Shown here piece by piece: positions 1 to 64,000 of a stretch of 64,000 nucleotides of DNA (its first letter is position 1; each line of letters starts with the position of its first letter). The notes beneath the pieces are model-generated. The model did no database searches, had not been told where the DNA came from, and was given only the letters and a program-made list of their open reading frames with translations. The position numbers were made by a program, and so were the translations under genes. Origin of the DNA: Stigmatella ashevillena (lineage in GTDB: Bacteria > Myxococcota > Myxococcia > Myxococcales > Myxococcaceae); the NCBI RefSeq assembly GCF_028368975.1, contig NZ_JAQNDM010000002.1:1302001-1366000 (forward strand). Reading direction: 5' to 3'.

Positions 1-895
1 GCGGGCCGGAAGGCGCTGGAGGCTTGGGGGCCGGAGCGGGAGGGGCCGCCTGAGGCTTGGCGCGGGGCTTCGGAAGGGAGAGGCTCTGCCCGTCGGGGAA
101 GTCCAGCGCGTCCATGGGGCTCTGCGCTTCAGCGGCCGGGGGCCGTCCCGGAGCCGCCGCCGGACTCGCCTTCATCGGGGCAATGGAAATGTCCGAGGGA
201 AACTCGATCGGATCCTCCAGTTGCGAGGTTCCTCCCCTCGGAGGACTGGAGACAGGCGTCTGGGCTGCCACCGGCGCGCTCTCAGGCGCGTCATCGCTCA
301 GGTACTCCCCTGCATCGAGGCCTCCGAACATCTCGTTGGACTCGGGGGTTCCTCCGGGGGCCGCGGCCTGGGGAACGGCGGGCGCCGCACTGGGGGCACT
401 GGGCGGCGGGCGGCCGGGGTGCGCCGGCCTGGAATCCGGATCCAGCCGGATGAAGCGCTCGGGCCGAACGATGCCATAGCGCTTCTCCAGGTAAATGTAG
501 AGGCGCAACTCCGGAACGATGCACGGAACGATGCGCAGCCCCGTGGCGAACGCCAGCGCATCCACATGCTCCATGTCGGAGGGGCTCGCCATGGCCACCT
601 TCAACCGGCGCCCTTCCAGCTGCAGGGGAAACACGGCGTGCTTCTCCGCCAGCGCCGCGGGCACCGTGGCCAGCGTCGCCACCGTGACGGCCTCGAACTC
701 CTGGATCGTCGCCTGGGGGTAGCGCGACTGTTCGGAGAGCACCTCGCCCAGCTTCTCGATGTCTAGAAACTCCAGCTCGACCAGGTTCGTCCCCAGCCGG
801 CCGCCGTAGATCATCTGAGCCTTGAGGCCCTCGTCGAGCTGCGTCTGATTGATGAGGCCCTTTCGGACCAGGAGGGCACCGAGCTTTTCCGCCAT
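1..895 (-). CDS. GspE N-terminal (MshEN-type) domain protein with Pro/Ala-rich tail, partial
   Basis: The minus-strand frame stays open from an ATG at 895 to the left edge, so the C-terminus is missing (298 codons seen). Residues 1 to about 150 resemble the GspE/PilB N-terminal domain found in type II secretion ATPases and in many myxobacterial regulators: the protein starts MAEKLGALLVRKGLINQTQ and continues through SPSDMEHVDALAFATG. From about residue 165 it becomes a low-complexity Pro/Ala/Ser linker broken by short acidic patches, ending in a run rich in Pro-Ala-Pro. No Walker A motif appears in the visible part. In myxobacteria such modules often occur outside secretion systems as c-di-GMP-type sensory or scaffold domains; this is family knowledge, not shown here. 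The missing end decides whether an ATPase or another output domain follows. Confidence 0.75.
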   Translation of the reverse strand, partial: MAEKLGALLVRKGLINQTQLDEGLKAQMIYGGRLGTNLVELEFLDIEKLGEVLSEQSRYPQATIQEFEAVTVATLATVPAALAEKHAVFPLQLEGRRLKVAMASPSDMEHVDALAFATGLRIVPCIVPELRLYIYLEKRYGIVRPERFIRLDPDSRPAHPGRPPPSAPSAAPAVPQAAAPGGTPESNEMFGGLDAGEYLSDDAPESAPVAAQTPVSSPPRGGTSQLEDPIEFPSDISIAPMKASPAAAPGRPPAAEAQSPMDALDFPDGQSLSLPKPRAKPQAAPPAPAPKPPAPSGP

Positions 896-952
896 GAGGC
901 CGCCGATTCTAGACGGCTTCCAGGGCGTTCGGGTTGCGGGTTTTCCTCGGAC

Positions 953-2347
953 TCAGTACGCGTTCTTGGACAGGAAGCCACCCAGCGCGGTGCGCACCAG
1001 GATCTTCAAGTCCATCAGAAGCGACCAGTTCTCGATGTAGTACAGATCGTATTCGATCCGCTTCTGGATGGAGGTCTGCCCGCGCAGCCCGTTGATCTGC
1101 GCCCACCCCGTAATGCCCGACTTCACCTTGTGTCTCAGGTGGTAGCGGGGAATCTGCCGCTTGAACTCCTCGATGAAGACCGGCCGCTCGGGACGCGGGC
1201 CCACCAAGCTCATGTCGCCGCGCAGCACGTTGAAGAACTGCGGCAACTCATCGATGGAGTACTTGCGCAGGAAGGTGCCAATGGGCGTGCGCCGCGGGTC
1301 CTCCTGGCTGGCCATGGTGGCGCCAGCCACCTCCGCGTCCGTGCGCATGGTGCGGAACTTGAGAATGGGAAAGGTGCGCCCATCGATGCCCATGCGCTCC
1401 TGGGCATAGAGGACGGGCCCCCGGCTGGTGAGCTTCACCAGCACCGCCGTCACCAGCATGAGGGGGGCCGTCAGGACGATGGCCACCAGCGAGAAGACGA
1501 TGTCGAAGGCGCGCTTGGCCACCCGGCTCCAGCCATCCATCGGGTCGCCCTGGAGGCTGATGATGGGCAGTCCCCCGAACTCCTCCAGCCCTCCATAGAG
1601 GGTGATGTACTGGTAGAGGTCCGGCACCACCTTCACGTCCACGGTGCGCAGCGCCAGCTGCTCCATGAGGCCCTTCACCACCAACTGCTCCTCGAGCGGC
1701 AGCGCGATGATGACCTGGTCCACGGGCCAAGCATCGAGGATGCGCTCCACCTCGCTGAGCTCCCCCAGCACCGGGGCGCCCCTCACCCGCCGCCCCACCT
1801 TGGCCGCATCCTGTGCGAGCACGCCCACCACGCGGAAGCCCAGCTCGCGGTGCTCTCTCACCGTCTCGACGACCCGGCGGCCCAGCGCCCCCTCGCCGAT
1901 GACGAGGATGGTCTTCAAGTTGTAGCCGCGCCGCCGCACCTCGGAGAGCGCCACCCGGAGCACCAGCCGCGTCACCGAGACGAGCACCAGCGCGTAGCCC
2001 AGAAACAGCGCCAGCGTGAGGCGGGAGTAGCGCTCGCGGGTGAAGTAGGTGAGCGCCACGAGGATGAGCGTCGCGGTGATGGAGGCCTTGAAGACCGCGA
2101 ACAGCTCCCCGAAGTGGGTGCGCGCGCGGTTGGTGATGTAGAGCCGCGACTGGTGGAAGGTGTAGGGGAAGATGGCGAGCGCCATCGCCAGCGAGACGGC
2201 CGTCTCCTCCAGCGGGGGAATGCCGTCCTTGACCGGGATGAGCCCGATGAAGCGGGTGGCATACGCCAGCGCGAACGCCACCGTGAGCATGCACACGTCG
2301 GTGGCAACCTTGATCGACGTGTAGAAACGCTGGAGACGACTGAACAC
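953..2347 (-). CDS. Undecaprenyl-phosphate sugar-1-phosphate transferase (WbaP/WcaJ/EpsZ type)
   Basis: This 464-residue protein is the priming enzyme of a Wzx/Wzy-type polysaccharide pathway. It transfers a hexose-1-phosphate from a nucleotide sugar to undecaprenyl phosphate at the inner membrane. Four hydrophobic segments lie in residues 12-130. A Rossmann-like CoA-binding domain follows at about 145-245 (TILVIGEGALGRRVVE). The bacterial sugar transferase domain occupies 280-464, with its own membrane segment, KFRTMRTDAE and the signature DELPQFFNVLRGDMSLVGPRPE split across 385-410. Length and order fit the family exactly. The GTG start at 2347 has GGAG 8 bases upstream. Glycosyltransferase and O-antigen polymerase genes follow nearby. 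Which polysaccharide (EPS, spore coat, BPS or O-antigen) cannot be told from sequence alone. Confidence 0.93.
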   Translation of the reverse strand: MFSRLQRFYTSIKVATDVCMLTVAFALAYATRFIGLIPVKDGIPPLEETAVSLAMALAIFPYTFHQSRLYITNRARTHFGELFAVFKASITATLILVALTYFTRERYSRLTLALFLGYALVLVSVTRLVLRVALSEVRRRGYNLKTILVIGEGALGRRVVETVREHRELGFRVVGVLAQDAAKVGRRVRGAPVLGELSEVERILDAWPVDQVIIALPLEEQLVVKGLMEQLALRTVDVKVVPDLYQYITLYGGLEEFGGLPIISLQGDPMDGWSRVAKRAFDIVFSLVAIVLTAPLMLVTAVLVKLTSRGPVLYAQERMGIDGRTFPILKFRTMRTDAEVAGATMASQEDPRRTPIGTFLRKYSIDELPQFFNVLRGDMSLVGPRPERPVFIEEFKRQIPRYHLRHKVKSGITGWAQINGLRGQTSIQKRIEYDLYYIENWSLLMDLKILVRTALGGFLSKNAY

Positions 2348-2569
2348 GTCAGGACTCCTGTGGCCCGCCCAATAGACGGCCGCACGGGTGCAAATCTCGC
2401 GCCCGATTCCCGGCGGGTCCTACCCCACGAAGCCCCCCGGATGTGTCAGCCACGTAACATGGAAATCCCCGTGAAACCAAGGGGTTGTCCTTTGTGCGCG
2501 CGGAAGGCCGAGGTCCACGAGGCGCCGCGGGCCGTCAGAAAAAGGAGCCCCCTGTCAGGAACGTCACAG

Positions 2570-3688
2570 TTATCTGACGACAGGCGAGCGAAGGAGCGCC
2601 TCGACCTCCGCCTCCATGCCGCGCAGGAAGGCTTGCCGGGAAAAGCGCTGTGCCTGGGCGCGAGCTTCGGAGGGGACGAAGGCCCTTTCCCAGGCATCGA
2701 ACTGGCGCACGGCGTGGGCGAGGGCCGCGGGCGTCTGCTCGGAGAAGAAGAGGCCGGTGCGGGGCGTGACCGTCTCCAGCACCCCACCCTTCGCGTAGGC
2801 GATAAGGGGCCGACCGGTGGCCTGAGCCTCCAGCGGGGTGATGCCAAAGTCCTCTTCGCCCGTGAAGAGGAGCGCCCGGGCGTTGCGGTAGAGCGCGGGG
2901 AGATCCGCATCCGGCACGTTGCCGAGAAAACGGATGTGGGGCGGCAAGGCGCCGGTGGTGAGCTTCGAGGCCTCCTGTCCGGTGCCCACCACCCAGAGTT
3001 CAGCATCCAGGGAGCGGAAGGCCTCCAGGGCAATGTCGAGCCGCTTGTAGGGGGCGAAGGCCCCCAGCCACAGGAAATAGCCCCCCTGGCCCGTGGCCTC
3101 GAGCGGCCCGGCACAGAAGCGCTCCAGATCCACCGGAGGATGGACGACGCTGGCCTCCCGCCCCCAGAAGCGTTGGATCTTCCCCGCGATGTGCTGGCTG
3201 TTGGCAACGAAGCGATCGACGCGGTCCGCGGTGCGCCGATCCCACCGCTGCAGCCAGGGCCTCACGGAGCGCGCGGCCGTGCGCACGGGCAGCGAGGCCC
3301 GCCCCGGCCCGAAATAGTCGTCGAAGAGATCCCACATGTACCGCATGGGCGCGTGGACGTAGCCGAGGTGCCGCGCTCCCGGCGGCTTGCGGATCCCCTT
3401 GGCGACACAATGGCTGGAGGAGAGCACCAGCTCATACCCCTCGAGGCGGAAGGACTCGATGGCGCGGGGAAACAGGGGAAGGAAGTGCCGGTAGCGGGTG
3501 TGGATGCCGGGGATGTCCTGAAGAAAGGAGGTGTAGATGCGCCGGTCCTCGATGAGGGGCGGCATCGTCCCGGGCTGGTGGATGAGCGTATAGATGTCGG
3601 CTCCGGGAAACAGCCCGCAGAGCGCTTCGAGGACGCGCTCGCCACCGCGCAGCGTGACGAGCCAGTCATGAACCAGGGCAACCTTCAC
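2570..3688 (-). CDS. GT4-family glycosyltransferase
   Basis: This 372-residue GT-B enzyme probably adds a sugar to a lipid-linked repeat unit on the cytoplasmic face. The GTG start at 3688 gives the typical N-terminus MKVALVHDWLVTLRGGERVL; the open frame continues upstream but that part overlaps the divergent gene and does not look like protein. Acceptor-domain residues run to about 180. The donor domain contains FLWLGAFAPYKRLDIALEAF, then FLGNVPDADLPALYRNARAL and the E-x7-E region LFTGEEDFGITPLEAQATG. The same strand as the priming transferase 220 bases downstream suggests one polysaccharide locus. Sugar and linkage are unknown. Confidence 0.9.
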   Translation of the reverse strand: MKVALVHDWLVTLRGGERVLEALCGLFPGADIYTLIHQPGTMPPLIEDRRIYTSFLQDIPGIHTRYRHFLPLFPRAIESFRLEGYELVLSSSHCVAKGIRKPPGARHLGYVHAPMRYMWDLFDDYFGPGRASLPVRTAARSVRPWLQRWDRRTADRVDRFVANSQHIAGKIQRFWGREASVVHPPVDLERFCAGPLEATGQGGYFLWLGAFAPYKRLDIALEAFRSLDAELWVVGTGQEASKLTTGALPPHIRFLGNVPDADLPALYRNARALLFTGEEDFGITPLEAQATGRPLIAYAKGGVLETVTPRTGLFFSEQTPAALAHAVRQFDAWERAFVPSEARAQAQRFSRQAFLRGMEAEVEALLRSPVVR

Positions 3689-3719
3689 GGGCGCCCTTCT
3701 AGCACCCCCGCCGCGAGCC

Positions 3720-4838
3720 GTGTGTGCTACGCCAGGGGGTGTGGCGAGCATCCTCATCGACCTGCGCATGGTCCAGGGCAGGCTGCACGGTATCGCGCGA
3801 TATGCCCTGGAGCTGGCACGGCGGCTGCCGGCGCTCGCGCCCGACCTCCACTTCATGGGCCTCACGGCGCCGGAAGGATTGCCCCCAGGGTTGGGCGAGC
3901 TGACCCCTTCCCTGCCCCTGCACCGGAGCCGGGCAGGTTTCCTGTCGCCCCTGAAAGAGCAGCCCGCGCTGCTCATGGACTTGTTGAAGCTGGCCCCGGA
4001 TGTCTTTCACGCCACGTCGTTCTCGCTGCCGGGGCTGTGGAACGGAAAGCTGGTGGCCACGCTCCACGACGCGAACCACCTGGCGCTGCCCGCCCACTAC
4101 AGCCCCGTCCACACGCTCTACTACCGGCTCATCGTGGGGCCTCGCGCCCGGCAGGCCGCCGCGCTGTTGACCGTCTCCGAGTTCTCCCGCGAGGAGCTGG
4201 CACGGCATCTGGGCCTGACGCCCTACCGGTTCCAGGTCATCGCCCCCGGGGTGGATGGGCACTACCGGCCGCCCTCCCCTTCCGAGGCCAAGGCCTTCAT
4301 CGAACGGCACCAGCTTCCACCGCGCTACCTCGCGGCGGTCGGCAACCCCAAGGCCCACAAGAACCTCGGGCTGCTCGCGAAGCTGGCCCCGGAGCTTCCC
4401 GTGCCCCTCGTGCTGCTGGCGGGCAAGGGGGCCGCGAAAGCCCTCGGCTTCCCGGCTTCCACTGTGGAGTTGGCGGAGCTGCCCGAGTCGGAGATGCCGC
4501 TCTTCTATGGGGCGGCGCGGGCGCTGTTGCTGCCCTCTCTCTATGAAGGCTTCGGCCTGCCCGTGCTGGAGGCCATGGCCTCGGGGTGCCCGGTCCTGGC
4601 GTCGAACACCTCCGCCCTGCCAGAGGTGGCGGGACAAGCCGCCTTGCTGGTGCCCCCGGAGGATCTCCTCGCGTGGCGCGACGCCACGCTGCGCCTGCTC
4701 CGGGACGAAGCCCTGCGCCAGACGCTGGTGGAGAAGGGCCGGGAGCGCTCCGCCCACTTCACCTGGGAGGACTGCGCGCGCCGGACGCTCGCCACCTACC
4801 GCCGTGTCTTGGACAAGCGGGCGCCTCGCCCCTCATGA
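3720..4838 (+). CDS. GT4-family glycosyltransferase
   Basis: This glycosyltransferase of about 365-372 residues is divergent from the neighbouring GT4 gene with only some 31 bases between the starts. After a short N-terminus it reads ILIDLRMVQGRLHGIARYA. The donor-binding half has YLAAVGNPKAHKNLGLLAKL and the signature LPSLYEGFGLPVLEAMASG. Two GTG codons (3720 and 3741) compete as start and neither has a convincing ribosome binding site. The 3' end meets the convergent membrane-protein gene at a TCATGA that supplies both stop codons. Likely role is chain assembly in the same surface polysaccharide; donor and acceptor are unknown. Confidence 0.9.
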   Translation: MCATPGGVASILIDLRMVQGRLHGIARYALELARRLPALAPDLHFMGLTAPEGLPPGLGELTPSLPLHRSRAGFLSPLKEQPALLMDLLKLAPDVFHATSFSLPGLWNGKLVATLHDANHLALPAHYSPVHTLYYRLIVGPRARQAAALLTVSEFSREELARHLGLTPYRFQVIAPGVDGHYRPPSPSEAKAFIERHQLPPRYLAAVGNPKAHKNLGLLAKLAPELPVPLVLLAGKGAAKALGFPASTVELAELPESEMPLFYGAARALLLPSLYEGFGLPVLEAMASGCPVLASNTSALPEVAGQAALLVPPEDLLAWRDATLRLLRDEALRQTLVEKGRERSAHFTWEDCARRTLATYRRVLDKRAPRPS

Positions 4839-6014
4839 GGGAACAGGGACAGCCGCGCCCCGGCGTGACACCCACGAGGCCCACAGCATCAGCGCCGTGA
4901 AGACGAGCGCGTAGGGGCGCCAGAGCAGAAGCTGGTGCGCGGGCTCTTCGCCGATCACGAACTCCGAGCTGACAATCCCCACGAGGCCCGCCAATGCCAC
5001 CAGCGCCAGCCCGCCCCACGTCCGCTTCTCCGCCGCGAGCCGCAGCAACGGCCAGGCCATGACGAAGTTCGCGCGCCAAGCCAACGGCGAGAGCAGCGTC
5101 ACCCCGAGGCAACAGAGGGCAAACAGCGCCAGGGGGCCCGGGCGGCTCCAGGCCAACACCCCCACGAACACGGCCAGGGCCAGGGCCTGCGCCAGGGAGA
5201 TCGCCGCCCCCGAGGGCATGGGCTCGCTCGGCACCATGAGCGAGAGCAGCAAGGTGGGCAGCCCCTGGGCATTGGCCCCCAGGGCCCACGGAGGCGTGGT
5301 CCGCGCGAGCGTGTCCAGCCAGTCATGGGTCTGCGCCAACAGCCCCTCGAGCCCGTAGCGCGCCAGGGCAGGCACCATGAGCACGAGCCCCACCCCCACG
5401 CTGGCGGCAAGCACCCGCCAGTGGCGGCGCGACACGAGGAACAAGGCCAGCAGCGCCGCAGGAGGCTTGAGCAGAACGGACACCGCGAACGCCACGGCGG
5501 GCCCCCACGTCCGGCCCTTCTCCGCCCCCACGGCGGTGAGGGCCAGCAGCAGCAGCAGCACGGCATCCACCTGGCCGTAGAAGAACTCGAGCCGAAGGGC
5601 GGGAATCAACGCCAGCGTGGCGAGCACCGGGGCCCAGGGCCACGCCTCCCGGTCTTCCCCGGAGAGCGCCGGACGGGAGGTGAGCCGGGCCACGGCCACC
5701 AGCGCCGCCACCAGGCCCAGGTTCCAGAGGGCCGCCGCGACCCGCGCGGGCAACACCGTGAAGGGCAGGAACAAGGGCGCCGTCAGGGGCGCATACTTGA
5801 AGGGCATGACGCCGTCCGAGACGGGATAGAGATCCGAGCCCATCAGGAAACGCTCGGCGGCCAGCAGGTAGACGCGAAAGTCCACGCCTCGCCGGGGGTG
5901 CTGTCCCAGCACGGCCGCCATCACCACGAGCACCAGCATCAGCGCCCAGAAAGCCCACTGCGGAGCCTTGGAAGCCGGGCGTGCTTCCACGCTCAGGGTA
6001 TCAGCAGCCGCCAT
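4833..6014 (-). CDS. GT87/DUF2029-type integral membrane glycosyltransferase
   Basis: This 393-residue polytopic protein has about ten hydrophobic segments. The first periplasmic loop contains GVDFRVYLLAAERFLMGSDL, close to the DFxVYxxAGxxxLxGxxLY pattern of polyprenol-phosphate-dependent mannosyltransferases (GT87), followed by FKYAPLTAPLFLPF. Such enzymes use a polyprenyl-phosphate sugar donor on the outer face of the inner membrane. The start overlaps the end of the upstream O-antigen ligase gene by 14 bases, which indicates translational coupling. The pair probably modifies or extends an O-antigen or exopolysaccharide. The specific sugar cannot be assigned. Confidence 0.8.
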   Translation of the reverse strand: MAAADTLSVEARPASKAPQWAFWALMLVLVVMAAVLGQHPRRGVDFRVYLLAAERFLMGSDLYPVSDGVMPFKYAPLTAPLFLPFTVLPARVAAALWNLGLVAALVAVARLTSRPALSGEDREAWPWAPVLATLALIPALRLEFFYGQVDAVLLLLLALTAVGAEKGRTWGPAVAFAVSVLLKPPAALLALFLVSRRHWRVLAASVGVGLVLMVPALARYGLEGLLAQTHDWLDTLARTTPPWALGANAQGLPTLLLSLMVPSEPMPSGAAISLAQALALAVFVGVLAWSRPGPLALFALCCLGVTLLSPLAWRANFVMAWPLLRLAAEKRTWGGLALVALAGLVGIVSSEFVIGEEPAHQLLLWRPYALVFTALMLWASWVSRRGAAVPVPS

Positions 6015-7269
6015 CGGGTCTCATCCCCTCGTCCTGGTGCGCGTTGCGTTCCCGAGACTCCCACTCGCACAAGCCCAACCCCCAGACGAACGAGAAGGAC
6101 AGGTGAACGCTGGAGTGGAACGGCAGATAGTGGACCAACGCAAGCACGTGAAATCCCACGAATGACAACAGCGCGCCCGTGGCCGCGACCGAGCCCGCCC
6201 GGTGGCGCCGAATCAGCGCCCGCGCCAGCAAGGCATGGACGGCGGCCCACAGCACGAGCCCCACCAGCCCCGTCTCCGCCCAGGCCGTCAGCCACAGGTT
6301 GTGCGAATCCGTGGACAGGAGATCCGTGATTCCCGTCTCGGCCTGGGTCGCCAGCGCCGCCGGCTTGTGGTTGCCAAAACCCACCCCCACCAGCGGATGC
6401 TCCTTCACGAGCCGCCACCCCACGGACATCGCCAGCGCTCGCTCGCCCCCCCAGAGGTTCTCCACCGCCTTGCCCAGGCGCGCACGCCATGCGGGGGTGG
6501 CCATCACCACGCTCACCAACACCACGGCCATGGCGAGCCCCACCTTCCGAGGCGTGCCCCGGACCAGCAGCGCCAGCGCCACGGCACACACCGTCAGCCC
6601 GGTCAGCAGCGCCGCGCGCGCGAACGCGGTGTAGGGCGCCACCAGCAGGGCACAGGCGCTCGCCGTGGCCAGCCCTCTGAGCCACACCAACCGCCCCTTG
6701 GCCATCACGGCCAGCGCGGGCCCCAGGATCGCGATGGCGCCATGCGAGAAGCGCAGCCGATGGAAAAAAAAGCCCCCGGCCGCATAGCGGGGATGCTCCT
6801 CGGTACCGAAGTTCTCGTGGAGCCGCGCCGGGTTCAGCTTCAGGAGCGCCGGCGGCTCCCAGGGCCAGCGCACCAGGTGCTGGAACACCCCCAGCCCCAC
6901 GGACAACACCCACCCGCCCAGGATGAGCGCGCCGATCAGCAGCCACGGCACCCCCGCGACGCCCACCGAGGCCACCGCCGCCCCCGCCATCGTGTCCAGC
7001 ACCTGCCCATACCGGGCCCCTCGCGGCCAGCGGTCCGCCGCGCCCGTCATGAGGGCGATGGCCGGGGAGATCAACTGCCAGGCAGTCAGCGCCATCGAGG
7101 CCCCCACATAGGCTTTCACATCCGAAGCCAGGGGGAGCCGGTGGCGGCAGGCCAACACGCATGCGCACAGCACCGCCGCGCCAGCCGCCACCTGCTGGAC
7201 GAGTTCTCCGAGGACCAGCCCGAGGGCCCACAGGGCGAAAATGAAGGTGACGGCGCGACGCACTACCAT
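6001..7269 (-). CDS. O-antigen ligase/polymerase family membrane protein (Wzy_C)
   Basis: This 422-residue membrane protein has about ten to twelve transmembrane segments and a large periplasmic loop. The loop before the last segments has the conserved Wzy_C/WaaL tract LVGVGFGNHKPA followed by STDSHNLWLTAWAETGLVG; the His in DSHN is characteristic. The family either ligates undecaprenyl-linked glycan to lipid A-core or polymerises repeat units, and sequence alone does not separate the two. It follows lptG by 35 bases and overlaps the GT87-like gene, so it probably belongs to the purH-purD-lptFG transcription unit. That would tie it to LPS export and favour ligase activity. Confidence 0.85.
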   Translation of the reverse strand: MVVRRAVTFIFALWALGLVLGELVQQVAAGAAVLCACVLACRHRLPLASDVKAYVGASMALTAWQLISPAIALMTGAADRWPRGARYGQVLDTMAGAAVASVGVAGVPWLLIGALILGGWVLSVGLGVFQHLVRWPWEPPALLKLNPARLHENFGTEEHPRYAAGGFFFHRLRFSHGAIAILGPALAVMAKGRLVWLRGLATASACALLVAPYTAFARAALLTGLTVCAVALALLVRGTPRKVGLAMAVVLVSVVMATPAWRARLGKAVENLWGGERALAMSVGWRLVKEHPLVGVGFGNHKPAALATQAETGITDLLSTDSHNLWLTAWAETGLVGLVLWAAVHALLARALIRRHRAGSVAATGALLSFVGFHVLALVHYLPFHSSVHLSFSFVWGLGLCEWESRERNAHQDEGMRPDGGC

Positions 7270-7304
7270 GGGGGATTAACCCAAACGGGTCAGGGGTGCG
7301 ACGG

Positions 7305-8426
7305 CTATCGCGCCAGGGGGGACGCCGAACGCCTCGGCAAGAGCAGCCAGCCTTCTCTGCGCAACCAGAGCCCCGCCGCCACCACCACCAGCATCCCGGA
7401 GGGCAGCCAGGCAGCCAACCCCGGCGCCATCCGCTCCGTCGTCACCAGCGTCTTGGACACCACGATCAGCCCCCACATGGCCATCGCGATGAGCAGCCCC
7501 TCGACGATCGCCACCGTCAGGTGACCTTTGCGGTTGGGCCGCAGCGCCAGACCCACGGCCACCAGGGCCGCTGGCAGACCGGCCATCGGGTAGGCGAAGC
7601 GGTTGTACAGCGCCAGCTCGTATTGACGTGAGTCCAGGCCGACCTCGGTGCGGGCGAAGATCTGCTCGCGCAGCTCGGGCAGCCGCATCTGCTCGGGCCG
7701 GCCCGGCCGGATGAGGAACGAGCGCGCGGGAACCCCCAGGTCGTAGTCCGCCTCGGGCGCGGCCGATACCGCAGTGCGTCCCTCGGGCGAGAACGAGCGC
7801 TCCACGACGCCCGTGAGGCGCCAGCGGTTTCCTTCCAGGGGCACCATCGTGTCCGCATCCAACCGGCGCGCGAGCTTGAAGTCGGCGGTGAGCGTCAGGA
7901 TGGCCACGTCCCGGAAGCCCTCCTCCGCGCTCCCGCTGCGCAGGAAGAAGACGTGCTCTCCCCGCCGGAACCACTGCTTGGGCGTGTAGTAGAGCCGCCA
8001 GTCTCCCCACCGGTTGAAGCGCTGGGTGGTGATTTCATCCACCCGCCGGCTGGCCTGGGCGACCACCCACTCATCGAAGGCGATGAGCCCCAGACACGCA
8101 GCCAGCGCGACGGCGCCCACGGGCAGGTAGAGCGACGCGGGGCCGAACGTCAACGCGCGCAGCGCCGTGACTTCGCCGCGCTTGCGCAGGGTGGACACGG
8201 CGGCCCCCGCCGCGAGCAGCAGGGCCGCGGGCCCCAGGAGCTGTGTCGTCACCAGGGCCTTGTTCCAGTACAGCTCCAGCACGGCGAGGACCCATCCCTC
8301 CCCTGTGTAGGCCCGCGACCGGTCCACGAAGTCCACCACCAGGAACACCGTGAGCAACGCGGCGAGGATGCCCACCGCGAAGCGCGCGTAGAGCCGTGCC
8401 ACATAGCGGAAGAGCGTGCCCCTCAC
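7305..8426 (-). CDS. lptG: LptG-type permease of the LPS export ABC transporter
   Basis: This is a YjgP/YjgQ-family permease of 373 residues. With LptF and the ATPase LptB (not in this window) it extracts LPS from the inner membrane and feeds it to the LptC-LptA bridge. Three N-terminal membrane segments (FAVGILAALLTVFLVVDF; LLGPAALLLAAGAAVS; a third near 85) are followed by a periplasmic beta-jellyroll of about 160 residues and three C-terminal segments. The cytoplasmic stretch LRKRGEVTALRALTF is the coupling helix expected to contact LptB. I chose the GTG at 8426 because it forms a GTGA overlap with the lptF stop; an in-frame start at 8456 would overlap more. Which of the pair is F and which G is inferred from order. 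Confidence 0.87.
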   Translation of the reverse strand: MRGTLFRYVARLYARFAVGILAALLTVFLVVDFVDRSRAYTGEGWVLAVLELYWNKALVTTQLLGPAALLLAAGAAVSTLRKRGEVTALRALTFGPASLYLPVGAVALAACLGLIAFDEWVVAQASRRVDEITTQRFNRWGDWRLYYTPKQWFRRGEHVFFLRSGSAEEGFRDVAILTLTADFKLARRLDADTMVPLEGNRWRLTGVVERSFSPEGRTAVSAAPEADYDLGVPARSFLIRPGRPEQMRLPELREQIFARTEVGLDSRQYELALYNRFAYPMAGLPAALVAVGLALRPNRKGHLTVAIVEGLLIAMAMWGLIVVSKTLVTTERMAPGLAAWLPSGMLVVVAAGLWLRREGWLLLPRRSASPLAR

Positions 8427-9538
8427 CGCACCGTCCCCGAGCGGCTCACGCGCCACATGGCCACGATGCCCAGAGCGCTGAAGAGGATGTTGGGCAACTG
8501 GGCCGCCAGCACCATCGGCAGCTTCTCCTGGTTGCCCAGGGTCTCGAACACCCGGCTCAACACATAGAAGAGCACATACCCGCTCAGCGTCAGCAAGTAC
8601 CCCCAGGCCCGCCCCGCCTGCCGGCGCCCGATGGCCAGGGGCGTGCCCAGCAGCGCGAACGAGAAGGGCGCCACCGCGTTGCCCAGGCGCATGTGAATCG
8701 CCATCAGGAACGGCCGGGGGTTGCCTCCGCTCTTCTCCGCCTCCTCCGCCGCCTGGAGCAACTCCCCCGGAGACATCTCTTCCTTCTGCGAGCGAAAGCG
8801 GTTGCTCTTCCGGTTCATCGAGCCGCCCAGTCCCACGGAGATCTCTCCTTGCTCGAAGCGCAGCAGGCTGTAGTCCGCCGTGGACCGGGTGGCGCGGTGC
8901 ACCTCCCCTTCCTCCAGCACCAGCCGCAGCGCCTCGTCCCCTTCCCGCATGCTCACCCGGCCGCGCTGCGCCAGCACCAACAAGGGCGAGGAGGGCTCCC
9001 GGTCGTCATGCAGCAGCACGTGCGTCCACTCGCCACCCTGGCGAGAGACCCGCTCGGCGTAGAGCGTCAAGTCGCTCAGGTCTTCATAGAAGACGCCCGA
9101 CTTCACATCTCCCGCCACGTTCTTCTTGATGACCTCGTTGACCAGCGCCTTGACGCTCGTCAGCCCCCAGGGCTGGGCGGTGAAGGCCAGCAACGCCATC
9201 AAGCCCCCCAGCAGCACGCCGATGGCCAGGGGCCCCAGCAGAAGCTGCACCGGACTGATGCCCAGGGCCTGAAGCGCGGTCAGCTCCCGGTCCTCGCTCA
9301 GCCGGCCCAGCCCAAGCAGAATGGCCATCAGGAACGCGATGGGCAGGGCCTTCACCAGAAAATGCGGCGTCAGGTAGAGGATCAGCCGCCCCACGTCCGT
9401 CAGCGTCACCGCCGAGCCGAGCAGCACCTCCGTGCCCACCAGGAACTGCATGACGAACAGCAGCAGGAACATGAACGCCACCCACACGGCCAGGGGGGCC
9501 AGCAGTTCCTTCAGCAGGTAGCGCGCCAGCAGGATCAC
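8423..9538 (-). CDS. lptF: LptF-type permease of the LPS export ABC transporter
   Basis: This 371-residue YjgP/YjgQ permease starts at a GTG (9538) that shares GTGA with the purD stop. It has three N-terminal membrane helices, the coupling-helix motif LSEDRELTALQALGISP, a periplasmic domain at about 130-265 and three C-terminal helices. The loop YAERVSRQGGEWTHVLLHDD is typical of the periplasmic jellyroll. It pairs with the following gene to form the LptFG heterodimer. Two successive GTGA couplings (purD-lptF and lptF-lptG) suggest production in fixed ratio from one mRNA. No lptB, lptC or lptA lies nearby. Confidence 0.88.
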   Translation of the reverse strand: MILLARYLLKELLAPLAVWVAFMFLLLFVMQFLVGTEVLLGSAVTLTDVGRLILYLTPHFLVKALPIAFLMAILLGLGRLSEDRELTALQALGISPVQLLLGPLAIGVLLGGLMALLAFTAQPWGLTSVKALVNEVIKKNVAGDVKSGVFYEDLSDLTLYAERVSRQGGEWTHVLLHDDREPSSPLLVLAQRGRVSMREGDEALRLVLEEGEVHRATRSTADYSLLRFEQGEISVGLGGSMNRKSNRFRSQKEEMSPGELLQAAEEAEKSGGNPRPFLMAIHMRLGNAVAPFSFALLGTPLAIGRRQAGRAWGYLLTLSGYVLFYVLSRVFETLGNQEKLPMVLAAQLPNILFSALGIVAMWRVSRSGTVR

Positions 9539-10794
9539 GGCGCCGCGCGCAATCCTCGCGCTCCGATGTCGCGGCGGAAGTGCATGCCCTCGAAGCCGAT
9601 TCCCGCCACGGCCTCATAGGCCCGGGCCCGCGCCTCCACGAGCGTCTCTCCCCGGGCGCAGACCGTCAGCACCCGGCCTCCGGACGTGAGAATCGCCCCG
9701 CCCTTCGCCTCGGCGCCCGCCACGAAAACCGTGGCTCCTTGGGGGGCCGTCTCCAGCCCACGAATCTCCTGGCCTCGCTTGGGCGTCTCCGGATAGCCCT
9801 CCGCCGCCAGGACGACCCCCACCGAGGCGCCGGGCTCCAGCGTGAGCGCCCGCGGCTCCAGCCGTCCGTGGGCGCAGGCCTCCAGCAAGGGCAGCAAGTC
9901 CTCCCCGAGCTGAAGCATCAGCACCTGCGTCTCGGGGTCCCCAAAGCGCGCGTTGAACTCGAGCACCTTGGGCCCGCTGCGCGTGAGCATCAACCCGGCG
10001 TACAGCGCGCCCCGAAAGGGAGCCCCCCGCCGACGCATCACCGTGAGCATCGGGGCGATGACCTCCTCGCCCACCTGCGCCAGCGCCTCGGGGGAAAGGA
10101 ACGGGGCCGGGCAGTACGCGCCCATGCCGCCCGTGTTCGGGCCCGTGTCTCCCTCTCCCACCCGCTTGTGGTCCTGCGCGGGGGGCAGCAACACGTACCG
10201 CTCGCCGTCACACAGCGCGATGACGGAGACCTCTTCTCCCTCCAGCAACTCCTCCAGCACCATGCGCTGGCTGGCCAGCCCCATCGCCGCCACGGTCCGC
10301 ACCGCGGCGCGGGCAGACGCCACATCCGGCGCCACGATGACGCCCTTGCCCGCGGCCAGGCCGTCCGCCTTGACGACGATCTTCCCACGCGCCACGGCAT
10401 ACGCTTCGGCTGCGGCCACATCGTCGAAGACCTGGAAGTCCGCCGTGGGGATCCCCGCCTCGGCCATGACTTCCTTGGCGAAGGCCTTGGACCCTTCGAG
10501 CCGTGCGGCGGCGGCCACCGGGCCGAAGCAGGCGATTTTCTCGGCCGTCAGCGCGTCCGCCACCCCCGCCACCAGCGGCGCCTCGGGCCCCACCACGACC
10601 AGATCCACCTTTTCCCGCTTCGCCAGGGCCACGACCGCCTCGGGCGAGTCCGGCTTGACCGGGACCTGAGTGCCGAGCCCGGCCATGCCCGGGTTGCCAG
10701 GACCACACAGCAACGCCGAGAGCTTCGGGCTGCGCGCCAGCTTCCACGCCAGGGCGTGCTCACGGCCCCCAGAGCCCAACAGAAGCACCTTCAC
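9535..10794 (-). CDS. purD: Phosphoribosylamine-glycine ligase
   Basis: GAR synthetase catalyses the second step of de novo purine synthesis: phosphoribosylamine + glycine + ATP to GAR. The 419-residue length is standard. The N-terminus MKVLLLGSGGREHALAWKLA is diagnostic. The ATP-grasp core includes VKADGLAAGKGVIVA, MVLEELLEGEEVSV and the metal/ATP site VLEFNARFGDPETQV, so the enzyme looks intact. It starts 3 bases after the stop of the zinc-ribbon/TPR gene, and purH lies before that, so two purine genes bracket the TPR gene in one apparent operon. Confidence 0.97.
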   Translation of the reverse strand: MKVLLLGSGGREHALAWKLARSPKLSALLCGPGNPGMAGLGTQVPVKPDSPEAVVALAKREKVDLVVVGPEAPLVAGVADALTAEKIACFGPVAAAARLEGSKAFAKEVMAEAGIPTADFQVFDDVAAAEAYAVARGKIVVKADGLAAGKGVIVAPDVASARAAVRTVAAMGLASQRMVLEELLEGEEVSVIALCDGERYVLLPPAQDHKRVGEGDTGPNTGGMGAYCPAPFLSPEALAQVGEEVIAPMLTVMRRRGAPFRGALYAGLMLTRSGPKVLEFNARFGDPETQVLMLQLGEDLLPLLEACAHGRLEPRALTLEPGASVGVVLAAEGYPETPKRGQEIRGLETAPQGATVFVAGAEAKGGAILTSGGRVLTVCARGETLVEARARAYEAVAGIGFEGMHFRRDIGARGLRAAP

Positions 10795-10797
10795 GAA

Positions 10798-13404
10798 TCA
10801 CCCTTGACGATCGAGCAGGAAGAGAAGGCGCTTGGCGGCCAGATACGTGGGATCCAACCCAGCCACCTTCAGGAGCCGCTCCCGGGCGGAGCTCCGGTTC
10901 GAGGTCATCTCCATCTCCGCCAGCTTCACCTCGGCGGACAGCAGCGTGGGCGCCAGCCCCAGCGCATCCCGGAGGGAGCGCTTGGCGGGTTCCCACTTCT
11001 TGCTCTCCTCGAGGGCCGCCCCATTGGCGAAGTGGGCGATGGGCTGCTGGCGTCCGACAGCCACGGCCTGCGCCCCCAGGGTCCGCGCCCGGGACCCCTC
11101 GCCGCGCTGCAAGGCCAGCAGCGACAGATACGCCGCCGCGCCCGCGTTGTTGGGGTCCAGCTCGTACACCTCGCGGAACAGGCGCTCCCCTTCGGGACGA
11201 TCGCCCATGTGCACGAGCAGGAGCGCCTCATAGAGGGTGGGCGCCACGTCCATGGACTCCTTCTTCATCTCCAGGATGGCGCCCTTCATCCCCACGAGCG
11301 TCTCTCCCGGACGCAGGAAGTACAGCGTCATCACCGGCCGCGGCATCGGACGCATGGGATCGGACTGGAGGGCCTGGAAGAAAGACCGGAACGCATCATC
11401 CCGCCGACCCGCACTCGCCGCGGCGATGCCTGACAGCAGCAGCGCATCCTCCCGGCGCGAATCGAGCCGGAGGGCTTCCTGGAACAATTCCAGCGCCTCG
11501 GCGGGCTTGCGCTCGGTCAGCCTCAACCGGCCTTCCAGCACCTTCTCCAGCGCGGCATCCTCGGTCTTCCCCTGGAAGCCCGCCAGGGAAGAGGCCGCCT
11601 TGGCGGCCTCACCGCGCCCGAGGGCTGTGAGGAAGAGCTGCAGGTACGCGGCGGGCAGGTCCTTGGTGACGGTCAGGGCCTCCTCGGCCGCCTTCACCCC
11701 TGCCTCGGCGTTGCCCGCCATGCGCTCGGCGGCGGACAGGTGAACAAGCGCCTCCGCAATTTCACGCTCGCCATAGCGCTGCCGGTTCTTGAGCAGGGCG
11801 CGGAGCTCCTTGGTGGCCACCCCAGCGTTTCCATCCACCTGGTAGCGCATCACCGCCAACGTCAGCAGGGCGCGTCCATCCCCCTCCTGCCCCTTGGCGC
11901 GGGATTCATAGAGCTTCCGGGCCTGCTCCACCTCACCGACTTCCAAGTAGATGCGCGCCATGGTGGCCAGGCTGTCCCAGTGCTCCGGATCCTTCGCCAG
12001 ACGCCCCTTGAGCGCCTCGAGCGCCAGCGAGTACTCACCCGCCGACTCGTGCGACAGCGCCCGGTAGTAGGTGACGCGCTGAAGGTTGGGGGCCAGCGTG
12101 AGCGCCGAATCAAAGTGCTGGTTGGCCAGTCCGATGGAGGTCTTGAGGTAGGTCCGGCCCAGCACCACATGGGCCTCGGCCTTGTCCACGTCGATGCCCT
12201 TGGTCAACACCTCCTCCGCCAGCCGCCTCGCCTGCCCGGAGGCCTCGGGCTGGTTGGGGCGTGTCAGCATCAGGTTCGCGTGGGCCAGCAACAGCGCCGG
12301 CGTGCGGCCCGCGCGCTCCTCGGCGGCCTCGACGAGCGTGAGCGCCTCATCGAACGTGTTCTTGTCGATGCTGGTGCCACGCCCGAGCGCCACCGCCTGC
12401 ACGTAGCCCGCGATGGCCGCGTCGTTGCGCGGGTCGATCAGCAGCGCCTGCTGGAAGGACTCCTCCGCCTCCGAGTAAGCCGAGCGCTGGTCCTCGGCCA
12501 GCAACTTCATGCCCTCTTCGATCTTCTCCGCGCTGGTGCCGGACAGGTCCAGGAACCGCAGTTCCCAGCGCGGCAACACGGCTTGAATGGCCGCGGGAAT
12601 GGGCGGCGGCCCCACCGGCTGCGCGGGCTTGGCGACCACCTCGGCCTGAGGCTTCATCACCAGGAAGTAGTACGCCCCCCCCGCACCGCCGCCCACCAGC
12701 ACCAATGCCAGCAAGAGGCCGAGGACAATGCCTCCGCCTCCCCCGGAGCCCTGCCGGGCATTCTGGGGCGCGGGCACCGCCGCATAGGCGGGCCTGGGGG
12801 GCTGGGAGCGGTTCGCGCTGCTCCGCGGCTCGGGACCCAGCGCGGGGGCGCCCGTGGCGGACACCCCCGACATGTCGATGGACTCGAGCGGGGGCAGATC
12901 AATGAAGGGGTTGCTCGCCGAGGACGCGGCGGCGGCGGCAGCGGGAGCCGCCTCGTCCGCGGGCTTCGCCTTCTGCCGACAGTCTTCACACGTTCCGATC
13001 GCTTGATCGAACGGATCCGTCAGGGGCTTGTTGCACTCACGGCACCCCACCCGTGCGGAGTCCGGGGCCTTGCCAGGAGGCACCGCGACCGACGCCCGGG
13101 AAGGCCCGGAGGGAATGAGCCCATCGAACAACGGATCGGGCGCCGACCCACCGGACCCGTCCGTGTATCCCGGCAGCGCATCCTCGGCCGCCTGGGGACG
13201 CGCGGGCGCGGCGGGGCGAGCAGCCGCGGCGGCCTGCGGTGGAGCAGTGGCCTCCGCAGGTGCACCGGCCTCCGCACTCGCCGGGTCCTTCTTCACGAGC
13301 TGAAGGTGCCGACACCGGGGGCACTGCGCACGAACCCCCTTCGGCGAGATCAGCCGATCTTCGATGGCATAAGCAGCCGCACATTTCTGGCAGACGATCC
13401 GCAT
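10798..13404 (-). CDS. MJ0042 zinc-ribbon, single-pass membrane protein with TPR repeats
   Basis: This 868-residue protein of unknown precise function opens with an MJ0042 zinc ribbon (CQKCAAAYAIEDRLISPKG, then CPRC). A Pro/Ala-rich linker follows, then a second Cys4 cluster at about 130-150 (GCRECNKPL, then CEDCRQ), another linker, and one Gly-rich transmembrane helix near 228-250. The rest, about residue 290 to the end, is a long array of TPR-like helical repeats (for example LLAHANLMLTRPN and LVHMGDRPEGERLF). The likely topology is cytoplasmic zinc ribbons and periplasmic TPRs. The same architecture is common in myxobacteria. The gene lies 3 bases from both purH and purD, so co-expression is very likely, although no purine role is evident. 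Confidence 0.85.
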   Translation of the reverse strand: MRIVCQKCAAAYAIEDRLISPKGVRAQCPRCRHLQLVKKDPASAEAGAPAEATAPPQAAAAARPAAPARPQAAEDALPGYTDGSGGSAPDPLFDGLIPSGPSRASVAVPPGKAPDSARVGCRECNKPLTDPFDQAIGTCEDCRQKAKPADEAAPAAAAAASSASNPFIDLPPLESIDMSGVSATGAPALGPEPRSSANRSQPPRPAYAAVPAPQNARQGSGGGGGIVLGLLLALVLVGGGAGGAYYFLVMKPQAEVVAKPAQPVGPPPIPAAIQAVLPRWELRFLDLSGTSAEKIEEGMKLLAEDQRSAYSEAEESFQQALLIDPRNDAAIAGYVQAVALGRGTSIDKNTFDEALTLVEAAEERAGRTPALLLAHANLMLTRPNQPEASGQARRLAEEVLTKGIDVDKAEAHVVLGRTYLKTSIGLANQHFDSALTLAPNLQRVTYYRALSHESAGEYSLALEALKGRLAKDPEHWDSLATMARIYLEVGEVEQARKLYESRAKGQEGDGRALLTLAVMRYQVDGNAGVATKELRALLKNRQRYGEREIAEALVHLSAAERMAGNAEAGVKAAEEALTVTKDLPAAYLQLFLTALGRGEAAKAASSLAGFQGKTEDAALEKVLEGRLRLTERKPAEALELFQEALRLDSRREDALLLSGIAAASAGRRDDAFRSFFQALQSDPMRPMPRPVMTLYFLRPGETLVGMKGAILEMKKESMDVAPTLYEALLLVHMGDRPEGERLFREVYELDPNNAGAAAYLSLLALQRGEGSRARTLGAQAVAVGRQQPIAHFANGAALEESKKWEPAKRSLRDALGLAPTLLSAEVKLAEMEMTSNRSSARERLLKVAGLDPTYLAAKRLLFLLDRQG

Positions 13405-13407
13405 GGT

Positions 13408-14952
13408 TCAGTGACGGAAGTGTCGCACTCCAGTCAGTACCATCGCCAGATTGTGTTCATCGGCGGCGGCGATGAGCTCCGCGTCGCGAACCGAGCCACC
13501 CGGCTGGATGACACAGGTGGCCCCTGCACGGGCCGCTTCATCCAGCCCGTCCCGGAAGGGAAAGAAGGCATCCGACGCCACGGCACTCCCCCGGAGGGCC
13601 TCTCCCCCCCGGACCGCAGCGATCTTCACCGAGTCCACGCGGCTGGTCTGCCCTCCACCCGCGGCGAGCAAACGCAGGGGCTGCGCGAAGACGATGGCGT
13701 TGCTCTTGACATGCTTGCAGATCCGCCAGGCGAAGCGGAGCGCCTTCTCCTCCTCCGCCGTGGGAGCCCGCCGGGTGACCACCTTCCACTCCAGCGAGGG
13801 CTCGGCCGCATCCCTGTCCTGGAGGAGCAGTCCACCCGACACGCTCCGGGCATCCAACTGAACCCGGGGCCGCGCCTGCGCAGAGGCCAGCCCAGGGCCC
13901 GCCTCCAGCAGCCGCAGGTTCTTCTTCGCCCCCAGCAGTTGCAGCGCGGCGGGCGCATACGCGGGGGCGATGACCGCCTCCAGGAACGTCTCCGCCAGCG
14001 CCTGGGCGCAAGCCTCATCCACCTCCCGGTTGAGCGCGACGATGCCGCCAAAGGCGGACACCTCATCGATGGCCCGGGCCGTGCGGTACGCGCGCACCAG
14101 TTGCTCATCCACCGCCACCCCACACGGGGTGTTGTGCTTGATGATGACGGCGCACGGCTGCTCGGGAAACTCCAGGACGAGCCCCAGCGCGGCGTCGAGA
14201 TCCAGGATGTTGTTGTAGGACAACTCCTTACCTTGGAGCACCTTGGCGAAGGCCACCGTGGGCTCCGCGGGCGCGGAGTGCTCTCGGTAGAAGGCGCCCC
14301 GCTGGTGGGGGTTCTCGCCGTAGCGCAGGCCCTGGACCTTCTGGAAGGCCAGCGACAGCTCGGCCGGAAACGGCTCCTGGGCCTGACCCGCGAGCCACCC
14401 GGCGATGGACGCGTCATAGGCGGCCGTGTGCGCGAACGCCTTGCGCATCAGCCGACGGCGCGTCTCCTCCCCTACTCCACCCGACGTCCCCAGCTCCTCC
14501 AGCACCGCCGCATAATCGTCCGGATCCACCACCACACAGACATGGCGGAAGTTCTTCGCCGCCGCGCGCACCATGGCCGGACCGCCTATGTCGATCTGCT
14601 CGATGACCTCGGGCTCGCTCGCCCCGGAGGCCACCGTCTGCCGGAAGGGGTAGAGGTTCACCACCACCAGGGAGATGGGGAGGATGCCGTGGGCGGCCAT
14701 CTCCGCGCGATCCCCTTCCACCTCCAGGCGGCCCAGAAGGCCTCCATGGATGCGCGGATGGAGCGTCTTCACCCGGCCGCCCAGGATTTCGGGGCTCTGG
14801 GTGTGCTCGGAAACCGGGGTGGCCGCCACGCCTGCCGCTTGGAGCGCCGCCAGGGTGCCACCCGTGGACAACAGCTGGAAGCCGCGCTGGGCAAGGCCCT
14901 GCGCGAAGGGAACCAGCCCGCGTTTGTCTGAAACGCTGAGGAGAGCCAGCAC
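13408..14952 (-). CDS. purH: Bifunctional AICAR formyltransferase / IMP cyclohydrolase
   Basis: PurH performs the last two steps to IMP. The GTG at 14952 gives 514 residues beginning [19 protein letters not shown], matching the family; the frame continues 17 codons upstream as a Pro-rich run that is probably not translated. The N-terminal cyclohydrolase domain has [15 protein letters not shown] and [16 protein letters not shown]. The C-terminal transformylase domain carries IIKHNTPCG (the KH motif), [12 protein letters not shown] and [18 protein letters not shown] with the final GGSVRD. All key elements are present. It heads the tight run purH-TPR-purD-lptF-lptG. Confidence 0.97.
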
Positions 14953-15058
14953 GAGAGGGTGCGCCTCGCGGAGAGGGGGAGGCGGCGGTGTTAGCAACCG
15001 CATCCCAGGGTGTCAACGCGCTGAAGAGGGCCGGGCCCCATCACAAGGGCCCGGGAAT

Positions 15059-15550
<492 letters not shown>

Positions 15551-15601
15551 GACCCCTCCAGAATGATTCCAATCTCTCCGGTTGCCCTGGCCGGCGGCAT
15601 C

Positions 15602-16126
15602 CTAATGCGAATGGCCCGTTTCGTCTGCGTGTGCAGTCACTGCGCTGCCCAGCCGGGCCACGTCTCTGACCAGATCCTGCGCGCGACTCCTTAGGTTTGC
15701 CAACTCCTCCTCGAGCGTCCGCCGGTGGGCCCCTGCGAACGGCCGGTCTCCCAGCTCGGCCTGGAAGCCGTCAAGCACCTCGGCCAGATTTCTCTGGAGT
15801 TGGTCAATATGGTTCTTGTGGAAGAGGAATGACCGCTTGATGTCCTCCAGCGTGTGCCCCTCCGCCATCATCTTTTTGATGGCATTGATGCGCCGGACGG
15901 ACTCCACGGGGTAGAGCCCCCGGCTGCCCTGGTGCTTGCCCTTGCGGCCCACACGACGGCTGCGCGGCAGCAATCCCGCTTGAACGTACTTGCGGAACGT
16001 CGCCTCCGACAGCTGGACGCCGCAGGGGCGGAAGATCTCCAGGATCGTGCTCGCCGGAAGGCCGCCCGCGTGATCGCGCTCGATCTGCTCAATGTCCTCG
16101 GGGCCCAGTAGATCCATCGCATCCAT
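15602..16126 (-). CDS. MerR-family transcriptional regulator
   Basis: This 174-residue protein has a MerR winged helix at residues 25-95: ASTILEIFRPCGVQLSEATF, then RKYVQAGLLPRSRRVGRKGK and VESVRRINAIKKMMAEGHTL. A C-terminal helical region with coiled-coil character (residues 100-165) replaces any ligand domain and has no Cys motif, so metal sensing is unlikely. It is followed by the sigma-region-4-like gene after 51 bases on the same strand, so the two may be co-transcribed. The target is unknown. Confidence 0.85.
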   Translation of the reverse strand: MDAMDLLGPEDIEQIERDHAGGLPASTILEIFRPCGVQLSEATFRKYVQAGLLPRSRRVGRKGKHQGSRGLYPVESVRRINAIKKMMAEGHTLEDIKRSFLFHKNHIDQLQRNLAEVLDGFQAELGDRPFAGAHRRTLEEELANLRSRAQDLVRDVARLGSAVTAHADETGHSH

Positions 16127-16332
16127 TCAATAGAGGATACTGAAGATACGCCACTGAGTGCCAGACCCGACCGAGGTGTGTCAAGGCGTAACTCGCCCGC
16201 TCAGCGCTGTTCAGCAGTGGACAATGCGGCGCGCAGCCGGGCCGCGAGGGCCCAGCCCGGGCGTGCGAGGAGGTCCGCGGAAGGCGGCCCTTCGTCAGAA
16301 AAGAAGGGGGTGGAACTGGGCGCGCGGCGCGC

Positions 16333-18075
16333 TCAGCGCATCCGGGCGCGGAACTCCCGGGTCACCGTTCCATCCGGAACGATGGTGATGGACTCGGTCC
16401 GGGTCTCCTTGGGATGCGTCAAGGTGAGCTGGTAGCTGCCCGGCGCCAGGGGGAAGACCTTGCGGCCCAGGACCTCGCCAAGAGAGCGGCCATTCACCAG
16501 CACCGTGGCATACGGCGTCGCCTTGACGACGAGGCGGCCCTTCACGAGGGGGGCTGCCGTGACCGAGGGGGGCGGGGCTTCCACGGCCGCCGCCGCCCGT
16601 TCGCCCACGGAAGGCATCGCCGGCTTGGGCTCCGGAGAGGAAACACGGGGAGGCGTGGCGGGCGGAGGGGCGGCGCCCCCCCTCGCTTCTGGCCCCGTCA
16701 CGGCCGAGGCAGCAGGCTTCTCGAAGGCTTGGGAGCGCTCACCTTCCCCCCCAGAACGCGGCGGCGCGGCCGACCGCAGGGAGGTGACCAGGACGCCCAC
16801 GCCCGTGGCGGCCACGAGGGCCACCAGCCCCAACCCGGGCCATCGCCCGGGGCGCCGCAACGCCGCCTTCCGGCGGGCCTCCGAGGACTTCACGGGCACT
16901 TCGAGGCCTCCCTGGACGGCCGCGGAGGGCTCCCCACCCCTGAGAGATACCCGATGCGTGGGCGCGTGAACGTCCTCGTCGGGAGAGGGCGCGGACGGAC
17001 GCCCCGAGCCCTCTGGGGCCGAACGGCTCCTGGAGCCGGGCAGCACGGCCGTGGGCTCGCGGCTACCAGGCTCGGGCACCCTGCCCTCTTGCGGACCGGC
17101 CCCGGCCTCGGCGTGCTGCGTCCGGTCGGAGAGGGCCTGCAACGCCATCGAGGGCGCGCCCCCGAAGAGCCGCCGCAGGAATCCCCCCACGTCCGTGTCA
17201 TCCACGGACTGGGCATGGTTCAGCACACACTGGGCCAGCGCCCGCTCGAACTCCGCCGCCGTCTGGTAGCGGGCCGAGACGTCCCGGCAGAGCGCCTTCA
17301 TCACCACCTCGCCCAGCTCGCCCGGCACCTCCGGGTTGAGCCGGGAGGGCTCGGGGATGACGCTCTCCTGGACGGCCCGGAGCACGGCGAGCTCCGAGTC
17401 CCCGTCGAACAGCCGCCCCCCGGTGAGCATCTCCCAGAGCACGACGCCGAGCGCGAAGACATCCGTGCGCGCATCCACGTTCTCCCCTCGGGATTGCTCG
17501 GGCGACATGTACGCGAACTTGCCCTTGAGCATGCCCGGCGAGGTCATCTTGTTGCCTGCCTTGGCAATCCCGAAGTCGGTGAGCTTCACCGCCCCCTCGA
17601 ACGAGAGCAGCACGTTGTGCGGGGTGACGTCCCGGTGGACCAGGAAGAGCGGCTCGCCGTTTACCCGGAGCCGGTGCGCGTAATGAAGGCCGCGCGCCAC
17701 CTCCACGCCGATGTGCGCCACCAGCACGGGCGGCATGGGCTCCCGCTGCTCCTTGCACTTCCTGCGCAAGTCCCAGAGCGTGCAGCCCCGCACGTACTCC
17801 ATCGCCAGGTAGTACGTGTCCTCGTGCTTCGCGAAGTCGAAGATCTGCACCACGTTGGCGTGGTTGAGCCGCGAGGCCAGCCGCGCCTCCGCGATGAACA
17901 TCTCCACGAAACCCGGGTCGCTCGCGAGGAACGGGCGCACCTGTTTGATGACGACTTCCTTCTCGAAGCCCTCGGCCCCCTGGGCGGTACAGAGATAGAT
18001 CTCCGCCATCCCGCCCTCGGCGAGCTTCCGGCGGACGATGTACTTGCCGATCTGCGCTCCAGCGGAAAGCGTCAA
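16333..18075 (-). CDS. Transmembrane Ser/Thr protein kinase with PEGA-like C-terminal domain
   Basis: This 580-residue Hanks-type kinase has its catalytic domain at residues 11-275. It shows the glycine loop LAEGGMAEIYL, the VIK lysine (EVVIKQVRPF), the catalytic loop VHRDVTPHNVLL, DFG (LTDFGIAKAGNK) and the APE equivalent (YMSPEQSRGE), so it is predicted active. A disordered linker at about 290-410 leads to one transmembrane helix at about 412-432. Another linker is followed by a PEGA-like beta domain at 510-580 (VKATPYATVLVNGRSLGEVL). The start is TTG at 18075 preceded by GGGGA. It lies 19 bases after the kinase gene upstream, so the two form a pair. Confidence 0.9.
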   Translation of the reverse strand: MTLSAGAQIGKYIVRRKLAEGGMAEIYLCTAQGAEGFEKEVVIKQVRPFLASDPGFVEMFIAEARLASRLNHANVVQIFDFAKHEDTYYLAMEYVRGCTLWDLRRKCKEQREPMPPVLVAHIGVEVARGLHYAHRLRVNGEPLFLVHRDVTPHNVLLSFEGAVKLTDFGIAKAGNKMTSPGMLKGKFAYMSPEQSRGENVDARTDVFALGVVLWEMLTGGRLFDGDSELAVLRAVQESVIPEPSRLNPEVPGELGEVVMKALCRDVSARYQTAAEFERALAQCVLNHAQSVDDTDVGGFLRRLFGGAPSMALQALSDRTQHAEAGAGPQEGRVPEPGSREPTAVLPGSRSRSAPEGSGRPSAPSPDEDVHAPTHRVSLRGGEPSAAVQGGLEVPVKSSEARRKAALRRPGRWPGLGLVALVAATGVGVLVTSLRSAAPPRSGGEGERSQAFEKPAASAVTGPEARGGAAPPPATPPRVSSPEPKPAMPSVGERAAAAVEAPPPSVTAAPLVKGRLVVKATPYATVLVNGRSLGEVLGRKVFPLAPGSYQLTLTHPKETRTESITIVPDGTVTREFRARMR

Positions 18076-18094
18076 GAGAGTCCCCGGACCATGG

Positions 18095-20119
18095 CTAGAA
18101 CCTGACGTCCAGCTCGTTCAGCGTGAGGGCCTTCACTTCGATGCGCTGGGTGTGCGTCCTGCCCAGCTCGGGGTTGTGAAACGTGCACTGGTAGACCCCC
18201 ACCGGAAGCGTCACTTCATTCAACATCGGCGTGGTGCCCAGGATGCGCTCATTGCAGGAAACCCGCGCCCAGGGCGTCACGTTGAAACGCACCCGCCCCG
18301 TCGCGGGCTGCCCCCCTGGCTTGAGCGGATCCCCGCGCGACGTCTTGATGGGCGCAGGGGTGAGTCCAGGAAGAGAAGCCCGCAGAGGCCGCGTCAGGAC
18401 GAACCGCTCCAACTGCGAGGGGCCCGCCGTCACCTTTACCCGCCGCGTCGCGGTCTCGTAATCGGAGGCCATCACCTTCACCTCCAGCTCCTGATCCTTC
18501 GTCACCTGGAGCACCACCGGGCTCGGGCCCTGCTGCTCCTGCCCATCCACGAAGAGCTTCGCATCCGAGGGCTTCGTCTCCAGCGTGAGCGCGACCACGG
18601 TGGGCGGGGGGGCCTGGGGGAGAGCCGGCGGCGCGGCCTGGGGCAGCGGCTTCTCGGGAGCGGGCACGGGCGCGCTCTGGGCCACCTCGGGCATGGGCAG
18701 GAGCGAAGGGGCCAACCACACCCACAGCAGGGCCGTGCCTCCTGCGACGAGCAGGAACGCGGCCAGACCCATCAGCCACCCCCACCGAGAGATCACTCCC
18801 TGGCGGCGGCGCGAGGGAGCCTGCGTCGTGTCGGTGATGGACAGCGAAGGCGCGTCCTGATCCGTCCGCGTGTGAACGGAGATCGTGGGCTCCGGGCGGC
18901 GCACGTCGATGGGCCGGGGCGTCACGGGCCGCCGCTCGGGACGCTGGCGATCCGTCTCCTCGGGATCCGGAACCTCCTCGGCCACCCGCACGGGTCGCAG
19001 GGGCCGCATCGGCGAGAGGGCCGTGGCCTCCAGGGCGACCGCCTCCACCACCTCGCCACGGTCCGCCCGGGTGACGTCCTTCGAGGACGGGCTGGGACCT
19101 GAGCCCACCCGGCGAGCCCCTTCCCCGGCGGCACGCTGCACGGGAGCAGGCGCCTCCTCCTCCACCACCACCTGCCCCGTGCGCGCCTCTCGGGCCAGGC
19201 GCTCCGCATACACCTCCTGCATGAACATGCCCAGGTCCGCCTGGGACGACGCCGACGGGTGCGCGCGCAGCCACGCTTCGAGCGCCACCTGGAGCTGAAT
19301 CGCCTCGGCGTAGCGCGTGTCCGGATCCTTTGCGAGCGCCTTCAGGACGATGGCATCCAGGTCCGCGGGGACGCGCGGACTCACTTCGGACGGCGGCGTC
19401 ACCTGGCAATCGGAGACCGCCGACAGCGTCTGCATGTCCGTGGAGCGCTTGAACAAGCGCGTCCCGGTGAGCAGCTCGTAGAGCACCACCCCGAGCGCGA
19501 ACACATCGCTGCGGCAGTCCACCCGCTTGCCCGCCGCTTGCTCCGGCGACATGTACGAGTACTTGCCCTTGAGCACCCCCGAGCGCGTCACCGTGGCCTG
19601 GTCCGCCGCCTTGGCGATCCCAAAGTCCACCACCTTCACCTCACCCTCGAACGACACGAGGATGTTCTGCGGCGACACGTCCCGGTGAACGATGCCCAGC
19701 GGCTTGCCCAGCGGATCCACCTTCTTGTGCGCGTAGTCCAGGCCCGCGCACGCATCGATGATGATGCGGCAGGCGAGCGCGACCGGCAGCGGGTGCGCGA
19801 GCGACTCGGCGCGCTTGCAGATGCGCCGCACGTCGTCCCCATGGATGTACTCCATGGCCAGAAAGAAGCTGTCGTCCTGCGCCCCCAAGTCGTAGAGCTG
19901 GACAATGTTGGGATGCGCCAACCGGGCGGCGATCCGCGCCTCATCCAGGAACATCCGGACAAACTCGAGGTTTTCCGCCAGGTGGGGAAGGATGCGCTTC
20001 ACAACCACCAAGGGGGGCGAGGCGTCCTGCCCCTTGCGCCGGGCGAGGTAAATCTGCGCCATCCCGCCCAAGGCGAGCCGTTTCACAAGGTGGTAATTGC
20101 CGTAGGTCTCGAGCGACAC
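18095..20119 (-). CDS. Transmembrane Ser/Thr protein kinase with PEGA domain
   Basis: This Hanks-type kinase has 674 residues from the preferred GTG at 20119 (VSLETYGNYHLVKRLALGGM); the frame extends to a TTG at 20209, but the extra 30 residues match no kinase start. The catalytic domain carries VVVKRILPHL, IVHRDVSPQNILVSF, VDFGIAKAAD and YMSPEQAAGKR and should be active. A long linker precedes one transmembrane helix near 455-475, and PEGA-like repeats follow (TKPSDAKLFVDGQEQQGPSP; later RVSCNERILGTTP). Architecture and substrate-loop sequence parallel the next kinase, suggesting an old duplication. The extracytoplasmic PEGA part may sense envelope components; this is inferred. Confidence 0.88.
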   Translation of the reverse strand: MSLETYGNYHLVKRLALGGMAQIYLARRKGQDASPPLVVVKRILPHLAENLEFVRMFLDEARIAARLAHPNIVQLYDLGAQDDSFFLAMEYIHGDDVRRICKRAESLAHPLPVALACRIIIDACAGLDYAHKKVDPLGKPLGIVHRDVSPQNILVSFEGEVKVVDFGIAKAADQATVTRSGVLKGKYSYMSPEQAAGKRVDCRSDVFALGVVLYELLTGTRLFKRSTDMQTLSAVSDCQVTPPSEVSPRVPADLDAIVLKALAKDPDTRYAEAIQLQVALEAWLRAHPSASSQADLGMFMQEVYAERLAREARTGQVVVEEEAPAPVQRAAGEGARRVGSGPSPSSKDVTRADRGEVVEAVALEATALSPMRPLRPVRVAEEVPDPEETDRQRPERRPVTPRPIDVRRPEPTISVHTRTDQDAPSLSITDTTQAPSRRRQGVISRWGWLMGLAAFLLVAGGTALLWVWLAPSLLPMPEVAQSAPVPAPEKPLPQAAPPALPQAPPPTVVALTLETKPSDAKLFVDGQEQQGPSPVVLQVTKDQELEVKVMASDYETATRRVKVTAGPSQLERFVLTRPLRASLPGLTPAPIKTSRGDPLKPGGQPATGRVRFNVTPWARVSCNERILGTTPMLNEVTLPVGVYQCTFHNPELGRTHTQRIEVKALTLNELDVRF

Positions 20120-20279
20120 GGTGCAGCTTGCCGCCCACGCGCCCTTCGATGCGGGGAGGCCCAGGATGCCAAAGGCCCCGAGCGTATGTCTCACCCGCAG
20201 GAGGGTCAAACCCCCGATTCAGATTCGACAGAGGAGGCCAACCCCCCCGCCCTGCCTGGGGAGGCAAGACGCCGGGCGA

Positions 20280-20681
20280 TCACCCGCCCCGGCGCAAGGG
20301 GCGGCGGGACCGGGTCTCCCGCATCAACGCCTCCAGCTCGTCCAGGTGCCGCCGCAGCACGGGCATCAGCACCGGAGCGCTGTCGACCCGATCAAACAGC
20401 TCCAGCACCCGGTCGACCTGGCGTTCGATCTCCTCGGCGCGCGCCGAAGAGATGTGGCGCAGCAACAAGTCCGCGCCCGCTTCGATGAGCACCCGGGCCA
20501 CCGCGTCCCGCGAAGTCAGTGGCTCGGGTGGACGCCGCTTTCCCTCGCCCCGAATCACCCGGAGGTTCGGCCCTCCTGAGGGAGAACCCGTCCGCTCCGC
20601 GGGCGTCGAAGGCTTGGGCTGACGTGTGCTCACCGGGCGTCTCCTCGGCTGCTGCAGTGACGGGCTCAGGGTACTCAGCAC
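20280..20681 (-). CDS. Hypothetical helical protein
   Basis: I do not recognise this 133-residue protein. The N-terminal 50 residues are basic, Pro-rich and probably disordered. Residues 58-125 form a predicted helical unit (SRDAVARVLIEAGADLLLRH, then ARAEEIERQVDRVLELFDRV) ending in a short Arg-rich tail. The GTG start at 20681 has GGAGG seven bases upstream; a second GTG at 20633 also has a good site (GAGGAGA, 6-base spacing), so a 117-residue form is possible. It lies upstream of the two kinase genes on the same strand, 160 bases away. The codon pattern fits a real gene. Confidence 0.65.
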   Translation of the reverse strand: MLSTLSPSLQQPRRRPVSTRQPKPSTPAERTGSPSGGPNLRVIRGEGKRRPPEPLTSRDAVARVLIEAGADLLLRHISSARAEEIERQVDRVLELFDRVDSAPVLMPVLRRHLDELEALMRETRSRRPLRRGG

Positions 20682-20799
20682 GCGGTGTCCTCCAATTTTC
20701 TGGTCATCCGCACAGCTCCATGCAGCCCTGTAGCACCCTGGGCTGACATGTCTGTCCGGAGCCGAAGATCAGGCACCGCGTGCTGCTACCTTGCTCCGT

Positions 20800-23742
20800 T
20801 CACTGGCATGCGCGCCGGTAGGAGATCTCCACCTTGGCCCCCGGCAGGGGGCTCGGCGAGAAGACCACGGAGTTGGAGGCTCCGTCGTAGGTCCAGCCGC
20901 TGGACACGGGCGAACCGTTGATGCGCACCACCACCGAGCCCACCTCTGGCAGCACGCTCAGCGGGAAGCGGTCCTGGGGAGAGAAGGCCTTGTTGGCCAC
21001 GTTGCGCAAGAGCGGCGCGTAGTCCGGGGCACAGACGGAGACGACCTCTCCGCCCGTGCGCTGGGCGGCCTCCTCGTACCGAGTCCCCGTGCCGCCCGCG
21101 GTGGCGCAGGCCGCGCCCGTGGGGGCGATGGCGTAGATGGACATGCGCTGCGGCTGGTACAGGCCCTTCTTGGCCTGGAAGGAGCGCACGTACGTGTCCA
21201 CGCTGTCGGGCGAGTGGTCGTCCTCGTCTCCCACGAAGACCACCACCAGCGCGGCCTCATCGCGCAGGAAGCCCGCGTTGCCGTCGTTCGGCTGGGGCGT
21301 GCGCGGATCATCCGCGTTGTTCACCAGCGGCTCGGAGAGGGCCCGGCGCACGGCCTCGAAGCCCTGCTCCACGGAGGCGCACTGACCCACCTGGGCGTTC
21401 GCCTGGAGCCGCGTGGCCAGATCCGGCATCTGGTGGGTGAGGATCCGCGGAGCGCTGCCATCCACCGGGAAGAACCGGCCCGCCTCTCCTCCCTGGGCGC
21501 CGCCCGGGCAGGCATCCGACTCCGGGGTGATGCCCGTGGTGGTCACCGCCACGTGCAGGTCCACCTGCTTGTCGAGCGCCGTGCTCACGAAGGCCGGCAG
21601 CGCTTGAACGAAGCGCGGCTGCTCTTCCACCATGGACGCGGTGTTGTCCACCACGAACAGGACATCCACCTTCGTGGCGTCCTGCTGGACGAACGTGTCC
21701 GTGTTCTCCACCCGCTTGGAGGACTCACCCAGCAGCGGCACGAGCAGCGGATGGGGCAGATCGCTCGACTCCACGAAGAGCGGCGACAGGTTCATGCCAC
21801 TGACCTGGGCGAAGTAGTCCACCTCCACCGTGAAGCCCTCGTTCGGAAGCAACTGGAAGGGCATGGGCGACGGCGCCGAGCGCAGCGCGAACTCCAGGTC
21901 CGTGGTCCCCGGCCCCACGAGCACATTCGAGATCGTCACCGGATCCTGGCACGCGTTGAGGTAGCGCACCTGCCGGGGCGCGGCCGGGCAGTCCCTGCGC
22001 GACAGGCCGAAGTCCACGAAGTACGGATCTGGCACCAGGCACGTTCCCTGCGAGTGGGCGCTCAGCGGAACAAGGACGAGCGGATTGACCGGGTCCGCCT
22101 GTTCGATCTGCAGCGAGCCCAGGAAGGTGCCCCCGGTCTCCGGGGCCATGAACGCCACCTGGAAGCTGAACCAATCGCCCGGGTACAGGACAAAGCCATC
22201 CAGGTCCCCGCCCGGCAACCGGAACACCCCTCCCCCATCGTCGCGCAGGCGGATGTTCTTCACCGGGCACAGGTCCGCGCCGCGGTTCTCCACCTTCACG
22301 CCCAGCACCGCCCCCTTCCGGGGCCGCACCGTGCCGAAGTCCACGCCCACCGGGTTGATGGCCAGCTCGCAGGGCGCGTGGGGCTCGGCTCCTCCCTGGA
22401 AGTCGATCTGCACCCGCTCGGCATTGAAGGCATTCGTCGTCGCCACCAGCGCCCCGGCGGCAGGGCCCACGGCCGAGGGCTCGAAGAACACCTTCACGTT
22501 GAGCTCCTGGCCGGGCAGCAGCGTGTACGGCAGCGCCACCGGGGCGAGGGTGAACTGCGTCAGCCCCGTGGGGTCCGGCTGGAAGCCCAGGTCGCTGATC
22601 CGCAGCGGACCGCCGTTCTGAGAGCCGCAGTGCTTGATGTTGACGTTCATCGACGTCTTGGAGCCGATGGGCTTCTGGCCGAAGTTATGGGCCATGGGCG
22701 AGATGCACAGCTCCGCTGCGCCGCCGTAGCCCAGCAGCGAAATGGAGGTGGTGGGATGGCGCTTGCTCACCACCTGGAAGTGCACGGCGTCGTCCGCCGC
22801 CCCCATGTGGCCCGGGCTGTAGCGCATGTCCCACTCCCGCACCTCGCCCGGCTGGAGCACCAGCGGAAACCCCGTGGCGGCGTGCGTGAAGGAGGCGTCC
22901 TTGCCCCCCAGGCCCATGCTCGTCACCGTCATCGGCTCGGTGCTGATGTTGTGCAGGCGCGCCATGAGGCGCTTGTCCTTGTCGACGGGCACCCCGCCGA
23001 AGTCCAGCTCGGGCGGCTCGGCCACCACCGCCTGCTCCAACGACTCGGCCGCCACCAGCACGGGAACATCCGCACACCCGGCGCACGGCGTCACCGCGAG
23101 CGCCACGTTCTTGCGCCCCACCAGCACCGGGTTGAACGCCAGCGGCAGCTCGCGCGTCTCGCCAGGCGCCAGCAGCACGGGCTCGATGACGAACTCCCCC
23201 TTGTCCTCACCCAGAAGCCGCGTGGCCACCTCCACAGGCATGTCCGTGGGGTTCTCCACCTTCACGCTCAAGGTCTTGGAGGAGTCCGCCTCGATGCGGC
23301 CAAAGTCCAGCCGCCGGGGCGACACGCGCGCCATGGCATCCACCCCCGTGCCGCTCAGCGGAATGCGGAGGAAGGGCTCGACCTTCGAATCCGAGCGGAT
23401 GACGAGCGTGGCGGGCAGCGCCCCGGACTCCATCGGCGCGAAGCGCACCTTCATGGTGCACTCACTGCCGGGCAGCAGGCTGTGAGGGCCCTCGTGGGTG
23501 AAGGCGGCCACGTACGTCCCATCCGGCCCTTCCACCCACACATCATCGACCGAGAGACGCGCGCGCCCCACGTTGCGCACGGTGACGTCCACCTCGCGCC
23601 CGTCGAAGATTGCCACGCGTTGAAAATCAATTCCTGCCGGCGTCACCGCCAGGCGGCCATCGGCTATCGATGATCGTTCCCGGTCCGCACACCCAGAGAA
23701 CAACCCCAGGACGACCACCCAAAGGCCCCAACGCCCACCCAT
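20800..23742 (-). CDS. Lipoprotein with choice-of-anchor-D repeats and C-terminal VWA domain
   Basis: This 980-residue exported protein begins with a lipoprotein signal (VVLGLFSGC, lipobox Cys at about 18). About five to six Ig-like repeats of the choice-of-anchor-D/ASPM-SPD-2-Hydin type follow. Each has the pattern LDFG...V with VxNxG or a related loop (for example RRLDFGRIEADSSKTLSVKV and PELDFGGVPVDKDKRLMARL). A VWA domain starts near residue 693 with the MIDAS-like DVLFVVDNTASMVEE and later VVFVGDEDDHSPDS. The likely role is outer-membrane or surface adhesion or scaffolding. Related giant lipoproteins are common in myxobacteria. No partner is evident next to it. Confidence 0.82.
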   Translation of the reverse strand: MGGRWGLWVVVLGLFSGCADRERSSIADGRLAVTPAGIDFQRVAIFDGREVDVTVRNVGRARLSVDDVWVEGPDGTYVAAFTHEGPHSLLPGSECTMKVRFAPMESGALPATLVIRSDSKVEPFLRIPLSGTGVDAMARVSPRRLDFGRIEADSSKTLSVKVENPTDMPVEVATRLLGEDKGEFVIEPVLLAPGETRELPLAFNPVLVGRKNVALAVTPCAGCADVPVLVAAESLEQAVVAEPPELDFGGVPVDKDKRLMARLHNISTEPMTVTSMGLGGKDASFTHAATGFPLVLQPGEVREWDMRYSPGHMGAADDAVHFQVVSKRHPTTSISLLGYGGAAELCISPMAHNFGQKPIGSKTSMNVNIKHCGSQNGGPLRISDLGFQPDPTGLTQFTLAPVALPYTLLPGQELNVKVFFEPSAVGPAAGALVATTNAFNAERVQIDFQGGAEPHAPCELAINPVGVDFGTVRPRKGAVLGVKVENRGADLCPVKNIRLRDDGGGVFRLPGGDLDGFVLYPGDWFSFQVAFMAPETGGTFLGSLQIEQADPVNPLVLVPLSAHSQGTCLVPDPYFVDFGLSRRDCPAAPRQVRYLNACQDPVTISNVLVGPGTTDLEFALRSAPSPMPFQLLPNEGFTVEVDYFAQVSGMNLSPLFVESSDLPHPLLVPLLGESSKRVENTDTFVQQDATKVDVLFVVDNTASMVEEQPRFVQALPAFVSTALDKQVDLHVAVTTTGITPESDACPGGAQGGEAGRFFPVDGSAPRILTHQMPDLATRLQANAQVGQCASVEQGFEAVRRALSEPLVNNADDPRTPQPNDGNAGFLRDEAALVVVFVGDEDDHSPDSVDTYVRSFQAKKGLYQPQRMSIYAIAPTGAACATAGGTGTRYEEAAQRTGGEVVSVCAPDYAPLLRNVANKAFSPQDRFPLSVLPEVGSVVVRINGSPVSSGWTYDGASNSVVFSPSPLPGAKVEISYRRACQ

Positions 23743-23918
23743 GATACCCCTCCCCGCCCCACACCATGACCCCGTTTGCCCCCAGAGACCTTCCCCCTAC
23801 ACACATGGGAAGACTGGAGGATCACGTGGCGAAACTAGGCACCCACCCTGGGCAGGGCAACCACACACACCAAGGCCCCAGAAGGCAACAGCCCAACGGA
23901 ACGTCCACCACAGAACGC

Positions 23919-24566
23919 TCAGAACTTCGGGATGCGCAGTGTCTTACTGATCATCGCGCTGCCACTGACCAGGTACAGCAGCACCAGCGGATGCAGGGAC
24001 ACCGCTCCCAGGTCCCAGACGCCCCCCAGCATCTGTGCGCCGGGACCGATACGCCCCTGCCACGTCGCCACGGCCAGGACCGCCACCAGGGCCAGGCTCG
24101 TCGGGATGGGCGTCCCCTCGAAGTAGCGCACCTTGCCCGTCCCATCGGACAGCTCGGCCGCCGTGACGTTGAATCGCGCCAGCCGGCTGATGCCACACGC
24201 CACGAAGTAGAGGAGCACCGCGACGTCCAACGCGCCCCTCATCCCCACGGCGAAGGCCAGGGCCGCCGGGGCCATGCCGAACGAGATGACGTCCGCCAGC
24301 GAGTCCAGGTCCGCCCCCAAGGGCGACGACCTGAAGCGCCAGCGGGCAATCCGTCCATCCAGGGCATCGAGCACGAAGGCCATCGGCATCAGCGCGAACG
24401 CCAGCCACAACCACCGCGTCTCCCCCGTGGCCAGGTATTGCATCGCCGAGAGGATGGCCCCCGAGCCCGAAAAGCCATTGCCCAACGTGACGAAGTCCGC
24501 GAGCACGAAGGTTCGGATCATCGAGAAATGGCGGCGCGTCTGTTTCTCGGGAGACTCAGTCGTCAT
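23919..24566 (-). CDS. pssA: CDP-diacylglycerol-serine O-phosphatidyltransferase
   Basis: This 215-residue membrane enzyme makes phosphatidylserine, the precursor of phosphatidylethanolamine. The CDP-alcohol phosphotransferase motif D-G-x2-A-R-x8-G-x3-D-x3-D is perfect (DGRIARWRFRSSPLGADLDS, then LAD) at about residues 60-82. About six hydrophobic helices follow the expected pattern, and FVLADFVTLGNGFSG opens the protein. I chose the ATG at 24566; the frame runs upstream into low-complexity sequence. PssA of this small type is typical of Gram-positive and many proteobacterial genomes. No psd gene lies beside it. It is downstream of the ethanolamine ammonia-lyase and histidine kinase genes on the same strand. 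Confidence 0.9.
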   Translation of the reverse strand: MTTESPEKQTRRHFSMIRTFVLADFVTLGNGFSGSGAILSAMQYLATGETRWLWLAFALMPMAFVLDALDGRIARWRFRSSPLGADLDSLADVISFGMAPAALAFAVGMRGALDVAVLLYFVACGISRLARFNVTAAELSDGTGKVRYFEGTPIPTSLALVAVLAVATWQGRIGPGAQMLGGVWDLGAVSLHPLVLLYLVSGSAMISKTLRIPKF

Positions 24567-24657
24567 TCCCGAACGATCTCCGGGATCGCCTGGCCACACC
24601 ACGCTTTTTCTCGCCCCCGGGCCCCCGGGCGCGCGGGCCCGTGCGCTGATGGACGGC

Positions 24658-26625
24658 TCAGCTGACCTCTCGCTGCGTGTCCGAAGCGCCCGAGGAGGAG
24701 GCGGCCGGCGGCTCCCCCACGGGGTTCGAGACCCTGCCCTCCGCGGGGGGCAAGAAGACCCGGAAGGTGCTGCCCTTGCCCTGCTCACTCTCCACGGTGA
24801 TGCGCCCCCCCAGTGCCACGATGATGCCTTGGCAGATGGACAGGCCCAGTCCCGTGCCCACGCCGGTGGGTTTCGTGGTGAAGAACGGATCGAACAGCCG
24901 GGCCAGGTTTTCTGGAGGAATGCCCACCCCGGAGTCCTTCACCGCCACCACGGCCCACCCCTGGGCATCCTGGGTGGTGGTGATCCGAACCTCGTTCGTC
25001 TTCACGTCCGAGCCCTCGGGAATGGCCTGGGCCGCGTTGACGATCAAATTGAGGAATACCTGTCCCAACCGGGACTCGTTGGCCAGCACGAGCGGGATCT
25101 CCCCGTACTCCTTCACCAGCCGGGCGCGGTGGCGCAGCTCACTGCGCGCGATGTTCGCGCACAGGTCCAACACCGCGTGCACGTTCACCTGGCCGTGCCG
25201 CTCCTCGTTCCCCCGGGCAAAGGTCTTCAGGTCCCTGACGATGTCGTTGACCCGGTTTCCCCCCACGATCGTCTCCTGAAGCGCCTCCCACACTTCCCTT
25301 CCGCGCTCACTCGACAGGCTCTGCCCCTCTTCCATCAACGTGCGCAGCTCGTCGTCGATGAAACGCAGGTTGCTCAACATGAACGACAGGGGGTTGTTGA
25401 TCTCATGCGCCACCCCGGCGGCCAGTGTCCCCAGGGAGACCATGCGATCAGCTGCCTGGAGCCGCGTCTGCACGGCCTTGCGCTCGGTGACGTCCCGGAC
25501 GATGGACACCACCGCGGGCTTTCCATCGAACACGAGGGGAAAGGCCACCACCTCTCCCAGGACCTTGCGCCCCGAGCGATGCAGCCACTCCACCTCGGAG
25601 GCAGAACCGACGTCGGCGGGAACGCCCGTCAGCGTCTCCTCCTCCTCGGAGGACGGAATCAACGCGTCCATGGGGCGGCCCTGCAGCTCTTCGGCCCGCT
25701 CATAGCCCAGCATGGCCACCCCCGCCGGGTTGATGAAGACGAGCTGACCCTCCCGGTGGATGACGATGGCATCCGGCGAGCGCTCGATGAGGGTCTGGAA
25801 GCGCTCCTCGTTCTCCTCGAGCCTCTGCCGGTTGCGGCCAATCTCCGCCGCCAGCTCATCGATCGCCAGCCCCAGGTTTCCCAAGGCATCCGTCTTGGGG
25901 TGCTCGGACTGCGCCGAGGGGCTTCCCCCCATCTGGTTGCGCACGTCGTCCGCGAGCTTCTGGAGCCGCCGACCCAGGATGACGTGAAACATGACCCCCA
26001 TGGCCACGGCGAGCATCAGAAACAGGACGCTGGTCTGGACCACCGTCCGCTCGGTCTCGTGGCGGCTGGCCATCTTCAGCGCGGTCAGGTCATGCTGAAG
26101 AAACAGGAGGCCCACCCGGGGGGGAGATGCGCCCATGTCGAGAAAGACGGGGTAGCAGCCCACCAACTGGCTCCCGCCCTCGCGGGTGTCCACACTGCCC
26201 ACCCACTCCGTCCGAGCCTGCTGGGCCCGCTCCGCAGATGGGGGCTGGGAGAACACGGGCCACGCCTCGGCCAGGGGCTTGCCAATCAACTCCAACCGGG
26301 TCGAGGCCAGAACCATGTTCTGGTCATCGACGAACAGGGCCACCCGGAGATGGGGATTGGCTCCCAGCTCCGAGATTCGAGACCGGACGGACGCGAGGAG
26401 CCCCTGCTTCAGGCTGTTCGCCAGCGACATCTGGAGATCAGCGGCCTGCAGGGTGAGCTGCTTGGCCGTGCTCTCCTCGACCAGGAGGGCACGGCCACGG
26501 CTCTCGTACCGCAAGGTGTAGAGCCCCAGCGCGAAGGCGTACGCCACCAGCAGAAGGAATGGCAGCAGGAGCAGATACCCACTGGTGCGCTGCCCTGCCA
26601 TCCACCATCCATCGCCACTGGACAT
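24658..26625 (-). CDS. Membrane-bound PAS sensor histidine kinase
   Basis: This 655-residue histidine kinase has an N-terminal membrane helix (residues 16-36), a periplasmic sensor of about 160 residues, and a second helix near 195-217 (FLMLAVAMGVMFHVILG). A PAS domain lies at about 265-385 (RFQTLIERSPDAIVIHREGQ). The HisKA H-box is TLAAGVAHEINNPLSFMLSN with His near 405. The HATPase domain has FLNLIVNAAQAIP (N-box), VKDSGVGIPPENLARLFDPF (G1/F) and GTGLGLSICQG (G2). This AAGVAHEINNPL class often works without an adjacent response regulator, and none is seen here. It begins 48 bases after the eutBC stop, so the two may be co-transcribed; ligand unknown. Confidence 0.92.
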   Translation of the reverse strand: MSSGDGWWMAGQRTSGYLLLLPFLLLVAYAFALGLYTLRYESRGRALLVEESTAKQLTLQAADLQMSLANSLKQGLLASVRSRISELGANPHLRVALFVDDQNMVLASTRLELIGKPLAEAWPVFSQPPSAERAQQARTEWVGSVDTREGGSQLVGCYPVFLDMGASPPRVGLLFLQHDLTALKMASRHETERTVVQTSVLFLMLAVAMGVMFHVILGRRLQKLADDVRNQMGGSPSAQSEHPKTDALGNLGLAIDELAAEIGRNRQRLEENEERFQTLIERSPDAIVIHREGQLVFINPAGVAMLGYERAEELQGRPMDALIPSSEEEETLTGVPADVGSASEVEWLHRSGRKVLGEVVAFPLVFDGKPAVVSIVRDVTERKAVQTRLQAADRMVSLGTLAAGVAHEINNPLSFMLSNLRFIDDELRTLMEEGQSLSSERGREVWEALQETIVGGNRVNDIVRDLKTFARGNEERHGQVNVHAVLDLCANIARSELRHRARLVKEYGEIPLVLANESRLGQVFLNLIVNAAQAIPEGSDVKTNEVRITTTQDAQGWAVVAVKDSGVGIPPENLARLFDPFFTTKPTGVGTGLGLSICQGIIVALGGRITVESEQGKGSTFRVFLPPAEGRVSNPVGEPPAASSSGASDTQREVS

Positions 26626-26673
26626 GCGGTTCTATGTACTTCACAGGTCAGGGGAGATGCACCCCTCTTTGGT

Positions 26674-28992
26674 TCAGCCCCGGCAAAGCTCTCCGAGGAT
26701 GCGGACGGCCTCCAGCGCGGCGCCCTGGGGCCGTACGCTCGTGTCCGAGATGCCCGCGATGACACAGGTGACGTCGTGGTCCACCGGCCGGGGCGACCCC
26801 ATCCAGCCCCGCCCCGAGGGGGCGGTGAGGTACACGGAGAAGCTATGGTGGCCGGAGCCAGGGCGCTCGCCCACCACATGGATGAGGGCCCGGGGCAACG
26901 TGTCCGCCTCGTCCCCGAACAGCAGCTCCCCCACCTGGTAGCCCGCGCGCACGCGTCCGCAGGACACCACCAGGTGTTCGGGGGCCACGCGGTAGTTGTG
27001 CGCCTCCAGTTCCCGCGTCAGGGCCTCCAGAAAGGGGCCCAGGTGGCCTTCATCCATGAGCGACCGGGGGTCCAAGCCGTCCGAGATGACGATCTGGGCG
27101 TCCCAGCGTGCCTCCCGGCGCAAGCGCAAGGCCTCCACCCTGCTCACCGATTCGGCATCCAGCCGCTCTCCGGAGACGGGGTGAAGGATGTAGTCGCGGC
27201 GATCCACCGCCTGGGTGCGAAGCCGCACCGCCTGCGGAATCGTTTCGATGAACCGGGGGGACAGCTCCGTCCAGATGCCCGTCTTGGCGTCCTCGTAGTG
27301 GCCGCGCACCTCCCGGGCAAGCCCTGGCGCCATCTCCCAAGCATGTTCTCCGTGACCCAGCGCGAGCGCGACGCTGCGGGCACTGACTTCGGCCATGCCC
27401 CGCTCGGCCTCCGCCAGCAGCTCCGCCTCGGCGCGTGTGTCTCCCTTGCGGCGGCGGTACTGCGCATACACCCACCGGGGATCCCCGAAGTGCTCCGTGG
27501 GCCGCCCCTGCGCGTCGATGACGCCGAGTTGCTGGAAGAAGGCCCACATCCGGTCATCCACCCGGTAGCCCAACCGCTCGCGCAGGCGCACGTGATCCTG
27601 GAAGGCCGTGGTCAGGTAGCTGAGCATCGGATCATTGCGCGTGGGCAACGCCATCAGGTAGCCGGGGCTCGCAGGGGCGATCCGATCCTGGCACCAGCCG
27701 AGATCATCCAGTGTCACGTCCATGTGAAGCGTGGAGCAGATGTCCAGGCCGATCATCAGCCCATGCAGCTTGCCCATGACGATGTCTTCGAGGCAGCAGC
27801 GCACGAGCTGCTCGCGGGTGCGGAACACCTCGGGGCCGATGAAGCCCGCCACATCGTTGACGTGGACCCAGGGCTCCCCCTTGAGCCCTGCCCCCATCTG
27901 CGCCAGAGCCACCCGCCGCTTCAACGCCCGAGCGAAGCCATACTTGCGCGACTCCAGCAGCACCATGTCGCAGCCACCGTGCTGTCCGTTGGTCGCGTCG
28001 GCCCCCTGCCCTGTCTCGAAGTAGAGTCCGAACCGGCCCGTCCGCCGTGCCGCGTACTCCAACATCTTCTCCAGGGTGAGATCAAAGGTGCGGTTGGCCG
28101 CATCGGTGCCCGCGATGGACTGGAACCAGATGCCCGTGGTGCCCGGCTGCAACTCCTCCACGCGCGCCTGGACATCGATGTGCGCCAGCACGCAGTGAGG
28201 CATCACCTCTTCCAGCCCGAAGGTGACGAGAATGTCATGCAGCGCGGCTTCCACCGCGGCCACCGACGTGGGCGCCGAGGACACCGGGTTGGTGCCCAGC
28301 ACCACATCTCCCACCGCGAAGGACCAGCCGTTGAACACCTGCCAGCGGATGTCATCCGGATGATCCGTGGGCGAGTTCGGCTGAATCCTCGCCCCGAGAT
28401 AACCTCGCGCCCCCAGGTTGCTGCCCGGCAGCGGGTGGAAGACCTTGCTCCCCAGCGCGGTGAGCTCCTCGTCGCTCATCAGCTTCACGGCGCAGGCGAT
28501 GGCGTCACTGCCCAGCCCCGCGCACACGGACTTCACCTCTTCTTCGCTCGCCGAGAGCAGAAAGTCCTTCAACCGGCCGAGCGTCCAGTCCGCCGTCAGG
28601 GCCTGGGCGTCGGCGTCGATCGCCTCCAGCATGAAGGCGTGCAGCCGATCCTCCAGAGGGGGGTGGGCATGGAGATCCGCCAGCCGGGTCCGCGCGAGCA
28701 AGGTCCGGGCATTGGCCCGGGACTGCGCATCCGCCGCCGCCACGCCAATGGAGGCATCCCCTTCCTTGAAGGCGTTGGCCGCTCCGAGGATCTGCTGGTA
28801 CAGGCGAAGCTCGAAGCCTCCGCTTACGCGCTTCAGGTAACCCAAGACGTCCTCTTCGGGGAGGACCTCCAGAAGACCGACGCCCTTCTCCAGACTGCCG
28901 GGCGAGCCGCTTGCCGCCTCCTCCAGCCGGCCGTCAGCGGACGCTGACGTGGGAGAAGACGCCTCGGACACCACCCGCTGTGGCTGCATCAT
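26674..28992 (-). CDS. eutBC: Ethanolamine ammonia-lyase, large and small subunits fused (EutB-EutC)
   Basis: This adenosylcobalamin-dependent lyase converts ethanolamine to acetaldehyde and ammonia. One 772-residue chain carries both subunits. EutB (about 1-505) has GVAAADAQSRANARTLLART, the barrel tract GARIQPNSPTDHPDD, SFAVGDVVLGTNPV, LYFETGQGADATNGQHGGCD and VAGFIGPEVFRTREQ. EutC (about 520-772) has ISDGLDPRSLMDEGHLGPFL, CGRVRAGYQVGELLF and HVVGERPGSGHHSFS. In enterobacteria these are separate genes. The ATG at 28992 has GGAG six bases upstream; ATG 29007 is an alternative. No reactivase (eutA), transporter or microcompartment genes are nearby. It follows a degenerate kinase gene by 29 bases. 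Confidence 0.92.
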   Translation of the reverse strand: MMQPQRVVSEASSPTSASADGRLEEAASGSPGSLEKGVGLLEVLPEEDVLGYLKRVSGGFELRLYQQILGAANAFKEGDASIGVAAADAQSRANARTLLARTRLADLHAHPPLEDRLHAFMLEAIDADAQALTADWTLGRLKDFLLSASEEEVKSVCAGLGSDAIACAVKLMSDEELTALGSKVFHPLPGSNLGARGYLGARIQPNSPTDHPDDIRWQVFNGWSFAVGDVVLGTNPVSSAPTSVAAVEAALHDILVTFGLEEVMPHCVLAHIDVQARVEELQPGTTGIWFQSIAGTDAANRTFDLTLEKMLEYAARRTGRFGLYFETGQGADATNGQHGGCDMVLLESRKYGFARALKRRVALAQMGAGLKGEPWVHVNDVAGFIGPEVFRTREQLVRCCLEDIVMGKLHGLMIGLDICSTLHMDVTLDDLGWCQDRIAPASPGYLMALPTRNDPMLSYLTTAFQDHVRLRERLGYRVDDRMWAFFQQLGVIDAQGRPTEHFGDPRWVYAQYRRRKGDTRAEAELLAEAERGMAEVSARSVALALGHGEHAWEMAPGLAREVRGHYEDAKTGIWTELSPRFIETIPQAVRLRTQAVDRRDYILHPVSGERLDAESVSRVEALRLRREARWDAQIVISDGLDPRSLMDEGHLGPFLEALTRELEAHNYRVAPEHLVVSCGRVRAGYQVGELLFGDEADTLPRALIHVVGERPGSGHHSFSVYLTAPSGRGWMGSPRPVDHDVTCVIAGISDTSVRPQGAALEAVRILGELCRG

Positions 28993-29021
28993 CGGCACTC
29001 CATCCATCCTCGAAGGATGAC

Positions 29022-30161
29022 TCACATCATCCGGGACCAGGGACCCATCGGCTCTTCGGGGGACTTCCGGGCCGGCAACGGATTGGGGCACCAGGGCGGG
29101 GGCTCGAAGGGCAGCAGCGCCTTGTCGTACGGGGGGTTGAAGTGCACCACCCGTGGCAGGCGCGGACACCCGGTACCGCTCGCCCAGGGCGCCGCGAGCC
29201 GGAGGATTCGCAGGGGCGAACGCTCCCGCCCTCCCTCATCCCGGTACCAATCGAAGACACGCGAGGCCCAGATGGACCGGGCTCCCGCGGACGCGGCCGC
29301 CACCATCTCCGCGTTCAGCGCCTCTCCGCTGCGAGGCCTGTGGTCAGGATCCTTGTCCAGCAGCCGCAGGATCAGCGCGCTCAACGCCCGCGGGACGCGC
29401 TCGTTCACCTCACAGGGCGACACCGGCATCTGCGTTTCGAGCGCGCCATGGAGCAGCTCGGGGGCGAGCGTCGGCGAGAAGGGCATGTGCCCCGTCACCA
29501 TCCAGTACGCCGTCGCGCCCAGGGCATACAGATCATCCGAAGGGCGGAAGTGATAGCGCACGCCCCTGCGCCCCCAGTTCATCCGCAGGAAGCGCAGCGC
29601 CTCGGGGCTGCGAAACAGGAGCATCTCCGTGGGCAGGGGCATCCGGGTGAGGGTGTCGACTTCCTCGTTGCCGCCTGTCCTCAGGTCCAGCAGCACCGGC
29701 TCCCCATCTCCGTCGCGCACCCGGATGTTGTCCGGGCGGATGTCCCGATGCCAGACATCCCGCAGGTGCATGTCATCAATGGCCAACGCCAACCGGTTGA
29801 GGATGGCGGCCACCTGGAGGAAGGTGGGGTTGACGGTCTCCATCCAGCTCGGCAGCCCCTGCCCCTTCACATAGTCCCGGACGAAGTAGAAGAAGCCACT
29901 CCGGGGCCGGGGCCAGCGCCCACACGCGTGCAGCGGCACCACGTTGGGATGGGACCGCTTGAGCTGAGCCGTCCATTGATCAAACCGGCCCTCCGCCGCG
30001 CGCAGGGAGATCCTCAGCGCCAGGTGCTCTCTGGGCTGGCGGATATCCTCGACCCGGTAGACGGCACCATGTCCGCCGTGCCCCAAGCTCTGCAGGACGC
30101 GCCAGTTACCCACCAGGGTCCCTGGAATCAATGCATCTGGACGAACTGCGTACATCTCCAT
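29022..30161 (-). CDS. Degenerate Ser/Thr kinase-like protein (probable pseudokinase)
   Basis: This protein of about 379 residues has a Hanks-type fold: glycine loop LGHGGHGAVYRVED, catalytic-loop HRDIRPDNIRV, DDLYALGATAYWMVTG (subdomain IX) and DPDHRPRSGEALN. Several key residues differ. The ATP-anchoring VAIK lysine is Arg (LALRIS), the DFG motif reads DLR, and the HRDLKP lysine is Arg. I therefore predict weak or no kinase activity and a scaffold or allosteric role. The C-terminal 80 residues are Pro- and Trp-rich with no recognised domain. GTG 30170, ATG 30161 and ATG 30155 all compete as start. The stop is 29 bases from the eutBC start, so it may regulate or be co-expressed with that enzyme. 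Confidence 0.8.
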   Translation of the reverse strand: MEMYAVRPDALIPGTLVGNWRVLQSLGHGGHGAVYRVEDIRQPREHLALRISLRAAEGRFDQWTAQLKRSHPNVVPLHACGRWPRPRSGFFYFVRDYVKGQGLPSWMETVNPTFLQVAAILNRLALAIDDMHLRDVWHRDIRPDNIRVRDGDGEPVLLDLRTGGNEEVDTLTRMPLPTEMLLFRSPEALRFLRMNWGRRGVRYHFRPSDDLYALGATAYWMVTGHMPFSPTLAPELLHGALETQMPVSPCEVNERVPRALSALILRLLDKDPDHRPRSGEALNAEMVAAASAGARSIWASRVFDWYRDEGGRERSPLRILRLAAPWASGTGCPRLPRVVHFNPPYDKALLPFEPPPWCPNPLPARKSPEEPMGPWSRMM

Positions 30162-30302
30162 GTCCAACACAGAGAACCCCGGGTCCCAGCAGCGGGTGAA
30201 ACGCTAACAGAGTTTGGTGGGTCAAACCAACCCCGCCCCTCTCAGTTCTTGGCTCAAACACCGTGTGGATTGCTTAACCCCTCGGGAACGCAGCGGCTTT
30301 CC

Positions 30303-31223
30303 TTAATGCCCGGGAAGGCCGACTCTCAACATTTCGATGGAGCGAGCCAGCAGCGGGGCCACCGAGACCACCTCCAGCGGAATGGGAAGCGGTTCGGACC
30401 TCGGAACGCTGTCGGTCGTCACCAGCCGACGCAAGGGCAGGCGCTGAAGCCGATCGAGCGACGAGCCCACCAGCAGCGAGTGCGTCGCCACCACGGTGAC
30501 TTGCGGCTCACACCCCGCCTCCAGAAGCGCATGCACCGCGGCCTCGATGGTGCCCGCGGTGGAGATCATGTCGTCCACGAGGATGGGCGCACAGCCCTTC
30601 ACGTCGCCGGTGATGTTGTGGGCCTGAACCTGAGAGCCGCTCATGCGCCGCTTGTGCACCACGGCCAGGGGGAGCTTCAGGAGCGCGGCATACCGCTCCG
30701 CGCGCTTCATGGCCCCCAAATCGGGCGAGACGATGACCGAATCCGGAGTGACGGTCTGGCGCAGACGCTCGGCCAGCAACGGCATGGCGCTCAGGTGCTC
30801 GACGGGAAGGCTGAAGCAGCCCTCCACCGCGGGGCTGTGCAGATCCACCGCCACGAGCCGGTCCACTCCCGCGGCCCGGATGAGGTCGGCCAGCAACCGT
30901 GCGCCCAGGGGCTCTCCCCGGCTCTCCCGGCGATCTTGCCGGGCATAGGCCAGATAGGGCACGACGGCCGTCACCCGCGCGGCCCCTCGGCGGCGACAGG
31001 CGTCCACCAACAGCAGCAATTCCATCAGGTGAGGATCCACCGGAGGCCCCAGCGGCTGGAGCAGGTAGACATCACAGCCCCGCACTTCCTCGACGACCTC
31101 GACGTGGTGCTCTCCATCCGGAAAGCGATCGATGACGCAGCGCCCAGGCTCCACCCCGAGCGCCTCCGCGATGGCCTCCCCCAGCGCGGGGTGGGACGAG
31201 CCGGACATCAAGACGACGCGCAT
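30303..31223 (-). CDS. prs: Ribose-phosphate pyrophosphokinase (divergent PRPP synthetase)
   Basis: This 306-residue enzyme converts ribose-5-phosphate + ATP to PRPP. It shows the N-terminal RFPDGEHHVEV, the flexible loop YARQDRR, AVDLHSPAVEGCF at the ribose/metal site and the PRPP loop ILVDDMISTAGTIEA. The usual bacterial Prs has DLHxxQ and VDDMIDTGGT, so the pyrophosphate and PRPP loops differ here. This could be a second, specialised PRPP synthetase rather than the housekeeping one. It lies last in a run with deoD and a LOG-family gene, which together fit nucleotide salvage. The start ATG at 31223 has GGAGC just upstream. Confidence 0.88.
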   Translation of the reverse strand: MRVVLMSGSSHPALGEAIAEALGVEPGRCVIDRFPDGEHHVEVVEEVRGCDVYLLQPLGPPVDPHLMELLLLVDACRRRGAARVTAVVPYLAYARQDRRESRGEPLGARLLADLIRAAGVDRLVAVDLHSPAVEGCFSLPVEHLSAMPLLAERLRQTVTPDSVIVSPDLGAMKRAERYAALLKLPLAVVHKRRMSGSQVQAHNITGDVKGCAPILVDDMISTAGTIEAAVHALLEAGCEPQVTVVATHSLLVGSSLDRLQRLPLRRLVTTDSVPRSEPLPIPLEVVSVAPLLARSIEMLRVGLPGH

Positions 31224-31280
31224 GGAAGCTCCTCGGGCAGAACGGGGACCCCTGGGTTGTGCCGCATGAGGCGATGCCGC

Positions 31281-32006
31281 TCACGCGGCAGGAGGGCTCT
31301 CCGCGACGGCGACATCCAGGGCCAATTCGATCATCTCATCGAATGAAGTCTGTCGCTCCTCGGACGAGAGCACCTCGCCCGTGCGGAGTTGATCCGACAC
31401 GGTGAGCAGCCCGAGCGCCCGGGCACCATACTCCGCGGCCACGCCGTACAGGCCAGCAACCTCCATCTCGATGGCCAGCAGTCCCATCCGCTCCAGCACA
31501 TCAAGCAAGGGGCCCTGCGGGTGGTAGAACAGATCCGTCGAGAAGACGGAGCCCACGCGCGCCACCCGGGAGCGCCGCTCGGCCGCCTCCACCGCCCTGC
31601 GCACCAGGCCAAAGTCCGCCACCGCCGGGAAGTCATGATCCAGCAGCCGCATGCGGTTGACCTTCGAGTCGGTCCCTGCTCCCTGGGCGATGATGACGCT
31701 CCGCACCGGCACATCCTTCCGGATGGCACCGCAGCTGCCCACCCGGATGAGCACGCGGGCGCCATACTCCTTGATGAGCTCGGTGGCGTAGATGGACAGG
31801 GAGGGAATCCCCATGCCGTGGCCCAGCACGGACAGCTTCCGCCCCTGGAAGGTGCCCGTGTAGCCGTACATGTTGCGGACCGAGGTGACTTGCTTGGCCT
31901 GCGTGAGAAACCGCTCGGCGATGTAGCGTGCCCGGAGCGGATCTCCGGGCATCAACACCACCTCGGCGAAGTCTCCCGGCACAGAGGAGATGTGGGGGGT
32001 TGGCAT
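31281..32006 (-). CDS. deoD: Purine-nucleoside phosphorylase, DeoD type
   Basis: This 241-residue enzyme phosphorolyses (deoxy)purine nucleosides to base and ribose-1-phosphate. It starts [20 protein letters not shown] and carries [36 protein letters not shown] and [19 protein letters not shown] with the catalytic Asp region LTVSDQL. Length equals the hexameric DeoD family. The frame extends upstream to 32204, but that part is basic low-complexity sequence overlapping the neighbouring gene. Ribose-1-phosphate from this enzyme could feed, through a mutase, the PRPP synthetase encoded next to it. Confidence 0.95.
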
Positions 32007-32043
32007 GACGCCGGACCATAGCGCATGCCAGAGCGAAAAAGCG

Positions 32044-33195
32044 TCAGGTCTTTGCCCTGGCTGCCTGCCCGCGATCGTACGCCTCCAGGGCCTGGATGAT
32101 CTCCTCCACCGAGTCCGTGAGGCGCAGGGACTGCGCGTACTCGTACCCCTCGGCGAGCTGCACCAACAGCGGGTAGACGGGACGCGTGCGCGTCCAGAAC
32201 TCACGCCCCAGGAAGATCATCGGGCTGATCACCCCCACGGTGTTGTAGTGATTCTGGCAGGCATCCTGGAAGACCTCCTGGATGGTGCCCGCGCTGCCAG
32301 GAGCGTAGACGATCCCTCCCCGGGCAATGGTGAGCAGCCCGTCCTCCCGGACGCTGTTGGCGAAATACTTGGCGATGTGGGTGGCAAAGGGATTGGGCGG
32401 CTCATGGCCGTAGTGCCAGGTCGGAATGCCCAGGCTGGCACAGGCCAGCCGGTCTTCCGCCTCGAGCGGATACGCCGCGCGCACCTCGAAGGCCCGCGCG
32501 AGCCACTCCCGATCCGTGTAGCTGGGGGCCTGGGCCAGAAGACCAAGGGCTTGCTCCAGCTCCTGCTCCGTCCGCCGGGCGAACCAAGCCCCCACGTGCG
32601 TGGCCTCCATGGCGCCGGGCCCTCCCCCGCTCACCATGAAGAAGCCACGGCGCGTCAGCTCGCGGGCCAACACCGCCACGGTCCGGTAATCCGGTTGCCC
32701 CCGGCGCATCGAGTGGCCTCCCATGATGGCCACCACCTTGCGAGGGGGACCCTCCACGGCCAGCAACTCCTCCATCGCATCGGTGATGGCGTGATCATGC
32801 AACCGCTGCCCCAACGTCTCGAGCAGAGACGGCGGACTGGCACGGCCTTGCGCGTTCCAGTGCGCGTAGATGCGCGCATCCAGCGTCTCGGCGTAGGTCT
32901 CCGGCCGGGCGGATTCGAACCCCGCGTAGAGCTCTTCGGGGGTGTAGAGGCTGTTGCGGTAGGGGACGTAGGGCAGGCCTGAAAAAGGAGGGAAGACCAT
33001 CGCCCCATGGGCGATGGCCACCTGGAGGGCCTCTTGTTCCAGTTGGCACCCCAGGAAGACCGCGCCTGCGAGCGGCACGGCGCTCAGCTCCCGGGTGTAG
33101 CGCCTCAGGTCGAGGCCTTGAAGAACGACGTTGGAGAGGGGAACGCCGCCGCGCAGGTGGCGCTCGAAGGCATCGATGGTGTCGAGCTCGGTCAT
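32044..33195 (-). CDS. LOG-family Rossmann nucleotide-binding protein
   Basis: This 383-residue protein carries a LOG (lysine-decarboxylase-like) Rossmann domain in its C-terminal two thirds: [33 protein letters not shown] and [14 protein letters not shown], a variant of the PGGxGTxxE signature. LOG proteins are nucleotide 5'-monophosphate phosphoribohydrolases. The N-terminal 150 residues ([20 protein letters not shown]) form an additional domain also seen in long LOG proteins. The second Gly of PGG is Ser here. The ATG at 33195 has GGAGAGAG upstream. Spacing of 37 bases to deoD suggests an operon for nucleotide breakdown and salvage. Confidence 0.82.
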
Positions 33196-33252
33196 GGGAC
33201 TCTCTCCGGGAGAATCCCACGCCTGCCGCGAGCAGGAGCCCGTTTTTTCCAC

Positions 33253-33657
33253 TTAGAAGAGGCGAAGCTGTGAGTCGGGAGCCTCCTCGGCCGCCTCTGC
33301 CTCGGAGAGCTGCTTGAAGCCGTGGGCCTGAGCCCACTCCGGACTCGGCCCCGCCCAGCGGAACCGCTCCATGAGCACATAGCCCCGCTCATCGAAGCCG
33401 ATCCCTTCGGCTTCGAGGCGGTCGCGTTGGTGCAGCCCTGAAGTGGTGATGCGGCCGGTCCGGCCAATGACCCGCTGCCAGGGCACCTCGACGGAACGGG
33501 CCCCCAGGGCCCCCATCGCATGGCCCACGATTCGAGCGTCGCAGCCCTCTGCCACGATGGCGGCGACATCCCCGTAAGTGGTCACCTTCCCGGCGGGAAC
33601 CTGTTCGACGACCTTGTAGATGCGCTCGTAGTAACCGCGCTCATCACTGAGAGACAT
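33253..33657 (-). CDS. atl: Alkyltransferase-like protein (MGMT fold, no catalytic Cys)
   Basis: This 134-residue protein has the MGMT C-terminal DNA-binding fold (VEQVPAGKVTTYGDVAAIVA, VGHAMGALGARS). At the position of the catalytic PCHRV it reads VPWQRVIG, with Trp in place of the alkyl-accepting Cys. This is the hallmark of ATL proteins, which bind O6-alkylguanine and flag it for nucleotide excision repair instead of repairing it directly. The DNA-binding helix and arginine-finger region look intact. The protein ends in an acidic tail (EAEAAEEAPDSQLRLF). It is first in the run ATL-LOG-deoD-prs, with 57 bases before the LOG gene. Confidence 0.9.
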   Translation of the reverse strand: MSLSDERGYYERIYKVVEQVPAGKVTTYGDVAAIVAEGCDARIVGHAMGALGARSVEVPWQRVIGRTGRITTSGLHQRDRLEAEGIGFDERGYVLMERFRWAGPSPEWAQAHGFKQLSEAEAAEEAPDSQLRLF

Positions 33658-33768
33658 GGGGCTCCTTGCCTACCGGTGAAAACGCGCGCCGGAAGGCATG
33701 TCTTGGGTTGTGCCCCTAAGACACTACCGAGCAGGTCATGTGTCAATCGTGAAAAGGAGCCCTCTGGC

Positions 33769-34653
33769 TCACTTCGCGGACAGGGAGACGGTCTCCAGGG
33801 AAGTCCGTGTCCTGAAACCTTCCTGCTCCGGCTCCTGGGCCTGGAGCACGGGCTCGGCCAGAGAGTAATTGTCGTGTTGCGCGGGGTGAAATCTCGGCCG
33901 GAAGTACTGGATGAACAGGCCCAGGGCCCGGGGGGCCATCCGGTGCTTGCCCAGGAGCAGCTCCCGGACATCCCGAAGGGTGCGAAACCGCCAGAGCTGG
34001 CGGTCCTGCCTCAGCAGCATGGCCATGCCCACATGGATGAAGCCCGCCACCACCAGGGCTCCCAGCAAGGCCCCCACCAGCCTCAGCAGGTAGGACTTAT
34101 TCGTCACCTGGAGCAAGTCGAACGCCAGCGACTTGTGTTCGATCTCCTCGGCCGCATGCCATTCCCAGAGTTCGGCCATGGCGGGCTCCGCCTCCTTCAA
34201 CATGCCCGAGGAGAGGACGATCTCGGCCAGCAAGGCGGTCATGTGCTCGAACCCCGCGATGATGGCGACACAGAGCGTGGGCCCGAACTTCTTCTCGAAC
34301 AGATCCCTGAAGACGCGCTCGGCCACCTCCAGGTACCGGTCGATCTGGTACCCCTGTGCCTTGAGGTTGGACAGGTACTTCGTGTGCACGAAGGAATGGG
34401 TGGCCTCCTGCCCCATGAAGCCACGCACCTGCCGCAGGAACTCGGGATCCTTCAAGTGGACCAGGCGGCCCCGCATCACCCTGCCCATGAAGTCCTCGAA
34501 GGACACCACGAAGAGGTTGATGGCGTTGAAGAAGTGGGTCTGCACCGGGCTGCCCTTCAGCCAGTGCTTCGGAATCGACTGGGGGAAGGAAAATGCCGTG
34601 CGCCGAGGCCGCACGTTTCCTGGATCGAGCCGCCTGTGCTCGAACCGGGACAT
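33769..34653 (-). CDS. Predicted metal-dependent hydrolase, diiron-like membrane protein (PF10118 type)
   Basis: This protein of about 294 residues matches the predicted metal-dependent hydrolase family PF10118. Conserved acidic/His pairs on helices suggest a ferritin-like diiron site: FMGQEATHSFVHTKYLSN, AIIAGFEHMTALLAE and WEWHAAEEIEHKSLAFDLL. A membrane segment follows (LVGALLGALVVAGFIHVGMA). A close relationship to fatty-acid or steroid oxygenating enzymes is possible but unproven. I use the ATG at 34653 (MSRFEHRRLDPGN); a TTG at 34689 is the upstream alternative and neither has a strong ribosome site. Confidence 0.8.
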   Translation of the reverse strand: MSRFEHRRLDPGNVRPRRTAFSFPQSIPKHWLKGSPVQTHFFNAINLFVVSFEDFMGRVMRGRLVHLKDPEFLRQVRGFMGQEATHSFVHTKYLSNLKAQGYQIDRYLEVAERVFRDLFEKKFGPTLCVAIIAGFEHMTALLAEIVLSSGMLKEAEPAMAELWEWHAAEEIEHKSLAFDLLQVTNKSYLLRLVGALLGALVVAGFIHVGMAMLLRQDRQLWRFRTLRDVRELLLGKHRMAPRALGLFIQYFRPRFHPAQHDNYSLAEPVLQAQEPEQEGFRTRTSLETVSLSAK

Positions 34654-34856
34654 GGGTTGAATGAAGACCGTGGACGGCAGTTGCCCCAAGGCGTTCTCGG
34701 AGAGCGGGTGAGCGTTCAGCAGTGAGCACCATCATATACCCAGGCTCATGGAAACCTGGGACGCCTGGGCCCCCGTCGCATCCGTCCACACCTTGGGGGT
34801 CACTGTCAGCGAAGGGCCCTGAAGGGCCCCCTGGTCTCCAACCTGTCAGGTTCCCC

Positions 34857-36365
34857 CTACGAGATGCCGTACTTGCCCGGGGCAATGACGCCTTGAGGGT
34901 CCAGGGCCTTCTTGAGGCGGCCCAGCACATCGGGAAGCACCTCGAGCCGGGCCATCGCCTCCTCCTGCGCATCGATCGGTGCCCTCGAGATCGGATAGCC
35001 CGCCTCGGAGTACGCCTTGAGAAGCGCCCGGAAGCAGCGCCCGGCGCGCTGCCGCTCCTCTGCATCCTGGCGATTGAACAGAATGAGGTGCAGGGCGCGG
35101 CTCATCCGAGGGCCGCAGACATACTCGGTGACGAACTCGAAGCCATGCTCCGCCAGGATGCGCCGCGACAGGGCTTGGTGCTCGTTGGCGATCTTGCCCA
35201 CCATCGGGGTGGCCGGCAGGAACCAGGTGGCCCCACCGCCGGGCCTCCACCGGAGCAGGTCCAGCTCATCCCGGGTGGGCTGGCCGCTGAACGTGGCGAT
35301 GTGGATCTTCAGGATCCGGCTCTGCTCCGCCTCGGCATGGGAGATGTAGCGAGCCCTGCCGGAGCGGAGGAAGTGCGCTTTGATCCGCTCGATCATCGGC
35401 TGGAGGGCCTCCTCCGTGGGGCCATAGAACGCCCCGGAGACGAGCCATGCGCCCAGTCCATGCTTCTCCCGGAGCTCTTTGCGCAGCGCGTCGGGCAACG
35501 GCGTGCGTCCGCTGGTCCGCTCGAAGGGATAGGTCTCCTCGGTCCCCAGGGCGTAGAGATCGCTCGTCACCTTGAGGAGGGTGGGCACGGCGTTGTTGAG
35601 CTTGAGCGGACGGATCAGCTCGATGATGTCCCCGAAGTCCGCGTCATCGGGAAAGGTAAAGAAGAACGCGCGGATCACCGGCGGCCTGGGCATCAACCAC
35701 ACGCCCATCCGGGTGACGATGCCCAGGTTCGACTGCACGAAGAGGCCATCCATGAACGGCCCATACCCATACTTGGACAGGTACTGGGTCTTGGCCCCGG
35801 GAGACGCCCCATCGGAGGTGCGCAACACCTCACCGGTGGGCATGACCACCTCGTAGCCACAGCTCATGCCGAAGTGATCGAAGTACGGCGTGTAGCCCGC
35901 GCCCTTGTCGAGCGTGTTGCCCAGAATGCCGCCATCCGGTGGACCCGAGGTCGTGTCCATCATGAGCGTGTGGCCCCGCCGGCCCAGCTCTTCGTACATC
36001 TGCGCGTAGGTGACGCCGGGCTCCACCACGGCATAGGCGAGCGTCTCGTCAATCTCGACGATGCGGTTCATGCGCCGCCCCAGCTCCATGATGACCTGGC
36101 CGGGCCGGACCGGCGACTTGAGCCCGAGCCCCCGGTTCTCACCGGTACTTGTAGGCCAAAGCGATACACCGTGAGTGTTGGCCAGCCGGACCATCGTCTG
36201 CACCTGTCCGGTCGAATCGGGGAAGAGGACCCCGGAGGGAGGCCTCGGCCCACAGGGCAGGAAGTTGACACCGTACCGCGCCAGGGTTTCGGGGTTCGTG
36301 TCCACGGCCTCGGCGCCGAGTTGCTCGCGGAGGGCCGTGAAAAACAGCTCAATGGAAGAGGGCAT
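34857..36365 (-). CDS. FAD-binding oxidase/dehydrogenase, vanillyl-alcohol oxidase / 4-cresol dehydrogenase type
   Basis: This 502-residue flavoenzyme has an FAD-binding PCMH domain (PTSTGENRGLGLKSPVRPGQ; YAVVEPGVTYAQMYEELG; GILGNTLDKGAGYTPYFDHF). The C-terminal substrate domain is typical of p-cresol methylhydroxylase, eugenol hydroxylase and vanillyl-alcohol oxidase (ATPMVGKIANEHQALSRRIL; EYVCGPRMSRALHL). It probably oxidises a 4-alkylphenol or related aromatic alcohol. Whether FAD is covalently bound cannot be decided here. A GTG at 36386 is an alternative start. The gene is divergent from the PMT-like gene, with 81 bases between starts. Confidence 0.87.
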   Translation of the reverse strand: MPSSIELFFTALREQLGAEAVDTNPETLARYGVNFLPCGPRPPSGVLFPDSTGQVQTMVRLANTHGVSLWPTSTGENRGLGLKSPVRPGQVIMELGRRMNRIVEIDETLAYAVVEPGVTYAQMYEELGRRGHTLMMDTTSGPPDGGILGNTLDKGAGYTPYFDHFGMSCGYEVVMPTGEVLRTSDGASPGAKTQYLSKYGYGPFMDGLFVQSNLGIVTRMGVWLMPRPPVIRAFFFTFPDDADFGDIIELIRPLKLNNAVPTLLKVTSDLYALGTEETYPFERTSGRTPLPDALRKELREKHGLGAWLVSGAFYGPTEEALQPMIERIKAHFLRSGRARYISHAEAEQSRILKIHIATFSGQPTRDELDLLRWRPGGGATWFLPATPMVGKIANEHQALSRRILAEHGFEFVTEYVCGPRMSRALHLILFNRQDAEERQRAGRCFRALLKAYSEAGYPISRAPIDAQEEAMARLEVLPDVLGRLKKALDPQGVIAPGKYGIS

Positions 36366-36446
36366 GGGGCCATCATCCTGCCCCACCTGTCAGCGCTCTC
36401 CCAGTCTGGGCGGGCACTTCCATGTAATGTGCCGTTCCGAGACTCC

Positions 36447-37949
36447 ATGCGCCCGTTCCTCTCCAGCGCCCGACAGATGTGTGCGCGGCATCCGCTGGCC
36501 GTGGGCCTCACCGCCACGTTCCTGATGAGCCTCCTTTTGAGGGTCCTGTACCTCCAGGCCTCTCCGGACCGGACCTGGCCGTTCTCCATCTTCTTTTATG
36601 GAGACTCGCGCTTCTTCCACCTGGCGGCCCTGGAGCACGTCCGGCAGCAACCCCTGCAAGCCACACTGCCCTATCACCCGCCCCTCTTCCCCTGGCTCCT
36701 GGGCACGCTGTACGGGCTGCTGGGGGAGCCCCATGGCAGTGCCTTGCCCTACAAGCTGAGCCTCGCGGTGCTCAACGCGGCCACGGTGGCGTTGTCCTGG
36801 GCGTGGTGGCGCCGACTGCTGGGGCCCGCCTGGAGCCTGTTGGCCGCGGCGCTCTTCGCGGCCAGCTTCGGGTGGCTGGTCTTGTCGACGACGTACAGCA
36901 ACGAGGTGCTGTACGTGTTCTTCCTCTCCGCCACGTGTGGCCTCGTGCTCCACGCCCGTGAAGGAATGACGGGCAAGACCGTGGTGCTGCTGGGCGCCGT
37001 CATGGGGCTGGGCGCACTCACGCGGGCCGAGCACCTGTACCTCTGGCCCTTCCTGCTGGCCCATGGGGTCTTCCACCGGGCCCCCCAGGCCGCCCTGAAG
37101 CCCCTGCTCCTGCGCTGGGGGGCCGCCCTGCTCATCTGCCTGGCCGTTCTGGTCCCAAGCGCTCTGCGCAACGCGCGAATGCTCCAGGAACTCAACGCGC
37201 AGAGCCCGGAGCTCGAGCCCCTGCCGGAGCTGACGCTCGTCACCGCGTACGGCCCCATCAATTTCGCCATGGCCAACAATGCCCAGGCGACGGGGGGATT
37301 CACGCCAGACCTGATCAACCAGTTGGGGCAGAACGGCCGCCTCGACGCCTCGAACCCCGCTCAGCGCCACCTGCTGTTGCATGGCTATGCCGAGGGCCTG
37401 CGGTGGCTGGCCGGACACCCTGTCGACGCAGCCCGGTTGTGGGCCGCCAAACTGGACCGCTGGCTGGAAGGGTTGAGCCTGGGATTCGGGCTCTCGGACT
37501 GGCCCGCCGGCCTGCACGGCTCGCGCGCCCCCGTGGACGTCTTCGTTCCCGAGCGCCCCTGGCTGCACTGGCCCCTGGCGTTGCTCGTCCTCGCAGGGGG
37601 TGTGATGTCATTGCGCACCCCCTACCGGGCCTTCAGCCTTTGCACCGCCGTGGTCCTGCACCGCCTGCTCGTGACCCTGGCCTTCTTTGGCTACACACGC
37701 GGGATGCTGGCCGTCTTTCCCGCGCTGATACCGCTGCTGCTCCTGCCGCTAATTGCTGTCAGTCATTACCGCCCTGGCCTGTCTCGCAAGGTTCCCTTGA
37801 TTTTAACGGCTGCCATGTTGTTTTTCTGGGTGGAAGCGGGCGTTCTTGCGTTCCAAGAACCTCGCAACTTCATGGCCAGCGGCAGCACCGATCGGGCCAG
37901 CGGCAAGCTCATCCAGGACGACTGGGTGCGAATCTGGCCGCAACCGTAA
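36447..37949 (+). CDS. PMT/ArnT-like membrane glycosyltransferase
   Basis: This 500-residue polytopic protein has an N-terminal membrane anchor and a first periplasmic loop with the conserved acidic region YGDSRFFHLAALEHVR, followed by TLPYHPPLFPWLLGTLYGLL. This fits the GT-C dolichyl-P-mannose/ArnT-type family that uses polyprenyl-phosphate sugars. About ten more helices follow. The open frame extends 1.7 kb upstream, but that part is antisense to the flavoprotein gene and is not protein-like. The ATG at 36447 is the first start with normal composition. Role is probably glycosylation of lipid A or surface protein. Confidence 0.78.
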   Translation: MRPFLSSARQMCARHPLAVGLTATFLMSLLLRVLYLQASPDRTWPFSIFFYGDSRFFHLAALEHVRQQPLQATLPYHPPLFPWLLGTLYGLLGEPHGSALPYKLSLAVLNAATVALSWAWWRRLLGPAWSLLAAALFAASFGWLVLSTTYSNEVLYVFFLSATCGLVLHAREGMTGKTVVLLGAVMGLGALTRAEHLYLWPFLLAHGVFHRAPQAALKPLLLRWGAALLICLAVLVPSALRNARMLQELNAQSPELEPLPELTLVTAYGPINFAMANNAQATGGFTPDLINQLGQNGRLDASNPAQRHLLLHGYAEGLRWLAGHPVDAARLWAAKLDRWLEGLSLGFGLSDWPAGLHGSRAPVDVFVPERPWLHWPLALLVLAGGVMSLRTPYRAFSLCTAVVLHRLLVTLAFFGYTRGMLAVFPALIPLLLLPLIAVSHYRPGLSRKVPLILTAAMLFFWVEAGVLAFQEPRNFMASGSTDRASGKLIQDDWVRIWPQP

Positions 37950-38137
37950 GCCCCCCCCTGTTCATGAGGGTGTTCAATTAACTACAATCGTTGTGCCTTG
38001 GGAGATTCTCCTTTAATAACCTCCATAAGGCACTCAGCCGCCCGCAGCCCTCCCCACCTCGTCCCGCTCTCACCGTGCTGCCCATCCCCCTGGGACTGGC
38101 TCAGGTCCCATTTGTCGTGGTCCCGTAGGAGAACTGA

Positions 38138-41100
38138 ATGCGTCATGTCGCGAAGTTGACCGCCTGTTGTGCCCTGCTCAGTGCAGCGGCCAGCTGGGCG
38201 ATCGTCCCCCCCGAGTCAGGCCCTGGAACCCTCGCGAGCAAGGCTTTCTTCAAGCCCGAGCTCACCCTGACCATCAGCAACGTGCCCCTGCGCGAGCTCC
38301 AGCCGCAGATGTCCACCGCGGGCCTGCGCTCGTGGGACGCGTTCTTCGCGCGCAACGGCCGCGAGTTCAATGTCTACCTGGATGCCCGGACGGGAACCCC
38401 CACCTCCATCCAGGGCTCCATCCCCCTCATCCCCGGTGACGGCGTGGGCAACCGCGTCACGCTCGACGGGCTGCGTCAGCGGCTCGGGCGCACCATCAAG
38501 CAGGTGGACGCGGCCACCGTCGCAGACCTCGTTGTCCAGTTCATCGCGGACAACCAGGACGCCATGGCCGTGGATCCCCTGATGCTCGGCGAGCCGCGCG
38601 TCACGCAGATCACCCCGCACCTCTGGCAGGTGCACATTCCCCAGGTGGTTGACGGCGTGCCCGTGCGGCACAGCCGCGTGGCGGCCACCATCAGCCACGG
38701 CAACCTCATCCTCATCGGCACCGAGGCGTGGTCCACGCCCCAGCAGCTCTCCGTGCGCCCCACGGTGGCCCCCGAGCAGGCGATCGCGTTCGCGGGTGAC
38801 CGGTTGGGCCTGCTCGAGACGCCGAGCGTCCTGTGGATGCAGCCCACGCTGGAGATCGTCCCGCAGGTGCGCGCGGACGCACAGCGCGGCCAGACCTTCA
38901 TCGGCAAGGTGGGCCAGGGCTACACCTACAACCTGGCGTGGACCTATGGCTTCCAGCATCCCGGGGAGATGGAGCACTGGAAGGTGACGGTGGATGCGCA
39001 GTCTGGCGAGGTGCTCGCCATGGAGGACGACAACCACTACCTCGACTCCACCATCAAGGGCGGCGTCTACCCCACCACCAACGTCGAGACGTGCGCCGAC
39101 AACACCGTGTGCGGCACGATCCAGCCCAACTCCCCCATGCCGTGGGCGAACACGGGCTTCGCGGCCCCCGACAACTTCACGGATGGCGCGGGCGTCTACA
39201 ACTACTCCTCGGGCACCGTCACCACGACGCTGAACGGCAAGTACGTCAAGATCAACGATGCCTGTGGCACCCCCAGCTTCAGCTCCACGACGGGCAACAT
39301 CGACATGGGCGGTGAGACGGGCGACCACGACTGCGTCACCGACGGCGGCGGCACGGGCAACACGGCCTCGGCGCGCTCCTGCTTCTACGAGATCAACAAG
39401 CTGAAGGAGCAGGCCCGCGGCTGGCTGCCCACCAACACCTGGCTCCAGGGCCAGCTGACCGCCAACGTCAACATCAACAACACCTGCAATGCCTTCTGGA
39501 GCCCCCTGGAGGCGAACGTCAACTTCTACCGGAGCGGCGGCGGCTGCCGGAACACGGGCGAGATTGGCGCCGTGTTCGACCACGAGTGGGGCCACGGCAT
39601 CGACGACTTCGACGCCAACGGCACGCTCAGCAACTCCAGCGAGGGCTACGCGGACATCGCCGCCATCTACCGCCTGCAGACCTCCTGCGTCGGCTTTGGC
39701 TTCTTCCACACCTCGGACCGTGGCTGCGGCAAGACGCTGGACGGCTCGGGCTACAACCAGAACGAGGCGCTGACGGGCGCGCCGTGGTGCAACACGAACT
39801 GCTCCGGCGTGCGCGACGCGGACTGGGAGAAGCACGTCAACAAGACGCCCGCCACCCCGGCCGAGTTCACGTGCACCCGCTGCACCGCGAGCTCGGGCCT
39901 GTGCGGCAAGCAGGTGCACTGCTCCGCCGCTCCCGTGCGCCAGGCCGCGTGGGACTTCGTCGCGCGCGATCTGCGCGCCGCGCCGTACAACTACGACTCG
40001 AACACCGCCTTCATGGTGGCCAACAAGATCTTCTACCAGGGCAGCGGCAACGTGGGCACGTGGCACGGCTGCAACTGCACCGCAGGCACCTCGGACGGCT
40101 GCGGCGCCACCAACGGCTACATGCAGTGGCTGGCGGCGGACGATGACAACGGCACCCTGGCGGACGGCACCCCGCACATGACGGCCCTCTACGCGGCGTA
40201 CAACCGCCACAAGATCGCCTGCGAAACGCCGGCCCCCGTCAACTCGGTCTGCACCACCGCGCCGGCCTCGGCCCCTACCCCCACCCTCACCGGGGGGGAT
40301 GGCCAGGTCTCCCTGCAGTGGACGCCCGTGAACAACGCCTCCGAGTACTGGGTGATGAAGACGGAGGGCTTCGCGGGCTGTGACTTCGGCAAGGCGAAGA
40401 TCGCCACCGTCACGGGCTCCAGCTACGTCGACAGCGAGGTGGCCAATGGCCGTGCGTACTGCTACTCGGTCGTGGCGGCCAGCTCGAACGCCGCCTGCTA
40501 CAGCAAGAGCAGCACCTGCACCTGTGTGACGCCGACGTGCGCGGCCCCGTCGGTTCCCACCCTCGGCGCACCCGACTCCGGTACCACGGGCGTGGAGCTG
40601 GCCGCGGTCCTGGATTGGGCGGATTCGGCGAGCGGCGCCTACGACGTGCAGGTGGCCACGGACACCGACTTCACCACCGTGGTGGCATCCGCCACTGGCG
40701 TGATGACCAGTCAGTGGGCCGTCTCCCCCTCCCTGAACATCTCCACCACCTATTACTGGCGGGTGCGGGCCTCCAACTCCTGCGGCGGTGTCAGTGACTG
40801 GAGTGCGCCGCGCTCCTTCACCACGCGCGGCTGTGTGACGCTGCAGGCGCCCTCGCTGAGCAGCCCGACGAACAACGCCACGGACGTCGATCCCCTCCTC
40901 GCGCTGGACTGGGGTGACCGCACGAGCGCCACGGGCTACGAGGTCCAGGTCGCCACGGACGAGGCCTTCTCCACCCTGGTGGCTTCGACCACGACGGCGG
41001 CCAGCCTCTGGGCGCCCCAGACGGCCCTGAACAGCAACACCACGTACTACTGGCGGGTGCGCTCGACCGATGTCTGCGGGCCCAGCGCCTTCAGCGGCGT

Positions 41101-41671
41101 GTCCAAGTTCACCACCGGCAATGTCTGCGTGCCGTCCCTCGCCACCTACGACACCACCCTGAAGGCCCCGGCCTGCGCGGCGGGCTGCGCCTGCGACACC
41201 GGACCCACGCTCATCAACGGCCGTGGAACCATGACGGGTGGCAACGAGACGAACCGGCCCAACACCCTCGGCGGCACGTGCGTCGATGGAAACAGCGGCA
41301 CCTACCACTCGGATGAGAGCCTCGACCGCATGGCCATCAAGACCCTGGACGACGGCCCCTTCTACGCGGGCAAGCAGGTCGAACTCGCGGTGACGATCTG
41401 GTGCTACGGCACTTCGGACTTCCTGGACCTGTACTACACGACGAAGGCGGCCAAGCCGTCCTGGAACACGCTGGCCACGAACATCCAGGCCTGCACGGCC
41501 GCGGACGCGGGCAAGCCGAAGACGTTCATCCACCGGTTCCCCCTGCAGAAGACCGTGACGGGGCAGCAGGCCGTTCGCGCCCAGTTCCGGTACCAGAGCG
41601 CGGCGGGCACCTGCTCGACGGGCGGCTACAACGACCGTGACGACCTGATCTTCACGGTCTCGCCCCGCTAA
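38138..41671 (+). CDS. Secreted zinc metalloprotease with Fn3-like repeats
   Basis: This 1177-residue exported protein has a signal peptide (residues 1-22, cleavage near SWA-IVPP) and a propeptide with FTP/PepSY-like character to about 300. In the catalytic region His482-Glu483-x-x-His486 (VFDHEWGHGIDDF) and Glu502 (SSEGYADIAA) give a gluzincin zinc site. Cys residues are abundant, suggesting disulfides. Residues 680-1040 contain three Fn3-like units with YYWRVRASN and YYWRVRSTD repeats. A C-terminal beta domain of about 130 residues ends the protein and could be a targeting or binding module. It is followed by a strong terminator and two more exported hydrolases. Extracellular predatory proteolysis is the likely role. 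A short AT-rich stretch with the palindrome GGAGATTCTCC (38001-38011) lies upstream. Confidence 0.9.
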   Translation: MRHVAKLTACCALLSAAASWAIVPPESGPGTLASKAFFKPELTLTISNVPLRELQPQMSTAGLRSWDAFFARNGREFNVYLDARTGTPTSIQGSIPLIPGDGVGNRVTLDGLRQRLGRTIKQVDAATVADLVVQFIADNQDAMAVDPLMLGEPRVTQITPHLWQVHIPQVVDGVPVRHSRVAATISHGNLILIGTEAWSTPQQLSVRPTVAPEQAIAFAGDRLGLLETPSVLWMQPTLEIVPQVRADAQRGQTFIGKVGQGYTYNLAWTYGFQHPGEMEHWKVTVDAQSGEVLAMEDDNHYLDSTIKGGVYPTTNVETCADNTVCGTIQPNSPMPWANTGFAAPDNFTDGAGVYNYSSGTVTTTLNGKYVKINDACGTPSFSSTTGNIDMGGETGDHDCVTDGGGTGNTASARSCFYEINKLKEQARGWLPTNTWLQGQLTANVNINNTCNAFWSPLEANVNFYRSGGGCRNTGEIGAVFDHEWGHGIDDFDANGTLSNSSEGYADIAAIYRLQTSCVGFGFFHTSDRGCGKTLDGSGYNQNEALTGAPWCNTNCSGVRDADWEKHVNKTPATPAEFTCTRCTASSGLCGKQVHCSAAPVRQAAWDFVARDLRAAPYNYDSNTAFMVANKIFYQGSGNVGTWHGCNCTAGTSDGCGATNGYMQWLAADDDNGTLADGTPHMTALYAAYNRHKIACETPAPVNSVCTTAPASAPTPTLTGGDGQVSLQWTPVNNASEYWVMKTEGFAGCDFGKAKIATVTGSSYVDSEVANGRAYCYSVVAASSNAACYSKSSTCTCVTPTCAAPSVPTLGAPDSGTTGVELAAVLDWADSASGAYDVQVATDTDFTTVVASATGVMTSQWAVSPSLNISTTYYWRVRASNSCGGVSDWSAPRSFTTRGCVTLQAPSLSSPTNNATDVDPLLALDWGDRTSATGYEVQVATDEAFSTLVASTTTAASLWAPQTALNSNTTYYWRVRSTDVCGPSAFSGVSKFTTGNVCVPSLATYDTTLKAPACAAGCACDTGPTLINGRGTMTGGNETNRPNTLGGTCVDGNSGTYHSDESLDRMAIKTLDDGPFYAGKQVELAVTIWCYGTSDFLDLYYTTKAAKPSWNTLATNIQACTAADAGKPKTFIHRFPLQKTVTGQQAVRAQFRYQSAAGTCSTGGYNDRDDLIFTVSPR

Positions 41672-41730
41672 GGGCGACCCCATCCTGCGCTCACCCGAGC
41701 GCAGGATTTCCTGAACGCAGCACCCAGAAG

Positions 41731-41757
41731 GGCCCCGGGGAAACCCGGGGCCTTTCT
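41731..41757 (+). terminator. Rho-independent terminator after the metalloprotease gene
   Basis: Perfect 9-bp stem GGCCCCGGG (41731-41739) / CCCGGGGCC (41744-41752) with a GAAA tetraloop, followed by TTTCTT. It is 59 bases after the metalloprotease stop and should separate it from the gamma-glutamyltransferase gene. Confidence 0.9.
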
Positions 41758-41815
41758 TCATTCTCGGGTCCCGAGGACATAGGCTGCGCGCCCGCCCCTC
41801 TCCTCCGGAGAAGCC

Positions 41816-43684
41816 ATGAACGCAGCAGGGAAGCTCCAACGGGCCATCGGTGGCCTGCTTGTCCTGGCGATCCTCACCCCCGCATCACTGCGCGCACAGC
41901 CCACCGCCAAGCCGGTGCTCCACGGCAAACACTGGGTGGCCATCACGGGAAAACCGCTCGCCGCCACCGCTGGCGCCATGGTCTTCCAGAAGGGGGGCAA
42001 CGCGGTGGACGCCGCGTGCGCGATGCTCGCCGCCACCGCCACCATGTGGGACGTGTTGAGCTGGGGGGGCGAGACCCAGGCCCTCATCTATGATCCACGC
42101 ACCCGCAAGGTGGTGGGCATCAACGCCCTCGGAGTGGCGCCCACGGGGGCCACCGTGGCGTTCTTCCAACAGAAGAACATGCCATATCCCCCCGAGTACG
42201 GCCCCCTGGCCGCCGTCACCCCCGGCACCCCCGGGGGACTGATGGTGATGCTGGCGGAGTACGGAACGCTGTCGCTGAAGGATGTGCTGGGCCCTGCCCT
42301 CCAGATGGCGGACGAGGGCTATCCCATCGAGGCGCAGGCGGCCAACGGACTCGAGAAACACAAGGAGAAGCTCAAGCAGTGGCGCTACAGCCGAGAGGTG
42401 ATGTTGCCCCACCTGGGAGAGGCACACGAAGCCCCTCAGCCGGGCGAGGTGTTCCGCCAGCCAGACCTCGCGGCCACGCTGAAAAAGCTCGTGGAGGCGG
42501 AGCAGCGAGCGCTGGCGGCGGGCAAGAACCGCAAGCAGGCCATCCAGGCCGCCTACGAGCGCTTCTACCGGGGAGACATTGCCCGCGAGTTCGTCCGCGG
42601 AGCCCAGGAAGAAGGCGGGCTCGTCACCCTGGAAGACCTGAGCCGTTGGAAGGTCCACATCGAGGAGCCCGTCAAGACGGACTACAAGGGCATCGAGGTC
42701 TACAAGCTCACCACGTGGGTGCAAGGCCCGGTGCTCCTCCAGGCGCTCAACATCCTGGAAGGCCAGGACCTGAAGGGGATGGGCTACAACAGCGCGCGCT
42801 ACATCCACACCCTCTACCAGGCCATGAACCTGGCCTTCGCGGACCGGGACTTCTACTACGGCGATCCGTACTTCCCTCCGGAAGAGCCCATCCGGGGCCT
42901 CCTGTCGAAGGAGTATGCGAAGCAGCGGGCGAAGCTCATCTCGGGAGAGAAGAACGACCCGGACATCAAGCCGGGAGATCCCTACCCTTTTCAGGGAAGC
43001 ACCAACCCCTACACGCAGCTGCTGACCCAATGGCCCCCCAAGCCTCCCGCCGCGCCAAGCGCTCCCCAGACGAGCATCGAGGACTTCGAGCGCACCTTCT
43101 ACGCGGGGACGACCTCCATCCAGGCGGCGGACGAGAAAGGCTGGGTGGTGTCGATCACCCCCAGCGGAGGCTGGGTGCCCGCCGTCATCGCGGGCCGCAC
43201 CGGAGTGGGCATGAGCCAGCGGATGCAGAGCTTCGTGATGAACGCAGAGGAGAGCCCCTTTAACGTGCTGGAGCCGGGCAAGCGCCCCCGGGCCACACTG
43301 ACACCGAGCCTGGCGTTGAAGAACGGCAAGCCGTTCCTCTCCTTCGCCGTGCAAGGCGGCGACAGCCAGGACCAGAACCTGCTCCAGTTCTTTCTGAACG
43401 TGGTGGAGTTCGGGATGACCGTGCAGGAGGCGGTCGAGGCCGCCAACATCAACAGCTTTCAGATGCGCAACTCGTTCGGAGACCATGCCTCAAAGCCGGG
43501 CAAGCTGCTGTTGCACGAGCAGATGCCGCCCTGGGTGCGGGGAGAGCTCAAGCGCATGGGGTACGAAATGAGCTTCGAGCCACGGACCTCGGGGCCCATC
43601 AACGCCATCTCCATTGACTCGAAACACGGCACCTTCTGGGGCGGCTCCAGCCACTACGGAGAAGACTACGGCATCGCCTGGTAA
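41816..43684 (+). CDS. ggt: Exported gamma-glutamyltransferase-family protein
   Basis: This 622-residue Ntn-hydrolase precursor has an N-terminal signal peptide (residues 1-28, ...SLRAQ). Family tracts include GGNAVDAACAMLAATATMWD, AAVTPGTPGGLMVM, YERFYRGDIAREFV and the C-terminal ATLTPSLALKNGKPFLS. Autocleavage is expected before the first Thr of the GTTSIQAADEKG tract. The canonical TTH is TTS here and the usual SSM/PGG residues are altered, so substrate range may differ from E. coli Ggt. Glutathione or gamma-glutamyl peptide hydrolysis in the periplasm is likely. It lies between two other exported hydrolase genes on the same strand. Confidence 0.88.
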   Translation: MNAAGKLQRAIGGLLVLAILTPASLRAQPTAKPVLHGKHWVAITGKPLAATAGAMVFQKGGNAVDAACAMLAATATMWDVLSWGGETQALIYDPRTRKVVGINALGVAPTGATVAFFQQKNMPYPPEYGPLAAVTPGTPGGLMVMLAEYGTLSLKDVLGPALQMADEGYPIEAQAANGLEKHKEKLKQWRYSREVMLPHLGEAHEAPQPGEVFRQPDLAATLKKLVEAEQRALAAGKNRKQAIQAAYERFYRGDIAREFVRGAQEEGGLVTLEDLSRWKVHIEEPVKTDYKGIEVYKLTTWVQGPVLLQALNILEGQDLKGMGYNSARYIHTLYQAMNLAFADRDFYYGDPYFPPEEPIRGLLSKEYAKQRAKLISGEKNDPDIKPGDPYPFQGSTNPYTQLLTQWPPKPPAAPSAPQTSIEDFERTFYAGTTSIQAADEKGWVVSITPSGGWVPAVIAGRTGVGMSQRMQSFVMNAEESPFNVLEPGKRPRATLTPSLALKNGKPFLSFAVQGGDSQDQNLLQFFLNVVEFGMTVQEAVEAANINSFQMRNSFGDHASKPGKLLLHEQMPPWVRGELKRMGYEMSFEPRTSGPINAISIDSKHGTFWGGSSHYGEDYGIAW

Positions 43685-43747
43685 CCCTCCCGCCCGCACC
43701 GAACCCCTGACCCGTTGCTGCTCCGAACCTCGAGAGAGTCTGCTCCC

Positions 43748-45682
43748 ATGCCCCGCTTCCTCATTCCCCTGATGCTGCTGGCACTCGTGAGCTCCGCGAG
43801 TGCCCAGGCCCCCAAGCAAACCCCGAAGCCCCCCGCGCACCATGGAGATCCGGCCGAGCGCGCGGAGTTCATCCGCACGCACTACACCAAGTACGAATAC
43901 CTCATCCCCATGCGCGATGGCGTGCGGCTGTTCACGGCCCTCTACGTGCCCAACGACGCAAGCCCCAGCAAGCGCTACCCCATCCTGCTCCACCGCACGC
44001 CCTACTCGGTCGCCCCTTATGGCCAGGACCGGTACAAGAAGGCGCTGGGGAGCGCGGTGTCCTTCGAGAAGGAAGGCTTCATCTTCGCCTTTCAGGACGT
44101 GCGCGGCCAACACATGTCCGAGGGCGAATTCGTCAACATGCGTCCCCACCTGCCGACGAAGCGCGGGGCCAAGGACATCGACGAAAGCACCGATACCTAC
44201 GACACCCTCCAGTGGATGGTGAAGAACGTTCCGAACCACAACGAGCGCGTGGGAATGTGGGGCGTCTCCTATCCGGGCTTCTACAGCTCGGCGGGAGCCA
44301 TCGACTCTCACCCCGCCCTCAAGGCCGTGTCTCCCCAGGCGCCCATCGCCGACTGGTTCTGGGACGACATGCACCGGCACGGCGCCTTCAACCTGGTGCT
44401 GGCGTTCAACTTCTTTTCCTCCTTCGGCAAGCCGCGGCCACAGCCATCGGCCAGTGAAGATTGGGACCGGTTCAATCACGGCACGCCGGATGGCTACCAG
44501 TTCTTCTTGGACATGGGGCCGCTGAGTAACGCGGACACGCGCTACTTCAAGGGCGGCATCCCCTTCTGGAAGGACATCGTCGCCCACCCCAACTACGACG
44601 ACTTCTGGAAGTCGCGGAACCTCCTGCCCCACCTGCGAAACATCAAGGCAGCGGTCCTGACGGTGGGCGGTTGGTACGACACCGAAGACCTGTATGGCCC
44701 CCTGAGAACCTACGGCGCCATCGAGAAGCAGAACCCGAAGATCTCCAACACGCTCGTCATGGGCCCCTGGTCACATGGCGGGTGGGTGCGTGACGACGGC
44801 GCCTCGCTCGGGGATGCCGATTTCGGCTTCGCGACGAGCACCGGCTATCAGGAAGTGTCGCTGGCCTTCTTCAAGCACCACCTCAAGAACGGTCCGAAGC
44901 CGGATCTTCCCGAGGCCTGGGTCTTCGAAGGGGGCGCGAACCGATGGAGAAGCTTCGATGCCTGGCCTCCCAAAAGCGTGCGCGAGACACGGCTCTACTT
45001 CCAGCCCAAGGGGGGCCTGACGTTCAATCCCCCCACGGGCACGGAGGCCCTCTTCGATGAGTACGTGAGCGATCCTTCCCGGCCCGTGCCCTTCACGACG
45101 GAAATCACTCCCAGCTGGAGCAAGAACTACATGGCCGAGGATCAGCGCTTCGCCTCTCGCAGGCCGGACGTCCTCGTCTACCAGACCGAGCCCCTCGAAA
45201 AGGACCTGACACTCGCCGGTCCCTTGGAGGCAGAGCTGTGGGTCTCCACGTCGGGCACGGACGCGGACTGGGTGGTGAAGCTCGTCGACGTCAACCCGGG
45301 CAAGCTTGCTGGCTGGAAGGAGCGGGAAGACGACGAGGGAGCGCGCAACCGAGGCGGGCAGCAAACGCTGGTGAGGGGTGAAGCCTTCCGGGGCCGGTTC
45401 CGGGAGGACTACACCACGCCCAAGCCCTTCACCCCCGGCGAGGTGACGAAGGTGCGCTTCGTCATCAACGACGTCTTCCACACCTTCCAGCGAGGACACC
45501 GGGTGATGCTCCAGGTGCAGTCGAGCTGGTTCCCGTTCATCGACCGCAACCCACAAACCTTCGTCCCCAACATCTTCGAGGCAAAGGAGGAAGACTTCGT
45601 GCGCGCCACCCACCGCCTGTACCGCTCACCGGCCAACCCCAGCGCCGTCAAGGTGCAGGTGCTGCCCGCGCTGGATGACTAA
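43748..45682 (+). CDS. Exported CocE/NonD-family serine hydrolase (S15-like)
   Basis: This 644-residue protein has a signal peptide (residues 1-20, ALVSSASA). The alpha/beta-hydrolase core shows YLIPMRDGVRLFTALYVPND, the nucleophile elbow WGVSYPGFYSSAG, LTVGGWYDTEDLYGPL and the His-containing MGPWSHGGWV. The C-terminal jellyroll has LAGPLEAELWVSTSGTDADW and RGHRVMLQVQSSWFPF, as in CocE and X-Pro dipeptidyl-peptidases. It probably cleaves ester or amide acyl groups, including peptides or beta-lactam-like substrates. I chose the ATG at 43748, preceded by GAGAGAG. The ggt stop lies 63 bases upstream. Confidence 0.9.
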   Translation: MPRFLIPLMLLALVSSASAQAPKQTPKPPAHHGDPAERAEFIRTHYTKYEYLIPMRDGVRLFTALYVPNDASPSKRYPILLHRTPYSVAPYGQDRYKKALGSAVSFEKEGFIFAFQDVRGQHMSEGEFVNMRPHLPTKRGAKDIDESTDTYDTLQWMVKNVPNHNERVGMWGVSYPGFYSSAGAIDSHPALKAVSPQAPIADWFWDDMHRHGAFNLVLAFNFFSSFGKPRPQPSASEDWDRFNHGTPDGYQFFLDMGPLSNADTRYFKGGIPFWKDIVAHPNYDDFWKSRNLLPHLRNIKAAVLTVGGWYDTEDLYGPLRTYGAIEKQNPKISNTLVMGPWSHGGWVRDDGASLGDADFGFATSTGYQEVSLAFFKHHLKNGPKPDLPEAWVFEGGANRWRSFDAWPPKSVRETRLYFQPKGGLTFNPPTGTEALFDEYVSDPSRPVPFTTEITPSWSKNYMAEDQRFASRRPDVLVYQTEPLEKDLTLAGPLEAELWVSTSGTDADWVVKLVDVNPGKLAGWKEREDDEGARNRGGQQTLVRGEAFRGRFREDYTTPKPFTPGEVTKVRFVINDVFHTFQRGHRVMLQVQSSWFPFIDRNPQTFVPNIFEAKEEDFVRATHRLYRSPANPSAVKVQVLPALDD

Positions 45683-45706
45683 AAAAGGGGTGAGGCGCCT
45701 CACCCC
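45681..45706 (-). terminator. Terminator of the acyl-CoA-binding protein gene, overlapping its stop codon
   Basis: Positions 45687-45706 are a perfect 20-base palindrome. On the minus strand it folds as GGGGTGAG-GCGC-CTCACCCC and is followed by six T residues (45681-45686). The TGA stop of the acyl-CoA-binding protein gene lies inside the stem, so ribosomes reaching the stop would overlap the hairpin. Confidence 0.85.
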
Positions 45707-45957
45707 TTCAGCAGCCGCTCCACGAGCTGCACGTACTGCTGCATCGCCGCGTCCCGGCTCAAGCCCTTGCGCCCCACCCAGGCGTCGTACTTGGCGCGGC
45801 CCTTCACATCCAGCAGCCCGGGGCGCTTGCCCTGCGCATCGCCTTCCGTGGCCTGCTTGAAGAGCGAATACAGCGCGAGCAGCGTCTCGTTCGACGGGCG
45901 GGTGGACAGCGTCTTGACGCGCGCTTGTGCCCCCTTGAAGTCTTCGGCCAGTGCCAT
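45700..45957 (-). CDS. Acyl-CoA-binding protein
   Basis: This small 85-residue four-helix ACBP binds medium- and long-chain acyl-CoA esters. It shows FKGAQARVKTLSTRPSNETL, LYSLFKQATEGDAQGKRPGL and the conserved KYDAWVGRKGLSRDAAMQQY. Bacterial ACBPs are typical of myxobacteria and some other proteobacteria. The ATG at 45957 has GGAGG four to five bases upstream; the frame extends 18 codons further without a better start. Its gene is convergent with the CocE-type hydrolase gene. It may buffer the acyl-CoA pool; a direct link with the fatty-acyl cluster 3 kb away is only a possibility. Confidence 0.92.
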   Translation of the reverse strand: MALAEDFKGAQARVKTLSTRPSNETLLALYSLFKQATEGDAQGKRPGLLDVKGRAKYDAWVGRKGLSRDAAMQQYVQLVERLLKG

Positions 45958-46267
45958 GAACCCTCCGTGGCAAGGCGGCTCGTACGAGCCCCTCTTGCTG
46001 AGTTGGAGCATTCATGACTTCCCGCTCTGAAGGAATGGAAAACCCTGTAGCCTTGAGAGGCAGGTTTCCGGGGCGGCCCACGACGCGCGCGGTCAGGCCT
46101 CGGCGCAGCGAGAAATCCCCAGCGGGTACGCGCCCTTGCACTCGCGCTTTCTCATGCTCCAAAAATCTCCTCACCCTGTCGTTTTGCCTCTAGACGCAAC
46201 TCGGGGCGAGGACCGTACGATAATCACGTAGCCAACTTCGTGGCTCACGAACGCAGAGGGCGCGTCC
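45958..46267. other. 310-base intergenic region before the paralogue pair
   Basis: No gene was found here. It must hold the minus promoter for the acyl-CoA-binding protein gene and the plus promoter for the first 97-residue gene. An AGCCA...TGGCT hairpin (around 46230-46246) and the AGACGCAAC element (46192-46200) are the only structures noticed. Confidence 0.6.
46196..46224 (+). promoter_or_regulatory. Candidate promoter of the first 97-residue gene
   Basis: GCAACT (46196-46201), 17 bases, then GATAAT (46219-46224), 44 bases before the ATG. The -10 is good (5/6) and the -35 poor, so an activator may be needed. The -35 overlaps the AGACGCAAC element that recurs before the second paralogue. 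Confidence 0.4.
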
Positions 46268-46561
46268 ATGTGGATTGAGGCAATTGTGATGCCCCGCGAA
46301 GAGCGCTCACCGGTCCGCCGCGCAACGCCCCGTGACCGCCGATCCATCCATCAGGCGGGCTGCGAGGAGAGCCTCCAGTTCCGCGCCGACGTGCTGGACT
46401 ACCTGCAACACCACAAGCTCATGAACTCGGTGAAGTGGGTCAGCGACCCGGGCTGCCTCCCCCTGGTCACCCTCCTCTGTCAGCAGAAGGTGCTGGAGCA
46501 ACTGCGGCGCGCACCCCAGTTTGAAGCCGGCCACTCAGCCCCCCTCGAGTTGAGCGCCTGA
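46268..46561 (+). CDS. Small protein of unknown family, paralogue 1
   Basis: This 97-residue protein is not recognised. It starts MWIEAIVMPREERSP; residues 12-30 are Arg/Pro-rich, and residues 37-90 are probably alpha/beta (FRADVLDYLQHHKLMNSVKW, then VSDPGCLPLVTLLCQQKVLE). It shares about half of its residues with the protein encoded 185 bases downstream, most clearly the N-terminal MWI-AI-MPREE and the tract WVS-PG-LP-VTL-CQQ-VL. It has no signal peptide. GAGGGC precedes the ATG as ribosome site. Two in-order copies next to a histidine kinase gene suggest a regulatory or partner-binding role, but no function is assigned. Confidence 0.75.
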   Translation: MWIEAIVMPREERSPVRRATPRDRRSIHQAGCEESLQFRADVLDYLQHHKLMNSVKWVSDPGCLPLVTLLCQQKVLEQLRRAPQFEAGHSAPLELSA

Positions 46562-46745
46562 AGCGGCACTCCTCGTCCAAACCCCGATAGCCCCGAGAGA
46601 CAAGAACCTCACCCTCCTCTTTTTACAGAGGTGGAGGCCCATGGCGCCCAGACGCAACCTTTCGGCGGCTGGATGCAACCTTGCGCAGATGCGTCGCAGG
46701 CGCGTCTTGCTACCTTCCGGCCACTGAGAACTGGAAGGTGCCCGG

Positions 46746-47039
46746 ATGTGGATCGACGCGATCATCATGCCCCGCGAGGAGCCCACGCCTTACCGCCCTG
46801 TCTCCCGGCCCAATCGCTCGCGCGTCCATGAGAAGGCGCTTCACGAGGGCAATCAATTCCGGAACGCGGTGCTCGACTACTTGCGGTCCAACCAGCTGAT
46901 GGACGCGGTCAGGTGGGTCAGCGAGCCGGGTTCCCTGCCCATGGTGACCCTCTGCTGCCAGCAACAGGTGCTGGATCGGCTCCAGCAAGCGCCCCAGTTC
47001 GAGGCCGGCCGCTCCCTCGGACTGTCCTTAATCCCGTGA
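46746..47039 (+). CDS. Small protein of unknown family, paralogue 2
   Basis: This is the second copy of the 97-residue family: MWIDAIIMPREEPTP, then FRNAVLDYLRSNQLMDAVRW and VSEPGSLPMVTLCCQQQVLD. Equal length and collinear motifs show a tandem duplication. GGAAGG lies nine bases before the ATG. The 184-base gap before it carries AGACGCAAC (46650-46658) and the related GATGCAAC (46672-46679); similar elements precede paralogue 1, so the copies appear independently transcribed. The PAS histidine kinase gene follows after 77 bases and could be co-expressed. Function unknown. Confidence 0.75.
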   Translation: MWIDAIIMPREEPTPYRPVSRPNRSRVHEKALHEGNQFRNAVLDYLRSNQLMDAVRWVSEPGSLPMVTLCCQQQVLDRLQQAPQFEAGRSLGLSLIP

Positions 47040-47116
47040 GTAGATGAGGTAAGCCAGCAGCCTACCCAAGCATCTCTCAGTTTCTCGCATTACGAGTAGG
47101 ATTTCCGTGGGGCACC

Positions 47117-48490
47117 ATGAGTGCCCATGAGGACTTTCCACTCATGTCTCCCTCTGCCCATGAACTGGAACAGCCGGCCCGAGAGGAGCAAACCGGACCG
47201 GAGGGCGTCCTGACGCTGACCGAGCGCACCGAGCAGCTGAGGGCTCTGGTCCATGCCCTTCCAGACCTCATCTTCCGCCAGAGCCTCGACGGCACCTATC
47301 TGGACTTCGTGGTCAGCAAGGCCGAGGAACTGACCGCCTCCGCCGAGTCCATGGTGGGGGCCAACATCCGTCAGCTCGAACTGCCCCCTGCCCTGATCGA
47401 CAAGGTGCTCACGCACCTGAAGCGCGCCATCGAGGACGGCACCATCGAGGTGTTCGAATACGAGCTACAGGTGCTCCGGGGCCTCCAGCACTACGAATCG
47501 CGCATTGTCCGCTGTGGACCGAATGAGGCCGTGTGCATCATCCGCAACGTCACCGAGCGCAAGCAGGCGGAAAAACGCCTCCTGGATCAGGAAGAAGAGC
47601 TGCTCCGCCACCGCGCGCACCTGGAGGCTCTTGTCCATCAACGGACCGAGAAGCTGGTTCAGGCCACACGCGCCTTGGAGGAACGTCAGGCGCAGCTCAT
47701 CCAAGCGGAGAAGATGGCCTCCTTGGGACAGATGGCCGCAGGGGTCGCGCACGAAATCAGCAGCCCCGTAGGCTATGTGCTGAGCAACCTGGGAGCGCTC
47801 ACCGAGTACATCTCGATTCTCATGCCCCAGCTCCGTCTTCAGCAGGAGCTGCTGGCCTCTTCAGCGCCAAGCAGTGCCCGGGAGTCCTTGATCGAGCGCA
47901 TGCGCGCGTCGTGGGAGCGGGAAGACGCGAAGTCCATTCTTGAGGACATGCCCGAGTTGCTCCAGGAGTCCCTTGTGGGCGCCCGGCGCATCCAGGAGAT
48001 CGTCCAAACCCTGAGGCTGTTTGCTCGCGAAGATGCCAAGGAGCCGCAGCTCACCGACCTGAACGCGGAGCTGGAATCCACGCTGAAGATGGTGTGGAAC
48101 CAGCTCAAGTACAAATGCACGGTGAAGCGTGACTTCGGGCCGCTCCCCCTCCTCCGTTGCCATCCCACCCAGCTGTCCCAGGTCTTCACCAACCTGCTCA
48201 TCAACGCTGCCCAGGCCATCGAGACCCAGGGAGAAATCGCCATCTCCACCCGCCACGAGAACGGCGAAATCACCGTGCGAATCTCGGATACGGGAAAAGG
48301 GATGACGCCCGAGGTCCGCTCCCGGCTCTTCACCCCCTTCTTCACCACCAAGCCCCGGGAGCAGGGAACAGGCCTCGGCCTCTCGGTCAGCTACAGCATC
48401 ATCGCCAGCCATCAGGGCCATATCGAAGTTCAGAGCGAGCCGGGCCAGGGCACCACCTTCACCATCCGCCTGCCCCTCTTGACCGAATAG
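47117..48490 (+). CDS. Cytoplasmic PAS histidine kinase
   Basis: This 457-residue histidine kinase has no membrane segments. A PAS domain at about 35-150 (ALVHALPDLIFRQSLDGTYL) leads into a coiled coil at 150-200 (LLDQEEELLRHRAHLEALVH). The H-box AAGVAHEISSPVGYVLSN has His212. The dimerisation helix pair carries a long insert to about 300. The HATPase has FTNLLINAAQAIETQ, ISDTGKGMTPEVRSRLFTPF, TTKPREQGTGLGLSVSY and ends ...IRLPLLTE. No adjacent response regulator is seen. Ser-Ser replaces the usual Asn-Asn after the phospho-acceptor motif (HEISSP), which is tolerated in this class. Signal unknown; a PAS-bound redox or small-molecule cue is likely. Confidence 0.92.
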   Translation: MSAHEDFPLMSPSAHELEQPAREEQTGPEGVLTLTERTEQLRALVHALPDLIFRQSLDGTYLDFVVSKAEELTASAESMVGANIRQLELPPALIDKVLTHLKRAIEDGTIEVFEYELQVLRGLQHYESRIVRCGPNEAVCIIRNVTERKQAEKRLLDQEEELLRHRAHLEALVHQRTEKLVQATRALEERQAQLIQAEKMASLGQMAAGVAHEISSPVGYVLSNLGALTEYISILMPQLRLQQELLASSAPSSARESLIERMRASWEREDAKSILEDMPELLQESLVGARRIQEIVQTLRLFAREDAKEPQLTDLNAELESTLKMVWNQLKYKCTVKRDFGPLPLLRCHPTQLSQVFTNLLINAAQAIETQGEIAISTRHENGEITVRISDTGKGMTPEVRSRLFTPFFTTKPREQGTGLGLSVSYSIIASHQGHIEVQSEPGQGTTFTIRLPLLTE

Positions 48491-48513
48491 GCCGCGCCGC
48501 GCGGGGCGCGGCC
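48490..48513. terminator. Possible hairpin terminator between convergent genes
   Basis: GGCCGCGCC (48490-48498) pairs perfectly with GGCGCGGCC (48505-48513) around a six-base loop. It sits directly after the histidine kinase stop and before the convergent acyl-CoA dehydrogenase stop. There is no T-tract, so it may only stabilise 3' ends or pause transcription. Confidence 0.45.
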
Positions 48514-48525
48514 CTCCGGGACAGC

Positions 48526-49614
48526 TCACCCCTTGGGAGGGGGAGGCAGCAGCCCCAAGAGGGCCTTGCCGAGAAAATCCTTGATGACGGGCGCGGACCA
48601 GGCCATCAGCGGACCGCTGTGCGCATCCCGGACGTAGCGCTCGATGTTGCGGCTCCGGAGGTAGCCACTGCCCCCGGCGAGCTCCAGGGCCGAGGTGGCA
48701 ATCGACAGGGCCGCCTCGTTGGCCACCATCTTGGCCTGCATCTGAAGCATGGGAGCGTCTGGCTCGCGGCGATCCGTGGCGAGCGCGCCCCGGATGGCCA
48801 GGGACCTGGCTGCCTCCAGGCGCGTGCTCATCTCCGCCACCGCGAATTGCACCCACTGCATCTGCGCGAGCGCCTTGTTCTCCGGAGGAAGCTTGCGCTC
48901 CTGGGCGTAGCCAATGGCAAACGTCAGCGCCGCCTCGGCCAGGCCAATCGAGATCCACGGCAATCCCATGGCGATGGCATTGGGCTGCGAGGGATCAATC
49001 ATCAACCGCCGCGAATCCGGGAGGAACGTGTCCTGCAAGTGCAGAAGCTGGCTCCGCGTGGCCCTCATGCCCATCGTGTCCCAGATGTCCTCCACGCGGA
49101 TGGAGGCGTCCTTGTCGATGAGGAAGAAACCAGGCTGTCCATCGCAGAGGGCGTTGGTGAGGAGGTACTGGGCGTGCTCGCACCCGGACACGAAGCGCTT
49201 GGCCCCAGAGAGGCGCCAGCCCCCTTCTACCCGGCGGGCCTCCTGGTGCGGCATGAGGAACATGTTGCCGCTGGTGGGCTCGGACAGGGCATTGCCGAAC
49301 CAGGCCCCACGGCGGAACTCGGCATCGAGAGAAGCACGCTGGTGAGGCTCCTTCAGGGCCAGGAAGGTGACGCCCGCGCCCTGATGCATCAACCAGACGG
49401 TGCCAAAAGAGGCGTTCCCACGGGACAGGAGGCTGACAATCTTGCCGAAGGTCAGCCACGAGGCACCCTCGAGCAGCACGGTATTCAGCGGAGACTGGGA
49501 GATCGCCTCTTTCCCCTCGCTGGGGAAGGTGGTGTCTTGGTCATGCTGGGCGGAATGCTCCGCCAACAAGGAGCTGATCCGCTCCGCCTCCGTCAGAAGC
49601 TCTGCTTCCGTCAT
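48526..49614 (-). CDS. Acyl-CoA dehydrogenase-like flavoprotein (small form)
   Basis: This 362-residue ACAD-family protein shows the FAD/substrate tract FGNALSEPTSGNMFLMPHQE, then GWRLSGAKRFVSGCEHAQYL and the C-terminal ALELAGGSGYLRSRNIERYV. The N-terminal helical part is short (EAERISSLLAEHSAQHDQ), as in ACADs acting on ACP-bound or aromatic substrates. It is last in the minus-strand run of the biosynthetic cluster, 76 bases after the longer ACAD gene. It may desaturate a carrier-bound acyl chain or act as a flavin oxidase on the amine product. The TamT-like role could belong to either ACAD. Confidence 0.85.
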   Translation of the reverse strand: MTEAELLTEAERISSLLAEHSAQHDQDTTFPSEGKEAISQSPLNTVLLEGASWLTFGKIVSLLSRGNASFGTVWLMHQGAGVTFLALKEPHQRASLDAEFRRGAWFGNALSEPTSGNMFLMPHQEARRVEGGWRLSGAKRFVSGCEHAQYLLTNALCDGQPGFFLIDKDASIRVEDIWDTMGMRATRSQLLHLQDTFLPDSRRLMIDPSQPNAIAMGLPWISIGLAEAALTFAIGYAQERKLPPENKALAQMQWVQFAVAEMSTRLEAARSLAIRGALATDRREPDAPMLQMQAKMVANEAALSIATSALELAGGSGYLRSRNIERYVRDAHSGPLMAWSAPVIKDFLGKALLGLLPPPPKG

Positions 49615-49690
49615 CGCTCTACCTGCCTGGCCGTGGGGAACTCCAAGCCCGCGGAAGCCAGAAGCGGGCTGGCCGCATCCTATCCGGCCC

Positions 49691-51433
49691 TCAGGACGGT
49701 GGCATTCCCGCGAGTTGGAAGGGCGCTATGGAGAACAACCGCTTCTCTGCGGACATCCTCTCCATTTCCCGCACGGCCCCCTCACGCTGCTCGGTGGAGA
49801 TACCCGCCACGTTGGGGGACACTCGGTTCAAGCAGAGGTGGACCCAATCGCCACGCTGGAAATACTCCGGGAGACGCTCCCGGTTGTAGAGCCAGAGCCC
49901 CAAGCAGGCCGCGGCGGCGTGAATCTCGCAATAGCGCTTGGCCAACGAAAACAGTCCCGCCGAGCGGCCAAACTGGATCCCTTCCAGATCCTCGACCTCC
50001 GTGAGCCTGTCCCCCATCGCGGAAACTTCCTTCAGCAGGTGCGATGCGTGGCGGCTCAGCGCGGCCACGAGGTTTCCTCCGGCAGCCCCCGTCTCCTCCA
50101 GCTTCTGAAGCGACCGGAGGGAGCCATGAAGAGACTGAACCACCAGATCCCGGCCCCGGGCGGAAAGCGTCAGTTTCGACGGATCCAGCGCGGGCAGAGG
50201 CGTCGCCAGGCGGAACAGCGCCTCTGTCCGGGCCTCGTCCGCGATGGGCGACGCCATGCTCTCGACCAGGTACCGCAACTGCAAACCGAGTGCGTTGAGG
50301 TTCACCGCCGTCGAACCATCGAAGAGACTGACGACCGCGGCATCGCGCGAGAGCTTCTGGAAGGCTCCGCTCCAGTGATCCTCTCGAATGTAGTACCGGG
50401 CCCCCAGCACCACGGCCACATCCCGGATCATGGCTTCGACGGTCGCGGGAACGAAGTACTTCACGACGGCGGACCCCACACTCAACTGCTCCGGGGCCAC
50501 ATGCGCCAGGCGTGCCCCCGCCACGGCCACGGCATCCGAGAGCAGCAGGTCCGCGAAAGCATCCGTGAGTGTGCTCCTCACATTCGAGATGGCGAGCACG
50601 GTGCTGTTGTACAGCTTGCGTGAGCGCGCGAAGTCCAACGTGCACCGGAGCGCCGTGTCCCCTGCCCCCAGGGAGAAGCCCGAGCACAGCAGCCGCGTCA
50701 ACTGGATCACCCGCATCACGGTCTCGAGACCGCTCCCAGGAGCGCCCACGAGCGCCTCTGCGGGAAGCTCCGCGGCCTCGAAGGTCACTCCACTGATGTC
50801 GGCCCCCCGGATGCCGTGCGTGCGGATCTTCTGCACATGCCGGTACGTGCCAGGAGCAAGCCGGGCTTTCTCGACCACGAGCAGCGAGAGTCCTCGTGGA
50901 CCGGCGCCGGGCTCCGTCCGAGCCAGCACCACGATGGCCTGGCTGCGAGTGCCGTTGTTGATCAGCCACTTCTCGCCCGTCAGCGAGAACCCCGTGGGGG
51001 TACGCACGGCACGCATGTCCGTGGCGAGCAGATCGCTGCCGTGTGCCCGTTCCGTCAACCCCAGGGACACAGGGGCTCCCGTGGCCGCAATGGCCGCGAG
51101 GTGCCGCTGCTGCTCGGCACTGCCGGAACCCCACACGGGGACCAGTCCAAGATAGGTCTTGCCATGACCGATGGCCAGGCTCAGGTCACGGCGCGACAAC
51201 ACGCGCGCCAGCGCAAGGACTTCCTCCAATGAGCGGAGCCGGCCGCCCAGGTGCGTGGGGATGTAATAATTGTGGAATCCCCAATCCCTGAGCGCGGAGA
51301 ACGCAGCGTCAGGGAACATTTCCCGTTCATCGAGTTCCAGCGCCTTCTGGAAGGAACTCACACTGGAGGCATCTCCGGGATCTCCCAGAAAGGCCTCCAA
51401 TGCCTCGGCGCTGGCATAGGTCTCCGTCAACAC
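49691..51433 (-). CDS. Acyl-CoA dehydrogenase-like flavoprotein, TamT-like
   Basis: This 580-residue ACAD starts at a GTG with GGAGGGGGAG five bases upstream. The N-terminal two thirds form the ACAD core: FHNYYIPTHLGGRLRSLEEV, VSLGLTERAHGSDLLATDM, SLTGEKWLINNGTRSQAI, GADISGVTFEAAELP and a C-terminal helical part with FDGSTAVNLNALGLQLRYL. An extra C-terminal helical domain of about 180 residues follows, as in long ACAD forms. In the tambjamine pathway, TamT is an ACAD-like dehydrogenase that inserts a double bond in an ACP-bound fatty acyl chain; position and order here (after FAAL-ACP and aminotransferase-reductase genes) fit that job. Regiochemistry is unknown. Confidence 0.87.
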   Translation of the reverse strand: MLTETYASAEALEAFLGDPGDASSVSSFQKALELDEREMFPDAAFSALRDWGFHNYYIPTHLGGRLRSLEEVLALARVLSRRDLSLAIGHGKTYLGLVPVWGSGSAEQQRHLAAIAATGAPVSLGLTERAHGSDLLATDMRAVRTPTGFSLTGEKWLINNGTRSQAIVVLARTEPGAGPRGLSLLVVEKARLAPGTYRHVQKIRTHGIRGADISGVTFEAAELPAEALVGAPGSGLETVMRVIQLTRLLCSGFSLGAGDTALRCTLDFARSRKLYNSTVLAISNVRSTLTDAFADLLLSDAVAVAGARLAHVAPEQLSVGSAVVKYFVPATVEAMIRDVAVVLGARYYIREDHWSGAFQKLSRDAAVVSLFDGSTAVNLNALGLQLRYLVESMASPIADEARTEALFRLATPLPALDPSKLTLSARGRDLVVQSLHGSLRSLQKLEETGAAGGNLVAALSRHASHLLKEVSAMGDRLTEVEDLEGIQFGRSAGLFSLAKRYCEIHAAAACLGLWLYNRERLPEYFQRGDWVHLCLNRVSPNVAGISTEQREGAVREMERMSAEKRLFSIAPFQLAGMPPS

Positions 51434-51458
51434 AGGGGCTCCCCCTCCGCGAACGCGT

Positions 51459-54347
51459 TCACAACGAGTGAGCTGCGGCACGGGCTCCGAGAGAGAAGCC
51501 GTGCATGCGCGCCACCTGCATGATTTGCAAGACCTGGGACTTGGTGATCGCTCCGTGACTGTAGTGCTCACGCATTCCCGTCAGGCCCATCAGCAAACCC
51601 TCGCAGCAGCAGGCGTAGAGATGGCCTTCCGGCATGTCCAACCCACGGATCGTGAAGTCCTTGTCCAGCGGCAATTGGACCAGCCCCCCCTCGACGACGG
51701 TCACATTCGGCATCGAGCGGACAGCGTCGTCGACATCCGAAGGAATGGCCACATCGCAGATCACCACCGGAGCCGAGCCAAGCATCTGGGCATGGATCAC
51801 CGGGGTCGGCGAGTTGCTCGCTCCGAGGATCAAGTTGGCATACCGCAGCATCTCCGGGTCAGCGGTCACCGTGATCGGCGCCTTGTCGCGAAGCTCGGCG
51901 TTGATCGCCTCGTACAGCTGCCTGGCGTCGGTGGAGGCGGTCCGCGCCTCGACCATGTCACGGATGACACGGGTCTCCGCGATGGCCGAGGCGATGCCAC
52001 CGAGCTGAGGCTGGCCTGAGGAAGCCCGTGTCCTGGCCACGAGATCCCGTGCGGCATGGAGGTAGATATCCGCCGCCACGTTCTCGACCTCCCGGAGCCG
52101 TCCGGGCCTGCCGAGAAGAACCATGCGGGGCACCCGATCCGCCAGCACCTGGCTGTAGATGCTGCCAATGTTGCCGCTGGCTCCGATCGCCGCGAAGCAG
52201 GATGTCGAGAGATCGATCTCCGCGCGGGATGCGGCTTGGAGGATGGACTCCAGCCCCATGGCCACCGTGAGGGAGTTGCCGGTCGTCACGGCAATGCGGC
52301 CATCGACCCGCAGGCCACGCCCATTGCCCGTCACGATGGAAGTAAAGCCGCCCAGCGCGGCCACAGTGCAACCCCGGTCCGCCGCGAGCGCTACCGCAGC
52401 CTCGATCCGCTCGACCAGCCCATCCCGCTCTTCGCTCTTCATCAGGGCGGCGAAGCTGTCGGAGTCCGTGGGAATGCCGACGACCGTGAGCGACACGCGG
52501 CGGCCACTGCTCGATTGGATGATCCTCTCGTCGACGACGAAGGGATCCATGACGGGGTAGATCCGGCGAATCAGCTCGGCGAGCTGCTCATCGGTAAACG
52601 CCGACATGCTGGCATCCCATTGCCGGACGTTCTTGGACTTCACGAAATAGCCCACGAAGGCCACCCGTGCATTGACATCCCGGGATGCTGCCTCACGGAC
52701 TGGACCGCGGTACGACTGCATCGGAGGAGCCAGCGCGGTGGCGCGGCGCGGGTTGCCCACCGCGAAGCGGAACAGCTCGTACGCGTTCTGATTCTCGAGG
52801 ATCTCGCAAACGCTGCGAAGCGCTCCCAGAAGGATGTCGCACTCGTCCTCGGAGATCAGCGCGGACGGCTCGATGCGGACCAGTGACTTGTTGGAGATGG
52901 TGGGAGCGATGCGCAGCCGGTGCTCGTGCAGCAAGTATCCGGAGATGACGTAGCCAAGCAACCCCTGGGCGAAGACTTCGGCAATCGCGGGAGAGCCACG
53001 GTCCTCTTGCCGACGGAACTCGACGCCCAGCATGAGCCCAGCGCCGCGGACATCCTGGATGACCGTCGGGAAATCCATCTTGAGCTGCTGGAGCCCATCC
53101 TTGAGCTGCTGGCCGCGCTCGACACAGTTGCGCATCAGCTCCGGTTTTCCATCAATGAGCTCCAGCGCCTTGAGCGCCACCGCGGAGCTGATCTCATCCT
53201 CCGCGAAGGTCGAGGTGTGGATGAGGCCGAACTCATGCTCGTAGTGGCTCTTCTCGACGAGCAGCGCGGACACCTTGGCCACACCACCGCCGAGCCCCTT
53301 CGACAGGATGTAGTAGTCCGCGAAGATCCCCTGCTGCTCGGAGAACAGGAAGGTGCCGGTGCGCCCCATGCCGCTCTGGATCTCGTCGAAGACGAGCGGG
53401 AAAGAGCTCTCGGTGGCGAGATCCCGGCAACGCTTCATGAACGGCCGGGACATGAGCCGGATACCGCCCTCGCCCTGAAGCGGCTCGACGAAGAGCGCCG
53501 CGACGTTGGAGTGCGTCTCCTCCACCAGGGAGATCTGGTTATCGGCTCCCACCGACAACGAATAACAGGCCAGCTTCGTACCTCGGACCGCCTCTTCCAG
53601 CCCCCGTTCGTCCCCCGGTTCGATGAACAGGGTCCGCGGCGAGCTGTGCAGAAAGTGGCGCCGGTAGTCCGCATAGTGCGTCAGCGCCACGGAGCCCAGG
53701 GTCTTTCCATGGAACGCCCGCTCCAAGGCGATGAACACCGAGGGCGTTTGAAGGACGCGGTGGTTGTTGGCTTGCACCGCGGCCACGACGAGCTCGAAGT
53801 CATCCACACTGGTGAGACGGAGCCACGCGCGGGCACGCTCATAAAAGTGGCTCGACAGCGTGTAGCGCCGCTCATGCAGTCCCCGGCGCGCCGCATCGAC
53901 CTTGTCGTCAAGCTCCTGCTTGATGCGGCTGATTCGCTTGGCGTGCGAGTAGGTGGCGTGCTTCATCGCCGCCTCGACCGCCTCGGTTCCCGTGCTCGCG
54001 AGCGTCGTGATGTAGGCATTGCCGGTCCGCGCCAACATCATCTGGTGCAGCTTGGCGCCCAACCGGCCGGCGTTGGCACGGCAGCTCATCTGCGCCAGGA
54101 AGGGGAGCTTGTCGTCGTACGCCTTCTTGATGGTAGCGACCAGCTCGGGGTGGTTGTGCCCGAAGATCAACGCCCCGTATCCCCCCAAGAAGTCCGTGAC
54201 CTTGACCTCCTCACCCTTCTCGTCCCGGTAGAACAGGAAGTCGCCTTCTGCGCGATGGAAGACGACGTCCAGCTTCAACGACTGGAGAATCTCTCCGATG
54301 CGCGGGCGGCAGTGGCGCGTGTACAGTTCACTCAGGGAATCAGTCAT
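51459..54347 (-). CDS. Aminotransferase fused to acyl-ACP-reductase-like domain (TamH-like)
   Basis: This 962-residue bifunctional protein has an N-terminal class III PLP aminotransferase (1 to about 520): GYGALIFGHNHPEL, STGTEAVEAAMKHATYSHAK, ERAFHGKTLGS, PLVFDEIQSGMGRTG (Asp321) and Schiff-base Lys350 in ILSKGLGGG. The C-terminal part (about 555-962) matches cyanobacterial acyl-ACP reductase: TVAALGGFTSIVTG, VTTGNSLTVAMG, the Rossmann FAAIGASGNIGSIY (Gly722, 725, 728) and LYACCCEGLLMGL with the Cys913-915 cluster that holds the likely thioester-forming Cys. It should reduce an acyl-ACP to the aldehyde and transaminate it to a primary amine. TamH of tambjamine synthesis has the same two activities. 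It lies 3 bases after the FAAL-ACP stop. Confidence 0.9.
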   Translation of the reverse strand: MTDSLSELYTRHCRPRIGEILQSLKLDVVFHRAEGDFLFYRDEKGEEVKVTDFLGGYGALIFGHNHPELVATIKKAYDDKLPFLAQMSCRANAGRLGAKLHQMMLARTGNAYITTLASTGTEAVEAAMKHATYSHAKRISRIKQELDDKVDAARRGLHERRYTLSSHFYERARAWLRLTSVDDFELVVAAVQANNHRVLQTPSVFIALERAFHGKTLGSVALTHYADYRRHFLHSSPRTLFIEPGDERGLEEAVRGTKLACYSLSVGADNQISLVEETHSNVAALFVEPLQGEGGIRLMSRPFMKRCRDLATESSFPLVFDEIQSGMGRTGTFLFSEQQGIFADYYILSKGLGGGVAKVSALLVEKSHYEHEFGLIHTSTFAEDEISSAVALKALELIDGKPELMRNCVERGQQLKDGLQQLKMDFPTVIQDVRGAGLMLGVEFRRQEDRGSPAIAEVFAQGLLGYVISGYLLHEHRLRIAPTISNKSLVRIEPSALISEDECDILLGALRSVCEILENQNAYELFRFAVGNPRRATALAPPMQSYRGPVREAASRDVNARVAFVGYFVKSKNVRQWDASMSAFTDEQLAELIRRIYPVMDPFVVDERIIQSSSGRRVSLTVVGIPTDSDSFAALMKSEERDGLVERIEAAVALAADRGCTVAALGGFTSIVTGNGRGLRVDGRIAVTTGNSLTVAMGLESILQAASRAEIDLSTSCFAAIGASGNIGSIYSQVLADRVPRMVLLGRPGRLREVENVAADIYLHAARDLVARTRASSGQPQLGGIASAIAETRVIRDMVEARTASTDARQLYEAINAELRDKAPITVTADPEMLRYANLILGASNSPTPVIHAQMLGSAPVVICDVAIPSDVDDAVRSMPNVTVVEGGLVQLPLDKDFTIRGLDMPEGHLYACCCEGLLMGLTGMREHYSHGAITKSQVLQIMQVARMHGFSLGARAAAHSL

Positions 54348-54350
54348 GGC

Positions 54351-56522
54351 TCAGGTACTCTCGGTGGAGGCGCCACGGGTCAGGAAGTGCGCGAGAGAAG
54401 AGATGGTCGGGTAGTCCCAGGAGACGGTCGCGGGAATCTCTCGCCCCAGCTTCCGCTCCAACTCGCCTGCGATGAGCACCGAGGCGGCCGAGTCGAGGCC
54501 GTACTCCGCAAGCGGCTTGGCAGGATCGATCTCGTGCGGCTGGACACGCAGCATCCGGGAGACGCGGGCGACCAGCCATGCCGAGAGCTCGCGCTCCGCT
54601 GCGTCGGACAGCGGCTCCGCGGAGGCCTTCACAGGGGCAGCCTCGGCCACCACCGCGGCAGGCGCGGGGGTCTGCTGCGGACCGGTCCAGGTGGCAATGG
54701 GCTCCAGCTCCTCCTTCATGAAGAGCTCGCGGCAGGCGCGCCGCTGCACCTTCCCGCTCGAGGTCCTGGGCAACCGGTTGCGCTGGATCAGCACCAGCGC
54801 ATGCAGGTCCAACTCGTGGGACTCGGAGATTGCCCTGCGCACCGCGGTGCCGATCTGATCGAGCTGGTCCTTGGGGAACTCGCGTGCCACCTCCTGAACC
54901 ACGACGAGGCGCTCCTCGCCCTGCACATCGACCGACACCGCGCACGACATCAGGAAGTGCTCATTCACGCGGTCGACGGTCAGCTCGATGTCCTCGGGGT
55001 AGTGGTTCGCCCCACGGATGATGATCAGATCACTCGCGCGCCCGGTGACGAACAGCTCCCCATTGCGCAGGAAGCCCAGATCCCCGGTGCGGTAGAAGGA
55101 CCGGGAGTCCGCTGCTCCCGCGATGAGCGCACCGAAGCGGTCGGCGGTCTCCTTCTCACGGTTCCAGTACCCTCCCGTCACGTTGGGGCCTGACACCCAG
55201 ACCTCTCCCACCTGGCCCTCCTCGGCCAACACCCGGCTCTCCGGGAGGACGACGGCCAGCTTCTGACCCACCGCGCTCTTCCCGCAGCCGATCACCACAC
55301 GCTCGTCGCGCGTCTCGCCCTCCGCCACCTCGACAGCCCTGCCACGCTCCAGCTCCGTACGCTTGACGGCGAGCTTCACGGGGGGCGCTTCCTTCACGCC
55401 TCCCGTCACGAACAGGGTTGCCTCCGCGAAGCCATAGGTGGGGTAGAACGCGCTCCGGCGGAAGCCGCAAGAGGCGAACGCTGCGGAGAAGCTCTCCAGC
55501 GTCTCACTGCGCACGGGCTCCGCGCCGTTGAAGGCCAGCTCCCAGCAGGACAGATCGATGCGGGACTTCTCTTCCTCGGTCACGGACTCGACACAGAGCC
55601 GGTAGGCGAAGTCCGGTGCACCGCTCGTGGTCAAGCGATGGCGCGAGATCAGATCCAGCCAGCGGAAGGGCCGCTTCATGAACGACATCGGCGACATCAG
55701 GAAGCACGGCGCGCCGAGGTACATCGGCTGGAGGATGTGGCCGATGAGCCCCATGTCGTGGAACACCGGCAGCCAGCCGCCGATCACGTCCTTCTCCGTC
55801 AGGCCGAACCCCATGGTGATCATGCGCTCATTGGCGGTGATGTTCCCATGGCTGACCATGACCCCCTTGGGCGTGCCGGTCGAACCCGAGGTGTACTGGA
55901 GAAACGCCAGATCCTCTGACTTCGGGGAGAAGGAAGACCAGGCCTCGGCCCCCGGCCCCTCCTGCGCATCGCTGGCCAACCAGTGCTCCACGCCCGGCAG
56001 TGCGCCGGCAATGTCACGCAGCTTGGTACGCACCGCGTCCGTGGTGATGACGAACCGGGGACTGGCATCATGGGCAATGGCGAGAATCCGGCGGACATTG
56101 CGATCCTGCGGGCGGAACGGAGGCCGCGGGGGATAAGCCGGGACCGCGATCACTCCCGCGTAGAGGCACCCGAAGAAGCCCGCGAGAAAATCAGGCCCAG
56201 GGGGATACAGCAGCAGCGCGCGAGCCCCTGCCCCATTGGCAGCCTGGAGTTGAGCGGCGATGGCGCGCGCCTGGCGATCGAGTTCGGCGTACGTCAACCG
56301 CACTTCGCCATGGTCCGTCTCGTACGAATAGGCCAGCTGATCCGCCTGATCGAGACTTCGCAGGCGCAGCAGCGAGACGAGATCCAGGTCGCTGTACAGC
56401 GAGGGCACCACCTGCAACGCGCGCTGGGGGTTCGGAGTGCCCAACAAAGACGGCTTTGTGAGTTGCGTCTCCCCAGCATCATCCAACGGGAAGAGGGACT
56501 GGACCGCTCCGTGCGTGCTCAT
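54351..56522 (-). CDS. Fatty-acyl-AMP ligase fused to acyl carrier protein (TamA-like)
   Basis: This 723-residue protein activates a free fatty acid as acyl-AMP and loads it onto its own C-terminal ACP. The adenylating domain (about 40-600) has LTYAELDRQARAIAAQL, AVPAYPPRPPFRPQD (FAAL type), the P-loop LQYTSGSTGTPKGVMVSHGN, NGAEPVRSETLESF and YRTGDLGFLRNGELFVTGR with the C-terminal LPRTSSGKVQRRACRELF. A Pro/Ala linker leads to the ACP with EYGLDSAASVLIAGELE (phosphopantetheine Ser678). The ATG at 56522 has GGAAAG six bases upstream. It is the first gene of the minus operon and faces the PKS arm across the divergent promoter region. Confidence 0.92.
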   Translation of the reverse strand: MSTHGAVQSLFPLDDAGETQLTKPSLLGTPNPQRALQVVPSLYSDLDLVSLLRLRSLDQADQLAYSYETDHGEVRLTYAELDRQARAIAAQLQAANGAGARALLLYPPGPDFLAGFFGCLYAGVIAVPAYPPRPPFRPQDRNVRRILAIAHDASPRFVITTDAVRTKLRDIAGALPGVEHWLASDAQEGPGAEAWSSFSPKSEDLAFLQYTSGSTGTPKGVMVSHGNITANERMITMGFGLTEKDVIGGWLPVFHDMGLIGHILQPMYLGAPCFLMSPMSFMKRPFRWLDLISRHRLTTSGAPDFAYRLCVESVTEEEKSRIDLSCWELAFNGAEPVRSETLESFSAAFASCGFRRSAFYPTYGFAEATLFVTGGVKEAPPVKLAVKRTELERGRAVEVAEGETRDERVVIGCGKSAVGQKLAVVLPESRVLAEEGQVGEVWVSGPNVTGGYWNREKETADRFGALIAGAADSRSFYRTGDLGFLRNGELFVTGRASDLIIIRGANHYPEDIELTVDRVNEHFLMSCAVSVDVQGEERLVVVQEVAREFPKDQLDQIGTAVRRAISESHELDLHALVLIQRNRLPRTSSGKVQRRACRELFMKEELEPIATWTGPQQTPAPAAVVAEAAPVKASAEPLSDAAERELSAWLVARVSRMLRVQPHEIDPAKPLAEYGLDSAASVLIAGELERKLGREIPATVSWDYPTISSLAHFLTRGASTEST

Positions 56523-56735
56523 CACTGTCTTTCCGGGCTTCCTTGAAGAGGGGAAGCCGCCTAGCCGTGTTTGAATTCGAGTTTCACCGGATTCTTTCAA
56601 TTCTATTACTACTGGTTAAAATCGATTTCCAGACACTTTTTTACTTCCCTTCAGAAAAAATACCGCCTCCATGGAACTACATTTCCCCGCTTTCCAAGAA
56701 AAAGTGATCTGTAATGAACTCCCCTACCTCCACTT

Positions 56736-56755
56736 CTTGTGAACCCGTTCACAAG
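56736..56755. promoter_or_regulatory. Inverted repeat, candidate operator
   Basis: CTTGTGAA (56736-56743), spacer CCCG, TTCACAAG (56748-56755): perfect 8-base arms, about 57 bases upstream of the -35 box of the plus promoter. Size and symmetry suit a dimeric repressor or activator controlling both arms. The cognate regulator is not in the window. Confidence 0.6.
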
Positions 56756-56811
56756 GGTCTTGGAAGAAAAACGCGGGGAAAATCAAAGCGATGTTCGAGT
56801 CCTCACACGTC

Positions 56812-56840
56812 TTGACACGCTATGGCGGAAAAGTTAAATA
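56812..56840 (+). promoter_or_regulatory. Sigma-70 promoter of the acyltransferase/PKS arm
   Basis: TTGACA (56812-56817), 17 bases, TAAATA (56835-56840). The -35 is perfect and the -10 differs from TATAAT at two positions. Transcription would start near 56847 and leave a leader of about 100 bases before the acyltransferase ATG. Such a clean promoter is rare in this window. Confidence 0.7.
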
Positions 56841-56945
56841 CTCTTTCAACAACGGAAGTCCGGAAGAAGCAGAATCACCCTGGTAGTCAGTGCAACTGGA
56901 CAGCCCTTGGATAGACCAATTCCCAGCTGCGATTGGGGGAGCACC

Positions 56946-57812
56946 ATGACGAACATCTACGTCTTTCCAGGACAGGGCTCGCAGACGATTGGGATGGGGA
57001 AGGAGCTGTTCCCCCGCTACAAGCACCTGCTGCGGCAAGCGGATGCCCTGCTGGGATACTCGGTCGCGGAACTCTGCCTCTCGGGACCTCAGGAGCGCCT
57101 GAGCGACACCCGCTATACCCAACCAGCCCTGTACGTCGTCAACGCGCTCTCCTACCTGGAAGAGGTCCGGCGAACGGGGGTCCTGCCTGACTTCGTCGCG
57201 GGCCACAGTTTGGGGGAGTACAACGCCCTCTTTGCCTCGGGGGCCTTCGACTTCCTCACCGGCTTGGAGCTGGTTCAGCGCCGCGGGGCCTTGATGGCCG
57301 CCGCCACGGGAGGTGGAATGGCGGCAGTGCTGGGCCTGCCCCCGGAGCGCCTCTCGGCGATCCTGGATCAGCAGGGGCTCACGTCGCTGGACGTCGCCAA
57401 CCTCAATTCCCCCCAGCAGATCGTCATCTCCGGTCCCAAGCAGGACATCCAGGCAGCAAAGCCCATTCTCGAGCGGGAGGGTGCGAACACGGTGGTGCCG
57501 CTCAAAGTCAGTGCAGCATTCCACTCTCGCTACATGCGGAGCGCGGCGGAGCAGTTCTCGAGCTTCCTCTCGGGCTACCAGTTCGCCGAATTGAAGATCC
57601 CGGTCATCTCCAACACGGAAGCGGCCCCCTATGAGGATGGACGCATTGCCGAGACGTTGACGAAGCAGCTCGCCCATCCCGTCCGATGGATGGACACCGT
57701 CGCATTCTTGCTTCAGCAGCCCGCTCCGGAGATCCTCGAGATCGGACCTGGGCAGGTGCTCACGAGACTGACCCGTCAGATTGCCCAACACCCGCTCCGG
57801 GCCGCCTCCTAA
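56946..57812 (+). CDS. Discrete malonyl-CoA acyltransferase of a trans-AT PKS
   Basis: This 288-residue acyltransferase loads malonyl units onto ACPs of PKS modules that lack their own AT. It starts MTNIYVFPGQGSQTIGMGKE and carries the nucleophile motif AGHSLGEYNALFASG, the active-site Arg tract LVQRRGALM, GMAAVLGLPPERL and the specificity region SAAFHSRYM (malonyl type), ending with ILEIGPGQVLTRL. GGGGGAG lies four bases before the ATG. Its separate existence next to a PKS without an AT in the visible KS module defines the trans-AT type. A terminator-like hairpin separates it from the PKS gene. Confidence 0.95.
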   Translation: MTNIYVFPGQGSQTIGMGKELFPRYKHLLRQADALLGYSVAELCLSGPQERLSDTRYTQPALYVVNALSYLEEVRRTGVLPDFVAGHSLGEYNALFASGAFDFLTGLELVQRRGALMAAATGGGMAAVLGLPPERLSAILDQQGLTSLDVANLNSPQQIVISGPKQDIQAAKPILEREGANTVVPLKVSAAFHSRYMRSAAEQFSSFLSGYQFAELKIPVISNTEAAPYEDGRIAETLTKQLAHPVRWMDTVAFLLQQPAPEILEIGPGQVLTRLTRQIAQHPLRAAS

Positions 57813-57846
57813 GCACTGCGCCGATTCCAAAGCCCATTGCGGAATG

Positions 57847-57870
57847 AAAGCGCTTTCTTAGCGCTTTTTT
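57847..57870 (+). terminator. Rho-independent terminator/attenuator between AT and PKS genes
   Basis: AAAGCGCT (57847-57854), loop TTCTT, AGCGCTTT (57860-57867) with a run of six T (57865-57870). The 8-bp stem is perfect. It lies 35 bases after the acyltransferase stop and 60 before the PKS start, so PKS transcription needs read-through or another promoter. Confidence 0.75.
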
Positions 57871-57930
57871 CGTTTCTCAAGGTTCTGTGCTTTAAGGACG
57901 GCGCGAGCCTCCACCTACCCGGACACCGCC

Positions 57931-60900
57931 ATGCGCCCCGCCTCCCAGATGTTCGAGGTGCTCTTCTCGAGCCGTGACGTCGAGCAGTTCCGCCAACTCA
58001 GCGCCGATTCCAATCCGCTCCATCTCTCCGACGATTACGCGCGCAAGAGTCCCTACGGCGCCCGCATCGTCCACGGGATATTGGGAGCCCTGACAGCGCT
58101 TGGCCGCTTGCCAGAGCGGCGAGCGCAACGCCTTGAGCGGCTGGAATTGCGTTTCCTCAACCCGCTCTTTCTCGATCAACCCTACCGGTTGGCTGTCACG
58201 CAGCCCTCGCCCTTGGAGGCGAGCGCGGTCCTCTCGGATGGAAGCCGCGAGTTGCTGAGGCTGGAGGCCCGGTTCACAGAGAAGACACCCGAGAGGGCCA
58301 CCGCGCGCGAGACTGCGCCAGCAACCGTCCTGCGAGAGCAAGCCGCAGACTTGAGCCTGGAAGACATCCGGCCAGGGCAGCTCCTCGAAGGCGTCTACGC
58401 ACCCCATTGGACGGAGCTGGCGGCGTTGATGGAGCGGCTGGGCGTCCACGGGAAGGGGATCGAGCTGCGGCAAGCCGCGGTGTTGGCTTGGAGCAGCTAT
58501 GCGATCGGCATGGAGCTTCCAGGGCGGAACGCCCTCTTCTCCCGACTCGATGCGGACTTCGACGCCGGGGGAGAGAGCGAGAATCCCCTGCAGTACCGGT
58601 CGCAGGTTGTCTCGGTCGAGACACAGTTCGGTCTGGTGCGGCTGAACGCGACACTCGGCGCATCCACCCCGGTGGCCCGCCTGGAACTGCGCGCTTTCGT
58701 CCGACCTTCATTGCCACCAGCGTCGGTGGCCTCCCTGACCCGCTTGCTGCCAGCCTCGCAAGCGCTCAAGGGCAAGGTGGCGCTGATCATCGGTGGAAGC
58801 CGAGGACTGGGTGCCTCGCTCGTCCAAGCGCTGGCGCTGCAGGGATGCACCGTCTATCTCAACTACTTCAAGAGCGAGCGCGAGGCCGCTGCGGTCCGCG
58901 ACACACTCGGAGTCGCCGCGGCCAACGTCCACTTGCTCCAGGGGGACGGAGCAGACCTGACGTGGTGTCAGCAGGCGCGTGAACAGATCCTGAGCCACCA
59001 CGGCCGCCTGGATGTCCTGCTCTGCAACGCGTGCCTTCCGCTGCAACCGCTGCGCATCGAACCGGATCCCACCTCGCGCCTCACCGAGTACGTCCGCAAG
59101 AGTTTGGCGCTCGTCCATGTTCCCCTGTCCTGCTTCTTGGAGGAGCTCTCTCGCCAGCAGGGTTGGGCCATGGTCCTCTCCTCTTCCGCCGTCAACGACC
59201 CACCGGCGGATTGGCCTCATTATGTGAGTGCCAAGTTCGCCGTCGAAGGGCTGGTTCGCACCGCGGCGCTCGAGTACCCCAAGTCCTCGTTCCTGCTCGC
59301 TCGCCCGCCACGCTTGCTGACGGACCTCACCAATACACCGCTGGGCAACGATGGCGCCCTTTCTCCGGAAGCGGTGGCTTCGGCCATCGTGCGGCGCCTC
59401 AACGGAGAAGCCTCTCAAGGCCAGGTGGCCGTGCTCGAGGATTTCACGCCTCAGCCTGTGCCTCCGCAGGCCCTTGAGACGAAGCCTGAACCCCGCCGCA
59501 AGCTGGCGGTCGCCGCCACCTTTACCTCAGAGCCCATCCAGGACAGCTTGGAGTTCTGGAGCGAGGAGCTGAAACTCGATCTGGAGGTCGAGTTCGCTCC
59601 CTATAGCCAGGTCTTCCAGGAGCTCTTGAACCCCTCGAGCTTGCTGAGCGAGAACACGGAGGGTTTCAACGTCTTGCTGGTGCGCCCGGAGGATTGGCTG
59701 CGCTACCAACACGCCAGCGAGGCAGAGGACCACGGCCCTTACCACCCGGCCGAGCAGGACTTCGCGACGTTCTCGGCGAAGGTCCGCAGCAGCACCGAGG
59801 ACCTCTTGGCTGCCGTGCGGGCACACAAAGCCCGGGTCCCGGCTCCGCTGGTGGTGGTCCTGTGCCCCGCGACCCCAGAGCTTCTGCTGCACAAGGGGTT
59901 CTCCCTCTTCCTGCGCCAGACGGAGGATCGGCTCGAGCGCGAGCTGAAAGGCCACCCGGGGACCTATGTCATCCGGGCCTCTGCATACGCGGACCATTAC
60001 CCCCTGGCGCAGTACCATGACGAGGTTCGCGAGCAGATGGGGCACATCCCCTACACGCCTGCGTACTTCAGCGTGCTGGGAACCCTCGTCATCCGCGCCT
60101 TGAACAGCATCCTGACGCCTCCCTTCAAGGTCATCGCGCTCGATTGCGACAACACTTTGTGGAAAGGGGTCTGTGGCGAGGACGGCGCGCAGGGCGTGGA
60201 GATCTCTCCGAGCTACCGTTACCTGCACGAGCAGGTCATCCGGCAGCAGGCGCAGGGCATGCTCATCTGCCTCTGCAGCAAAAACGTGGAGCATGACGTC
60301 TTCGAGGTATTCGAGCAGCGCCCCGAGATGGCGCTCAAGCGGGAGCACATCACCAGCCACCGCATCAACTGGCTGACCAAGTCGCAGAACCTGCACTCGC
60401 TGGCCGAGGAGCTCAATCTCGGCCTGGACAGCTTCATCTTCATCGACGACAACCCCGTTGAACTCGCGGAAGTGAAGGCCGCCTGTCCCCAGGTGCTGGC
60501 GCTGTGCATCCCCAAGGAGCCAGAGGCCATCCCCGCCTTTGTCGATCACATCTGGGCCTTCGACCGGCTGGTGGTCACCGAGGAGGACAAGAAGCGGGCA
60601 CAGATGTACCGCCAGAACAAAGAGCGGGACACCTTCCAAGGCTCGGCGACCAACTTCAACGAGTTCATCCAGGGCCTGAAGCTGGACCTGAGCATCACCG
60701 AGATGACGGCCGCACAACGCCCGCGGGTCGCGCAGCTCACGCAGCGGACCAACCAGTTCAACTTCACCACCGTGCGGCGCAGCGAGGCAGAGCTCCAGCA
60801 GCTCCAGGACTCGGGCTCCCATCAGATCTGGACCACCCAGGTCAGCGATCGCTTCGGAGACTACGGCCTTGTAGGCGTCGTCATCAGCCGGTGCGAGGCA

Positions 60901-63900
60901 GACCGCGTCACCGTGGACTCGTTCCTGCTGAGCTGCCGTGTCCTGGGGCGAGGCGTGGAGCACGCCATGCTGGCTCGCCTGGGCAAGCTTGCCCTCGACT
61001 CGGGCCTGGAATGGGTGGAGGCCACCTTCATCACCACCGCCAAGAACCCTCCGGCCCTGCGCTTCCTGGAGGCCGTGGGCGCGCAGTTCCGGCAAGAGGC
61101 GGAAGGGCGCGTTCTCTTCCGTTTCCCCGCAGCGTACGCGGCCAACATCACTTTCTCCCCAGACAAAGTCGATCAGAGGGATCTCGATCTGGCCGCCAAC
61201 GCGGAGAAGGGCCGGGCGCCCACCGTCCAGAAAGTGAACACCTCCCGGCTGGACTCGCTGGCGCGGATCGCTCAGGAGCTGTCCGATCCGAAGCGGCTCC
61301 ACGAGCGCATCCGTGTCCGCCGCTCTGGCCAACCGGCGGTGGAAGTCCCCGCGCTGAAGCCCCGGGCGCCAGAGCCCACTCCGTCGCCCCAGAGCACTGC
61401 GGCCCCTGCTCCATCCGTCAAAAACGATGCGGCCACCCTGCTGAACGCCACGGTCGGCTTTCTCCAAGCCGTTTTCAGCCGCTATCTCCCCGCGGCCAGA
61501 AGAGCGGTGACCGCCGAGACGCATTTCGAGTCCCTGGGACTCACGTCCTTCACGATCATCGACATCACGGTTGCGCTCGAGGATGAACTGGGCCGACTGC
61601 CGAAAACGCTCCTCTTCGAGCACAAAACGCTGGGCAGCCTGGCCCGCTATCTCATGGAGGACCACCGGGCAGCCCTCACTCAGAAGGTGAAGCTCGAAAC
61701 GCCTCCTGCTCCCGCGCCCAAGCCCGTGCCCGTGCTTGCCCAGGAGCCAATCCAGCCCACCCAGACAGTCCCCCCGCCCAGTGCCTACCCAGAAGACATC
61801 GCCATCATCGGGATGTCGGGCCGCTATCCTCGCGCACGGAACACCCAGGAGTTCTGGGAGAACCTGAGCGCAGGCCGCAGCAGCATTGGCGAGATTCCCA
61901 CGGAACGCTGGGACCATTCTCAGTTCTACGATCCGAGCGGCAAGCGGCGCGACAAGAGCTACACGAAGTGGGGAGGCTTCGTCGAAGGCGTGGGAGATTT
62001 CGACTCACTCTTCTTCAACATCTCTCCCAAGGAAGCCGAGCTGATGGATCCTCAGCAGCGGCTCTTCCTGGAAGTGGCCTACGAGGCCATCGAAGACGCA
62101 GGCCATACGCGCCGGACGCTGGGACGTGATGTGGGCGTCTACGTCGGCGTCATGGCCAACAACTACCTGCTCTTCAGCGCCAGTGCCTCCCTTGCCGGCC
62201 ACAGCCCTTACCCCTACGCGGACAACTACCAGGTCGCCAACCGCGTCTCCTACTTCCTGGACCTGAGCGGCCCGAGCCTGTCCATCGATACGGCTTGCTC
62301 CGCCTCGGGCGTGGCCCTCCATACGGCCTGCGAGGCACTCCGCTCCGGTGCGTGCAAGACCGCCATCGCCGGTGGCGTCAACCTGATCCTGCACCCCTAC
62401 CGCTACATCCAGTACTCGCAGATGACCATGCTGTCGCGAGACGAGCGGTGCCGGGCATTCGGCAGTGAAGCGCAAGGCTTTGTCATGGGCGAAGGGGTGG
62501 GCGCCGTCCTGCTCAAGCCCTTGAGCCAGGCCCTCCGCGACGGAGACCACATCCACGGCGTCATCAAGGGCAGCGCCGTCAATCACGGGGGAAAGACCAG
62601 TGGCTTCACCGTGCCAAACCCCACGGCACAAAGCACCCTGGTGGCCGAGGCCCTGGAGAAAGCGGGAGTGGATGCGCGCTCCATGAGCTACATGGAGGCA
62701 CACGGCACCGGCACACCGCTGGGCGACCCGATAGAAATCCGAGGGCTCACCGCCGCCTTCCGCCGCAACACCACCGACGCGCAGTTCTGCGCCATCGGCA
62801 GTGTGAAGCCCAGCATCGGCCACCTTGAGCCCGCGGCCGCCATCGCGGGGCTGACCAAGGTCCTGCTCCAGATGAGGCATGGCACCCTGGTTCCGTCCCT
62901 CAACTCCCAGGTGCTCAGTCCGTACATCGACTTCGAGGGTTCGCCCTTCTACGTCCAGCGCGAACGCTCCGAGTGGAAGCGCCCACGCTGGCAGCACAAC
63001 GGCGCCACCGTGGAAGCGCCCCGCCGGGCGGGCATCAGCTCCTTTGGAGCCGGCGGGGTCAACGCACACATCCTGGTGGAGGAGTTTGTCCCGGAGCCCT
63101 CCCCCACGTCCCTGCCTCAGGGACCCGCGCTCATCATTCTGTCCGCCAAGAACGCGGAGCGGCTGCGGGACAGCCTGGAGCGATTCCAGCGCTATCTTGC
63201 CCAGCAAGAACAGCTCGCTCCCCATCAGCGGCCCACCCTGGGAGACATTGCCTACACGTTGCAGGTGGGACGTGAGGCGTTCGAGGAGCGGGTGGCGCTC
63301 GTCGTTCAGGACAAAGAGGAACTCTCTCGGAAGCTGGCCCAACTGCTCGCGGGCGAGCGGAACCTGGAAAGAGTCTTCGCCGCCAACCTCAAGGGACAAG
63401 GTGGAACCCCAGGCACCAGCGCCGCGGGAGAAGACGCCCCTGAGCTCATCCAGTCCCACATCCGCGACGGCCGCCTGGACGCACTGGGGAAACTCTGGGC
63501 TCAGGGCTCGGAGATTCCCTGGGAACAGCTCCACGCAGGCAAGACCCAGCGCCGGGTGCCCCTGCCGACCTACCCGTTCGCCCGGATCCGTCACTGGCTC
63601 CCGGATACGGGGATGCTCACCCTTTCCCGGCAAGTCCACGCACCAGAAGGCCGACCCGCCTCCAGCAAGCCGCACCCCATGCTGGCCCGCGAGAACTCCA
63701 CGGAGGGGAAGCAGCGCTTCGAAGCCCAGTGGGATGGGAGCGAGTTCTACCTGCGGGACCATGTCGTGGCGGCTCGCAAAACCCTCCCAGGGGTCGCCTA
63801 CCTGGAACTGGCCCGTGCAGCCGGAGCGCTGGGCCGAGGAGGAAGCGTCGGGCGTCTGAGGGGCATGGTGTGGTCTCAGCCCATCATCGTCGCGGGGACT

Positions 63901-64000
63901 CCCGTGGAAGCCGGCGTTGAACTCCAAGCGGTCAAGAGTGGCACCGAGGTTATCATTGGCACGAGCACGCCAGGAGGCAGTCCCCTCGTCCACGCGCGAT
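57931..64000 (+). CDS. Trans-AT polyketide synthase: MaoC-SDR-FkbH-ACP-KS-DH..., 3' end beyond window
   Basis: One uninterrupted frame from the ATG at 57931 gives 2023 residues before the edge. Order: a MaoC-like hot-dog domain (1 to about 150; DSNPLHLSDDYARKS, IVHG); a second hot-dog-like stretch; an SDR/KR (about 280-460; KVALIIGGSRGLGAS, HYVSAKFAVEG); an FkbH HAD domain (about 640-1070; ALDCDNTLWKGVCGEDG with Asp738, Asp740, Thr742, and the GNAT-like LLSCRVLGRGVEHAMLARL); an ACP (Ser1206 in LGLTSFTIID); a KS (about 1288-1720; Cys1456 in DTACSASG, EAHGTGTPLGDPIEI, PSIGHLEPAAA); and the start of a DH (His1944 in DHVVAARKTLPGVAYLE). There is no AT in the module. FkbH should load glyceryl from 1,3-bisphosphoglycerate. 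The MaoC and SDR domains could convert it to a lactyl-type starter. Confidence 0.92.
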   Translation, partial: MRPASQMFEVLFSSRDVEQFRQLSADSNPLHLSDDYARKSPYGARIVHGILGALTALGRLPERRAQRLERLELRFLNPLFLDQPYRLAVTQPSPLEASAVLSDGSRELLRLEARFTEKTPERATARETAPATVLREQAADLSLEDIRPGQLLEGVYAPHWTELAALMERLGVHGKGIELRQAAVLAWSSYAIGMELPGRNALFSRLDADFDAGGESENPLQYRSQVVSVETQFGLVRLNATLGASTPVARLELRAFVRPSLPPASVASLTRLLPASQALKGKVALIIGGSRGLGASLVQALALQGCTVYLNYFKSEREAAAVRDTLGVAAANVHLLQGDGADLTWCQQAREQILSHHGRLDVLLCNACLPLQPLRIEPDPTSRLTEYVRKSLALVHVPLSCFLEELSRQQGWAMVLSSSAVNDPPADWPHYVSAKFAVEGLVRTAALEYPKSSFLLARPPRLLTDLTNTPLGNDGALSPEAVASAIVRRLNGEASQGQVAVLEDFTPQPVPPQALETKPEPRRKLAVAATFTSEPIQDSLEFWSEELKLDLEVEFAPYSQVFQELLNPSSLLSENTEGFNVLLVRPEDWLRYQHASEAEDHGPYHPAEQDFATFSAKVRSSTEDLLAAVRAHKARVPAPLVVVLCPATPELLLHKGFSLFLRQTEDRLERELKGHPGTYVIRASAYADHYPLAQYHDEVREQMGHIPYTPAYFSVLGTLVIRALNSILTPPFKVIALDCDNTLWKGVCGEDGAQGVEISPSYRYLHEQVIRQQAQGMLICLCSKNVEHDVFEVFEQRPEMALKREHITSHRINWLTKSQNLHSLAEELNLGLDSFIFIDDNPVELAEVKAACPQVLALCIPKEPEAIPAFVDHIWAFDRLVVTEEDKKRAQMYRQNKERDTFQGSATNFNEFIQGLKLDLSITEMTAAQRPRVAQLTQRTNQFNFTTVRRSEAELQQLQDSGSHQIWTTQVSDRFGDYGLVGVVISRCEADRVTVDSFLLSCRVLGRGVEHAMLARLGKLALDSGLEWVEATFITTAKNPPALRFLEAVGAQFRQEAEGRVLFRFPAAYAANITFSPDKVDQRDLDLAANAEKGRAPTVQKVNTSRLDSLARIAQELSDPKRLHERIRVRRSGQPAVEVPALKPRAPEPTPSPQSTAAPAPSVKNDAATLLNATVGFLQAVFSRYLPAARRAVTAETHFESLGLTSFTIIDITVALEDELGRLPKTLLFEHKTLGSLARYLMEDHRAALTQKVKLETPPAPAPKPVPVLAQEPIQPTQTVPPPSAYPEDIAIIGMSGRYPRARNTQEFWENLSAGRSSIGEIPTERWDHSQFYDPSGKRRDKSYTKWGGFVEGVGDFDSLFFNISPKEAELMDPQQRLFLEVAYEAIEDAGHTRRTLGRDVGVYVGVMANNYLLFSASASLAGHSPYPYADNYQVANRVSYFLDLSGPSLSIDTACSASGVALHTACEALRSGACKTAIAGGVNLILHPYRYIQYSQMTMLSRDERCRAFGSEAQGFVMGEGVGAVLLKPLSQALRDGDHIHGVIKGSAVNHGGKTSGFTVPNPTAQSTLVAEALEKAGVDARSMSYMEAHGTGTPLGDPIEIRGLTAAFRRNTTDAQFCAIGSVKPSIGHLEPAAAIAGLTKVLLQMRHGTLVPSLNSQVLSPYIDFEGSPFYVQRERSEWKRPRWQHNGATVEAPRRAGISSFGAGGVNAHILVEEFVPEPSPTSLPQGPALIILSAKNAERLRDSLERFQRYLAQQEQLAPHQRPTLGDIAYTLQVGREAFEERVALVVQDKEELSRKLAQLLAGERNLERVFAANLKGQGGTPGTSAAGEDAPELIQSHIRDGRLDALGKLWAQGSEIPWEQLHAGKTQRRVPLPTYPFARIRHWLPDTGMLTLSRQVHAPEGRPASSKPHPMLARENSTEGKQRFEAQWDGSEFYLRDHVVAARKTLPGVAYLELARAAGALGRGGSVGRLRGMVWSQPIIVAGTPVEAGVELQAVKSGTEVIIGTSTPGGSPLVHAR

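Follow-up and report, generated by a model that had tools for sequence, protein, structure and literature searches.

The conversion of fatty acids to amines by PtTamA and PtTamH, in one pot and in vitro, is described for the tambjamine YP1 tail pathway of Pseudoalteromonas tunicata (PMC9594044), so that the enzyme logic of TamA plus TamH is already known from that article. The same source divides PtTamH into an aminotransferase (TA, residues 1-500) and a reductase (TR, residues 547-941), with K340, G707/710/713 and C887. The 3,4 double bond of the tail is assigned to TamT in PMC5939613.

Four adjacent minus-strand open reading frames, proposed in an initial annotation as a contiguous counterpart of this set, were present in the window (the whole stretch analysed, 64,000 nucleotides from Stigmatella ashevillena). 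The features of the locus were as follows, with coordinates beyond 64000 belonging to the extended cluster.

47117-48490, plus strand: histidine kinase; conserved left flank, outside the cassette
48526-49614, minus strand: ACAD-like flavoprotein, 362 aa, ACAD fold; conserved chromosomal gene, outside the putatively gained set
49685-54649: extra segment of about 4.97 kb (ACP, TA-TR and TamT-like gene), absent at the site from G005, G004 and G001; placed at the presumed ancestral FAAL stop codon
49691-51433, minus strand: putative acyl-ACP dehydrogenase, TamT-like and FAAL-linked, 580 aa with GTG 51433 as start; ACAD fold
51459-54347, minus strand: TA-TR fusion (TamH-like), 962 aa; class III aminotransferase followed by an acyl-ACP/thioester reductase
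54351-56522, minus strand: FAAL-ACP didomain (TamA-like), 723 aa; Pfam AMP-binding 2.5e-64 and PP-binding 8.2e-14
54650-56522, minus strand: FAAL part of FAAL-ACP, orthologous to the stand-alone FAAL of relatives
54351-54649, minus strand: ACP part of FAAL-ACP; extra, the FAAL of relatives having no ACP
56523-56906: divergent intergenic region between cassette and PKS cluster, 384 bp
56907-57812, plus strand: stand-alone malonyl transferase (trans-AT) that opens the PKS cluster; TIGR00128 340.9 bits
57931-64000 (to 71811 extended), plus strand: trans-AT PKS gene 1 (MaoC - SDR - FkbH - ACP - KS ...), with an ACP before the first KS (Pfam)
105180-107513 (extended coordinates): AT-ER of the PKS cluster

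The adenylating domain at 54351-56522 was fused to an ACP, both parts being found by Pfam as the initial annotation had called them, and the ACP serine was again obtained as Ser678 when numbered from the ATG at 56522. The aminotransferase-acyl reductase fusion was likewise recovered at 51459-54347, with an N-terminal Aminotran_3 domain (Pfam 9.5e-63) and a C-terminal domain of the acyl-ACP-reductase type (6jzq 1.4e-12; PigE 1.3e-16). An AlphaFold model of the TA-TR (pLDDT 85.9) confirmed the fold of the TA part (TMt 0.90 to CrmG), and the TR half had no match among the 50 structure matches listed. Each of the five catalytic or binding residues examined in the TA-TR was kept: K350 (PLP lysine), G722, G725 and G728 (GxxGxxG) and C913 (catalytic cysteine). 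The listed start of the TamT-like frame (51571) falls inside the TA-TR, and GTG 51433, picked from the upstream AGGGGGAG, is the probable start. Its product, like TamT, has Asp where the base is usually Glu, and the gene lies beside a FAAL, the gene context of FAAL-linked acyl-ACP dehydrogenases. The three genes lay close together, separated by 3 and 25 bp, with GC3 of 0.80-0.85.

Five tam-like clusters of the Pseudoalteromonas group served as the tam reference. One of them, G289, was shown with bipyrrole-type genes, its neighbours including a Rieske protein, an ACP-aminotransferase, an AMP ligase, a KS and a small ACAD; its TamH has 941 aa and its residues stand at the numbers published for PtTamH. 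The comparison with TamA, TamT and TamH, which the initial annotation had proposed, gave 31-36% identity over nearly full length with catalytic residues kept for three of the four genes. Identity was 32-33% over 676-704 columns between FAAL-ACP and the five TamA proteins, 31-33% between TA-TR and TamH, and 34-36% over 554-559 columns between the 580-aa ACAD and the five TamT proteins, with the SLFDGS motif common to both. TA-TR residues K350, G722/725/728 and C913 aligned with TamH K340, G707/710/713 and C887, as predicted for a TamH (N-terminal class III TA with PLP lysine, C-terminal TR with GxxGxxG and cysteine), and the 580-aa protein is a large ACAD of the TamT family. These alignments support assignment of the three genes as TamA-, TamH- and TamT-like. 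In an 8-row set the TA-TR grouped with four tam TamHs (96/98 support). The TamT-like ACAD was grouped apart from TamG (100/100 support), and the tree gave no clear placement of it closer to TamT than to other FAAL-linked ACADs of the phylum.

The domains thus matched the tam set as first proposed, but contiguity did not: in the five tam-like clusters about 8 kb separate the A and H genes and about 11 kb the H and T genes, and the genes span about 26 kb. Inheritance of the cassette as a unit orthologous to the tam genes is not indicated, because the FAAL is resident, the placement of the ACAD is unsettled and the TA-TR falls with tam only in a wider set. Transfer of a whole tam cluster or operon was rejected, the FAAL being resident in the lineage and a closer tie of the ACAD to TamT not being supported. 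Among the genes scanned from 43.7 to 64 kb of the window and in the extended cluster to 118.9 kb, no bipyrrole (MBC) gene set was recognised, in agreement with the initial annotation. Genome-wide, a TamQ-like search gave partial matches only (25-39%), and the best match of a TamD-like search (40% over 396 aa) lay 1.3 Mb away.

The fourth gene had been counted as a second ACAD-like flavoenzyme of the set. Both proteins have the ACAD fold, but the 362-aa gene belongs to a conserved backbone and lies outside the cassette, because it is conserved in genomes that lack the latter. It was matched at 1e-25 in 27 of 195 genomes, 20 of them (its own included) at 72-100% over nearly full length: 94% in G005, 88% in G004 and G001, and 72-77% in 16 further genomes. 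No TA-TR match was found in 18 of the 19 other genomes carrying a 72-94% homologue. A role as second desaturase or amine N-oxygenase of the set was removed on these grounds. The gene had no dedicated equivalent in the tam clusters (only a 39-41-bit match to a TamG-like ACAD), and by eye its protein has MAWSAPV where typical ACADs carry YEGT and lacks the usual Glu. It is possibly co-transcribed with the cassette.

The sister genome G005 was 91.4% identical over 24 kb (G004, 85.5%; G001, 85.4%). In G005 the FAAL adjoins the 362-aa gene; no TA-TR or PKS separates or flanks the pair, and the same FAAL/362-aa junction occurred in G004 and G001. The surroundings of the relatives' FAAL stop codon (ATAGGATG) were found beside the 362-aa gene in the window. 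This arrangement suggests that the cassette was assembled by an insertion of about 4.97 kb at the stop codon of a stand-alone FAAL, fusing an ACP to it; the segment with ACP, TA-TR and dehydrogenase would have entered at the resident stop codon in this lineage, the direction of change presumably being a gain. Loss in the relatives is disfavoured, as two matching deletions would be needed: the window is closest to G005, yet G005, G004 and G001 share the junction. The dN of the FAAL was 0.113 for the window against G005 and 0.086 for G005 against G004. Of five genes compared it alone had the larger value in the first pair, as would follow from a change of partner or substrate on the window branch. 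Its dS to G005 (0.467) was somewhat raised relative to three left-hand genes (0.28-0.39). The small right-flank gene 115295 was equally fast (dN 0.119 and dS 0.552 to G005), and fast in every pair. That a foreign copy replaced the FAAL is not favoured, dS being only moderately raised and the order window-G005 < window-G004 being kept.

Intergenic homology to G005 ended at about 56635, and G005 lacked the adjoining stretch of about 58.7 kb that holds the trans-AT PKS and runs to about 115.39 kb (extended). The interval of the initial annotation ended 384 bp short of this divergent cluster and missed it. Four PKS genes had no AT domain reported, and KS modules without integrated AT were accompanied by the stand-alone AT at 56907-57812, the make-up of a trans-AT PKS. 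The line begins with an FkbH starter and ends in a TE. Among 7 genomes of the genus, the tested PKS-cluster proteins had matches above the cut-offs in their own genome only; G006 matched only the FkbH part, at 43%. A 451-aa protein of the cluster had no family match, and no match at 1e-20 in 194 other genomes. Nothing in the PKS cluster was recognised as a dedicated enzyme of amide formation. Rhizopodin is an oxazole-bearing trans-AT hybrid; it was rejected as product, no condensation or adenylation domain being reported in the four PKS genes.

The FAAL-ACP, TA-TR and TamT-like genes probably form a fatty-acid-to-fatty-amine cassette gained by insertion, whose amine possibly is a building block or partner of a polyketide. 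The product would most likely be an alk-3-enyl amine. The FAAL would convert a free fatty acid to acyl-AMP and load it on its own fused ACP, the 580-aa FAD enzyme would dehydrogenate the acyl-ACP, most likely forming a 3,4 double bond, the TR half would take the acyl chain onto Cys913 and reduce it to the aldehyde, and the TA half (Lys350-PLP) would turn the aldehyde into the primary amine. This amine may well serve the polyketide as building block or partner, for example as an amide upon release, because the PKS lies on the other side of the FAAL and is missing from the same sister genome. Against the cassette reading, the Tam proteins are matched at only 31-36% identity, and the tree gives no support for placing the TamT-like enzyme closer to TamT than to FAAL-linked ACADs without an adjoining TA-TR. 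The FAAL is old and paired with the 362-aa gene in relatives, so that the acid native to it may have no connection with an amine.

The hybrid product in full, an alk-3-enyl amine from a cassette built by in-frame insertion, joined to the FkbH-started trans-AT polyketide, for example as an N-alkenyl amide, is put forward tentatively. The cassette could instead act alone, making a free alkenyl amine or a lipid derived from it, with the PKS a separate pathway at the same variable site. That outcome is credible, short of probable: the PKS looks complete from FkbH starter to terminal TE, the site is variable, with another PKS cluster beyond it common to the window genome and G005, and at one locus (L038) a FAAL adjoins a TA-TR with no KS or AT matches in 22.8 kb around. 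Against such independence, TA-TR and PKS flank the same gene divergently within about 2 kb, and TA-TR and the tested PKS proteins had matches above the cut-offs in no other of the 7 genomes of the genus, apart from the FkbH part in G006.

Release and amination of the polyketide in trans by the TA-TR, with FAAL-ACP and dehydrogenase making an unsaturated acyl chain for another use, is unlikely. The TA-TR of Embleya scabrispora (L053), set between two KS+AT-matching genes in a stretch that gave no FAAL match, indicates that TA-TRs of PKS clusters can occur without a FAAL; the present TA-TR clusters with tam TamHs rather than with the Embleya protein, the polyketide line ends in a TE of its own, and ACP, TA-TR and dehydrogenase are carried on a single extra segment whose ACP is fused to the FAAL, pointing to an acyl-ACP substrate. 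It is more doubtful still that the TA-TR is a passenger and that FAAL, dehydrogenase and 362-aa enzyme provide the primer for a lipo-product made by the conserved cis-AT PKS nearby. In G005, FAAL and 362-aa gene do lie near that cis-AT cluster without a TA-TR, but the dehydrogenase shares with the TA-TR the segment absent at the site from G005, G004 and G001, and the five residues kept in the TA-TR give no look of decay.

The initial annotation held that a fatty-amine module used outside tambjamines would be new biochemistry. At the level of genomes, a FAAL adjoining or near a TA-TR already occurs outside tambjamine clusters. Among the matches listed, a FAAL adjoined a TA-TR in a Planctomycetota MAG and lay about 2 kb from one in Pseudomonas gingeri and an Alcanivoracaceae MAG. 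Within the phylum, TA-TR and TamT-like matches above the cut-offs occurred together in 1 of 195 genomes, that of the window. A search of open-licence PMC literature found no description of the cassette in titles and abstract starts, and no earlier account of a trans-AT PKS setting or assembly by insertion. The genes would constitute a second candidate enzyme set for making alkenyl amines from fatty acids. If the PKS link holds, they would define a testable route by which a complex polyketide could acquire an unsaturated fatty amine, a form of fatty-amine capping. Even without it, the locus shows apparent cassette building, carrier, release and desaturation genes having been inserted at a FAAL stop codon, and the comparison with G005 offers a recent, readable step in gene cluster assembly.

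Among known systems, lipid-initiation sets of the friulimicin/rotihibin type likewise have FAAL, ACP and ACADs acting on a lipid unit (PMC9113097, PMC8552735). According to PMC9113097, ACADs encoded between FAAL and ACP genes put double bonds into the lipid, delta-cis-3 in friulimicin by a title cited there, and similar FAAL-ACAD sets were found in other genomes of the phylum. In the friulimicin/rotihibin type the acyl chain passes to an NRPS, whereas here the TA-TR would release an amine. PigE of prodigiosin MAP biosynthesis likewise joins both domain types in one chain, but in reversed order (TR then TA, 4ppm) and for another substrate, and the TA-TR scored 313.6 bits against NCBIfam PigE, far below the cut-off of 850. 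Of solved structures, CrmG, the caerulomycin aminotransferase, stands nearest to the TA half (5dds 3.6e-89), and cyanobacterial acyl-ACP reductase, with PigE, nearest to the TR half; CrmG and the reductase are enzymes of a single domain type, unlike the fused TA-TR. The tambjamine YP1 tail pathway shares with the locus the three domain sets, the TA-then-TR order and the catalytic residues, and differs from it in that here the genes are contiguous, the FAAL is resident, a conserved ACAD-like gene lies downstream, bipyrrole genes were not recognised nearby, and a trans-AT PKS adjoins.

The initial annotation had placed four minus-strand ORFs at 48526-56522 of the window (C2:1302001-1366000 of G000, a 10.95-Mb genome) and read them as one tambjamine-like fatty-amine set. 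Four such ORFs do occupy this interval, with domains assigned by Pfam, NCBIfam and PDB comparisons:

723 aa, minus strand: FAAL-ACP (TamA-like)
962 aa, minus strand: aminotransferase-thioester reductase, TA-TR (TamH-like)
580 aa, minus strand, GTG start at 51433: ACAD-like protein (TamT-like)
362 aa, 48526-49614, minus strand: ACAD-like protein

The listed ORF of the 580-aa ACAD was 626 aa long, its start falling within TA-TR. The TamA/TamH/TamT-type match was upheld for the first three proteins, at 31-36% identity to proteins of tambjamine (tam) clusters: 31-33% for TA-TR (six rows), 32-33% for FAAL-ACP (five rows) and 34-36% for the 580-aa ACAD against the large ACADs (five rows; SLFDGS common to both). 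The catalytic residues of TA-TR were kept, with K350, G722/G725/G728 and C913 aligned to the catalytic residues of the G289 TA-TR, which would be TamH of Pseudoalteromonas tunicata (PtTamH) or a very close copy.

Membership of the 362-aa gene in the cassette was not borne out. It had matches (1e-25) in 27/195 phylum genomes, and was nearly full length and 72-100% identical in 20 of these, G000 included. TA-TR (1e-60) was not found in 18 of the 19 other genomes with a close copy; the exception, G103, had a shorter, paralogue-type TA-TR.

The cassette is likely to make a fatty amine, probably an alkenyl one. Its chemistry would follow that of PtTamA and PtTamH, whose activity in vitro is demonstrated in PMC9594044. 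A double bond at C3 would be set by the TamT-like enzyme, a step modelled on the TamT proposal and on FAAL-linked ACADs (PMC5939613, PMC9113097).

In G005, a closed sister genome of 10,260,756 bp, the counterparts of window 9151-49657 (small gaps aside) and window 54650-56635 were colinear with only about 30 bp between them, and homology started again at extended coordinate 115390. The pattern was the same on both sides in G001, and on the left in G004, which had no match on the right in the stretch read. Junction reading placed an extra segment of 4.97 kb (about 49685-54649) exactly at the stop codon of the relatives' FAAL; the surroundings of that codon (ATAGGATG) were found upstream of the 362-aa gene in the window, and the ACP of the window FAAL-ACP begins where the relatives' FAAL ends. 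A FAAL orthologue adjoined the 362-aa gene in 4/7 genomes of the genus (G000, G005, G004 and G001); G002 had only a 33% AMP-ligase there, and no FAAL was found beside the gene in G003 (contig edge) or G006. Gain of the segment in the window lineage would be the simplest reading, because identity over the 24-kb common left flank was greater for window-G005 (91.4%) than for window-G004 (85.5%) and G005-G004 (85.4%).

Substitution rates were compared for five genes (FAAL, 362-aa gene, kinase, peptidase and right-flank gene). FAAL was the sole gene with greater dN for window-G005 (0.113) than for G005-G004 (0.086). Window-G005 dN was 0.033-0.057 for the 362-aa gene, kinase and peptidase, and 0.119 for the right-flank gene (205 codons), but 0.185 for G005-G001 in the latter. 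Window-G005 dS was 0.467 for FAAL, 0.28-0.39 for the three left-hand genes and 0.552 for the right-flank gene.

A second extra stretch followed:

about 56636-115389 (extended coordinates): trans-AT PKS cluster
57931-62400 (window): PKS starter part (MaoC-SDR-FkbH-ACP; the first domain MaoC-like)
103787-105142 (extended; L013:1787-3142): orphan 451-aa protein

It contained a stand-alone AT and four PKS genes with no reported AT domain, bearing 10 KS (by motif), a C-methyltransferase and a terminal TE, together with a luciferase-like monooxygenase, an AT-ER fusion, a thioesterase and MacB-type exporter genes. MaoC/SDR/FkbH/ACP sets can yield a lactate-type starter from bisphosphoglycerate. The orphan protein had no family match, and none at 1e-20 outside its own genome among the 195. 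Of the 7 genomes from the genus, G000 alone had TA-TR and the two tested PKS-cluster proteins above cut-offs; the one exception was a 43% match in G006 to the FkbH portion of PKS gene 1. It is possible, though somewhat less likely than not, that the amine ends up in the polyketide. The variable site holding this cluster adjoins a conserved cis-AT PKS cluster, past 118.9 kb (extended 118939-162000; L013-L015) and largely matched in G005.

TA-TR (1e-60) was found in 10/195 phylum genomes and the TamT-like enzyme (1e-40) in 11/195; only G000 was in both lists. Phmmer comparison of 27 locus stretches, and of seven with tam queries added, gave none with FAAL, TA-TR and a TamT-like protein above 34 bits together; in P. 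gingeri (L049) the ACAD accompanying FAAL and TA-TR scored 34 bits. The related genomes G022 and G111 (L024, L028/L029) had FAAL, TA-TR and an ACAD grouped in about 10 kb, possibly another fatty-amine set; the likeness is looser, with the ACAD closer to the 362-aa protein (80-85 bits). FAAL adjoined TA-TR in L038 (Planctomycetota) and was about 2 kb from it in L049 and L054; Pfam found no ACP on FAAL of these three loci or G022. Twelve of 72,556 plasmid records matched TA-TR at 1e-40, two with at least 80% coverage.

Another TA-TR of G000 (L016:7467-12683, C2:512467-517683) is shorter, at 887 aa and about 31-32% identity; it has a P450 gene on one side and a FemAB/GNAT-like gene on the other, and groups in the tree with G103 and P. 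gingeri proteins. In Embleya scabrispora (L053:8674-11706), a TA-TR gene had on each side a gene matching KS and AT, with no FAAL match in that stretch; reductive-aminating release of a polyketide is possible there. In two further loci (L164 and L166, of G117 and G123), a tandem pair of TamT-like ACADs and a small, ACP-like ORF came after FAAL, resembling dienoyl-lipopeptide clusters.

The 19-row tree joined the window TA-TR to four tam TamHs, G022 and G068 proteins and a Planctomycetota MAG in a set of 8 rows (support 96/98), with branching inside the set not resolved. In the 23-row tree, the 580-aa ACAD joined TamT together with the phylum's FAAL-linked ACADs, separate from TamG (100/100); its branching there was not resolved, with a long-branch warning from the program. 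The cassette parts are assigned to the same families as the tam parts, yet the trees do not establish direct tam origin, because placements within the sets were not resolved.

A Pseudoalteromonas genome was reached via a named locus (L052), and 108 genomes of its genus were searched. TA-TR matched at 1e-40 in 14/108, nearly full length in 10, of which six neighbourhoods were taken. Five of the six combined FAAL-ACP (333-367 bits) and TA-TR (496-546 bits) with two ACADs, one large (317-345 bits) and one small and TamG-like. In the remaining one, G283, TA-TR stood alone, with no FAAL, TamT-like or TamG-like match in the stretch read. The G283 TA-TR (L137/L138, Pseudoalteromonas group) groups with a Photobacterium plasmid protein. 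The ten genes of G289, one of the five tam-like clusters, that were analysed by Pfam included FAAL-ACP, Rieske, ACP plus class I/II aminotransferase, AMP ligase, KS, small ACAD, MacB-like permease, PPDK-type protein and, at the far end, large ACAD, in agreement with the tam gene list in PMC6667630. The G289 TA-TR (941 aa; Lys340, Gly707/710/713, Cys887) would be PtTamH or a very close copy, since length and residue numbers equal those given for PtTamH in PMC9594044. The tam permease may be compared with the exporter genes of the trans-AT PKS cluster, likewise of MacB type.
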